Of a DNA stretch of 38,135 nt, positions 1-38,135 are shown piece by piece; within the stretch, counting starts at the first letter, position 1; each line of letters begins with the position of its first letter. The stretch lies in NCBI GenBank assembly GCA_937919085.1, contig CALFRN010000522.1:1-38135 (forward strand), written 5' to 3'. The notes beneath the pieces were generated by a model. The model had not been told where the DNA came from. It searched no databases and saw only the letters and a program-made list of their open reading frames with translations. A program made the position numbers and the translations under genes. The DNA is from an uncultured Reyranella sp. GTDB lineage: Bacteria; Pseudomonadota; Alphaproteobacteria; Reyranellales; Reyranellaceae.

Positions 1-104
1 CCGGTCTGCTCGTGCTTCTTGAAGTTCGTGTAGGGATGCAGGTGGTGGGCGATATCCCGCGAGGCATTGGAATTGCCGCGAAAGCTGCGTGAAACGTCGT
101 TCAT
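1..104 (-). CDS. class III aminotransferase, N-terminal fragment (partial)
   Basis: Only the first 34 codons are in the window; the gene continues beyond base 1. The ATG at 104-102 begins MNDVSRSFRGNS and runs into an HHLHPYTNFKKHEQTG segment. A short variable head followed by HLHPYTN..KHE is the usual N-terminus of PLP-dependent class III (omega-type) aminotransferases, which move an amino group between an amine or amino acid and a keto acid in the cytoplasm. The fold-type and PLP-lysine regions are not visible, so the substrate cannot be judged. It is divergent from the peptide ABC importer at 295, with about 190 bases between the two starts, so shared regulation is possible. The call rests on this short motif only. 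Confidence 0.6.
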   Translation of the reverse strand, partial: MNDVSRSFRGNSNASRDIAHHLHPYTNFKKHEQT

Positions 105-294
105 GACCGCACCTACCCAAATGAAATGTGGCGCTACACTAGCCCGCTTCAGGCCTATGTCCATCCCATCCCACCATGCAAATTTCTTGTCCAATTGACG
201 GGCGTTCGGCGCCGGTGCACCGTCCCCGGCAAATGCGTCCGCGCATGGTCTGATGGGGGAAGCCACCCGGCCAGGATGGGCGGAGGCAGCCACA

Positions 295-1920
295 ATGGGG
301 TTACATATGAATATGAGTTTCCGGTATTCCTTCGCATTGGCAGCCGTCATGTGCGCAGGCCTTTCGATGGCGGCGACGGCGGATGCCAAGACGTTCAGGT
401 GGGCCAATTCGGGCGATGTGAGCTCGATGGACCCCTATGCCCGCCAGGAGACCTTTCTCCTGACCTTCAACTCGAACATCTACGAGCCGCTGATCCGCCG
501 CGACAAGGACCTGAAGCTCGAGCCGGCGCTGGCGACGAAGTGGGGCCAGAGCGACCCGACTACTTGGTTCTTCGATATCCGCCCCGGCGTGAAGTTCCAC
601 GACGGCACGCCGCTCACCGCCGATGACGTGGTGTTTTCGCTCAATCGGGCCAATGGACCCGGCTCGAACATGGGCAGCAACTTCGTTTCCGTGAAGGAGA
701 TCAAGAAGGTCGGCGACTCGCGCGTTGAAGTCACGACCAAGTACCCGGACCCGCTGCTTGCCGACAAGTGGGCGGCTCTGGGCATCATGTCGAAGGCATG
801 GGCGGAGAAGAACAATGCCCAGAACTCCGCCGACATGACCAAGAACGAGGAGAACTTCGCCACCCGCAACGCCATGGGCACGGGCCCGTTCATGCTCAAG
901 GAGCGTCGCGCCGGTGAAAAGACGATCTTGGTCAACAATCCGAACTGGTGGGACAAGCCCACCCACAATCTGACCGAGGTGATCTTCACGCCGGTGTCCA
1001 ATCCCGCGACCCGCGTGGCGGCGCTCAAGGCCGGCGACATCGACATGACCTACGAGGTTCCGCCGGCGGATACCGAGAGCCTCAAGAAGGAAGCCGACGT
1101 CAAGGTGCTGGAAGGGCCGGAGACGCGCGTCGTCTTCCTCGGCTTCGACCAGGAACGGCCCGAGCTTCTCGAGTCGAACGTCAAGGGCAAGAATCCGTTC
1201 AAGGACAAGCGCGTACGCGAGGCCATCCATCGCTCGATCGACGTCGATGCGATCAAGCGTACCGTCATGCGTGGCCAGTCGTTCCCGACCAACCTGATGG
1301 TGGCGCCGGGCATCAATGGCTACAACAAGAGTCTCGACAAGCGGCCGGCGCTGCTCAAGCCGGAGGAAGCCAAGAAGCTGCTCGCCGACGCGGGCTATCC
1401 CAACGGCTTCGAAGTCGGCCTCGACTGTCCCAACGACCGCTACGTCAACGACGAGAAGATCTGTCAGGCTGTGGTGGCCATGCTGGCCAAGATCGGCGTC
1501 AAGGTGAACCTGCTGGCGCAGACGCGCAGCAAGTACTTCGCCAAGATCCTGCGCAAATCGGACCTCAAGCCGGGTGATACCAGCTTCTACATGCTGGGCT
1601 GGTCGCCGGCGCAGACCTATGACGTGCACAATGTCTTCGAGGCGCTGATCCAGACACCGAACCCGGCGACGAAGAAGGGCCAGTTCAACGCCGGCGGCTA
1701 CTCGAATCCGAAGCTCGATGCGCTTGCCGACAAGATCGAGCAGGAGACCGACAAGGCCAAGCGCGATGCCATGATCGCCGAGGCCACCAAGCTCTATGTC
1801 GACGACTTCGGCTATATCCCCCTGCATCAGCAGGCGGTGGTGTGGGCGGCGCGCAAGAATATCGATCTCGTGCAGCCGGCCGACAACAGCTTTCCGCTGC
1901 GCTTCGTGACGGTAAAGTAG
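295..1920 (+). CDS. peptide-type ABC transporter substrate-binding protein (family 5)
   Basis: Periplasmic solute-binding protein of the DppA/OppA type, 541 residues, the usual family length. The ATG at 295 is chosen because GGAGG at 282-286 lies 8 bases upstream; a frame from 253 is also open but lacks a site. A Sec signal peptide (FALAAVMCAGLSMAATADA) ends near residue 31. The mature protein shows family-5 features: RWANSGDVSSMDPY at its start, a PTTWFFDIRPGVKFHDGTPLTADDVVFS stretch in two parts near residues 85-110, and KDKRVREAIHRSID near 300. It probably captures di- or oligopeptides or acylated amino acids and delivers them to the permeases encoded next. A strong stem-loop follows the stop codon and may let this gene be expressed above the rest of the operon. 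The ligand is unknown. Confidence 0.93.
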   Translation: MGLHMNMSFRYSFALAAVMCAGLSMAATADAKTFRWANSGDVSSMDPYARQETFLLTFNSNIYEPLIRRDKDLKLEPALATKWGQSDPTTWFFDIRPGVKFHDGTPLTADDVVFSLNRANGPGSNMGSNFVSVKEIKKVGDSRVEVTTKYPDPLLADKWAALGIMSKAWAEKNNAQNSADMTKNEENFATRNAMGTGPFMLKERRAGEKTILVNNPNWWDKPTHNLTEVIFTPVSNPATRVAALKAGDIDMTYEVPPADTESLKKEADVKVLEGPETRVVFLGFDQERPELLESNVKGKNPFKDKRVREAIHRSIDVDAIKRTVMRGQSFPTNLMVAPGINGYNKSLDKRPALLKPEEAKKLLADAGYPNGFEVGLDCPNDRYVNDEKICQAVVAMLAKIGVKVNLLAQTRSKYFAKILRKSDLKPGDTSFYMLGWSPAQTYDVHNVFEALIQTPNPATKKGQFNAGGYSNPKLDALADKIEQETDKAKRDAMIAEATKLYVDDFGYIPLHQQAVVWAARKNIDLVQPADNSFPLRFVTVK

Positions 1921-1944
1921 CCGTCCAGAGACCGCCGAACGGAT

Positions 1945-1979
1945 CGGCCCCGGCTGCGCACGAGATGCGACCGGGGCCG
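1945..1979 (+). other. GC-rich intercistronic stem-loop after the binding-protein gene
   Basis: CGGCCCCGG at 1945-1953 pairs perfectly with CCGGGGCCG at 1971-1979. Inside the loop CGCA and TGCG can form a second short stem. It lies 24 bases after the binding-protein stop and 54 bases before the first permease start. Only a poor T-run follows (TTCCGTTT), so it looks more like a partial terminator or an mRNA 3'-end stabiliser than a full stop. Such elements commonly set binding protein above permease expression in ABC operons. Confidence 0.5.
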
Positions 1980-2033
1980 GTTCCGTTTCAGTATCAATCC
2001 TGCTAGGGCTGCCGCTGGCCCAACAATCATCAG

Positions 2034-3026
2034 ATGCTTGCCTTCATCCTCCGCCGCCTGTTGCAATCCATCGCCGTTCTCCTGACGGTAGGGCTGGTTG
2101 CCTTCTCGCTGTTTCGCTACGTCGGCGATCCGATCAACGCCATGGTCGGGCAGGACACCTCGATGGAGGATCGCGAGGCATTGCGCGAAAAGCTCGGTCT
2201 GAACGATCCGGCGCCGATCCAGTTCTTCCATTTCATCGTCAACGCCGCGCAAGGCAAATTCGGCCTGTCCTACCGCACGTCCGAGCCGGTCGGCCGGCTG
2301 ATCGCCGAGCGGATACCGGCCACCCTCGAGCTCTCGTTCTGCGCCGCGGTGTTCGCGCTTTTCGTCGGCGTGCCGATGGGTGTTTACACAGGCCTCTACC
2401 CGCGGCACTGGTCGAGCCGGTTGTTCCAGGCGGTATCGCTTATCGGCATCTCGCTGCCGACATTCCTGATCGGCATCCTGCTGATTCTGGTCTTTGCCGT
2501 ATGGCTGCGGTTGCTGCCGTCGTTCGGGCGCGGCGACACCGTGATGATCGGCTGGTGGTCGACCGGTTTCCTGACCTGGTCGGGTCTGAAGGCGCTGATC
2601 CTGCCGTCTATCACGCTCGGGATGTTCCAACTCACTCTGCTCATGCGCCTGGTGCGCTCCGAAATGCTCGAGGTGATGCGGGCCGACTACATCAAGTTCG
2701 CTCGCGCCCGCGGCCTCACCAACCGCGCGATCAACTTCGGCCACGCGCTGAAGAACACCCTGGTCCCGGTGATCACGGTCACCGGCCTGCAACTCGGCGC
2801 CCTGATCGCCTTTGCCATCGTGACCGAGACGGTGTTTGCCTGGCCCGGCGTCGGGCAGCTGTTCATCCAGTCCGTCCAGTTCTCCGACGTGCCCGTGATG
2901 GCCGCCTATCTGCTGCTGATCGGCCTGCTGTTCGTCCTGATCAATCTTGCGGTCGATCTGCTCTATTTCGTCGTCGATCCGCGGCTGCGCAGCCAGGGCG
3001 GCTCGGCCCGCGTGGCGGGGCACTGA
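2034..3026 (+). CDS. peptide-type ABC transporter permease, DppB-like
   Basis: Inner-membrane permease of the DppB/OppB type, 330 residues. It opens with MLAFILRRLLQSIAVLLTVGLVAF in pieces, the standard first membrane helix, followed by a periplasmic loop containing GDP and LREKLGLNDPAPIQFFHF. The cytoplasmic coupling (EAA-type) loop reads MLEVMRADYIKFARARGL near residues 210-227, and TVFAWPGVGQL near 270 is typical of the family. It would pair with the DppC-like subunit to form the channel. The ATG at 2034 has no strong Shine-Dalgarno sequence, but it gives the normal family N-terminus. The next gene starts 2 bases after its stop codon, which indicates one transcript and probably coupled translation. 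Confidence 0.93.
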   Translation: MLAFILRRLLQSIAVLLTVGLVAFSLFRYVGDPINAMVGQDTSMEDREALREKLGLNDPAPIQFFHFIVNAAQGKFGLSYRTSEPVGRLIAERIPATLELSFCAAVFALFVGVPMGVYTGLYPRHWSSRLFQAVSLIGISLPTFLIGILLILVFAVWLRLLPSFGRGDTVMIGWWSTGFLTWSGLKALILPSITLGMFQLTLLMRLVRSEMLEVMRADYIKFARARGLTNRAINFGHALKNTLVPVITVTGLQLGALIAFAIVTETVFAWPGVGQLFIQSVQFSDVPVMAAYLLLIGLLFVLINLAVDLLYFVVDPRLRSQGGSARVAGH

Positions 3027-3027
3027 G

Positions 3028-3963
3028 ATGGCGGCTCGGTCGGGCTTCTCGGGGTGGCTTCACCGCGCGTCGGACAGCGATGTCTGGTGGAGCTTCAAGT
3101 CCTCGCCGATGACCGTTGCTGCTGCCGTCGCGACCGTCCTGATCGTGGCGATTGCGTTCCTCTCGCCGGTGCTGGCGCCCCATACGCCGTTCGACCCGGC
3201 GACGCTCAACCTCATCGACGGTCTCAAGCCGCCGGCGATGCTGTCCAGCGACGGCGACTGGACTTTTCCGCTCGGCACCGACGACCAGGGCAGGGACGTG
3301 CTGTCTTCGATCATGTATGGCACCCGCCTGTCGCTGGCCGTGGGCTTCGCGTCGGTTGTCGTGGCGATGGTTCTTGGCATCGGGCTCGGCCTGGTCAGCG
3401 GCTATTTCGGCGGCGCGATCGATGCAGTCATCATGCGCATCGCCGACGTCCAGCTCACCTTTCCGGCGATCCTGGTCGCGCTGCTGATCGACGGCATCGT
3501 GCGCAGCGCCATTTCGGTACAGCGTCACGACGAGATCGCGCTGTTCGTCATCGTGGGCGCGATCGGCCTGTCGTTCTGGGTGCAGTACGCGCGCACGGTC
3601 CGCGGTTCGGTGATGGTCGAGAAGAACAAGGAATATGTCCAGGCCGCACGGGTGATCGGCCTGCCGCCGCTGCTCATCATGGTGCGCCACGTGCTGCCCA
3701 ACGTCACCGGGCCGGTGCTGGTCATCGCCACGATCAACCTCGGCCTCGCCATCATCACCGAGGCGACGCTGTCGTTCCTGGGCGTCGGGCTGCCGCCGAC
3801 GGAGCCGTCCCTTGGAACCCTCATCCGCCTTGGCAACGAGGTGCTGCAGTCGGGTGACTGGTGGATCACGGTGTTCCCCGGGGCCACGCTGGCGGCGCTG
3901 GTGCTGGCGGTGAACCTGCTGGGCGACTGGTTGCGCGACGCTCTCAATCCCAAGCTGCGTTGA
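3028..3963 (+). CDS. peptide-type ABC transporter permease, DppC-like
   Basis: Second inner-membrane permease, 311 residues from ATG 3028, one base after the preceding TGA. Typical DppC features: an N-terminal cytoplasmic tail before the first helix (TVAAAVATVLIVAIAFLSPV), FPLGTDDQGRDVLSSIMYGTR near residue 90, the coupling loop KEYVQAARVIGLPPL near 200, and TEATLSFLGVGLPPTEPSLG near 250. It pairs with the DppB-like subunit. The frame is open further upstream inside the previous gene, but that start would add a non-family sequence. The ATPase gene begins 14 bases after its stop. Confidence 0.93.
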   Translation: MAARSGFSGWLHRASDSDVWWSFKSSPMTVAAAVATVLIVAIAFLSPVLAPHTPFDPATLNLIDGLKPPAMLSSDGDWTFPLGTDDQGRDVLSSIMYGTRLSLAVGFASVVVAMVLGIGLGLVSGYFGGAIDAVIMRIADVQLTFPAILVALLIDGIVRSAISVQRHDEIALFVIVGAIGLSFWVQYARTVRGSVMVEKNKEYVQAARVIGLPPLLIMVRHVLPNVTGPVLVIATINLGLAIITEATLSFLGVGLPPTEPSLGTLIRLGNEVLQSGDWWITVFPGATLAALVLAVNLLGDWLRDALNPKLR

Positions 3964-3977
3964 GGTTGGGGACATAG

Positions 3978-5000
3978 ATGGCCGTCGCATCCAACAATCC
4001 GCCGCTGCTCGATGTCAGGAACCTCAGGGTCGAGTTTCCGACGCGCCGCGGCACCCTGGTGGCGGTCGACGACGTGTCGTTCGATATCGCGCCGGGTGAA
4101 GTGCTGGGCGTGGTGGGTGAATCCGGCGCCGGCAAGTCGCTGACCGGCAATGCCATCATAGGCCTGCTCGAGCCACCCGGGCGCATCGCCGGCGGCGAGA
4201 TCCGTCTCGAAGGCCGGCGCATCGACAATCTGCCCTACGAGGAGATGCGCAAGATCCGCGGTGCCCGGATCGGCGCCATTTTCCAGGACCCCCTGACCAG
4301 CCTCAATCCGCTCTATTCGGTGGGCCGCCAGCTCGTCGAGACGATCCGGACCCATCTGCCCGTGTCGATGCCCGAGGCGCGGACACGGGCGCTCGACCTC
4401 CTGAAGGAGGTCGGGATCCCGGGCGCCGAGAGCCGGCTCGACCATTATCCGCACCAGTTCTCGGGCGGCATGCGCCAACGTGTGGTGATCGCGCTGGCGC
4501 TGTGCGCCGGGCCGCGCCTGATCGTGGCCGACGAGCCCACGACGGCGCTCGACGTGTCGATCCAGGCCCAGATCATCGCTCTGCTGAAGCGGCTTTGCCG
4601 CGAGCATGGCACCGCGGTGATGTTGGTGACCCACGACATGGGCGTGATCGCCGAGACGGCCGATCGCGTTGCGGTGATGTACGCTGGCCGCATTGCTGAA
4701 ATCGGGCCGGTGCGCGACGTGGTGAAGAACGCCAAGCATCCCTATACCAAGGGGCTCATGGGCTCGATCCCGAACCTTGGCGTGCGCACGGAACGGCTGA
4801 CCCAGATCGACGGCGCCATGCCGCGGCTCACCGAGATTCCCGCGGGCTGTGCCTTCAACCCGCGCTGCGCCGGACGCGGCAGCCGATGCCTGTCCGAGCG
4901 ACCCGACCTCATGCCAGCGGGGACCGGCAGGGCCGCCTGCTGGCTGCACGACCGCGGCGGCGTCGGCCGGCCGCTGGCGAAGGAGACGATCGATGCCTGA
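3978..5000 (+). CDS. peptide-type ABC transporter ATP-binding protein, DppD-like
   Basis: Cytoplasmic ATPase of the importer, 340 residues, with GGGGA 5 bases before the ATG. Walker A is GESGAGKS at 47-54, the Q-loop glutamine is at 104 (IFQDPLTSLNP), the signature is SGGMRQR from 163, and Walker B with catalytic Glu is LIVADEP at 182-188. The C-terminal oligopeptide-type domain carries four cysteines (C-x5-C-x6-C-x16-C starting in AGCAFNPRC). This cysteine pattern is known in OppD/DppD proteins, where some bind an iron-sulfur cluster. It should pair with the DppF-like ATPase, whose start codon overlaps this gene's end by 8 bases. Confidence 0.95.
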   Translation: MAVASNNPPLLDVRNLRVEFPTRRGTLVAVDDVSFDIAPGEVLGVVGESGAGKSLTGNAIIGLLEPPGRIAGGEIRLEGRRIDNLPYEEMRKIRGARIGAIFQDPLTSLNPLYSVGRQLVETIRTHLPVSMPEARTRALDLLKEVGIPGAESRLDHYPHQFSGGMRQRVVIALALCAGPRLIVADEPTTALDVSIQAQIIALLKRLCREHGTAVMLVTHDMGVIAETADRVAVMYAGRIAEIGPVRDVVKNAKHPYTKGLMGSIPNLGVRTERLTQIDGAMPRLTEIPAGCAFNPRCAGRGSRCLSERPDLMPAGTGRAACWLHDRGGVGRPLAKETIDA

Positions 5001-6033
5001 CGGCGGCGGCGCGCAATTCGTCCGTCTTGCAGGGCTGAAGCGATACTTCGACGTCTCGGCGCCATGGCTGGTGCGGAAGATCGAAGGCAGGCCACGCCAG
5101 ATCGTCCAGGCGGTCGACGGCATCGACATCGAGATCGCCAGGGGCGAGACCTTCTCGCTGGTCGGCGAGTCAGGTTGTGGCAAGTCGACGGTCGCGCGCC
5201 TGGTCGTCGGTCTTTATCCGCCGACCGCCGGCACGATCGAGTTCGACGGCAACGACATGGCCGGCCGGCGCAGCCGATCGGATATGGCGGCACTCCGCCG
5301 GCGCATGCAGATGATCTTCCAGGACCCGTACGCCAGCCTCAATCCGCGCTGGCGCGTGTTCGATATCGTTGCAGAGCCGATCCGTGCCTTTGGCCTTTCG
5401 ACGGACAAGGCCGACCTGCAGAAGCGCGTCGAGGACCTGTTGCGCCAGGTGAAGCTGACGCCGGCCGACGGCCGCAAGTTTCCGCACGAGTTTTCGGGCG
5501 GTCAGCGCCAGCGCGTCTCGATCGCCCGGGCGCTTGCCAGCCAGCCGGAATTCCTGGTGTGCGACGAGCCGACCTCGGCGCTCGACGTGTCGGTCCAGGC
5601 GCAGATCCTGAACCTGATGGTCGACCTGCAGCGCCGCTTCGGCCTCACCTACCTGTTCATCTCGCACAACCTCGCAGTCGTCTATCACATCTCGACGCGC
5701 GTCGGGGTGATGTACCTAGGCCGCCTGGTCGAAGTGGCGCCCACCGAGACGCTCTTCACTCGGCCCAAGCATCCCTACACGCGGATGCTGCTCGACACGA
5801 TTCCCGACCTCGACATGACCGGCCGCCAGCGCAGCCCCGTTGCAGGCGAGGTGCCGAGCCCGCTCAACCCGCCGTTCGGCTGCACCTTCCATCCGCGCTG
5901 CCCCTTTGCCAACGACCGCTGCAAGACCGAGCGGCCGAAGGCGCTTTCGATCGAGGGGGGCACCGTGAGCTGCCACGCGATCGAAGAGGGGCGCCTGGCG
6001 GTCGACGAGCGGAGCTACACGGCCAACAGCTGA
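4993..6033 (+). CDS. peptide-type ABC transporter ATP-binding protein, DppF-like
   Basis: Second ATPase, 346 residues from ATG 4993, which overlaps the end of the DppD-like gene. The start gives MPDGGGAQFVRLAGLKRYFD, the usual DppF opening. Motifs in order: Walker A GESGCGKST, Q-loop MIFQDPYASLNPRW, signature SGGQRQRVSIARAL, Walker B FLVCDEPTSALD, and switch His in FISHNLAVV. The tail contains the cysteine cluster FGCTFHPRCPF..RC..C as in its partner. With the binding protein and two permeases this completes an importer; all five subunits are present and intact. A 115-base gap with a candidate promoter separates it from the M20 gene. Confidence 0.95.
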   Translation: MPDGGGAQFVRLAGLKRYFDVSAPWLVRKIEGRPRQIVQAVDGIDIEIARGETFSLVGESGCGKSTVARLVVGLYPPTAGTIEFDGNDMAGRRSRSDMAALRRRMQMIFQDPYASLNPRWRVFDIVAEPIRAFGLSTDKADLQKRVEDLLRQVKLTPADGRKFPHEFSGGQRQRVSIARALASQPEFLVCDEPTSALDVSVQAQILNLMVDLQRRFGLTYLFISHNLAVVYHISTRVGVMYLGRLVEVAPTETLFTRPKHPYTRMLLDTIPDLDMTGRQRSPVAGEVPSPLNPPFGCTFHPRCPFANDRCKTERPKALSIEGGTVSCHAIEEGRLAVDERSYTANS

Positions 6034-6060
6034 CGGCGCGGCGCTTTTCCTGGCCAGGCC

Positions 6061-6084
6061 GTGATGTGCGTAGGCGCATATCAC
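6061..6084. promoter_or_regulatory. operator-like inverted repeat upstream of the M20 gene
   Basis: GTGATGTGCG at 6061-6070 and CGCATATCAC at 6075-6084 are inverted copies that match at 9 of 10 positions, separated by 4 bases. The dyad ends 6 bases before a good -35 element (TTGACC, 6091). That position fits an activator or upstream repressor site. No regulator gene lies nearby, so the binding protein is unknown. Confidence 0.4.
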
Positions 6085-6090
6085 GTGCGC

Positions 6091-6118
6091 TTGACCCATG
6101 GCGGTGCTCCCGTACGAT
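6091..6118 (+). promoter_or_regulatory. candidate sigma-70 promoter for the M20 amidohydrolase
   Basis: TTGACC at 6091-6096 and TACGAT at 6113-6118 are separated by 16 bases. Transcription would begin near 6125 and leave a leader of about 24 bases before the ATG at 6149. If real, the hydrolase can be transcribed independently of the ABC importer. Confidence 0.45.
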
Positions 6119-6148
6119 CCGCGCTCTGAATTTTATGGAGATTCCCGG

Positions 6149-7342
6149 ATGCCGGTCATTAACCGCATTGCCTCGTTTCACAAGGACATGACCGCCTGGC
6201 GGCATGACATCCACAGCCATCCGGAAACAGCTTTCGAAGAAGTGCGCACGGCCGACGTCGTTGCCGAGAAGCTGAAGTCGTTCGGTCTTGAAGTTCATCG
6301 CGGCCTGGCCAAGACTGGCGTGGTGGGCGTGCTGCGCGCGGGCACGTCGAAGCGGGCGATCGGGCTGCGTGCCGACATGGACGCGCTCGATGTCCACGAG
6401 ACCAACCAGTTCGACCACAAATCTACGATCCCGGGCAAGATGCACGCCTGCGGCCATGACGGTCACACCGTGATGCTGCTGGGGGCCGCGAAATACCTGT
6501 CCGAAACGAAGAACTTCGACGGCACGGTCTACTTCATCTTCCAGCCGGCCGAGGAAAACGAAGGCGGCGGGCGCGTCATGGTGGAAGAGGGACTGTTCGA
6601 AAAGTTCCCAGTCGAAGGCGTCTACGGCATGCATAACATTCCGGGTATTCCGGTCGGTAAGTTTGCCGTTCGGCCCGGCCCGATGATGGCCGCCTACGAT
6701 ATCTTCGAAGTCGTGGTGAAGGGTGTCGGCGCTCACGGCGCCATGCCGCATCACGGCATTGACCCGGTTGTGGTCGGTGCGCACATCGTGACGGCACTGC
6801 AGTCGATCGTGGCACGTAACGTCGATCCGATGGACACCGCCGTGGTCTCCACGACGCAGATTCATGCTGGCGACACCTGGAACGTGATCCCGCAGGAATG
6901 CGTGCTGCGCGGCACGGTCCGCACTTTCAAGAAGCCGGTGCAGGACATGATCGAGAAGCAGATCGAGAAGATCGCCCGCAACGTCGCAGCCGGGTTCGGC
7001 GCCGAAGTCGCCAAGTGGCGCTACGAGCGGCGCTATCCCGCCACCGTGAACAGCGTCCAGGAGACCGAGTTTGCCGCCCACGCAGCATCGGCGCTGGTCG
7101 GTCTCGACAACGTCAATCGCAATCCGACGCCCGCCATGGGCAGTGAGGATTTTGCTTGGATGCTTCTCAAGCGGCCGGGTTGCTATATCTGGATCGGCAA
7201 TGGCGACGGCGAAGGCAGTTGCATGGTCCACAATCCGGGCTACGACTTCAACGACGAGATCCTGCCGATCGGGGCCTCGTACTGGGCAACCCTGGTCGAG
7301 CAGCAGCTTGCCCGTGAGGCCGTGTCGCGGGCGGCGGACTAG
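6149..7342 (+). CDS. M20-family amidohydrolase (hippurate hydrolase / N-acyl-amino-acid hydrolase type)
   Basis: Cytoplasmic metal-dependent amidohydrolase, 397 residues, the usual length for HipO/AmaA-like enzymes, which split N-acyl amino acids into acid and amino acid. The ATG at 6149 has GGAG 8 bases upstream; an earlier in-frame ATG at 6098 lacks one and would start inside the promoter. Metal-site residues are visible: MHACGHDGH at 98-106 (Cys101, His103), the Glu pair in FQPAEE near 135-136, His162 in YGMHNIPG, and the C-terminal GSEDFAWML and MVHNPGYDFND segments. It lies just downstream of a complete peptide importer on the same strand, so the imported ligand may be an acylated amino acid or peptide. 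The exact substrate is not readable from sequence. Confidence 0.9.
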   Translation: MPVINRIASFHKDMTAWRHDIHSHPETAFEEVRTADVVAEKLKSFGLEVHRGLAKTGVVGVLRAGTSKRAIGLRADMDALDVHETNQFDHKSTIPGKMHACGHDGHTVMLLGAAKYLSETKNFDGTVYFIFQPAEENEGGGRVMVEEGLFEKFPVEGVYGMHNIPGIPVGKFAVRPGPMMAAYDIFEVVVKGVGAHGAMPHHGIDPVVVGAHIVTALQSIVARNVDPMDTAVVSTTQIHAGDTWNVIPQECVLRGTVRTFKKPVQDMIEKQIEKIARNVAAGFGAEVAKWRYERRYPATVNSVQETEFAAHAASALVGLDNVNRNPTPAMGSEDFAWMLLKRPGCYIWIGNGDGEGSCMVHNPGYDFNDEILPIGASYWATLVEQQLAREAVSRAAD

Positions 7343-7380
7343 GCGCCGACTATTCGTCGATACGAGGCCAGTGCTTTTCG

Positions 7381-8235
7381 ATGGCGCATCCCTACCGGCA
7401 TGAACGGATAGGTCTGGCGACGATCCATTCCAAGGAGCTCGCGGTATCGCCACCGTTTCGGCGTCTTCTGGGTGCGCAGATCGTGGTCGCACCCAATGTC
7501 GATACCGACAGTCTGGGCACCTTCTCGGGGGAAGTGCCTCGCCCGGCCCCGGTGCTTGAGACCTGTTCGATCAAGGCGGAACTCGCCTTCCGGACCCTCG
7601 ACGTCGATTGCGCAATCGCTAGCGAAGGCAGCTACGGTCCAATAGATCGCTTGCCGCTCAATCCCGCCGGCGTCGAGATCATGGCCTTTGTCGACCGCCG
7701 TCGCGGCGTGCGGGTGATCGAAACCCTCGTGACGCACCGCACGAACTGGCGCCTGATGCGGTTCAAGGCCGGCGACCCCGGCGTACCGCAAGCCGTCAAA
7801 GCGCTGGGATTTCCCGACTACGGCGTCTTCGTGATCTGCAACAGTGACGGCAGCCAGCCGGTCAAGGAACTCACCTGCCTGGATGAAGTTGTGTCGGCTG
7901 TCGACCGCGAGGCGAATCGTTCGGAGGACGGCCTTGCCACGGTGATTGCCGATATGCGCGCGCATCGCAATCCGATGCGGATGAAGGTGTTGCGCGCGCT
8001 GTCCTGGAAGCTTGCCAGGCGGCTGCAGCGGCTCTGTCCGAAATGTCATGCGCCGGGTTTCGGCCATGTCACGTCGCGCCGAGGCCTGCCCTGTGAGGAT
8101 TGCGGCGATGCCACGCAGTGGGTCGACTTCGAGATCGACGGTTGTTCGGCCTGCGGCCACGCGGCAGCCCGGCCTCGCAAGGACGGCCGCAGGACCGCCT
8201 CGAAGCTCTCCTGCGTCACCTGCCGCGACGCTTAG
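7381..8235 (+). CDS. DUF6671-family protein with C-terminal double zinc-ribbon
   Basis: A 284-residue protein of unknown function that I recognise as DUF6671-like. The N-terminal part carries family-type stretches: ATIHSKELAVSPPFRRLLGA near 13-32, VAPNVDTDSLGTFSGEVPRP near 36-55, and IASEGSYGP near 79-87. The C-terminus has four CxxC pairs at Cys219/222, 238/241, 255/258 and 278/281, embedded in CPKCHAPGFG, CEDCG, CSACGHAAARPRKDGR and CVTC, which predicts two zinc-binding sites. No catalytic motif is evident. The start at 7381 matches the family N-terminus, but no strong Shine-Dalgarno sequence is visible. Its stop overlaps that of the convergent GNAT pseudogene by 2 bases. Confidence 0.8.
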   Translation: MAHPYRHERIGLATIHSKELAVSPPFRRLLGAQIVVAPNVDTDSLGTFSGEVPRPAPVLETCSIKAELAFRTLDVDCAIASEGSYGPIDRLPLNPAGVEIMAFVDRRRGVRVIETLVTHRTNWRLMRFKAGDPGVPQAVKALGFPDYGVFVICNSDGSQPVKELTCLDEVVSAVDREANRSEDGLATVIADMRAHRNPMRMKVLRALSWKLARRLQRLCPKCHAPGFGHVTSRRGLPCEDCGDATQWVDFEIDGCSACGHAAARPRKDGRRTASKLSCVTCRDA

Positions 8236-8641
8236 TCGGCGACGGCGGGCGCTGGTCGCACCTTCGTCATGAAGATGCCCGCGGTGCCGGGCGGGTCGCA
8301 GGGAATGCGGCCGAATTCGTGCCAGCCGTGACGCACATAGAAGCCGGGCGCCTGAAAGCTGATGGTGTAGAGCACTGCCGAGCGACAGCCGCGCCGTGCG
8401 CCTTCATCCTCTGCCGGCACAGCAGGCGACCGGCGAGGTCGTGGCCGCGCAAGTCATTCGGCAGATAGACCAGGTCGAGGAACAGCAGACCGAGCGAGGC
8501 CCGTCCCAATATGCCGCCGAGCGTTTGCCGTCCGCATCTTGCGCCAGCACGGCAAGCTGAATTTCCAGGCTCAGCAGGTTTGGGCAATATTTCTGTCACG
8601 TCGGGAGACGCCCGCTGAGAGATCCGGCAGTCTCTTTTCAT
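8232..8641 (-). pseudogene. GNAT-family N-acetyltransferase, frameshifted remnant
   Basis: Three reading frames of the minus strand together spell a GNAT acetyltransferase. A head piece (SPDVTEILP) precedes about 8581. NLLSLEIQLAVLAQDADGKR follows in a second frame up to about 8521. LGGILGRASLGLLFLDLVYL and then PNDLRGHDLAGRLL continue in the head-piece frame to about 8415. AEDEGARRGCRSAVLYTISF, QAPGFYVRHGWHEFGRIPCD and a short tail finish in a third frame to the stop at 8232. The GHDLAGRLL segment is the acetyl-CoA pyrophosphate loop and QAPGFYVRHGW is the usual last motif. At least two single-base shifts are needed, and about ten residues seem missing near the first junction. No single frame gives a full domain, so it is probably dead unless the sequence is in error. 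Confidence 0.75.
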
Positions 8642-8782
8642 GGTCCACGAATAGTCCATCACAGCGGACATTTTTCAGACACGCCTTTCGAAAAGGTCGT
8701 TCGCCAATTCCGTGGCAGGCGTCGCGGCGATTTTGGTTCAAGATCGACTGCCTGAACGTGATTTTCAGACACCGACACCGGA

Positions 8783-8806
8783 CAAACAAACCCCGCTCAG
8801 GCGTGG
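8783..8806 (-). terminator. intrinsic terminator of the second peptide-transporter/deacylase operon
   Basis: On the minus strand CCACGC, a CTGA tetraloop and GCGGGG form a six-position stem with one A-G mismatch (8806-8791). It is followed directly by TTTGTTTG (8790-8783). The stem starts 17 bases past the stop codon of the deacylase at 8824, the right place and shape for a factor-independent terminator. Confidence 0.6.
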
Positions 8807-8823
8807 CACGATATGGTCCACCT

Positions 8824-9852
8824 TCAGCCTGGGATATCCGTCGCCAGATGGAACAGACAATCGCCACGCTCGCAGCGCGCGGGGACGCGCTTGCATAGTA
8901 CCAGTCCGGCACGCTTGAAGGACAGGAGGTCGGGCTCTCGCCACGGTGTGTGGTGGAAGTGGATGCGGGCAGCCGGCTGGCCCGCCGTGATCTCCGCGCC
9001 GAGGTCGACCAGAGGCTCGAACAGGCCGCTCTCCGAGGCATAAACGTAATAGTCGTCGCCGCCGATTTCCGTGAGGCGCGTAGGAGAGGGCGCGGGCACC
9101 GGCCCCTGCAACAAACCAACGTGCGCCAGCACCCGGCGCATGCCGCTCTCCATCACCGAGAGGGATGCTGGCGTTACGAGTCCACCGCCGCCGAGTTCGG
9201 TGCCCATGGCCAGAACGCCCTGACGCGCCGAGGCCGACGTGAAGGTCCGGCCGCCACCTTGTGGTGCTGCCGATATGTAGCTGACCGGCGCACCGAAGGC
9301 TTTCAGCAAGTCGACGATCTTGTCCATGCGCGCGGGATCGGGGTGGCGCGGCGCCAGTGCGCTTGGAATGTAGGTGAGCGAGCTGCCGCCGGAGTGAAAA
9401 TCGAAGCCATAGTCGAAGCCCGGCAGCAGGGCGTGCTCGATCCAGTAGGCGATCTGCTGCGTGATCGTCCCTTCCGCGTCTCCGGGGAATGACCGGTTGA
9501 GATTGCCGTCGTCGATCGGCGACGTGCGTTGGCCGGCCATTGCGGCGGGAAAATTGGCCGAAGGCAGGATGACCAAGCGGCCCTTTATGCTTGCGGGCTC
9601 GAGGCTGCGGATCAGGTTCCCGAGTCCGATCTGGCCCTCCCATTCGTCACCATGGTTGCCGGCCTGCATCAGGACGTTAGGACCATCGCCGTTCTTGATG
9701 CGCACGATCGGAATTGGGATCCAGCCATAGGCCGAGCGATGGACCGAATGCGGCACGCGGACAAATCCGGTTGCCTTGCCTTCGGCGTTGAGGTCGATGT
9801 CGGCCGACAGGCGGCTCATGGCCGAGAAATCGGTGGGCTTGGGGGATGTCAT
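8824..9852 (-). CDS. succinylglutamate desuccinylase/aspartoacylase-family deacylase, DoeB-like
   Basis: Zinc-dependent deacylase of the M14/AstE-AspA clan, 342 residues. The zinc ligands are readable: GNHGDEWEG gives His67 and Glu70, and DFHSGG gives His153. SPIDDGNLNRSFPG near 111-124 and the catalytic-glutamate motif GTELGGGG near 230 complete the active site. The same pattern (GNHGDE, DGNLNRSFPG, DFHSGG, TELGGGG) occurs in DoeB, the N-alpha-acetyl-diaminobutyrate deacetylase of ectoine breakdown, but no other doe or ectoine gene is present, so only N-acyl amino acid deacylation is claimed. The ATG at 9852 lies 5 bases after the stop of the permease gene, so it is the last gene of the transporter operon. 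The frame is open further upstream only as a shadow of the permease gene. Confidence 0.88.
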   Translation of the reverse strand: MTSPKPTDFSAMSRLSADIDLNAEGKATGFVRVPHSVHRSAYGWIPIPIVRIKNGDGPNVLMQAGNHGDEWEGQIGLGNLIRSLEPASIKGRLVILPSANFPAAMAGQRTSPIDDGNLNRSFPGDAEGTITQQIAYWIEHALLPGFDYGFDFHSGGSSLTYIPSALAPRHPDPARMDKIVDLLKAFGAPVSYISAAPQGGGRTFTSASARQGVLAMGTELGGGGLVTPASLSVMESGMRRVLAHVGLLQGPVPAPSPTRLTEIGGDDYYVYASESGLFEPLVDLGAEITAGQPAARIHFHHTPWREPDLLSFKRAGLVLCKRVPARCERGDCLFHLATDIPG

Positions 9853-9857
9853 GTTCT

Positions 9858-10760
9858 CTATCGCCTCTCGCTGCGGGGATCGAGCGCGTCCTGCAGGCCG
9901 TCGCCGACGAAATTGAAGGCGATCACCGTCAGAAAGATCAGAAGGCCGGGCCACACGGCGAGCATGGGCGCCGCCTGCAGGAGCTCCTGTGCGCCGGTCA
10001 GCATGTTGCCCCAGCTCGCGGCCGGCGGCTGGATGCCGAGGCCGAGGAACGACAGGGTCGATTCCAGCAGGATCAGCGCGCCGGTCGACATCGTGGTTGC
10101 GACCAGCAAGGAGCCTGCGGCGTTGGGCAGGATATGCCGGAACATGATCCGTTCCGGCCGCGCGCCGAGCGACACCGCGGCCCGCGTGAAGTCCCGCGCC
10201 TTCAGCGACAGCGTTTCGGCGCGCACGAGACGGGCAACCGTCGTCCACCCCGTCAGGCTGACGATGAGGACGATGCGATAGAGCGAAAAGAGTTCGGATT
10301 GCGCGATCTCGACGGGAATGCCGACCTTCCGCGGATCCACCGCGGCGAGAACGATCAGCAAGGGCAACAGCGGAAGCGAGATCACCCCGTCGGTGAAGCG
10401 CATGAGTAAGCTGTCGAGGCGTCCGCCGACGTAGCCGGCGACGACGCCGATCAGCGCCCCCAGAACGGCGGACAGGAGCGCACCCGAGATGCCGACAAGC
10501 ATCGAGACGCGGCCGCCGTCCAGCAGGCGCTGGAAGAGGTCGCGACCGAGGTCATCGGTGCCCAGCCAGAACTGGCCGGAGGGCGGCTCGAAGCGGCGGA
10601 ACAGGTCGGTCTGGGTCGGATCGACGCCGCGCAGGTCGGCGATCAGCGGCGCGGCGAGCGACAGGATCACCATGACCACGAGGAAGATCAGCGACGCCCG
10701 GGCGAGGTGGTGCCGCAGCAGGCGGCTCCAGGCGCGCCGGCCGAGGACGGCGGCTGTCAT
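9858..10760 (-). CDS. peptide-type ABC transporter permease, DppC-like (second system)
   Basis: Inner-membrane permease, 300 residues. The ATG at 10760-10758 overlaps the TGA of the upstream permease gene (ATGA), which means translational coupling. Features: first helix ASLIFLVVMVILSLAAPLIA, then FWLGTDDLGRDLFQRLLDGG near 75, a coupling loop RDFTRAAVSLGARPERIMF near 190, and ESTLSFLGLGIQPPAASWGN near 235. It pairs with the DppB-like protein encoded just before it. Sequence differs clearly from the permease at 3028, so the two systems are not a recent duplication. Confidence 0.92.
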   Translation of the reverse strand: MTAAVLGRRAWSRLLRHHLARASLIFLVVMVILSLAAPLIADLRGVDPTQTDLFRRFEPPSGQFWLGTDDLGRDLFQRLLDGGRVSMLVGISGALLSAVLGALIGVVAGYVGGRLDSLLMRFTDGVISLPLLPLLIVLAAVDPRKVGIPVEIAQSELFSLYRIVLIVSLTGWTTVARLVRAETLSLKARDFTRAAVSLGARPERIMFRHILPNAAGSLLVATTMSTGALILLESTLSFLGLGIQPPAASWGNMLTGAQELLQAAPMLAVWPGLLIFLTVIAFNFVGDGLQDALDPRSERR

Positions 10761-11737
10761 GCCGTGCCCGCCGACAGGGAAACGCGCGGATCGACCCAGG
10801 CGTAGGCGAGATCGGCCAGCAGGTTGCCTGCGATGGTTGCCGCTGTGGCGATCAGCAGGCCGATGAGGGCGAGGTTGTAGTCGTTCTCGAGGATGGCCTG
10901 ATAGATCGCCTTGCCCATCCCCGGCCAGGCGAACATCGTTTCGGTGATCAGCGCTCCGGAGAAGAGCCCGCCGAACGACAGGGCAAGGATGGTGAGCACG
11001 GGTGTGAACGCGTTGCCGAAGGCGTGCCGCCAGCGCACCACTCGCTCCGACGCGCCCTTGGCGCGGGCGGTGCGGATATAGTCCTGCCGCAACACCTCGA
11101 TCATCGCGCCGCGCATGAAGCGCGTGTAGGAGCTGAGCTGGACGAGCGTCAGCGTCAGGACCGGCAGGAGCAGATGACGGACTTGCTCCTGCAAGCCGGT
11201 CATCCACGGCGTACCGGGTCTTATGTCGGCCATGCCGCCGGCGGGGAGCCAACCCAGTGTGACCGAGAAGAGCATGATCAACAACAGCGCCAGCCAGAAG
11301 GAAGGCACGGAAATACCGGCGAAGCAGAACAGGTTGATCGCATAGTCTGCCGCGCTGCGCGGACGCGCGGCGGCCCAGATACCGAGCGGCAGCGCAATCG
11401 CCACGGCGATCAGGAAGGCGATGCCGGCCAGCAGGAGCGTGTTGAGCAGGCGCGGCCAGAGCACCGTCAGCACCGGCTGGCCATACGAACGCGAGTAGCC
11501 GAAATTGCCTTGGATGGCTTCGAACGCCCAGGCGGCGTACCGCTCGAGCAGAGGCTTGTCGAGCCCATAGGCGGCGCGCAGGCGGGCGGCATCCGCGCTG
11601 TTCATCGATGGGTCGCCGGAGATCATCATGTCGATCGGATCGCCCGGCATGAGACCGATCAAGAGGAAGACGACGAGGCTCATCAGCGCGAGCGTGATTG
11701 CCGTCTGGATGGTGCGCCCGAAGAGATAGCGACTCAC
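10757..11737 (-). CDS. peptide-type ABC transporter permease, DppB-like (second system)
   Basis: Inner-membrane permease, 326 residues. The start is GTG at 11737-11735, overlapping the TGA of the binding-protein gene, with GGAG 5 bases upstream; the frame is open further upstream but only as a shadow of the binding-protein gene. It opens MSRYLFGRTIQTAITLALMS, a normal DppB first helix, with LMPGDPIDMMISGDPSMN in the first external loop, the coupling loop IEVLRQDYIRTARAKGA near 220, and ETMFAWPGMGKAIYQAI near 270. Both junctions in this operon are 4-base overlaps, so permeases and binding protein should be made together. Confidence 0.92.
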   Translation of the reverse strand: MSRYLFGRTIQTAITLALMSLVVFLLIGLMPGDPIDMMISGDPSMNSADAARLRAAYGLDKPLLERYAAWAFEAIQGNFGYSRSYGQPVLTVLWPRLLNTLLLAGIAFLIAVAIALPLGIWAAARPRSAADYAINLFCFAGISVPSFWLALLLIMLFSVTLGWLPAGGMADIRPGTPWMTGLQEQVRHLLLPVLTLTLVQLSSYTRFMRGAMIEVLRQDYIRTARAKGASERVVRWRHAFGNAFTPVLTILALSFGGLFSGALITETMFAWPGMGKAIYQAILENDYNLALIGLLIATAATIAGNLLADLAYAWVDPRVSLSAGTA

Positions 11738-13389
11738 TGCGTCTCCCAGCGCCACTGTTCGATCCAGAGAGTCGAACTGTTCAGCGTGCCGGTGGGCGTG
11801 ACGCCTTTCAGCGCCTTGGGGATCACGAAGGGATCGACGCGAAAGAACAGCGGCAGCGACGGCAGGTCGTCGGCGGCCAGGCGCTGGATCTCGGCGAACA
11901 GCGCGCGGCGCTTGGTGAAGTCGAGCTCGCGCTCGGCGGCGTCCAGCGCCTTGTCCATTTGCGGATTGGCATAGCCCGGATAGTTCTGGCCGCTCCAGCC
12001 GTTCTTGGCCGAGGGAATTTCCTCGGAATGCAGCGAGGAGCGCGGCACGCCCTCGGGGCGCTGCACCCAGGCATACATGCCGAGCCCGCCATAGGTCCGC
12101 CGGTTCATCGCCTCGAAGAAGATGCGCGGCGGTTCGGCCTTGAGGCGGACGTCGATGCCGACCTGACGGAGCTGGCTCTGGATCACCTGCGCCACCAGCT
12201 CGCGCACCCGGTTGCCGGCCGTGGTGCCGAGCTCGATCCACAGCCGGTCGCCGGCGGCGTTCTGGCGGACGTTGTTGCGGATCGTGGCGAAACCCGCCTC
12301 GTCGAGCAGCTTCCTGGCGGCCACGGGATCGTAGCTGTACTGCCGCGCCGTCGGGCTGAACATCGGATCGAGGTCGCTGATGCCGCCGTGCGCGATCGGC
12401 TGCTTGCCGTCGAACAGCTTCTCGGAGATCGCCTTGCGATCGATCGCAAGCAGCATCGCCTGGCGTACGCGCCTGTCGGCCAGCAGCTTGTTGTCGAGGT
12501 TGACGTCGATATGCTCCCAGATCAGCGCCGGCTTGTAGACGACGTTGTACTTCGTGCCATGGCGCTTCTCGAAGGCGATCGCCTGGTCGAGCGAGAGGCC
12601 GAGCTCGCCCAACACATAGTCGACGCTGCCCGACAGGAGGTTGGCCTCGAGGGCCGCGGTATTCTCGATGATCTTGATGACGATGCGCTTGAAGTGCGGC
12701 TTCTCGCCGGTCCAGGTCTGGTTCGGCTCCAGCGCCACCCGGCTGCCGGGCACGATCTCGACCAGGCGGTAGGGGCCGAAGGCCAGCGCCGGATTGGTCG
12801 ATTGCGTGTCATAGGCGGTCTTGTTGCGATATTCGGCCGGGTTGGCGTCGAAGATCGGCTTCTCGACGTGCGCCGGCAGAAGTTGAAGCCCGATGCTGTT
12901 GTAGTCGAAGGTGACGCGGTCGATCGTCATGGTGAAGCGGCGGTCGTCCTTCACGTCGAGCTTGATGATGCGCTTGTAGCCCTCGGAGGAGGCGACGCCC
13001 GACAGCGGGTGCTTGCCGACCTCGAGGGTGAAGGCCACGTCCTTTGCCGAGACCGGCACGCCGTCGCCCCAGCGCATGTCGCGCAATTCGACGTCCAACT
13101 CCATGCCCTTCTTGCCATCAGGCAGGTCGATCACGCGCGCCTTGCCGTTCTCGATGGTCGGCAGCTCGGTGCAGACCAGGCAGACCAGCTTCCAACTCGC
13201 GTCGTAGGCGGTGACCGGCCGCGACGTCATGTTGGAGATCAGCGACTTGGCCAGCATCGAGCTGATGATCGGGTTCCAGGTCCCCGGCATCTGCGTCATG
13301 GCGAGCACCAGCTCGTCCTTGGCACGGGCGGGGGTGGCGAGCGCGCAAAGCGCGGCGAAAAGCAACAGCAGGCGATGGATCATATTCAT
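11734..13389 (-). CDS. peptide-type ABC transporter substrate-binding protein (second system)
   Basis: Periplasmic family-5 binding protein, 551 residues. A Sec signal peptide (IHRLLLLFAALCALATPARA) is cleaved near residue 23. Family features include MRWGDGVPVSAKDVAFTLE near 105-123, FGPYRLVEIVPGSRV near 205, and a DRRVRQAMLLAIDRKAI stretch near 310. Two ATGs (13389 and 13383) are possible; neither has a clear Shine-Dalgarno sequence. It is followed by overlapping permease genes, but no ATPase gene occurs in this cluster, so the importer must borrow ATPases from elsewhere, perhaps the pair at 3978-6033. pyrE lies 51 bases upstream on the same strand. The ligand is unknown; the deacylase at the operon end suggests N-acylated amino acids or peptides. 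Confidence 0.92.
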   Translation of the reverse strand: MNMIHRLLLLFAALCALATPARAKDELVLAMTQMPGTWNPIISSMLAKSLISNMTSRPVTAYDASWKLVCLVCTELPTIENGKARVIDLPDGKKGMELDVELRDMRWGDGVPVSAKDVAFTLEVGKHPLSGVASSEGYKRIIKLDVKDDRRFTMTIDRVTFDYNSIGLQLLPAHVEKPIFDANPAEYRNKTAYDTQSTNPALAFGPYRLVEIVPGSRVALEPNQTWTGEKPHFKRIVIKIIENTAALEANLLSGSVDYVLGELGLSLDQAIAFEKRHGTKYNVVYKPALIWEHIDVNLDNKLLADRRVRQAMLLAIDRKAISEKLFDGKQPIAHGGISDLDPMFSPTARQYSYDPVAARKLLDEAGFATIRNNVRQNAAGDRLWIELGTTAGNRVRELVAQVIQSQLRQVGIDVRLKAEPPRIFFEAMNRRTYGGLGMYAWVQRPEGVPRSSLHSEEIPSAKNGWSGQNYPGYANPQMDKALDAAERELDFTKRRALFAEIQRLAADDLPSLPLFFRVDPFVIPKALKGVTPTGTLNSSTLWIEQWRWETQ

Positions 13390-13414
13390 CGCACCGTTGC
13401 ATCCGCGACGGAAT

Positions 13415-13428
13415 GAGGCAACCGCCTC
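13415..13428 (-). terminator. weak hairpin between pyrE and the binding-protein gene
   Basis: GAGGC and GCCTC form a perfect five-pair stem around a four-base loop. It lies 12 bases past the pyrE stop and 25 bases before the binding-protein ATG. Only ATTCCG follows on the minus strand, so any termination would be partial. Confidence 0.3.
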
Positions 13429-13440
13429 GGCAGAATAGGT

Positions 13441-14223
13441 TTAGCGTCCCAGCATGGCTCGCGGGGCCGGTGGCCGGCCACCATGATTGGCCGACCACTG
13501 CTCTGGTGCCTCAAGGAAGGCCCGCGTCTCGGTGAGGCCGCGCTCGTCGAAGTACTTGTGCTTCTGGGCGGCTTCCAGAGCATCCCACCAAGTCGCCAGC
13601 GCGTGCAGCTTGACGCCGCCGGCGGCCAGCATCTCGATGCTCTGGGGGAAAATGCCGTAGTGAAAGATCACGAAGCAATCAGTCACCTTTGCCTCGGCCT
13701 TCTTCAGTGCCTCGATGAAAACCAGCTTGCTGCCGCCATCGGTGGCGAGATCCTCGACCAGCAAGACGCGCTTGCCGGGCTTGAGGTCGCCCTCGATCTG
13801 GGCCATGCGGCCGAAGCCCTTTGGCTCCTTGCGGACATAGATCATCGGCTTCTTGGCAAGAGCCGCCAGGAACGCGGCGAACGGGATGCCTGCGGTTTCA
13901 CCGCCGGCCACGACGTCGATCTTGTTCCAGCCGATGTCCTTGTCGATCATCTTGAGCGCGTGGTTCATGATCTTCGCGCGGGCCTCGGGAAAGGAGATGA
14001 GCTTCCGGCAATCGATGTAGACCGGACTCGCCCGCCCCGAGGTGAAGATATACGGGTTGTCGGGCCGGCAATGGATAGCTTCGATATCGAGCAGCAGGCG
14101 TGCGGTTTCACGCGCCGCTGCCGTGCCGCTGGTCCGGGCCGATGCCGCGGTTCCATTGAGCCTTCCAGCCGGCTTGTCCACAGGTGAAGTACCGGGCGAC
14201 TTTGCTTTCTTCTTCGCCGCCAT
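13441..14223 (-). CDS. pyrE: orotate phosphoribosyltransferase
   Basis: Makes orotidine 5'-phosphate from orotate and PRPP in pyrimidine synthesis, in the cytoplasm. The PRPP-binding motif is VLLVEDLATDGGS at 153-165, with KPMIYVRKEPKGFG near 125-138 supplying the lysine-rich loop and FTSGRASPVYIDCRKLISFP near 60-79 the N-terminal orotate-site region. The start at 14223 has GGGGGA about 9 bases upstream and gives 260 residues. The first 38 residues are a Lys/Ala/Thr/Pro-rich extension with no family counterpart in short PyrE proteins. An open frame reaches back to 14316, but that part would overlap the promoter. No other pyrimidine gene is nearby. Confidence 0.92.
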   Translation of the reverse strand: MAAKKKAKSPGTSPVDKPAGRLNGTAASARTSGTAAARETARLLLDIEAIHCRPDNPYIFTSGRASPVYIDCRKLISFPEARAKIMNHALKMIDKDIGWNKIDVVAGGETAGIPFAAFLAALAKKPMIYVRKEPKGFGRMAQIEGDLKPGKRVLLVEDLATDGGSKLVFIEALKKAEAKVTDCFVIFHYGIFPQSIEMLAAGGVKLHALATWWDALEAAQKHKYFDERGLTETRAFLEAPEQWSANHGGRPPAPRAMLGR

Positions 14224-14266
14224 GCTGCTTTTCCCCCACGCCGCTTGCGACAAAATGACGGCCGTG

Positions 14267-14295
14267 TGTTTAGCGTTCATCCACAGGACCGGCAA
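14267..14295 (-). promoter_or_regulatory. candidate sigma-70 promoter for pyrE
   Basis: On the minus strand TTGCCG (14295-14290) and TAAACA (14272-14267) are separated by 17 bases. Predicted transcription start near 14260 would leave a leader of about 37 bases containing the GGGGGA ribosome site. A short leader leaves little room for attenuator control. Confidence 0.4.
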
Positions 14296-14335
14296 GAGCG
14301 TCGGGTGGGAATTCACTCGTCCACCTGTGTCGAAT

Positions 14336-14974
14336 TCAGTCAGTCTTCTTAAGAGACTTACGTGTTGTTGCGGCCGTAGGCAGACGCCAGCCCCGGTAAA
14401 TCGACATCAGGCGGATGAAAAGGCAAAGACCCGCTCCGAACAGGGCGGTGGGCAGGACCGGCAAATCGGCCCAGTGCCCCAAGGAAACCGAGCCAGCCCC
14501 GGCCAAAGCCGCCACGGCATAGAGTTCCGAGCGCAGCACGGACGGCACCTGCAAGGTCAACAGGTCACGAGCGACACCGCCGCCGATGCAGGTGACCATG
14601 CCCATCACCGCGGCCATCACGGGATCGAGGCCGTAGGTCAGCGCTTTTTCGGTTCCGGTCACGGCGAAAAGGCATAGTCCGGCGGCGTCGAACAGCAACA
14701 CCGGCGTTTTCAGGCGCGCGATCACGTCCGCAGCGAGGAAGCCCAGGAGTCCGGCAGCGACAGGAGTCAGCAGGTAACGCCAGTCGGCGATGGCGGCCGG
14801 TGGTACAGCACCGATCAACAGATCGCGGGCAATACCGCCCGCGACACCAGCCGCCCAGGCGATCACCAGTACCCCAAACAGGTCGAGCCGCCGGCGAACG
14901 CCACGGGTGGCGCCGCTGACGGCGAACACGAAAGTGGCGCCAAGGTCCATCGCCTCGAACAGCATTGCTGTCAC
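14336..14974 (-). CDS. TRIC/UPF0126-family membrane protein (trimeric intracellular cation channel type)
   Basis: Small inner-membrane protein, 212 residues, about seven membrane helices, built from two related halves. Each half has the family glycine-arginine motif: AGVAGGIARDLLIG near 42-55 and IGGGVARDLL near 129-138. Members of this family (YicG-like) form monovalent cation channels. The start taken is GTG at 14974 (MTAMLFEAMDLG); the ATG at 14965, three codons later, is equally possible. It is divergent from the DUF1345 gene with 61 bases between starts. It lies 112 bases upstream of pyrE, which has its own candidate promoter. Confidence 0.85.
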   Translation of the reverse strand: MTAMLFEAMDLGATFVFAVSGATRGVRRRLDLFGVLVIAWAAGVAGGIARDLLIGAVPPAAIADWRYLLTPVAAGLLGFLAADVIARLKTPVLLFDAAGLCLFAVTGTEKALTYGLDPVMAAVMGMVTCIGGGVARDLLTLQVPSVLRSELYAVAALAGAGSVSLGHWADLPVLPTALFGAGLCLFIRLMSIYRGWRLPTAATTRKSLKKTD

Positions 14975-15035
14975 AATACACCGATTGCCGCCGTGCGCCG
15001 AGATGGCAGAGTGCGGCCAGGGGAGTGGGGTGGAA

Positions 15036-15698
15036 ATGAGTTCCTTTCGGGAAGGACGGCTCTACCGTTTTGTCATTGGCCGCCGCCGCCTGCTGTCGTC
15101 GATCGCTGTCGGTCTGGTGTTGCTGACGCTATTGCCCGACTGGATGCGCGAAGCGACCCGGCTGCTGGTGGCCTGGGATGTTACGACGCTTCTCTATGTC
15201 GTCCTGACCTTCAATATGATTGCACGTTCGACTGTCGAGACCTGCCGGGCGCGGGCCGCACAGTACGACGAAGGTGAACAGTTGATCCTGCTCATCGTGG
15301 TCGTCAGCGCCGCCGCCAGTTTCGGCGCGATTTTCGCAGAACTGGCCACTGTAAAATCCAACGGCGAAGGCTACGTCGAGTGTCTGGTGGTCGCGGGTGT
15401 CACGGTCGCGCTGTCCTGGACCTTCACGCACCTGGTTTTCACCCTGCACTACGCCCACGTCTACTATAAGCCCGACGACGACGGGCCGGGCGGCCTGAGG
15501 TTTCCCGGTGACTGCGAGCCGGACTATCGCGACTTCGTCTACTATTCCTTCGTCATCGGTTGCGCGACCCAGACCGCCGACGTAGCCACCGTCTCGCGTT
15601 CCATGCGCCGGCTCAGCCTCGTGCATGGCATCGTGGCCTTTGCCTTCAACTCGACCATCCTGGCCTTGATGATCAATGTCGGGTCGAGCCTCATCTAG
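15036..15698 (+). CDS. DUF1345-family membrane protein
   Basis: Integral membrane protein of unknown function, 220 residues with about five hydrophobic segments (VGLVLLTLL, VTTLLYVVLTFNMIA, LILLIVVVSAAASFGAIFAE, VTVALSWTFTHLVFTLHY, GIVAFAFNSTILALMINVG). Family marks are the conserved FTLHYAHVYY near 130-140, a GGLRFPGDCEPDYRDFVYYS stretch near 147-166 and CATQTADVATVS near 170-181. The ATG at 15036 follows a GGAG/GGTGG-rich stretch; a longer frame is open upstream but overlaps the divergent gene. It is divergent from the TRIC-type channel gene. Function cannot be inferred from the neighbours. Confidence 0.85.
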   Translation: MSSFREGRLYRFVIGRRRLLSSIAVGLVLLTLLPDWMREATRLLVAWDVTTLLYVVLTFNMIARSTVETCRARAAQYDEGEQLILLIVVVSAAASFGAIFAELATVKSNGEGYVECLVVAGVTVALSWTFTHLVFTLHYAHVYYKPDDDGPGGLRFPGDCEPDYRDFVYYSFVIGCATQTADVATVSRSMRRLSLVHGIVAFAFNSTILALMINVGSSLI

Positions 15699-15699
15699 C

Positions 15700-15735
15700 G
15701 GCCATGTTCGCAAGCGCCGTAGCGCTGCGGTGGCC
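15700..15735 (+). terminator. stem-loop downstream of the DUF1345 gene
   Basis: An outer GGCCA/TGGCC stem (15700-15704, 15731-15735) encloses an inner perfect AGCGC-CGTA-GCGCT hairpin (15713-15726). It begins immediately after the stop codon. No T-run follows, so intrinsic termination would be weak. Confidence 0.3.
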
Positions 15736-15792
15736 ATTCGCCGGTTCGCCTCGCGCTGTGACGTTCTTCTGTAGATGACCGGTGGTGGTATG

Positions 15793-15818
15793 CAAGTGCA
15801 TCTGTTCAATTGCACTTG
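15793..15818. promoter_or_regulatory. perfect 8-base inverted repeat upstream of the HAD phosphatase gene
   Basis: CAAGTGCA at 15793-15800 and TGCACTTG at 15811-15818 are exact inverted copies around 10 bases. The dyad lies 48 bases before the phosphatase start. Arm length and spacing suit either a dimeric regulator site or a leader hairpin. No -10/-35 pair is convincing here. Confidence 0.4.
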
Positions 15819-15866
15819 ATGTCCGGTGCTGACTTCGTACGGTGGGCGACGGCCAGAGGAGGCATC

Positions 15867-16871
15867 ATGCGTCGCAGAGCATTCGTCATGGGACTCGCCG
15901 TCGTGGCCGCGGCCCAGTCCGTCGGAATGCCATCGTTCGGCCAGACCGATCCGTTGCCGTCGTGGAACGAAGGGCGGGTCAAGCAATCGATCCTCGAGTT
16001 CGTCGCCCGTGTCACCATGACGGGCAGCCGTGATTTCGTCCCGGTGGCAGAACGCATCGCTACCTTCGACAACGACGGAACCCTGTGGGTCGAGCAACCC
16101 ATATACGTCCAGGTCGTCTTCGCCATGGATCGTGTGAAGGCGTTGGCGCCGCAGCATCCGGAATGGACGACCCAGGAGCCCTTCAAGTCAGTTCTCGCCG
16201 ATGATCGCGCTGCGTTGGCTGCCATCGGTGAGAAAGGGCTGCTCGAGATCATTGCCGCCACCCATGTCGGCCTCACCACCGAGGAGTTCGCCAGGATGGT
16301 CAGCGAGTGGATTGCCACCGCACGCCATCCGCGTTTCAATCGGCTCTACACTGACCTCGTCTACCAGCCGATGCTCGAGTTGATGGCCCTTCTGCGCGCC
16401 AACGGCTTCAAGACCTTCATCGTCTCCGGCGGTGGCATCGAGTTCATGCGCCCGTGGACCGAGAGGGTCTACGGTATCCCGCCGGAGCAGGTTGTCGGTT
16501 CCTCCGGTGTCACCAAATTCGTGAAGCAGTCGGGCGGCGAACCGGTGTTGCTGAAGGAGCCGAAGGTTGAGTTCATCGACGACGGCCCGGGAAAGCCCGT
16601 CGGTATCAACCGGTTCATCGGCCGGCGACCGATTCTGGCCTTCGGCAACTCCGATGGCGACCAGCAGATGCTGGAGTGGACGGCGGCCGGTGCCGGCGCA
16701 CGCTTCATGGGCATCGTCCACCACACCGACGCGGTGCGCGAATATGCCTACGACCGGAACTCCCCGATCGGGCGCCTCGACAAGGCCTGGGACGAGGCAG
16801 TCCGGCGCAAGTGGGCTATCGCCAGCATGAAGTCCGACTGGAAAGTCATATTTCCGTTCGAACTGAAGTGA
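15867..16871 (+). CDS. exported HAD-family phosphatase with Tat-type signal
   Basis: Haloacid-dehalogenase-superfamily phosphohydrolase, 334 residues. The ATG at 15867 follows AGGAGG closely (4 bases) and is preferred over an upstream ATG at 15810, which lacks one. The N-terminus MRRRAFVMGLAVVAAAQSVG carries a twin-arginine signal (RRxFV), so the enzyme is probably folded before export to the periplasm. HAD motifs: FDNDGTLW with Asp68 and Asp70, SGGG at 187-190 in FIVSGGG, and FGNSDGDQQM at 259-268 for magnesium. The pattern resembles phosphoserine-phosphatase-like exported HADs. The substrate is unknown. The DUF333 gene begins 16 bases after its stop and should be co-transcribed. Confidence 0.85.
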   Translation: MRRRAFVMGLAVVAAAQSVGMPSFGQTDPLPSWNEGRVKQSILEFVARVTMTGSRDFVPVAERIATFDNDGTLWVEQPIYVQVVFAMDRVKALAPQHPEWTTQEPFKSVLADDRAALAAIGEKGLLEIIAATHVGLTTEEFARMVSEWIATARHPRFNRLYTDLVYQPMLELMALLRANGFKTFIVSGGGIEFMRPWTERVYGIPPEQVVGSSGVTKFVKQSGGEPVLLKEPKVEFIDDGPGKPVGINRFIGRRPILAFGNSDGDQQMLEWTAAGAGARFMGIVHHTDAVREYAYDRNSPIGRLDKAWDEAVRRKWAIASMKSDWKVIFPFELK

Positions 16872-16887
16872 CGAGAGGAACTAGAAG

Positions 16888-17322
16888 TTGCGACACCCAC
16901 TTTCTGGTCCTGCCGTCGCAATCTGGTGCCTTTCCTTGGGCGCGATCGGGGTTTCGTCACAGGTTTCAGGGCAAGGCCACCCGCCGGCCACACAACTCGC
17001 CAACCCCGCGTCACAGAACTGTGCACGGCAGGGCGGACAGGTACGGATCGAACAACGACCTGACGGCGGTCAGTACGGCGTCTGCACTTTCCTCGATAAT
17101 TATCAGTGCGAAGAATGGGCTCTGTTTCGCGGTGAATGCCCTGCGGATGGGCTGCGCGTAACCGGCTACGTCACCGCGCCGGCGCGTTACTGCGCCATTA
17201 CCGGTGGGCGCTACACCGTGGTTGCGCGTAGCGGCGCTTCCGACGAGCAGGGAACTTGTGCGCTGCCGGGTGGCAAGACATGCGACGCCGCCGCCTACTA
17301 TGCCGGAAACTGCAGCCGGTAG
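16888..17322 (+). CDS. secreted Cys-rich protein with two DUF333 repeats
   Basis: A 144-residue exported protein of unknown function. No ATG is available; TTG at 16888 has GAGAGGAA 7 bases upstream. A weakly basic N-terminus and hydrophobic stretch (PAVAIWCLSLGAIGVSSQVSG) look like a signal peptide. Two DUF333 repeats follow: residues 39-84 (NPASQNCARQGG...GVCTF...CEEWALFRGEC) and 97-142 (APARYCAITGG...GTCALPGGKTCDAAAYYAGNC). Each has four cysteines with almost equal spacing (45/66/74/84 and 102/124/132/142), which points to an internal duplication and paired disulfides. DUF333 proteins are sometimes annotated as putative hemolysins, without clear evidence. It ends 9 bases from the stop of the convergent antiporter gene. 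Confidence 0.8.
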   Translation: MRHPLSGPAVAIWCLSLGAIGVSSQVSGQGHPPATQLANPASQNCARQGGQVRIEQRPDGGQYGVCTFLDNYQCEEWALFRGECPADGLRVTGYVTAPARYCAITGGRYTVVARSGASDEQGTCALPGGKTCDAAAYYAGNCSR

Positions 17323-17331
17323 ACGCCCGCG

Positions 17332-18576
17332 CTACCTGACGACCCGCGCCGCCACGGCGCGCAGGCTAAGCCCCTGGATGATAATGGTGAACAGCACGAC
17401 GGCATAGGTCGCAGCGAGAATCGCCGATTTCTCCTGGACTTCGGGAATCGACAGGGCGAGGGCGATCGAGATGCCGCCGCGCAATCCACCCCAGGTCAGT
17501 ACCGGAATCGTGCCGCGGACGAAGGTGTGGCTTGCGCTCAGGGCGAAGACCGGGATCGATACGGCGAACAGGCGCGCGCAGAGGGCGAGTGGCACGGCGA
17601 GTACCGCCAGCCACGCAACGGATGGGTCGAGGCGCAGAACCAGCACTTCCAGTCCGATCAGCAGGAAGAGCACCGAGTTCAGAATGTCGTCGATCAGAGT
17701 CCAGAAGCTGAAGAGGTAGCGCTGCGTCACGTCGCTCAGCGCGTCGCGCTTTCCATGGTTGCCGATCAGCAGCCCGGCCACGACCATCGCGATGGGCCCA
17801 CTCATGTGAAGCTTGCCGGCCAGTGCATAGGTCCCGGTTACCAGCGCGAGAGAAAGCAGGACCTCGATTGCGTAATCGTCGATCGCCCGCATCGCCCGAT
17901 AGGCCGCGTAGCCGGTGACGAGACCGAGCAAGCCGCCGCCCAGCGCCTCGACGACAAAAAGCTCACCGATGTGGACGAGGCCGAAACTGCCATCTGCATT
18001 CGCCGCGGCCGCGAGCAGTGCTAGGAAGATCACCACGCCGACACCGTCGTTGAACAACGACTCGCCCGTCATCTCGATCTCGAGGGTCTTGGGCACTTTG
18101 ACGGCCTTCAGCACCGAGAGCACTGCAAGCGGATCGGTGGGGCTGATGAGGGCACCGAAGACCAGGGCCCATGCGAGCGGTACCGGAATCCCCAGCGCCT
18201 TTCCGGCGAGCCACATGCCGACACCGACGACCGCGGTGGAAATGATCACGCCAACCGTCGCCATGGCGCCGACCGTCCAGGCGCGCTCCCGCAGGACCGA
18301 CAGGTCGACATGGAGTGCACCGGCGAAGAGCAGGAAGGCGAGCATGCCGTTCAGCACGGTTTCCTGGAAATCGATCTGACGGATGACGGCTGCGAGATCG
18401 GCGTAGAGGAGAATGCGCGGGAACGCGAGTTCGACCGCGATCAGGACCAACGATGCGCCCAACCCCATGACCAGCAGGCCGATCGAGTGCGGCAGCCCGA
18501 TGAAGCGATGGTTGATCCAGCCGAATGCCGCCGTCAGTACCAGCAGGATCGAGATGAGGTCGAATACCGACAGCAT
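17332..18576 (-). CDS. CPA1-family cation:proton antiporter (NhaP-type)
   Basis: Inner-membrane Na+/H+ or K+/H+ exchanger, about 414 residues and 12 hydrophobic segments. The family ion-site region GESLFNDGVGVVIFLALL lies near 180, and ALISPTDPLAVL near 150 is the conserved loop before it. The C-terminal RGGISIALALSIPE segment is also typical. The ATG at 18576 is chosen; a TTG at 18585 is possible, and both have weak ribosome sites. There is no large cytoplasmic TrkA-type tail. The TRAP permease gene lies 166 bases upstream on the same strand, which leaves room for a separate promoter. Which cation it moves cannot be read from sequence. Confidence 0.9.
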   Translation of the reverse strand: MLSVFDLISILLVLTAAFGWINHRFIGLPHSIGLLVMGLGASLVLIAVELAFPRILLYADLAAVIRQIDFQETVLNGMLAFLLFAGALHVDLSVLRERAWTVGAMATVGVIISTAVVGVGMWLAGKALGIPVPLAWALVFGALISPTDPLAVLSVLKAVKVPKTLEIEMTGESLFNDGVGVVIFLALLAAAANADGSFGLVHIGELFVVEALGGGLLGLVTGYAAYRAMRAIDDYAIEVLLSLALVTGTYALAGKLHMSGPIAMVVAGLLIGNHGKRDALSDVTQRYLFSFWTLIDDILNSVLFLLIGLEVLVLRLDPSVAWLAVLAVPLALCARLFAVSIPVFALSASHTFVRGTIPVLTWGGLRGGISIALALSIPEVQEKSAILAATYAVVLFTIIIQGLSLRAVAARVVR

Positions 18577-18742
18577 GATGACCAATCCAATGACGGGTAA
18601 GCGGTGGCACGGTGCGGCCCGTTCGTAATCCTAGTCGATCATGGCCAGCCGATCATGGTCGATGTCGCCGCCTGTCATACCATCCACTCTTCGACAGGTT
18701 TGATGGCATGGATATTGAAGGGAGTCGCGATGTGAAGCCGGT

Positions 18743-20752
18743 TCAGCGCTGAACAGGCATCGGGGCCTCTATTCCTTTTCGTCGACCGAACCAGGCGAAA
18801 CCCAACCCGACCACGCCGAGTGCAGCAGCAATCTCGAGCAGCTGCCAATTAGTGAAGCCGATCAGTTCGCTGCCCGGCAACGCCAGCACAATGCCGGAGA
18901 GGGCGAGCAGGACCCGTGCCGGCCAGGCGAAGAGCCCATTGCCGTCGAGCGCACCAACACCCCAGAGATACCCCTGTAGTGCCGCGCACAACAATGCGAT
19001 GCCGGCAATGGCCGTTGTCAGCACGATGACGATCTCCATCGGAGCGCCTCGCCCGATCAATGCCGGGTTGAGCACGAAGAAGAACGGCACGAAGTAGATG
19101 ATGCTGCCCAGACGCATGGCCTCAAGTCCGGTCTTCATGGGGCTCGATTTGGCTATCGAGGCGGCTGCATAGGCACCGAGAGCGACTGGGGGAGTGATGA
19201 AGGAGATCATGCCCCAGTAGAGCAGGAAGAGGTGTACCGCCAGCTTGTCGAGGCCCTGTCCGGTCAATGCCGGCGCGAGCGTGACGGCGAGGAACAGGTA
19301 GGCTGCCGTTACCGTCATGCCGATACCGAGGATGAAGCTGGTGATGGCGCCCATCACGAGAAGCAACAACACATTGTCGCCCGCGACCTGAACGAGGGTA
19401 TAGGTGATCGACCCGATCTTGCCACTTAGCGAGAGCGCGCCGATGATGAGGCCAACCCCGGCGAGGATCGCCGCCAGCTCGGCGAACAACCGGCCTACGG
19501 CAACCACGAAATTCTCAAGGTTCTTCCAGCCCCAGCGATGCGCGCCGGATATCTGGTTGATGATCAGGAGAGCGGCCGTGGCGTAAAAGGGTGCCTGCGC
19601 CTCACGCTGCAGATAGAGCAGCATGACCATCAGCACGACGAAAACGGTGACGTAGAACCACCCGTCCAGCAGCACACGGCCAATGCGCGGCAATTCGGCT
19701 ACCGGCAGGCCCTTCATCGACTCGCGCGCGGAGTAGGCGTCGATCTGCAGGTAAAGGCCCAGATAGTAGAGCAGCGAGGGGAAGATCGCGGCAATCACGA
19801 TCTGGGAGTAGGGCAGCTCGATGAACGAGGCCATCACGAAGGCCGTCGCTCCCATCACAGGTGGCATCAATACGCCCCCGGTCGAAGCGCAAGCTTCGAC
19901 GCCCGCGGCATAGGCCGGTCGGAAGCCGACCCGCTTCATCGCCGGGATCGTCAGGACACCGGTGGTCAGCACGTTGGTGATGACGCTTCCCGACATGGAG
20001 CCCATCAGGCCGGAGGAGAAAATCGCCACTTTCGCCGGACCGCCACGTTTGCCGCCGAGCAATGCGAAGGCGAGATTGAGGAAGAACGCACCGCCTCCCG
20101 TCATCTGCAGCGCAATGCCGAACACCAGGAAGCCAATCACCAGGTTTGCGAAGGCATTCATCGGTATGCCGAGCACGCTTTCGGTGCCGAAAACGTGAAA
20201 GCCGGCGGTGATCTCGGGCGGCACCGACTGGCCGCCGAGCACGCCCGGAACATAGCCGGCGAAGATCGGATAAAGCGAGACGACAAGGCAAATGCCGAAG
20301 ATGGCTGTGCCGCCAGCGCGCCGCAGCGCTTCCAGTATGATGGCCCACATCGCGAAGGCCAGCACCTTGCCGTGGTAGGGCGCGTTGTACTCCCACCCCT
20401 CATTCAGCATCGCATCGCCCCGGATGGCGAAGTAGATGGGCGTGACGAAGGCCGCAAACGCCAGCAGCCAGTCATACCAAGGGGTGTACCCTCGGGCGCC
20501 GGCGTGCATTGGGTACATCAGAAAGACGATAGGGATGAGAAGCGCCAGCAGGACGTAGAAGTACTGGGTTTCCAGCGGCACGAACCAGCGCAGCAACGGC
20601 CCGATGCCGAAGATGAGATAGGCTGAGAACAGCACCGATGCGACAGCGGCAAGTGCCGTAAACAGCCGGGCGAGCCCGGTGAGCTGGCGCTGCGTGGAAA
20701 TTTCCGCGGCGGCTGCAGCTTTTTCCGCTTCGGACGTGTCGATGATGGTCAT
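18743..20752 (-). CDS. TRAP transporter fused permease, TAXI-associated (DctQM fusion)
   Basis: Large inner-membrane permease, 669 residues, in which the small (4-helix) and large (12-helix) TRAP subunits are fused, as is usual for TAXI-type systems. DctM features: GGFFLNLAFALLGGKRGGPAKVA-type loop near 225, SGSVITNVLTTGVLTIPAMKRVGF near 255, ACASTGGVLMPPVMGATAFV near 290, and SFITPPVALGAYAAASIAKSSP near 540. The ATG at 20752 is chosen because a GGGGGGAA run lies 5 bases upstream and it begins a soluble MTIIDTSEAEKAAAAAE head; the frame is open to 20836. It uses an ion gradient to move a carboxylate-type solute delivered by the TAXI protein encoded upstream. Confidence 0.92.
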   Translation of the reverse strand: MTIIDTSEAEKAAAAAEISTQRQLTGLARLFTALAAVASVLFSAYLIFGIGPLLRWFVPLETQYFYVLLALLIPIVFLMYPMHAGARGYTPWYDWLLAFAAFVTPIYFAIRGDAMLNEGWEYNAPYHGKVLAFAMWAIILEALRRAGGTAIFGICLVVSLYPIFAGYVPGVLGGQSVPPEITAGFHVFGTESVLGIPMNAFANLVIGFLVFGIALQMTGGGAFFLNLAFALLGGKRGGPAKVAIFSSGLMGSMSGSVITNVLTTGVLTIPAMKRVGFRPAYAAGVEACASTGGVLMPPVMGATAFVMASFIELPYSQIVIAAIFPSLLYYLGLYLQIDAYSARESMKGLPVAELPRIGRVLLDGWFYVTVFVVLMVMLLYLQREAQAPFYATAALLIINQISGAHRWGWKNLENFVVAVGRLFAELAAILAGVGLIIGALSLSGKIGSITYTLVQVAGDNVLLLLVMGAITSFILGIGMTVTAAYLFLAVTLAPALTGQGLDKLAVHLFLLYWGMISFITPPVALGAYAAASIAKSSPMKTGLEAMRLGSIIYFVPFFFVLNPALIGRGAPMEIVIVLTTAIAGIALLCAALQGYLWGVGALDGNGLFAWPARVLLALSGIVLALPGSELIGFTNWQLLEIAAALGVVGLGFAWFGRRKGIEAPMPVQR

Positions 20753-20880
20753 TCGTTCCCCCCGGGGCCGGCTTCGATTCTCAAGGCGCATCGTCTGCGC
20801 CCGGTCGACGCGCCAATCGCGCGAGCCGTTTCCCAACTGCCTGTTCTGTCCGAAACAGTCATGTCGGCACCTACCAGCCG

Positions 20881-20915
20881 GGTCGATCCCGCCCCCAGAG
20901 AGGACGGGATCGACC
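20881..20915 (-). other. perfect 11-base stem-loop between TAXI binding-protein and permease genes
   Basis: GGTCGATCCCG at 20881-20891 and CGGGATCGACC at 20905-20915 are exact inverted copies around a 13-base loop. It begins 25 bases past the binding-protein stop and ends 128 bases before the permease ATG. No T-run follows on the minus strand. It is likely a transcript-stabilising or partial-termination hairpin that favours the binding protein. Confidence 0.5.
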
Positions 20916-20940
20916 GCGACCGGCAGTCAGCCGGTAGTCT

Positions 20941-22104
20941 CTAGTTGAACACCACCGGCATTCCCGCCTTCTTCAGCGCGGCGGCTCGGACTTTCATCCA
21001 CTCCTCCGCAAACTTATCGTCCGCGACTGTCTTGCCCTTCATTTCTTTCCAGGCCGAGGCGAGCACGTCCTGCCGCTTCATCAGGTTGGCATTGTGGGTC
21101 TCGTGCGCCGCGGTCCATACGCCCTTCTCCTTGTAGTACTTGATGGCGGCGGGATGATACGGGAACACAAACTTGAAATTCTGCGAGCCGAGCTGGTAGC
21201 CGTCCATGCTCGGGCCGGCTTCCTTGATATCGGCGTAGTTGTCCATGACCGCCTTGGTCAGGCCATAGGCAAGCGCATCGGGGGTGTCACGCGTCGACAC
21301 AAACACAGGGTAAGGGTAGTTGCTGCCCTCGTAGGGAACCTTGCCCTTATAGCCCGGTACGACGGACTGAACCGTCGACGGCACCCACCACGGCGCAATG
21401 TCGTGGGCCCGTTCCCAGGCGGCCTTGTCGCCGTGAGGCAGTGGCGGGAAATACAAACCTTCCGGCGATGACGCGAGCTGCGCGTACTTGCTCGACACAG
21501 TGCTGCCCCATACGGCATCGGCTTGACCATTGATCACCGCATCGACCGATTGACCCCAGCCCGGCACCTCAACCTTGACGACATCGTTCCAGGTGAGACC
21601 ACCGAAGGCGAGAAATGCCTCCATATTCTGGTTCAGCGCCGGTGCTCCCTTCACGAAGGTTACGCGCTTGCCCTTGAGGTCGGCTGGCAACTTGATGCCG
21701 GAGGCTGCGGACACCGCTGCCTGTTGTCCGTTGCGGCCGTTGTTGTTGAAGAGATTGTAGAGCGGTTGCGGCCCCCAGCTCTTCTCGGCGAACATCAACA
21801 CGCCCTCCTGGGCGAAGTAGGCAGCGATGCCGCAGGCGCAGAGCTTCGATTGGCCAAGCCTGAGTGGTGTCATGCGCGAAACGTCGTTTTTCCCGGGAAT
21901 GATCCGCAGGTCGACCTCGTAGCGCTTCTTCAGCATGTTGCCGATGCCGACCGACTGGGCATATCCCGAGGAGCCGCTTTCGTAGGCTGTCCACGAAATG
22001 TCCTTCGGCAATTTCAAGTCAACGGCGAAGGCCGGACCTGCCAAGGCGATGGCAAGTCCCACAGCCAAGCCGATGGTGGCGGTTTTGCGTTTCCCGTGAA
22101 TCAT
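20941..22104 (-). CDS. TAXI-family TRAP transporter solute-binding protein
   Basis: Periplasmic binding protein, 387 residues. The ATG at 22104 has GGGAG about 8 bases upstream; the frame is open to 22191 but that part covers the promoter. A Sec signal (KRKTATIGLAVGLAIALAGPAFA) ends near residue 27. The family pattern follows: AYESGSSGYAQSVGIGNMLKK near 40-60, RLGQSKLCACGIAAYFAQEG near 80-100, LKGKRVTFVKGAPALNQNMEAF near 140, and a C-terminal HPAAIKYYKEKGVW. TAXI proteins typically bind carboxylates or amino-acid-like compounds such as glutamate. The divergent D-aminoacylase gene suggests an N-acyl amino acid, which remains an inference. Confidence 0.92.
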   Translation of the reverse strand: MIHGKRKTATIGLAVGLAIALAGPAFAVDLKLPKDISWTAYESGSSGYAQSVGIGNMLKKRYEVDLRIIPGKNDVSRMTPLRLGQSKLCACGIAAYFAQEGVLMFAEKSWGPQPLYNLFNNNGRNGQQAAVSAASGIKLPADLKGKRVTFVKGAPALNQNMEAFLAFGGLTWNDVVKVEVPGWGQSVDAVINGQADAVWGSTVSSKYAQLASSPEGLYFPPLPHGDKAAWERAHDIAPWWVPSTVQSVVPGYKGKVPYEGSNYPYPVFVSTRDTPDALAYGLTKAVMDNYADIKEAGPSMDGYQLGSQNFKFVFPYHPAAIKYYKEKGVWTAAHETHNANLMKRQDVLASAWKEMKGKTVADDKFAEEWMKVRAAALKKAGMPVVFN

Positions 22105-22177
22105 GGCTTTCACTCCCTTTGTGGATCCAGGTTGTTGATTGAGTGGTTCAGCTTCGTCATTGCGAAGCCGGATGCAG

Positions 22178-22207
22178 ATGCTAGTGGCCATCGTTGCGTC
22201 GGGTCAA
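22178..22207 (-). promoter_or_regulatory. candidate sigma-70 promoter of the TAXI-TRAP operon
   Basis: On the minus strand TTGACC (22207-22202) and TAGCAT (22183-22178) are separated by 18 bases. Transcription would start near 22171, leaving a leader of about 66 bases before the ATG at 22104. Confidence 0.45.
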
Positions 22208-22234
22208 GGATGTCTGGGCGTCAGCTCCTCGCGC

Positions 22235-22247
22235 GCCGCAGTGCGGC
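22235..22247. promoter_or_regulatory. palindrome in the divergent TAXI / D-aminoacylase control region
   Basis: GCCGCA and TGCGGC form a perfect palindrome around one central base. It sits 27 bases upstream of the -35 element of the TAXI promoter and 93 bases before the D-aminoacylase start. A second small dyad (ATGCG-CCA-CGCAT, 22285-22297) lies nearer the D-aminoacylase gene. Either could be an operator shared by the divergent genes. Confidence 0.3.
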
Positions 22248-22339
22248 ATTTCTGAATGGTTCACGATCCGGCTGTGATTTTCATATGCGCCACGCATCAT
22301 GAAGGGTGTAGCCTCGGCTAAAGTTTCTGGGAGGAAACA

Positions 22340-24013
22340 ATGAGCTACGATCTCGTGATCAAGAACGGCACCGTGGTCGATGGCACTGGTGCGGCACGTT
22401 ACCAGGCTGATGTGGCGATCCAGGATGGCAAGGTCGCAGAGATCGGCAAGGTAACCGACGGCGCCAAGCGCACAATCGATGTCCACGGGCTCGTCGTCGC
22501 ACCAGGCTTCGTTGATCCGCACACGCACTACGACGCGCAGATCTGCTGGGATGGTGCGGTCACGCCGTCGTCGTGGCACGGCGTCACCTCGGTGGTGATG
22601 GGCAATTGCGGCGTCGGCATCGCGCCCTGCAAGCCCGAGACCCGCGAGATCGCAATGAAGGACCTGGTGAATGTTGAGGGCATCCCCTTCGATGTGTTGA
22701 ACAAGGGCATCACTTGGGATTGGGAGACCTTCCCCGAGTTCATGGAGGCCGCGGCTGCCCGCAAGCCGTCGCTTAACTTGGCCTTCATCGCTCCCCTGAC
22801 GCCGTTTCGTCACTACGTGATGGGCGAGGCCTCGATGGAGCGTGCCGCCACCGCTGAAGAGACGGCAAAGATCGCTGCGCTCATAGGCGAGGCGGTGGAC
22901 GCCGGCGCGCTGGGATTCTCCTCGACGACACTCAACCAGCACATGGGCTTCGAGGGCAAGCCACTTGCCTGTCGCAACGCCAGCCGCGAGGAGATGAAAG
23001 CTTACGCCAACCAGCTCAAGAAGCGCGGCAAGGGTGCGATCGAGATCGCACTGACCCGCCAGGTCGGCGTGCTCGAGCAGGACCAGTGCGAACTGCTGGA
23101 CTTCCTGCTGACCGAGAGCGGCCGGCCAGTGACCTTTATCGCGCTGTTCGATCGCGACGATATTCCCGAGGCAGTGCGCGACACCCTGCGGCGCGCGGCC
23201 CCCATGATCGCCAAAGGTGCCCGGCCGCAGACTTCGCCGTTGCCGCTCACACGCGAATGCAACATGGACAATCCCTTCGCCTTCGCCGCCTTTCCTTCGT
23301 GGAAGCGGGTATTCGCCGACACCTCCAAGGAGGCGCAGAGGAAGGTCTATGCCGATCCGGCCTTTCGCAACCAGTTCCGCGAAGATCTCAAGAACCCCAC
23401 GGGCTTCAGCGACTGGCGCCGGGTCGTGGTGCACGACGTGCGCAATCCGGCACTGAAATCGCTCGAGCGCAAGTCCATCGCCGACATCGGGCAAGAGCAG
23501 GGAAAGGACGGTGTCGATGCCTTCCTCGACACGGTGCTGGCCGACGATCTCGACGTCGAACTCACCATCTCCTCGTGGAACACGCGCGAGGACCGCATGC
23601 GCGAATTGCTGAACAATCCCGCCATCCTGATGGCGCTAGGTGACGGCGGAGCGCATGTCGACATGCTGTGCGATGCCGGCTATCCGACCTATCTGCTCGG
23701 AACCTGGGTGCGCGAGAAGGAAGCGATCACACTGGAAGAGGGCGTGCGCAAGCTCACATCCGATCCCGCCGATCTCTTTGGCCTCAGCGACCGTGGCCGC
23801 CTCCGGAAAGGCGCGCCGGCCGATGTGGCGATATTCGATCCCGCCGCGATCGGTTCCTCCAACCATGGTGAGCGTCGTCATGACCTGCCCGGCGGTGCCA
23901 AGCGCATCGTGATGCCGTCTCGGGGTGTCGAGTACACAGTGGTCAACGGCGCGATCACCTGGGAACAGGGCCGCCTCACTGATGCCAAGGCCGGCAAGGT
24001 GTTACGGGGATAG
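22340..24013 (+). CDS. N-acyl-D-amino-acid deacylase family amidohydrolase
   Basis: Cytoplasmic amidohydrolase of the D-aminoacylase type, 557 residues. GGGAGGAA lies just before the ATG. The metal-binding His pair is in GFVDPHTHYDAQ (HTH at 61-63), followed by SSWHGVTSVVMGNCGVGIAP (Cys90, the conserved metal-bridging position). C-terminal family marks are GDGGAHVDMLCDAGYPTYLL near 434-453 and FGLSDRGRLRKGAPADVAIF near 490. Such enzymes release D-amino acids from N-acyl forms, though many members act on other cyclic or N-acyl amides. It is divergent from the TAXI-TRAP operon with 235 bases between starts and is probably regulated with it. Confidence 0.88.
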   Translation: MSYDLVIKNGTVVDGTGAARYQADVAIQDGKVAEIGKVTDGAKRTIDVHGLVVAPGFVDPHTHYDAQICWDGAVTPSSWHGVTSVVMGNCGVGIAPCKPETREIAMKDLVNVEGIPFDVLNKGITWDWETFPEFMEAAAARKPSLNLAFIAPLTPFRHYVMGEASMERAATAEETAKIAALIGEAVDAGALGFSSTTLNQHMGFEGKPLACRNASREEMKAYANQLKKRGKGAIEIALTRQVGVLEQDQCELLDFLLTESGRPVTFIALFDRDDIPEAVRDTLRRAAPMIAKGARPQTSPLPLTRECNMDNPFAFAAFPSWKRVFADTSKEAQRKVYADPAFRNQFREDLKNPTGFSDWRRVVVHDVRNPALKSLERKSIADIGQEQGKDGVDAFLDTVLADDLDVELTISSWNTREDRMRELLNNPAILMALGDGGAHVDMLCDAGYPTYLLGTWVREKEAITLEEGVRKLTSDPADLFGLSDRGRLRKGAPADVAIFDPAAIGSSNHGERRHDLPGGAKRIVMPSRGVEYTVVNGAITWEQGRLTDAKAGKVLRG

Positions 24014-24030
24014 CGTGCGCGGCGCTCCGC

Positions 24031-24984
24031 TCAGATCTTTTCGATCACCGCCGCCCTGAAGCGGCGCATCTCCGCGATCACCGCGGCGGCGGCGGGGCGG
24101 CCGAAATCGATGTCGATCGCCGTGACACCAATGTCATGCAAGGCACGGAAGTCGCCGATCAGATCGGCTTCGCTGCCGGAGAACAGCCGCCGCTCGCCGT
24201 TCGAGGCGACAGGTGGAACTGCCGCGCCATAGCGTTTCACGCGATAGGCGACACCTACCGAGGCAGGATCGCGCCCGGCCTCGGCTGTCGCCTTGCGCAG
24301 ACGGGCGATGCCTGCCTCAAGACGCGGCAGCGTGTCGAGCAGGTGCTTGTTGATGCTGCCAATCGAACACCAGGCATTACCGACGCGGGCGGCGCGGCGC
24401 AGGGAGGGACCGCTTTCGCCTCCGATCCAGATTGGCGGATGCGGCCGCTGGATGGGTTTGGGTTCGAGCACGATCCCGTCGAACTTCGTGTAGCGGCCGG
24501 CGAAGCGGGGAGCGTGTCCGGTCCACAGCACGCGGAACGCATCGATATATTCGTCGGACACCGCTCCGCGCTCGGCGAACGGCGTCGTCACGACGGCGTC
24601 TAACTCTGCTTTCAACCAGCCGGCACCGACGCCCACGACCAGCCGGGCTCCCGACAATACATCAAGCGTGGCGAGCATCTTGGCGGCGAGCACGGCGGGG
24701 CGATGCGGTACGACCAGGACCGCGGCCACGAGGCGGATGCGCGTGGTCTTGGCTACGACATAGGCCATGCCGAGCAGTTGCTCATGCCGCTCGGTCGGTG
24801 CGTCTTCGTAGAATTCACCGCTTTCGCAGTATGGATAGCCGGGAACCTTCATGTCCGGCAGCACGACGTGATCGGTCATGGTGAGATAGTCGAAGCCCAT
24901 CGCCTAACCTTGATAGGCGATCTCCGTCATGGCGGCGACGGCGTCAAGCGGGCCGGAGTTCGGAAGGTTGAAACCGATCTGCAT
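24031..24984 (-). pseudogene. LLM-class flavin oxidoreductase interrupted by an in-frame amber codon
   Basis: The minus strand encodes a luciferase-like monooxygenase-fold oxidoreductase of the TIGR03619-like (F420- or FMN-dependent) type. Codons from ATG 24984 read MQIGFNLPNSGPLDAVAAMT and EIAYQG, then TAG (24906-24904). The same frame continues AMGFDYLTMTDHVVLPD to the stop at 24031, 317 codons in all. The first 26 residues are the family's first beta strand and helix, and EAMGF would be expected, so GAG to TAG is the simplest explanation. An ATG at 24900 directly follows the stop and leaves a 289-residue frame, but it would lack the first barrel strand. The rest is well conserved (SGARLVVGVGAGWLKAE, PHPPIWIGGES). 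It is convergent with the D-aminoacylase and divergent from the monooxygenase at 25141. Confidence 0.75.
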
Positions 24985-25140
24985 AGCGCTTCTCTTCGCT
25001 CTGGAGAACCGTGCGATCGTTGACGTGTTTGGTGTTCGTCGCAAGTCCCTCCAAGTTCCGCTGGGTGGCGCTGGCCGCATTGACGCCTTTCGATTCCGGC
25101 TCAGTATGCAGGGAGTGATCAGACGATCGAGGACACACCC

Positions 25141-26322
25141 ATGGATACCCGCGTCAAGACGGCGGCTGAAAGCGCGCCGGAACGGGCTCGTGCCCTGCAG
25201 CCTTTGCTGGACGAACACGGCGCCGAGATGGACCGCCGCCGCGAACTCACGCCTGAGGTTGTCGAGGCCCTGGTCGACCGGGACATGCTGCGTCTGCTCC
25301 TGCCCAAAAACCTCGGCGGCCAGGAAATCCACCTTCTGGAGTACTGCAAGACCACCGAGGCGCTCGCCTGGGCGGATGCCAGCGTCGGCTGGTTCATCAA
25401 CCAGTCCAACGTCTCGTCCGCAACGTCTGCCGCCGCCATGCCGCATGCGGCGGCGGCCCTGGTGTTCGGCAATGCCAGCGAAGGGCTCGCCTGGGGCGCG
25501 CGGCACAGCAAGAGCAAGGCCATCCGTGTCGAGGGCGGCTATCGCCTCAGCGGCACCTGGAGCTTCGCCAGCGGCGGACGCCACACCCGATGGCTTGGCG
25601 CCCATAGTGCAGTCCAGAATCCGGACGGCGCGCCACACGTGCGCTATGGACGGGCGGACGATCGCAGCTTCTTGTTTCTGCGCAGTGACGCCGCGATCAC
25701 GGACGACTGGCATGTTCTTGGCCTCAGAGGCACCGGCAGCGACACCTATACGGTCGAGGATCTGTTCGTGCCGGACGACCGCGCGCCGGCGCGCGATGCG
25801 CAGGACGAGCGGCGGGAGAACGGGCCGATCTACACGATCATGTCCACTCTGCTTTATGCCAGCGGCTTTTGTGGTGTGACGTTGGGCATCGCGCGGCGGT
25901 TGTTCGAATCCTATGTCGAGCTTGCCCGTGGCCGGCACTCCCGGGCGTCGGCCAATGCAATGGCCGTCAACAATGCGGTGCAGCGCGAGATCGGGCTCTT
26001 GGAAGCGAAGCTCTCCGCTGCTCGTGCGTTCCTGCACGAAGCGGCCGGTGAGGTCTATGAAGCAGCAGCGGCAGGCAAGTTGGATGTAAACCTGCGGCTG
26101 CGGCTTAGACTTGCCACCACTTACGGCATGAACGAAGCAACCGATGTGGCGATCGCGTCCTACCGCGCCGCCGGGACATTGGCGATGATGAATTCAGGCC
26201 CCTTCGAGCGCCGCTTCCGCGACGCCATGAGTGCCAGCCAGCATCTGCAGGCGATGATGCCACACATCGAAATGGTCGGCCGCCACATCATCGGCACCGA
26301 CAATGTGATCCAGCATATTTGA
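25141..26322 (+). CDS. acyl-CoA dehydrogenase-fold flavin monooxygenase (HpaB/DszC-like, group D)
   Basis: Flavoprotein of 393 residues; GAGGA lies 8 bases before the ATG. The N-terminal helical domain (LTPEVVEALVDRDMLRLLLP, then KNLGGQEI), the central beta domain (YRLSGTWSFASGGRHTRWLG near 140, GLRGTGSDTYTVEDLFVPDD near 200) and the C-terminal helical domain fit the acyl-CoA dehydrogenase fold. The acyl-CoA dehydrogenase catalytic Glu is not evident, and the SGTWSFASG and GTGSDTY motifs are those of group D two-component monooxygenases that hydroxylate aromatics or oxidise sulfur heterocycles using reduced flavin. A flavin reductase is not encoded nearby. It is divergent from the amber-interrupted LLM gene and convergent (6 bases) with the ACMSD-like gene. 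Confidence 0.82.
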   Translation: MDTRVKTAAESAPERARALQPLLDEHGAEMDRRRELTPEVVEALVDRDMLRLLLPKNLGGQEIHLLEYCKTTEALAWADASVGWFINQSNVSSATSAAAMPHAAAALVFGNASEGLAWGARHSKSKAIRVEGGYRLSGTWSFASGGRHTRWLGAHSAVQNPDGAPHVRYGRADDRSFLFLRSDAAITDDWHVLGLRGTGSDTYTVEDLFVPDDRAPARDAQDERRENGPIYTIMSTLLYASGFCGVTLGIARRLFESYVELARGRHSRASANAMAVNNAVQREIGLLEAKLSAARAFLHEAAGEVYEAAAAGKLDVNLRLRLRLATTYGMNEATDVAIASYRAAGTLAMMNSGPFERRFRDAMSASQHLQAMMPHIEMVGRHIIGTDNVIQHI

Positions 26323-26328
26323 GAAGGT

Positions 26329-27435
26329 TCAGGAGATACCGAGTAGCCGCGCCGCGGTGCCGCCGAGAATGGCAATGCGCTCATCGTCGCTCAGGCCCGG
26401 CGTGGCGAGCACAAGGTCGACTTCCGTGCTGGTCCACGGAAACGGATAGTCGGTGCCGATCATGATCTGGCCCGGGCCGGTTTCCGCAATCAGGTGGTGC
26501 AGGGCCTCGGGGGTGAACACGATGGTGTCGAAGAAGAGCTGGCCGTCCCGAAGATACGCGGTCGGCGCCTTCTTCGGCAGCGGTCCGACCCGATTGGGAA
26601 AGGTCTTGATCACGGCATCCGACCGGTTGGCGTAGGACGGCAGGAAGCCGCCGCCGTGCGCGGCGCAGATTTTAAGCCCGGGAAAGCGATCGAGCGTGCC
26701 TTCGAAGATCAGATGCGAGAGCGCGATCGTGGTTTCGAGGGGATTGCCGATCGTGTTGGTGAGTAGGCCGCTGCCGCCCAGCCGACCACTCGGCTCGAGT
26801 TCCCGTGTACCGGTGGGGTGCATGAAGACCAGGACGCCAAGCTCCTCGCACTTCTTCCAGAACGGATGGAACCTGGGATTGGCCAGCTCCTCGCCGGCGA
26901 CGCTGCCGCCGACACTGACACCGCGGAACCCAAGCTTTTTCACCGCATGCTCGACCTGCTCAGCAGCAAGATCGGGATGTTGCAGCGCCGCTGTCGCATA
27001 GGCGACGAAGCGCTCGGGATTGGCGGCGCAGAATTCCACAAGCGTCTCGTTCTGGATTCGGATCAGCTCTGCTGCGGCGTCGCGACCGGTGCGATACCAG
27101 TAGGGGTTGATGCTGAGTGCCTCGACATCGATGCCCTGGCTGTCCATTGCGGCGATGCGGCCGCTGGTGTCGGCCATTAGCAGGCCCGGCGCCTCAAGTG
27201 GAAGATCGATTACCGCCATGGCCTTCGGCACGCAGCAATGGGCGTGCACGTCGACGGTCTTGATCCTCCTGCCGTTGACCACGACTTCGCGTCGCCGTGC
27301 TTCGGCGTGGGCATGCCCATGACGCTGCGATTGGGCCGCCGATGCGGACGCCGCGGCCACCATTGTGCAGCCGGCGAAGGCGATGCCGCCGACGGGAGCA
27401 GCTGTAGGGGGCGCTTCTGGCCCGGCCATGGACAT
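26329..27435 (-). CDS. ACMSD-like amidohydrolase (decarboxylase/hydrolase of the amidohydrolase-2 family)
   Basis: TIM-barrel metal enzyme, 368 residues, like 2-amino-3-carboxymuconate semialdehyde decarboxylase and related aromatic-acid decarboxylases. Metal-site residues: VDVHAH at 61-66, HPTG in VFMHPTGT near 198, AHGGGFLPSY near 253, and the catalytic Asp in IGTDYPFPW near 330. The ATG at 27435 follows GGAGGG at short distance. The first 48 residues are unusual: Ala/Pro-rich, with a hydrophobic run and Cys23 in FAGC that resembles a lipobox, but without the basic residues of a Sec or Tat signal, so export is doubtful. It is divergent from the lyase at 27562 with 126 bases between starts. 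Confidence 0.85.
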   Translation of the reverse strand: MSMAGPEAPPTAAPVGGIAFAGCTMVAAASASAAQSQRHGHAHAEARRREVVVNGRRIKTVDVHAHCCVPKAMAVIDLPLEAPGLLMADTSGRIAAMDSQGIDVEALSINPYWYRTGRDAAAELIRIQNETLVEFCAANPERFVAYATAALQHPDLAAEQVEHAVKKLGFRGVSVGGSVAGEELANPRFHPFWKKCEELGVLVFMHPTGTRELEPSGRLGGSGLLTNTIGNPLETTIALSHLIFEGTLDRFPGLKICAAHGGGFLPSYANRSDAVIKTFPNRVGPLPKKAPTAYLRDGQLFFDTIVFTPEALHHLIAETGPGQIMIGTDYPFPWTSTEVDLVLATPGLSDDERIAILGGTAARLLGIS

Positions 27436-27561
27436 TCATTCCCTCCGTACTGGCTTGTCGTCAGTTTCATGAGCCTACAACGCCCCGGCTGCGGAGTCGC
27501 CTCGGTGCCCGTCGTCGGGCTAACGTGGCGCCAAGAAACTACAGGGATGGAGCCTGCTCAT

Positions 27562-28938
27562 ATGGCCGCCAATAGCGACACTCTGCCTACTGCCTCCCGC
27601 GTTTCGGATCCCGGCATCCGAGCCCTCTATCGACTGGAGAACCGCTGGCAGGCCTGGCTGGATGTCGAGGCCGCTCTGGCGCGCGCCCAGGCTGAACTTG
27701 GAATCATTCCAGCGGAAGCGGCCGAGGCAATCGCCGCGACGGCGAGGTTCGAGTTGATGGACCGTGCGCGCATCGACGAGGGTTTCGCCCGCACCGGCCA
27801 CACACTTGTCCCGCTGGTCTGGGAACTCGGCCGGATCGTGGGCGAACCGCACGGCGGCTGGGTGCATTGGGGCGCCACCACGCAAAACATCACCCAGACC
27901 GGCGATCTGCTCGTACTGCGCCAGGCGCACGCGATCTTCCGGCGTCAGATCGGCGAAGTGCTGTCCGCCATGGCCGATCTGGCGGGACGGACGGCGGACA
28001 TGCCGATCGCCGGACGCACCCATGGGCAGCACGCGGTGCCCGCCACCTTCGGCTACAAGGTTGCGGTCTGGATCGATGAGCTGCTGCGCCACGTCGAGCG
28101 TCTGCAGCAGGTAGCCCCGCGCCTGTTCGTCGCCATGCTGGGCGGCGGCGCCGGCACCTTTGCCTCGCTCGGCAAGCACGGGCCGCCGGTGCAGCACGGA
28201 ATTGGCCGTCTGCTTGGCTTTGGTTCCATGACGGTACCGTCGCGCGCCATCGGCGACCATCTGGCGGAGAACATCTGCATCCTGGGCCTGCTCGCCGCCA
28301 CCTGCGGCAAGATCGGGCGCGAGATCTATACGCTGATGAAAACCGAGTTCGGAGAAGTCGAGGAACCCGTGCCGCCCGGCACTGTCGGCAGTTCCACTAT
28401 GCCGCAGAAGCGCAATCCGAAGCTCTGCCAGGACATCATCTCCGCCGCGGCCGAGGTGCGTGGTCTGGTACCGCTGGCGCTCGAAGCCATGACGACCGAG
28501 CACGAAGCCGATCGTACCACCAGCCTGATAATGGACAGTGCCGAGTCCCGTGCCTGCATCGCCACCGGCGATATTCTGAGCCGGCTTGCCGAGATTATGC
28601 GAGGCCTGCGCGTCGACCCCAGGCGGATGGCGGCGAACCTGGATTTGGGGGGCGGACTGATCATGGCGGAGGCGGTGATGCTCGACTTGGGCGCAGCAAT
28701 CGGTCGCCAGCATGCGCATGATGTCGTGTACGACGCGGCGCAGGCAGCTTTCGTGGAAGGCAAGTCATTCTCTGGCCTGTTGGCGGCGGACAAACGCCTT
28801 ACCGCACACATGGACCAAGAGACGATCGCGAAGCTGCTGGACCCGACCACCTATACCGGCCTCTGTGCCGACATGGCCCGCGAGGGCGTCACGCGCGCGC
28901 GGCGTGCCGCAGCCGAGCTGGCTGCACCCGCGTCCTAA
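27562..28938 (+). CDS. fumarase/adenylosuccinate-lyase superfamily lyase (PcaB-like)
   Basis: Cytoplasmic tetrameric-type lyase, 458 residues. The superfamily signature is GSSTMPQKRNP at 276-286, with HWGATTQNI at 102-110 and GRTHGQHAVP at 151-160 forming the rest of the active site. Relatives include adenylosuccinate lyase and 3-carboxy-cis,cis-muconate cycloisomerase; its length and its neighbours (monooxygenase, ACMSD-like enzyme) favour a catabolic role in ring-cleavage product processing over purine synthesis. This is inference. The ATG at 27562 has GGAG about 10 bases upstream; ATG 27547 in the same frame is possible. It precedes the LLM gene at 28975 on the same strand by 36 bases. Confidence 0.83.
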   Translation: MAANSDTLPTASRVSDPGIRALYRLENRWQAWLDVEAALARAQAELGIIPAEAAEAIAATARFELMDRARIDEGFARTGHTLVPLVWELGRIVGEPHGGWVHWGATTQNITQTGDLLVLRQAHAIFRRQIGEVLSAMADLAGRTADMPIAGRTHGQHAVPATFGYKVAVWIDELLRHVERLQQVAPRLFVAMLGGGAGTFASLGKHGPPVQHGIGRLLGFGSMTVPSRAIGDHLAENICILGLLAATCGKIGREIYTLMKTEFGEVEEPVPPGTVGSSTMPQKRNPKLCQDIISAAAEVRGLVPLALEAMTTEHEADRTTSLIMDSAESRACIATGDILSRLAEIMRGLRVDPRRMAANLDLGGGLIMAEAVMLDLGAAIGRQHAHDVVYDAAQAAFVEGKSFSGLLAADKRLTAHMDQETIAKLLDPTTYTGLCADMAREGVTRARRAAAELAAPAS

Positions 28939-28974
28939 GTCCGTTAGTCGATTCACATGGCAAAGGAGCCTTCT

Positions 28975-29829
28975 ATGTTGCTGAACGCCCTCTTCCCGAC
29001 GCGCGATATAGGCACCGACCCGACAAAGATCCGGGACTGGGCACAGGCAGCGGAAGGCCTCGGCTACCACTGCATCGAAGTCGCCGACCATGTTTTCGGG
29101 GCGGCACCGCGCGGCGATTGGAAACCGACTTACAGCGAGAACGATCCCTTCCACGAAACCTTCACGACGATGGCCTTCCTCGCTGCCGTCACCAAGACGA
29201 TCCAGTTGTGCAGCGGGGTGCTCATTCTGCCGCAGCGGCAGACCGGGGTCGTCGCCAAGCAGGCGGCCGAGGTTGATATCCTGAGCGGCGGGCGGCTGCG
29301 CCTCGGTGTCGGCGTCGGCTGGAACCACGTCGAATACGAGGCACTCGGGACCGAATGGAAGACGCGCGGCGCGCGCCAGGCCGAACAGATCGAGGTGATG
29401 CGGCGCTTGTGGACTGAGGATCTGGTCACATTTTCCGGCAGGTTTCACAATCTGGTCGACGTCAACCTGTTGCCCGTCCCGGTGCAGCGCCCGATCCCGA
29501 TCTGGTTTGGTGGATCCTCGGACGCAGTCGTCAAGCGGGCTGCCCGGATCGGTGATGGCTGGATGCCGATCATGACACCCGAGGTGGCCGAGCCAAAGCT
29601 GGCGATGCTGCGCGAGCATATGAAGTCATTCGGACGGGATCCCGCCACCTTCGGGCTCGAGGGGTGGCTGCGCATGGACGAGGCCGATCCGCAGCTATGG
29701 GCCGCCGCGGCGCACGGCTGGAAGCGCCTCGGCGCCCAGATGGTGATGCTCTACCCCATGTACCGGATGCCGAACCTCAATCAGCAGATCGGGACCCTGC
29801 GTCGCTTCAAGGAAGTGATGGCTGGGTAG
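28975..29829 (+). CDS. LLM-class flavin-dependent oxidoreductase (TIGR03619-like)
   Basis: Luciferase-like barrel enzyme, 284 residues, F420- or FMN-dependent. AAAGGAG lies 7 bases before ATG 28975, which is preferred to ATG 28957, which has no site. It reads MLLNALFPTRDIG at its first strand, GLGYHCIEVADHVF near 30, AEVDILSGGRLRLGVGVGWN near 100, and RPIPIWFGGSSDAVVKRAAR near 175-190, all family features. The substrate is unknown. It is the intact counterpart of the amber-interrupted LLM gene 4 kb away, although the two are clearly different proteins. It is probably in one transcript with the lyase and convergent with the SDR gene (23 bases between stops). Confidence 0.88.
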   Translation: MLLNALFPTRDIGTDPTKIRDWAQAAEGLGYHCIEVADHVFGAAPRGDWKPTYSENDPFHETFTTMAFLAAVTKTIQLCSGVLILPQRQTGVVAKQAAEVDILSGGRLRLGVGVGWNHVEYEALGTEWKTRGARQAEQIEVMRRLWTEDLVTFSGRFHNLVDVNLLPVPVQRPIPIWFGGSSDAVVKRAARIGDGWMPIMTPEVAEPKLAMLREHMKSFGRDPATFGLEGWLRMDEADPQLWAAAAHGWKRLGAQMVMLYPMYRMPNLNQQIGTLRRFKEVMAG

Positions 29830-29852
29830 CTTCTCCGTCCGTGGCCACGCCT

Positions 29853-30602
29853 TCAGTGAAAGGTGCGGCCCGCGTCGATCACGATCGTCTGGCCGGTCAT
29901 GGTGTTGGTGCGGCACATGGTGACCACCTGGTCGGCGCAGTCATCCTTGTCGGCCGCCTTGCCCAGCAGCGATGCCTGGCGGCCTTTCTCAACCACCTCC
30001 GGCCTGAGGTTGGCCGTCGCGCGCGTGCCTTCGAGCAGGCCCGGCGCCACGCAGTTCACCAGCACCTCGGGCGCCAGCGCCACAGCCATGCACTTTGTGA
30101 GATGGATCAGGCCCGCCTTGGAGACCGCGTAGGCGATCGACGAGCCGGTGGGACCCAAGCCCGCGACCGACGAGATGTTGACGATTCGCCCGCTACCCTG
30201 GCGTTTCATGACCGGTGCCGCGGCCTTGGTCAGAAGCATGGGGCCGGTGAGGTTGATGTCGATGATCTTCGTCCATTCCTCGTAGGTGAGGCCGTCGAGA
30301 TCGTTGAAGGGGATCGACTTGTTGTAGGCGGCATCGTTGACCAGGATGTCGAGCCGGCCTAAGCGCTTCACGACGTCGTCGACCAGGCCTTGCACCTGAT
30401 CGCGCTGCGTTACGTCACACGCGAAGGCGGCGGTTGCTACCTGATGCTTTTCCAGGTCACGCGCGACGCCTGAAGCCTGATCCTTGCTCTGGGTGTAGAC
30501 GACCGCGATGTGGCAGCCTTGCACAGCAAGCGCGTGGCAGATGCGCTGGCCGAGCCCGCCGTTGCCGCCGGTGACGACGGCCACTTTGCCTTTGAGTTCC
30601 AT
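29853..30602 (-). CDS. short-chain dehydrogenase/reductase (SDR family)
   Basis: Classical SDR of 249 residues with NAD(P) cofactor. The dinucleotide motif is TGGNGGLG at 11-18; the catalytic set is Ser144/145 (NISSVAG), Tyr158 and Lys162 (YAVSK). The usual NNAG becomes NDAA near 89-92, a mild deviation. The ATG at 30602 is preceded by AGAGGAAGAA. It starts 10 bases after the stop of the GH25 gene, and its ribosome site abuts that stop codon, so the two are probably co-transcribed. A substrate cannot be named; FabG-like 3-oxoacyl reductases and many alcohol dehydrogenases share this pattern. Confidence 0.9.
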   Translation of the reverse strand: MELKGKVAVVTGGNGGLGQRICHALAVQGCHIAVVYTQSKDQASGVARDLEKHQVATAAFACDVTQRDQVQGLVDDVVKRLGRLDILVNDAAYNKSIPFNDLDGLTYEEWTKIIDINLTGPMLLTKAAAPVMKRQGSGRIVNISSVAGLGPTGSSIAYAVSKAGLIHLTKCMAVALAPEVLVNCVAPGLLEGTRATANLRPEVVEKGRQASLLGKAADKDDCADQVVTMCRTNTMTGQTIVIDAGRTFH

Positions 30603-30612
30603 TTCTTCCTCT

Positions 30613-31437
30613 TTACGCTGTCCGGGCGCTGCCCTTCCAGAAACGATAGAGCGCTGCCTCATCGCCGGCGAACAGGTTACGGTCGCAATGGCCGACGCCG
30701 GCGACGGCACGAGGCGCGCTGCCGTGAGCGAAGTTGGCCGCGGTCTCGTCGGCGACATACTGCCAGAGCTTCCATCCCTGGCGCGCCCATGCGTTGGGCA
30801 CCTCTGGGACCTCGCGATAGTCGGCGAGCCACAGGTCGCATCGTGCCAGGGTCGAGCCTGGCGTCACGGCCGCTCCCAGGCTGAGGCGACGGCGGCCATA
30901 GACCTCGCCATTGGCCCACTTCGGGTGGGTGTAGAGCAGGGGCAGCCGTCCGGTTGCCCGCTGGACGGTCAGAACGAATTCCTCGGCCTGGGCGAGCCTC
31001 ATCGTGTTGGTTGGCCTCCGCTCATTCGGTTCGAGGTCGAGCGCCATGACCGTCGATGGTCCCGGCTGACAGGCGGCAAGGAAGGTGGCGGCCTGTTCCG
31101 CGCCCGAATTCTGGCGCGTGCCGAAATGGTAACCGCCCCACAGCAGACCTGCGGCCTCGGCCTGGCGACGGCGTTGGGAGTATGCGGGATCGATCCAGTC
31201 GCCTTCGCTCACTTTGTGGATGACCGCGAGGATGTTGCTTCGACGCACCGCGGCAAAGTCGGTAACGGTGACGTTGTTGCTGATGTCGATCACTGCATCC
31301 AACCCGGGGACTGCATGCCGTGATGTTGCCGCCGATTGGTCAAATCCAGCGCCCTTGGGGGGCGTTCCACCGCAACCGGCGAGCGCAGGAACCGTCAAGC
31401 CGGCCAGTCCACCAAACATACTTCTGCGAGAGATCAT
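30613..31437 (-). CDS. GH25-type lysozyme-fold lipoprotein with Tat signal
   Basis: Probable peptidoglycan muramidase of glycoside hydrolase family 25, 274 residues. MISRRSMFGGLAGLTVPALA followed by GC gives a twin-arginine motif (RRSMF) and a lipobox (LAGC, Cys22), so it is likely an exported lipoprotein. The catalytic-domain features are VIDISNN from residue 49 (Asp51), KVSEGDWIDPAYSQRR near 75-90, GGYHFGT near 101-107 and MALDLE at 131-136 (Asp134, Glu136, the usual acidic pair). The ATG at 31437 has a weak ribosome site, but the lipobox position supports it. GH25 enzymes are rarer in Gram-negatives than in Gram-positives and phages. It precedes the SDR gene by 10 bases. Confidence 0.82.
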   Translation of the reverse strand: MISRRSMFGGLAGLTVPALAGCGGTPPKGAGFDQSAATSRHAVPGLDAVIDISNNVTVTDFAAVRRSNILAVIHKVSEGDWIDPAYSQRRRQAEAAGLLWGGYHFGTRQNSGAEQAATFLAACQPGPSTVMALDLEPNERRPTNTMRLAQAEEFVLTVQRATGRLPLLYTHPKWANGEVYGRRRLSLGAAVTPGSTLARCDLWLADYREVPEVPNAWARQGWKLWQYVADETAANFAHGSAPRAVAGVGHCDRNLFAGDEAALYRFWKGSARTA

Positions 31438-31525
31438 CCGGACAACATTTCCATTGAGGGGGAGCGTCTGAGGATGGAGACTATCATGTCTGCTCGCGGA
31501 AGCGGAGAAATGCATTCGGAAGCCG

Positions 31526-31645
31526 ATGGCGTTGTCGCGAACCCTTTCCAATGGGATCTACCAGATGCTACGGCTCGCATTCGCCTTGATTGTCGTCGAG
31601 GCCTTCGTGTGGTTCCGGGGGCGGAGAGGCACGGCGCTGCGATAA
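31526..31645 (+). CDS. putative 39-residue single-pass membrane protein
   Basis: A small frame between the GH25 and SMP-30 genes. It reads MALSRTLSNGIYQ, then a hydrophobic segment MLRLAFALIVVEAFVWF and a basic tail RGRRGTALR, so a single membrane helix with a positive C-terminus is predicted. Third codon positions are mostly G or C (31 of 39), as expected of a real gene here. GGAAG lies close before the ATG. Its TAA stop overlaps the AAGGAG ribosome site of the SMP-30 gene (GTG at 31659), which suggests translational coupling. I do not recognise a family. A shorter start at the internal ATG (31565) is possible. Chance remains a real alternative because it is so short. Confidence 0.4.
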   Translation: MALSRTLSNGIYQMLRLAFALIVVEAFVWFRGRRGTALR

Positions 31646-31658
31646 GGAGCTGACTGTC

Positions 31659-32519
31659 GTGCAACAGATTGCCACCGGCTACGGCCTGATCGAAGGCCCG
31701 GTCTGGGATCCGGCCCGCGGTCTTTACTTCAGCGACGTCCTCAACGGCGGCGTCTTCCTGCTCGATCGCGCCGGCGCCGTGTCACAGGTGGTGCCCAAGC
31801 GGCGCGGGATCGGTGGCATGGCGCTGCATGAAAAGGGCGGGCTGATCGTCGGCGGGCGCGACATCGCCTGGGTCTCGCTCGATGATGGTGCGACCAGGAC
31901 GCTGCTGGCGCTTGATGCCATTCCCGGCGCCACAGGCTTCAACGATCTCACCACCGACCGCGCCGGACGCATTTATGTCGGTTCACTCGCCTACAAGGTG
32001 TTTGGCGGCGAGGCGCCGAGGCCCGGTCACCTGCACGTTATCGATCTCGATGGCACCATGCGCACCTTGTCGGATGGCGTGCTGCTCACCAACGGCCTCG
32101 GCTTTTCGCCCGACGGTGCGCGCCTCTATCACAGCGATGCCCGTGCCGGCCTGGTGCGGGCCTATGACGTGGCGGCCGATGGGAGCGTTGGCCCGTGGCG
32201 TTCCTTCGCGGTTCTGGGCGACGGCCAGAGTGCCGTGCCCGACGGACTGAAGGTGGCAGGCGACGGCTCGGTATGGGTGGCCGACGCTCACGGCGCTCGC
32301 GTTGCGGTGTTCAATGCCGATGGCACCCACCGTCATGATCTCGCGGTGCCGCTGCCGATGGTCACCAGTGTCTGCTTCGGTGGTGACGATCTGCGCGATC
32401 TCTATATCGTCACCGGCTCGCGAGGCGGCCCGCGCGAGAACTGCGGCAGCATCTTCCGTATCCGCGTGGATGTAGCGGGCCTGCCGCTCCCTCTGGCGCG
32501 GGTTGTCAGCACTGGATAG
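31659..32519 (+). CDS. SMP-30/gluconolactonase/LRE-family protein
   Basis: Beta-propeller metal-dependent lactonase, 286 residues from a GTG start with AAGGAG 9 bases upstream. Metal-ligand positions of the family are present: Glu12 in LIEGPVWD, Asn145 in LLTNGLGFSPDG and Asp195 in AVPDGLKV, with Asn95 in FNDLTTD also conserved. Such enzymes open sugar lactones or related lactones; no sugar-dehydrogenase partner is adjacent, and the GMC oxidoreductase at 34110 is the nearest candidate to produce a lactone. No signal peptide is seen. Its end overlaps the convergent MATE gene by 14 bases. Confidence 0.88.
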   Translation: MQQIATGYGLIEGPVWDPARGLYFSDVLNGGVFLLDRAGAVSQVVPKRRGIGGMALHEKGGLIVGGRDIAWVSLDDGATRTLLALDAIPGATGFNDLTTDRAGRIYVGSLAYKVFGGEAPRPGHLHVIDLDGTMRTLSDGVLLTNGLGFSPDGARLYHSDARAGLVRAYDVAADGSVGPWRSFAVLGDGQSAVPDGLKVAGDGSVWVADAHGARVAVFNADGTHRHDLAVPLPMVTSVCFGGDDLRDLYIVTGSRGGPRENCGSIFRIRVDVAGLPLPLARVVSTG

Positions 32520-33882
32520 TTCGCGGCTTCTGTCGGCCTCGCGGAATTCTCGTCCGCCATGGCATGATCAGGAGCGATCCGGCGATCAGGCAGCCATAGA
32601 CTGCCATCCCGGTCGCCATTGACGCGAACACGCCGTCGAGGCCCAGTCCCATCGTCTCGACGGCGAACCAGCCGCCGGCTGTTGCGACGCCGACCCGCAC
32701 GAGGCCCGCCGCCACCGGCACTGTCATACGGCCCGCGCCCTGGGCCGCGAAGTAGAGCGCGAGTCCGAGACCCATCAGACAGTAGAACGGTGCGACGTGC
32801 TTGAGGTAACCGGTGCTGGCGGCGACCACCTGAAGGTCCGAGGTGAACAGGTGCGACCAGGTCTGGGGCATTAGCGCCGCCGTCCAACCGATCGTGCCGA
32901 TCAGGACAAAAGCCTGCAGCCCACCGATCCAAGCGACCCGCATTGCACGATTCCAATCGTTGGCGCCTGAAGCCACGCCGACCATCGTTGTGAGGCCCGT
33001 GCCGATGCCGTAGGCGAGTGGCGCCACCATATATTCAAGCCTGAGGCCGACGCCGTAGCCCGCCAGCGCGTCGGTGCCGAAGCGGCCGACCAGGCCGGTC
33101 ATCAGCAGCGCGGCCAGGCTTGCCACCAGAGCAGTGAAGGAACTCGGGAGACCCACCCGCAGGATCTCGCCGAACAGCCTGCGCTGCAGGCGAACGCTGC
33201 CTAGCCGCGGCACGACGCCCAGTTTGCCGCGCCATATCGCGCGCGCCAGCAGGAGGGCCGATCCGCCCATGGTGAAGATTCCGGCAATGCCGGGTCCGCT
33301 CATGCCGAAGCCCGACCAGTCGCCGACACCCAGCGTCAGCGCGCCCGCCAGGGGCACGTAGGCGATCGACATCACGAGCCCGATACGGCTGGGCGTCGCC
33401 GTGTCGCCAGCGCCCCGCAGCAAGGCGCCGAGGAAGGCGCTGGCCCACACCACCACCGCTGCGCCGAACACCACGTTGCTGAAGGCGAACGCGCGCTCGA
33501 GCGCGAGGCCGCCGCCGCCCATCGCGCGATAGAGCTGCGGCGCCACGGTCCAGGCCAGAAAGGCGAAGAGGAGGCCGAAGCCCGCGGCCAAGACCAACGT
33601 ATGCGCGACGAGTGCCCGCGCATCCTCGAGGCGTCCGCCGCCCAGTGCACGCGCGAGAGCCGAGGCGACGCCGCCGCCCATGCCGCCGTTGGCCGTGTTG
33701 TGCATCAGCACCAGGAAGGGCAGAACCAGCGCGAAACCCGCCAGCGCATCGGCGCCCAGCTGCGCGATGAACCAGGTCTCGGCGATGGCGACGAAGACCT
33801 GCACCACCATGAGTCCGGTTGTGGGGCCGGCAAGGCGCAGCAGGCTCGGCCCGATAGGTGCGGTCAGAAGTGGATGGGACAA
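32506..33882 (-). CDS. MATE-family efflux transporter
   Basis: Multidrug/toxin exporter in the inner membrane, 458 residues with about 12 membrane helices in two homologous halves (APIGPSLLRLAGPTTGLMVV near the start, GEILRVGLPSSFTALVASLA near 225). AETWFIAQLGADALAGFAL and LLRGAGDTATP are typical of the family. The start taken is TTG at 33882 (MSHPLLTAPIG), with GGAG 7 bases upstream; no ATG gives a sensible N-terminus, and upstream in-frame ATGs lie within the control region of the divergent GMC gene. The coupling ion (Na+ or H+) and substrate are unknown. It is convergent with the SMP-30 gene, overlapping by 14 bases. Confidence 0.88.
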   Translation of the reverse strand: MSHPLLTAPIGPSLLRLAGPTTGLMVVQVFVAIAETWFIAQLGADALAGFALVLPFLVLMHNTANGGMGGGVASALARALGGGRLEDARALVAHTLVLAAGFGLLFAFLAWTVAPQLYRAMGGGGLALERAFAFSNVVFGAAVVVWASAFLGALLRGAGDTATPSRIGLVMSIAYVPLAGALTLGVGDWSGFGMSGPGIAGIFTMGGSALLLARAIWRGKLGVVPRLGSVRLQRRLFGEILRVGLPSSFTALVASLAALLMTGLVGRFGTDALAGYGVGLRLEYMVAPLAYGIGTGLTTMVGVASGANDWNRAMRVAWIGGLQAFVLIGTIGWTAALMPQTWSHLFTSDLQVVAASTGYLKHVAPFYCLMGLGLALYFAAQGAGRMTVPVAAGLVRVGVATAGGWFAVETMGLGLDGVFASMATGMAVYGCLIAGSLLIMPWRTRIPRGRQKPRTIQC

Positions 33883-33927
33883 GGGAGACTCCGAGAACAG
33901 CGCACTCGCACGGCGATGCCGTGCCCT

Positions 33928-33945
33928 TCCTGTCAGCCGACAGGA
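33928..33945. promoter_or_regulatory. perfect hairpin/dyad in the MATE-GMC divergent region
   Basis: TCCTGTC at 33928-33934 and GACAGGA at 33939-33945 are exact inverted copies around AGCC. It is 46 bases upstream of the MATE start and 165 bases before the GMC start. A dimeric-regulator site or a leader hairpin of the MATE transcript is possible. No clear promoter hexamers are seen beside it. Confidence 0.35.
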
Positions 33946-34109
33946 GACCAAAAGAGGTGAGTTAGCGCTGATCCATTTCGAAAGTGTCCCTCGAAGCGGC
34001 CGGCACTGTGGCGCGGCCTGGCGTGAATGGCAAGATGGTGAAGGCGCGGCCATCGCGCTGCGGTCGGCGCGTGTTGGCAGGGCTGGCCAATTCGCCGACA
34101 ATCCCGCCA

Positions 34110-35714
34110 ATGGATTACGACTACATCGTTGTGGGCGCCGGCTCGGCGGGCGCCGTCGTCGCCAACCGGCTATCGGCCGATCCAGGCAACCGCGTGTTGT
34201 TGCTGGAGGCGGGACCCGCCGATTATCCATGGACCCGCATTCCGGTCGGCTCCGCCCGGATGATCACAAACCCCACCGTGAACTGGCTCTACAGCTCGGA
34301 ACCCGAGGCGAGCACGGATGGTCGCCGCATTCCGGTGCCGCGCGGCCGCCTGTTGGGCGGCTCCAGCGCGTTGAACGGTATGGCCTTCGTGCGCGGCCAG
34401 GCCCAGGACTTCGACACCTGGGCGCAGATGGGCAATGTCGGCTGGAGCTACGACGGCGTCCTGCCGTTCTTCAAGCGCATGGAGGCCTACGAAGGTGGCG
34501 GCGACGATCGCTTTCGCGGCCGCGACGGACCTTTGCGCGTCACCAACCCCGAGCCACGGGAGCCCTTCTTTGCCGCGGTGATCAAGGCGGCGGGCGAGGT
34601 CGGGATCGCCCACAACCCCGACTACAATGGCGCCAGTCAGGATGGCATCGCCATGAGTCAGGCCACAATCGCCTCGGGCCGCCGCATGAGCACGGCGCGT
34701 TGCTATCTCGATCCGGCCCGCAAGCGCCCGAACCTCCGCATCGAGACGGGCGCGGCTGCCGAGGTTCTCCTGTTCGATGGCAAGCGCTGCACCGGCGTGC
34801 GTTATGCCGTCGGCGGTGCCAGCGGAAGTGATGTGCGCGAGGCGCGGGCGGTGCGCGAAGTCGTGGTCTGCGGCGGTACGATCAACTCGCCGCAACTGCT
34901 CGAACTGTCGGGCATCGGCCAGCCCGAGCGCCTGAAGTCGATCGGCATTGAGGTACGACAGGCCCTGCCGGGCGTCGGCGAGAATTTGCGCGACCACTAT
35001 GCGCCGCGGACAAAGTGGGCGATCGCCACCAGGGGCATCACCTACAACGACACGGCGCGCGGCCTCGGTCTCGTGCGTCAGGCGCTGCGCTATGCCATTT
35101 CGGGGCGGGGGCTGCTCGGCAGCGTGGGCGCGCCGATACGTGCCTTCGTGCGATCACGCGACGGTCTGGCGGCGCCCGACCTGCTGCTGGGCTGGGTGGC
35201 GATGCTGACCGAGCCCGGCCCCAGGGGGCCGAAGATATCGCGGCAATCCGGCGTCACCTGCTACGCGCACCCGATGCGGCCAGAAAGCCGGGGCCACATC
35301 CATGCCGTTTCGTCGGACCCGCGCCGGCCGCCTGCGATCAACTTCAACTTCCTATCGGCGCCGGTCGATGCCGCACTCACCTTGCGTGCCATCCGCATCG
35401 CACGCGCCATCATGACCGCGCCGGCGATGACGCCGCTGCAAGTGAGCGAGATGGCGCCCGGCACGGACCGGGATAGCGACGACGAAATCCTCGACTGGGT
35501 GAAGGGCGCGGCCGAAACCACCTACCACCCGGTCGGCACCTGCAAAATGGGTTCGGATGCGATGGCCGTCGTCGACTCACAACTGCGCGTCCATGGTATC
35601 GCGGGACTGCGGGTCGCCGACGCCTCGATCATGCCGACGCTCACTTCCGGCAACACCAACGCGCCCTCCATCATGATCGGCGAGAAGGCGGCGGACATGG
35701 TGCTGCAGGGATAG
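34110..35714 (+). CDS. GMC-family FAD oxidoreductase (choline/alcohol dehydrogenase type)
   Basis: FAD-dependent oxidoreductase of 534 residues, acting on an alcohol or polyol. The FAD-binding motif is VVGAGSAG at 7-14 with LLLEAGP near 30, and the first GMC signature GRLLGGSSALNGMAFVRG lies at 79-96. The catalytic His is His473 in TTYHPVGTCKMG, and Asn517 in TSGNTNAPSIMIGEKAAD is the second active-site residue. The ATG at 34110 gives the standard N-terminus; the frame is open to 33984, but those 42 residues match nothing and no start has a good ribosome site. It is divergent from the MATE gene and convergent with the dienelactone hydrolase gene (36-base gap). The substrate is unknown. Confidence 0.88.
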   Translation: MDYDYIVVGAGSAGAVVANRLSADPGNRVLLLEAGPADYPWTRIPVGSARMITNPTVNWLYSSEPEASTDGRRIPVPRGRLLGGSSALNGMAFVRGQAQDFDTWAQMGNVGWSYDGVLPFFKRMEAYEGGGDDRFRGRDGPLRVTNPEPREPFFAAVIKAAGEVGIAHNPDYNGASQDGIAMSQATIASGRRMSTARCYLDPARKRPNLRIETGAAAEVLLFDGKRCTGVRYAVGGASGSDVREARAVREVVVCGGTINSPQLLELSGIGQPERLKSIGIEVRQALPGVGENLRDHYAPRTKWAIATRGITYNDTARGLGLVRQALRYAISGRGLLGSVGAPIRAFVRSRDGLAAPDLLLGWVAMLTEPGPRGPKISRQSGVTCYAHPMRPESRGHIHAVSSDPRRPPAINFNFLSAPVDAALTLRAIRIARAIMTAPAMTPLQVSEMAPGTDRDSDDEILDWVKGAAETTYHPVGTCKMGSDAMAVVDSQLRVHGIAGLRVADASIMPTLTSGNTNAPSIMIGEKAADMVLQG

Positions 35715-35750
35715 TCGCGGCCCCGGCAGAGGCAACGTGCCGACGTTCGG

Positions 35751-36632
35751 CTACGCCAGGTTCTTCCTGAAAAAGGCGATCGTGCGCTCCCACGACAGCT
35801 TGGCGGCCGCCTCGTTGTATCGCGGCGTCGAGTTGTTGTGAAAGCCGTGCTGGGTGCCAGGGTACATGAACATCTCGTAGGAGACGCCGGCGGCCTTGAG
35901 CGCCGCCTCGTAGGCCGGCCACATGGCGTTGATACGCTCGTCGTTCTGGGCGTACTGGATCAGCATCGCCGCCTTGATCGCCGCCACCGCATCGGTCGCT
36001 GGCGCAGCGCCGTAGTAGGGCACGCCCGCCTGCATGTCGGCGCCCAGCACGGTGGCCAGCCAGTTGGTCGCCCCGCCACCCCAGCAGAATCCGGTGACGC
36101 CGAGCTTGCCGGTGGAGAGCGCCTGCGTCTTGAGCCAGCGCGCGCTGTTCAGCATGTCGGTGCGCAGCTTGGCCGGGTCGAGGCCGGCCTGCAGTGTGCG
36201 ACCTTCGTCGTCGTTGCCGGGATAGCCGCCGACCGGGAATAGTCCGTCGGGTGCCAGCGCCAGGAAACCCTCGGTCGCGGCGCGGCGGGCGACATCCTCG
36301 ATGTAGGGATTGAGGCCACGGTTCTCGTGGATCACCAGCACCACGGGGAACGGGCCATTGCCTTTGGGCTGCACCAGATAGCCGCGCATCGTGCCCGAGG
36401 TGCCGCCCGGCGACGGATAGGTGACGTACTTGGCCTTGATGCGTTCGTCGGTGAAGGAGATCGTCTGGGCGTTGGCGTAACGCGGCATCAAGGCCTGCGC
36501 CATGGCAAGGCCACCCACCGCCACCACGGCGGCCTGTTGCAGAAAGGCGCGACGGTCGATGCGGCCGTGGCAATACTCATCGTAGAGGTCGAACACGCGC
36601 TGGTCGATTTCGAGTTGCGTCAAGACGTCCAT
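35751..36632 (-). CDS. dienelactone hydrolase family protein with Tat-like signal
   Basis: Alpha/beta-hydrolase of 293 residues with GAAGGAG 8 bases before the ATG. The triad is Cys183 in GFCWGGG (the DLH-type nucleophile), Asp231 in AQNDERIN and His262 in TQHGFHNN; HENRG near 102-106 carries the conserved Glu. Dienelactone hydrolases open lactones from chlorocatechol breakdown, but many paralogues act on other esters. A 55-residue N-terminus contains RRAFLQQAAVVAVGGLAMAQ, a twin-arginine signal preceded by about 26 extra residues, so export to the periplasm is likely; this is a known layout in DLH relatives. The small gene at 36678 lies 45 bases upstream and may be in the same transcript. 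Confidence 0.87.
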   Translation of the reverse strand: MDVLTQLEIDQRVFDLYDEYCHGRIDRRAFLQQAAVVAVGGLAMAQALMPRYANAQTISFTDERIKAKYVTYPSPGGTSGTMRGYLVQPKGNGPFPVVLVIHENRGLNPYIEDVARRAATEGFLALAPDGLFPVGGYPGNDDEGRTLQAGLDPAKLRTDMLNSARWLKTQALSTGKLGVTGFCWGGGATNWLATVLGADMQAGVPYYGAAPATDAVAAIKAAMLIQYAQNDERINAMWPAYEAALKAAGVSYEMFMYPGTQHGFHNNSTPRYNEAAAKLSWERTIAFFRKNLA

Positions 36633-36677
36633 GTCGTTGCTCCTTCGCCGGGCCCGTACCCTAGCACGCCGGCGCGG

Positions 36678-36899
36678 TCAGCTGCGCCGGAACCGCCCGG
36701 CGATCATGGCCCGGACCCGGGGAGACATCAGGGGAAGCACCGCCCATGCTGCGAACGGGAACTCGACATGCAAGTCCGGGCGGATCAGCGGGACCAGTCC
36801 GAGCCCGGTCAGGCCTATGACCAGGCGGCGATGCACAGTTTTGTCTGGCCACCACGGCGAGAGCGACTTCTTGACGTCAGCCAGATCGTCCTTGTCCAT
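36678..36899 (-). CDS. small hypothetical protein, 73 residues
   Basis: Unrecognised small protein. It begins MDKDDLADVKKSLSPWWPDK and contains two moderately hydrophobic stretches (RLVIGLTGLGLVPLI near 25-39 and VEFPFAAWAVLPLM near 45-58) between charged ends, ending RVRAMIAGRFRRS; weak membrane association is possible. GGGGA lies about 7 bases before the ATG, and an extended -10 promoter (TGATATAGT) lies 30 bases upstream. These two signals and the lack of any overlapping gene support it as real. It lies between a CaiB/BaiF gene and the DLH gene, all on the minus strand. Confidence 0.55.
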   Translation of the reverse strand: MDKDDLADVKKSLSPWWPDKTVHRRLVIGLTGLGLVPLIRPDLHVEFPFAAWAVLPLMSPRVRAMIAGRFRRS

Positions 36900-36928
36900 C
36901 GCCGTTCCCCGCTGCGGCTGCCGCCTCG

Positions 36929-36937
36929 ACTATATCA
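36929..36937 (-). promoter_or_regulatory. candidate extended -10 promoter for the small gene and DLH
   Basis: On the minus strand TGATATAGT carries the TGn extension plus TATAGT (five of six matches to TATAAT). No good -35 lies 17 bases upstream, as is usual for extended -10 promoters. Transcription would start near 36922, giving a leader of about 23 bases. Confidence 0.4.
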
Positions 36938-36972
36938 AAGCTGACGAGGCCGCCAGGCGTGGAGATCTGTCG

Positions 36973-38130
36973 TCACTTCCCCGTTCGCCCCAGCACCTCC
37001 GCCGTATGTTCGCCGAGCTTGGGCGAGGGGCGGGCGGAGCGGGGACGTTCGCGATCGAAGGTGATCGGCAGGCCGATTACCCGCGGGCCGGGTTCCTCGC
37101 CCGGTCGGGCCGGAAGCTGATGCACCATTTCCGAGGCGGCGAGCTGCTCGGTGGCGGCGAGTTCGGCGATATCGTTCACCGGACTGCAGGGCACGCCGGC
37201 CTTCTCGAATGCCGCCAGCCAATGGGCGCGGCTTTGCATCCGCATCGCCGCGGCGATCAGCGGCAGTAGTTCCGCCTTGTTGGCCACCCGTTGGGAACCG
37301 ACCGCAAAGCGCGGATCGGTCGCCCATTCGACGTGCCCCAGCACCTGTGCGCAGCGCGCCCACAGGCGATCGTTGCCGGCGGCCAGGCAAACCGGCTGGT
37401 CGGCGGTCTCGAACAATTGATAGGGCACGATCACCGCGCCGCCGGTGCCGTGTCGCCGGGGCGGCACGCCGCTCGCCAGATAACCGTTGAGCTGGCCTTC
37501 CACCCAATGCACCGCCGAATCGAACAATGAAGTGTCGACCAGGCAGCCCTTGCCGGTCTTGTCGCGCATCCTGAGTGCCGCCAGGGCACCGATGGTGCAG
37601 AACATGCCGGTCGCCTTGTCGTTGATCGAGGCGCCGCAGAAGGTCGGCGGATCCTCCGGCCGGCCGGTCACGCTCATCATCGCGCCGTAGGCCTGCAGCA
37701 GCGGATCGAAGCCCGGCTTCATCCGCATCGGTCCCTGGTAGCCGAAGGCCCAGATCGAGCAGTAGATCAGCCGCGGGTGACGCTTCAGCATCGTCTCGGG
37801 GCCGATGCCGATTTCGTCGACCACGCCCGGGCGCAGGTTCTGGATCAATATGTCGGCGCTTTCGCACAGCCTGTTCAGCGCCTCGACATCCGCCGCCAGC
37901 TTGAGGTCGAGCACGACCGAGCGCTTGTTGCGGTTCTGGCTGTGGAAATAGAGCGACGTCACGCCGTCGGCCGCGAACGGAGGGCCCCACAGGCGGGCAT
38001 CGTCGCCGCCGTCGGGCTTCTCGATCTTGATCACGTCGGCGCCCATGTCGGCCAGCAGCACGCCGGCAAGCGGACCCGCCAGGGCCTGGCCGACCTCGAT
38101 CACGCGAATTCCGTCGAGCGGTAGTGTCAC
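36973..38130 (-). CDS. CaiB/BaiF-family CoA-transferase
   Basis: Family III CoA-transferase, 385 residues, moving CoA between carboxylic acids in the cytoplasm. It opens with the family sequence PLDGIRVIEVGQALAGPLAGVLLADMGADV in overlapping parts; RNKRSVVLDLK near 68-77 and NLRPGVVDEIGIGPE near 98-112 follow. Asp171 in ASINDKATGM corresponds to the catalytic aspartate of formyl-CoA transferase that forms the acyl anhydride. The start taken is GTG at 38130; only 5 bases remain upstream, so the true start and its ribosome site cannot be checked. It would activate an organic acid for beta-oxidation-like breakdown; the acid is unknown. Confidence 0.9.
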   Translation of the reverse strand: MTLPLDGIRVIEVGQALAGPLAGVLLADMGADVIKIEKPDGGDDARLWGPPFAADGVTSLYFHSQNRNKRSVVLDLKLAADVEALNRLCESADILIQNLRPGVVDEIGIGPETMLKRHPRLIYCSIWAFGYQGPMRMKPGFDPLLQAYGAMMSVTGRPEDPPTFCGASINDKATGMFCTIGALAALRMRDKTGKGCLVDTSLFDSAVHWVEGQLNGYLASGVPPRRHGTGGAVIVPYQLFETADQPVCLAAGNDRLWARCAQVLGHVEWATDPRFAVGSQRVANKAELLPLIAAAMRMQSRAHWLAAFEKAGVPCSPVNDIAELAATEQLAASEMVHQLPARPGEEPGPRVIGLPITFDRERPRSARPSPKLGEHTAEVLGRTGK

Positions 38131-38135
38131 GGGTG

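Follow-up and report, generated by a model that had tools for sequence, protein, structure and literature searches.

A probable recent pseudogene of an LLM-class oxidoreductase with a single in-frame TAG in an uncultured Reyranella species

The window, that is, the whole stretch of 38,135 nucleotides analysed here, carries on its minus strand, from 24984 to 24031, a frame of 317 codons followed by a TGA stop. As seen in the assembled sequence, this frame (24031..24984) holds a sole inner stop, a TAG at codon 27 of 317 (24906-24904), and the codons from the stop onward read TAG GCG ATG. Translated with an X at the stop, the protein matches both the Bac_luciferase profile PF00296 (E=1.3e-38, 133.6 bits against a cut-off of 27.9) and the F420-dependent LLM profile TIGR03619 (220.5 bits against a cut-off of 166.9). 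An earlier, sequence-only reading had described an LLM-class enzyme frame opening at ATG 24984 and broken by a single TAG, and the frame and the two profiles bear this out. It had also placed an ATG directly after the TAG, which is mistaken, as a GCG codon intervenes. From that ATG, at 24900, a frame of 289 codons stays open (24031..24900, minus strand), the possible product of a restart.

The genes on either side are intact. Upstream and divergent lies an acyl-CoA dehydrogenase gene (25141..26322, plus strand), whose start is ca. 160 bases from that of the interrupted gene, while an amidohydrolase gene (PF07969; 22340..24013, plus strand), itself terminated by TAG, converges on the other end. 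A second LLM gene (28957-29829, plus strand; PF00296, E=2.5e-55) is found ca. 4 kb from the interrupted one and is uninterrupted. Along with this second LLM gene, TRAP-type transport, two amidohydrolases and a lyase are encoded in the surroundings, a gene content which suggests a catabolic region.

The interrupted gene resembles the F420-dependent LLM oxidoreductases of TIGR03619 in that its protein, with X at the stop, exceeds the family cut-off; it differs from members of TIGR03619 and PF00296 in its interruption at codon 27, and the cofactor and substrate of its orthologue group are putative. The structural model of the nearest orthologue (from genome G026) has LLM-superfamily folds as its top matches, among them SfnG, MsuD and the F420-dependent Mer. 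Production of F420 has been documented in Alphaproteobacteria (PMC8498797), and the window’s genome encodes both CofD and CofE, making the use of F420 by the enzyme of the intact orthologues plausible. The cofE and cofD genes adjoin each other (L148 and L160, contig C452, ca. 5033-6693) beside a run of LLM genes (C452:167-4911), which suggests a cluster for F420 biosynthesis and use in this alphaproteobacterium.

A structure predicted for the G026 orthologue (mean pLDDT 85.9) shows where the stop falls within the fold. In this model the first strand of the barrel spans residues 2-6 and the first helix residues 16-28. The TAG at codon 27 separates the strand and most of the helix from the remaining barrel, and no single unbroken frame of the window gene encodes the whole barrel with its strand 1 and helix 1. 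The prediction that a product restarted after the TAG would lose the first barrel strand was correct on this model.

The search for the gene covered 101 genomes, the window’s own and those of 100 relatives, and a wider genome collection. Approximately 110 matching loci were read, fewer independent sequences than loci since some records are common to both collections, and the alignment spans codon 27 in ca. 105 of them. Throughout these readable loci, the window excepted, codon 27 is GAG, GAA, GAC or GAT, and no stop occurs there in any homologue other than the window. Among 31 diverse family members Glu27 is invariant, and the nearest relative, G026, with 94.6% protein and 95% DNA identity, has GAG, so that one base change accounts for the TAG. 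The glutamate predicted for this site from family context was thus well chosen, as all aligned homologues carry Glu or Asp, and the comparison of the codon with orthologues of relatives, proposed at the same time, returned sense codons throughout. The disabling lesion is absent from orthologues, as would be expected of a pseudogene. A homologue in a Chloroflexi MAG (L053) also shows one inner stop in its tblastn alignment.

Comparison with orthologues also defines the start of the gene. They align from residue 1 with MQIGFNLPNSGPL, and ATG 24984 is therefore the orthologous start. A natural later start, at the ATG following the TAG, had been named as an observation that would overturn the reading of an interrupted gene, and it was rejected on this basis, as the orthologues begin at the equivalent of 24984. 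The conserved N-terminus encoded before ATG 24900 is kept by orthologues, which argues against a restart at this ATG, two codons past the TAG, yielding a shortened 289-residue protein with some function. The arrangement itself would permit such a restart, as the TAG ends 3 nt ahead of the ATG, the frame beyond is open, and an upstream AAGG pairs with the anti-Shine-Dalgarno sequence at -5.2 kcal/mol, compared with -2.9 at the native start. This pairing is, however, unremarkable, being matched at 28% of the ATGs on the minus strand of the window. A restarted product would also lack two elements of the predicted barrel, the strand at 2-6 and the helix at 16-28, and the part that it would retain holds most of the unusual changes described below.

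Up to 48 orthologues served to place each difference between the window and G026 on one of the two branches. The polarised counts are 13 amino-acid-changing to 16 silent changes on the window branch and 5 to 15 on the G026 branch. At columns invariant among the 48 orthologues the window branch carries 8 changes, or 7 without the stop, against 1 on the G026 branch; besides the stop these are S53C, A77V, G113A, T143S, Y206C, P207S and N211I. Fisher tests on such counts are borderline (changing to silent against the sister, p=0.13, and against the neighbouring gene, p=0.034; invariant columns, p=0.048). A codon likelihood branch model on 36 sequences, with the TAG treated as missing, puts omega at 0.194 for the window branch and at 0.057 for the background (2dlnL 7.46, p=0.0063); the p-values are approximate, since a nucleotide tree was used to scale all branch lengths but those of the two focal branches. 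Relaxed selection on the lineage bearing the lesion, a further mark of a pseudogene, is thus found. In the acyl-CoA dehydrogenase gene, the sole control with enough outgroups among neighbouring genes, most of which had too few, the same branch test detects no shift (p=0.62), and no lineage-specific relaxation is seen.

For the window branch, omega lies below 1 as well (p=0.01). Under a simple mixture, in which background constraint is followed by neutral evolution, the neutral share is ca. 15% of the window branch. A value below 1 is expected if only the final part of the branch was unconstrained, and weak remaining function fits equally well. A neutral phase of this length would be consistent with one nonsense change, the loss of several conserved residues and the lack of indels. 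That the gene has a single lesion and no indel also counts against a pseudogene.

These results bear directly on the view that the gene is intact and that its TAG arose from a single-base error in sequencing or assembly, or represents a minor variant among strains. The sequence comes from a draft genome of 525 contigs, the TAG is known from the assembly alone, and the lesion count is just one, all of which favour an error. With the TAG ignored, however, the dN/dS of the lineage is still raised, and seven substitutions stand at otherwise invariant columns. The neighbouring gene ca. 160 bases away shows no such excess, which makes a high local error rate unlikely, and inner stops are rare in the assembly, with one in ca. 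270 family matches. A lone sequencing error is a poor explanation because the lineage shows changes at invariant sites and a raised dN/dS while the adjacent gene is unshifted, and as the main account it was rejected, since the excess of amino acid changes persists with the stop masked. Its probability is considered very small, and that of a functional restart slightly smaller still.

Whether the stop could be decoded as an amino acid depends on the translation apparatus. None of the 36 tRNA matches typed in the draft genome has the anticodon CUA that would read UAG. Release factor 1, which would be expected to be missing or altered under UAG recoding, is present in the window’s genome, its prfA match scoring 515 bits, above the cut-off, and without an inner stop. 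Inner stops were counted in the genome across three families (50 LLM, 87 short-chain dehydrogenase and 134 ABC matches), and the one member that has any is the LLM gene at 24031..24984. TAG also serves as the terminator of 4 of 10 window genes around this gene; UAG is an ordinary terminator in this genome. Recoding by a dedicated tRNA was accordingly rejected on the tRNA set, release factor 1 and TAG usage, and the search for an amber suppressor and further in-frame TAGs, which the sequence-only reading had recommended, yielded neither among the 36 tRNAs and ca. 270 family matches. A tRNA-Sec (UCA), which reads UGA, lies at a contig end in the same genome (L159, locus 2-98), and selenoproteins with in-frame TGA may exist there.

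Readthrough by ordinary means, through near-cognate misreading or in a regulated manner, would give a little full-length enzyme. For bacterial genes with inner stops and dN/dS below 1 it has been widely proposed (Belinky et al., 2021; PMC7918605), and the window gene is similar to those cases in its single in-frame stop, its otherwise open frame and its branch omega below 1. In that work, the proposed cases are argued from conservation and a maintained low dN/dS, whereas the stop of the window is unique to one genome, conserved in no relative, and dN/dS is raised rather than maintained. The lack of a suppressor tRNA among the 36, the presence of release factor 1 and the normal termination of neighbouring genes at TAG also stand against readthrough, which is regarded as very improbable, slightly more so than a functional restart. 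That the TAG and ATG form a stop-restart switch giving a shortened LLM protein, or that a trace of readthrough enzyme is made, with a changed role in the species, is held to be about as improbable as a functional restart.

The changes at invariant columns, the raised dN/dS of the lineage and the decay of the gene elsewhere in the genus make a true pseudogene, of recent origin and from a known enzyme family, the strongly favoured explanation. A once functional LLM-family oxidoreductase gene, probably F420- or FMN-dependent, would have been recently inactivated in the lineage of the window. Selection on it would have slackened, codon 27, a GAG in the nearest relative, would have become a TAG that halts translation once 26 residues are made, and drift appears to have begun at other positions. 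From the comparison of sequences we infer this order of events and the loss of the product in the cell. Between the pseudogene, error and recoding left side by side by the sequence-only reading, the first is supported by a dN/dS shift confined to the lineage and by decay in the genus, while a lone error does not account for the amino acid changes around the stop, and recoding finds no support. The gene is like other recent bacterial pseudogenes with a single nonsense change in having one stop, a full frame, relaxation in one lineage and intact close relatives, and no difference in kind from these is apparent. It is most likely an ordinary young pseudogene, and nothing points to a special genetic code. 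Comparative data alone can go far towards settling an apparent case of recoding, with a toolkit of codon conservation, stop-masked branch dN/dS, a neighbour control, and tRNA and release-factor checks.

The gene has also decayed independently elsewhere in the genus. In the single-contig genome G016 the orthologue (L161, contig C1, locus 2539-2978) is frameshifted, 512 nt being deleted from its interior and one base inserted, and ten more genus members, some with incomplete genomes, gave no match to the gene at the DNA level. The window gene would add a further case in which a genus rich in the LLM family has lost a dispensable oxidoreductase; its loss may be tolerable because the window’s genome holds ca. 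50 LLM-family (PF00296) matches. In G015, of the same genus, only the last 45 nt of the gene remain.
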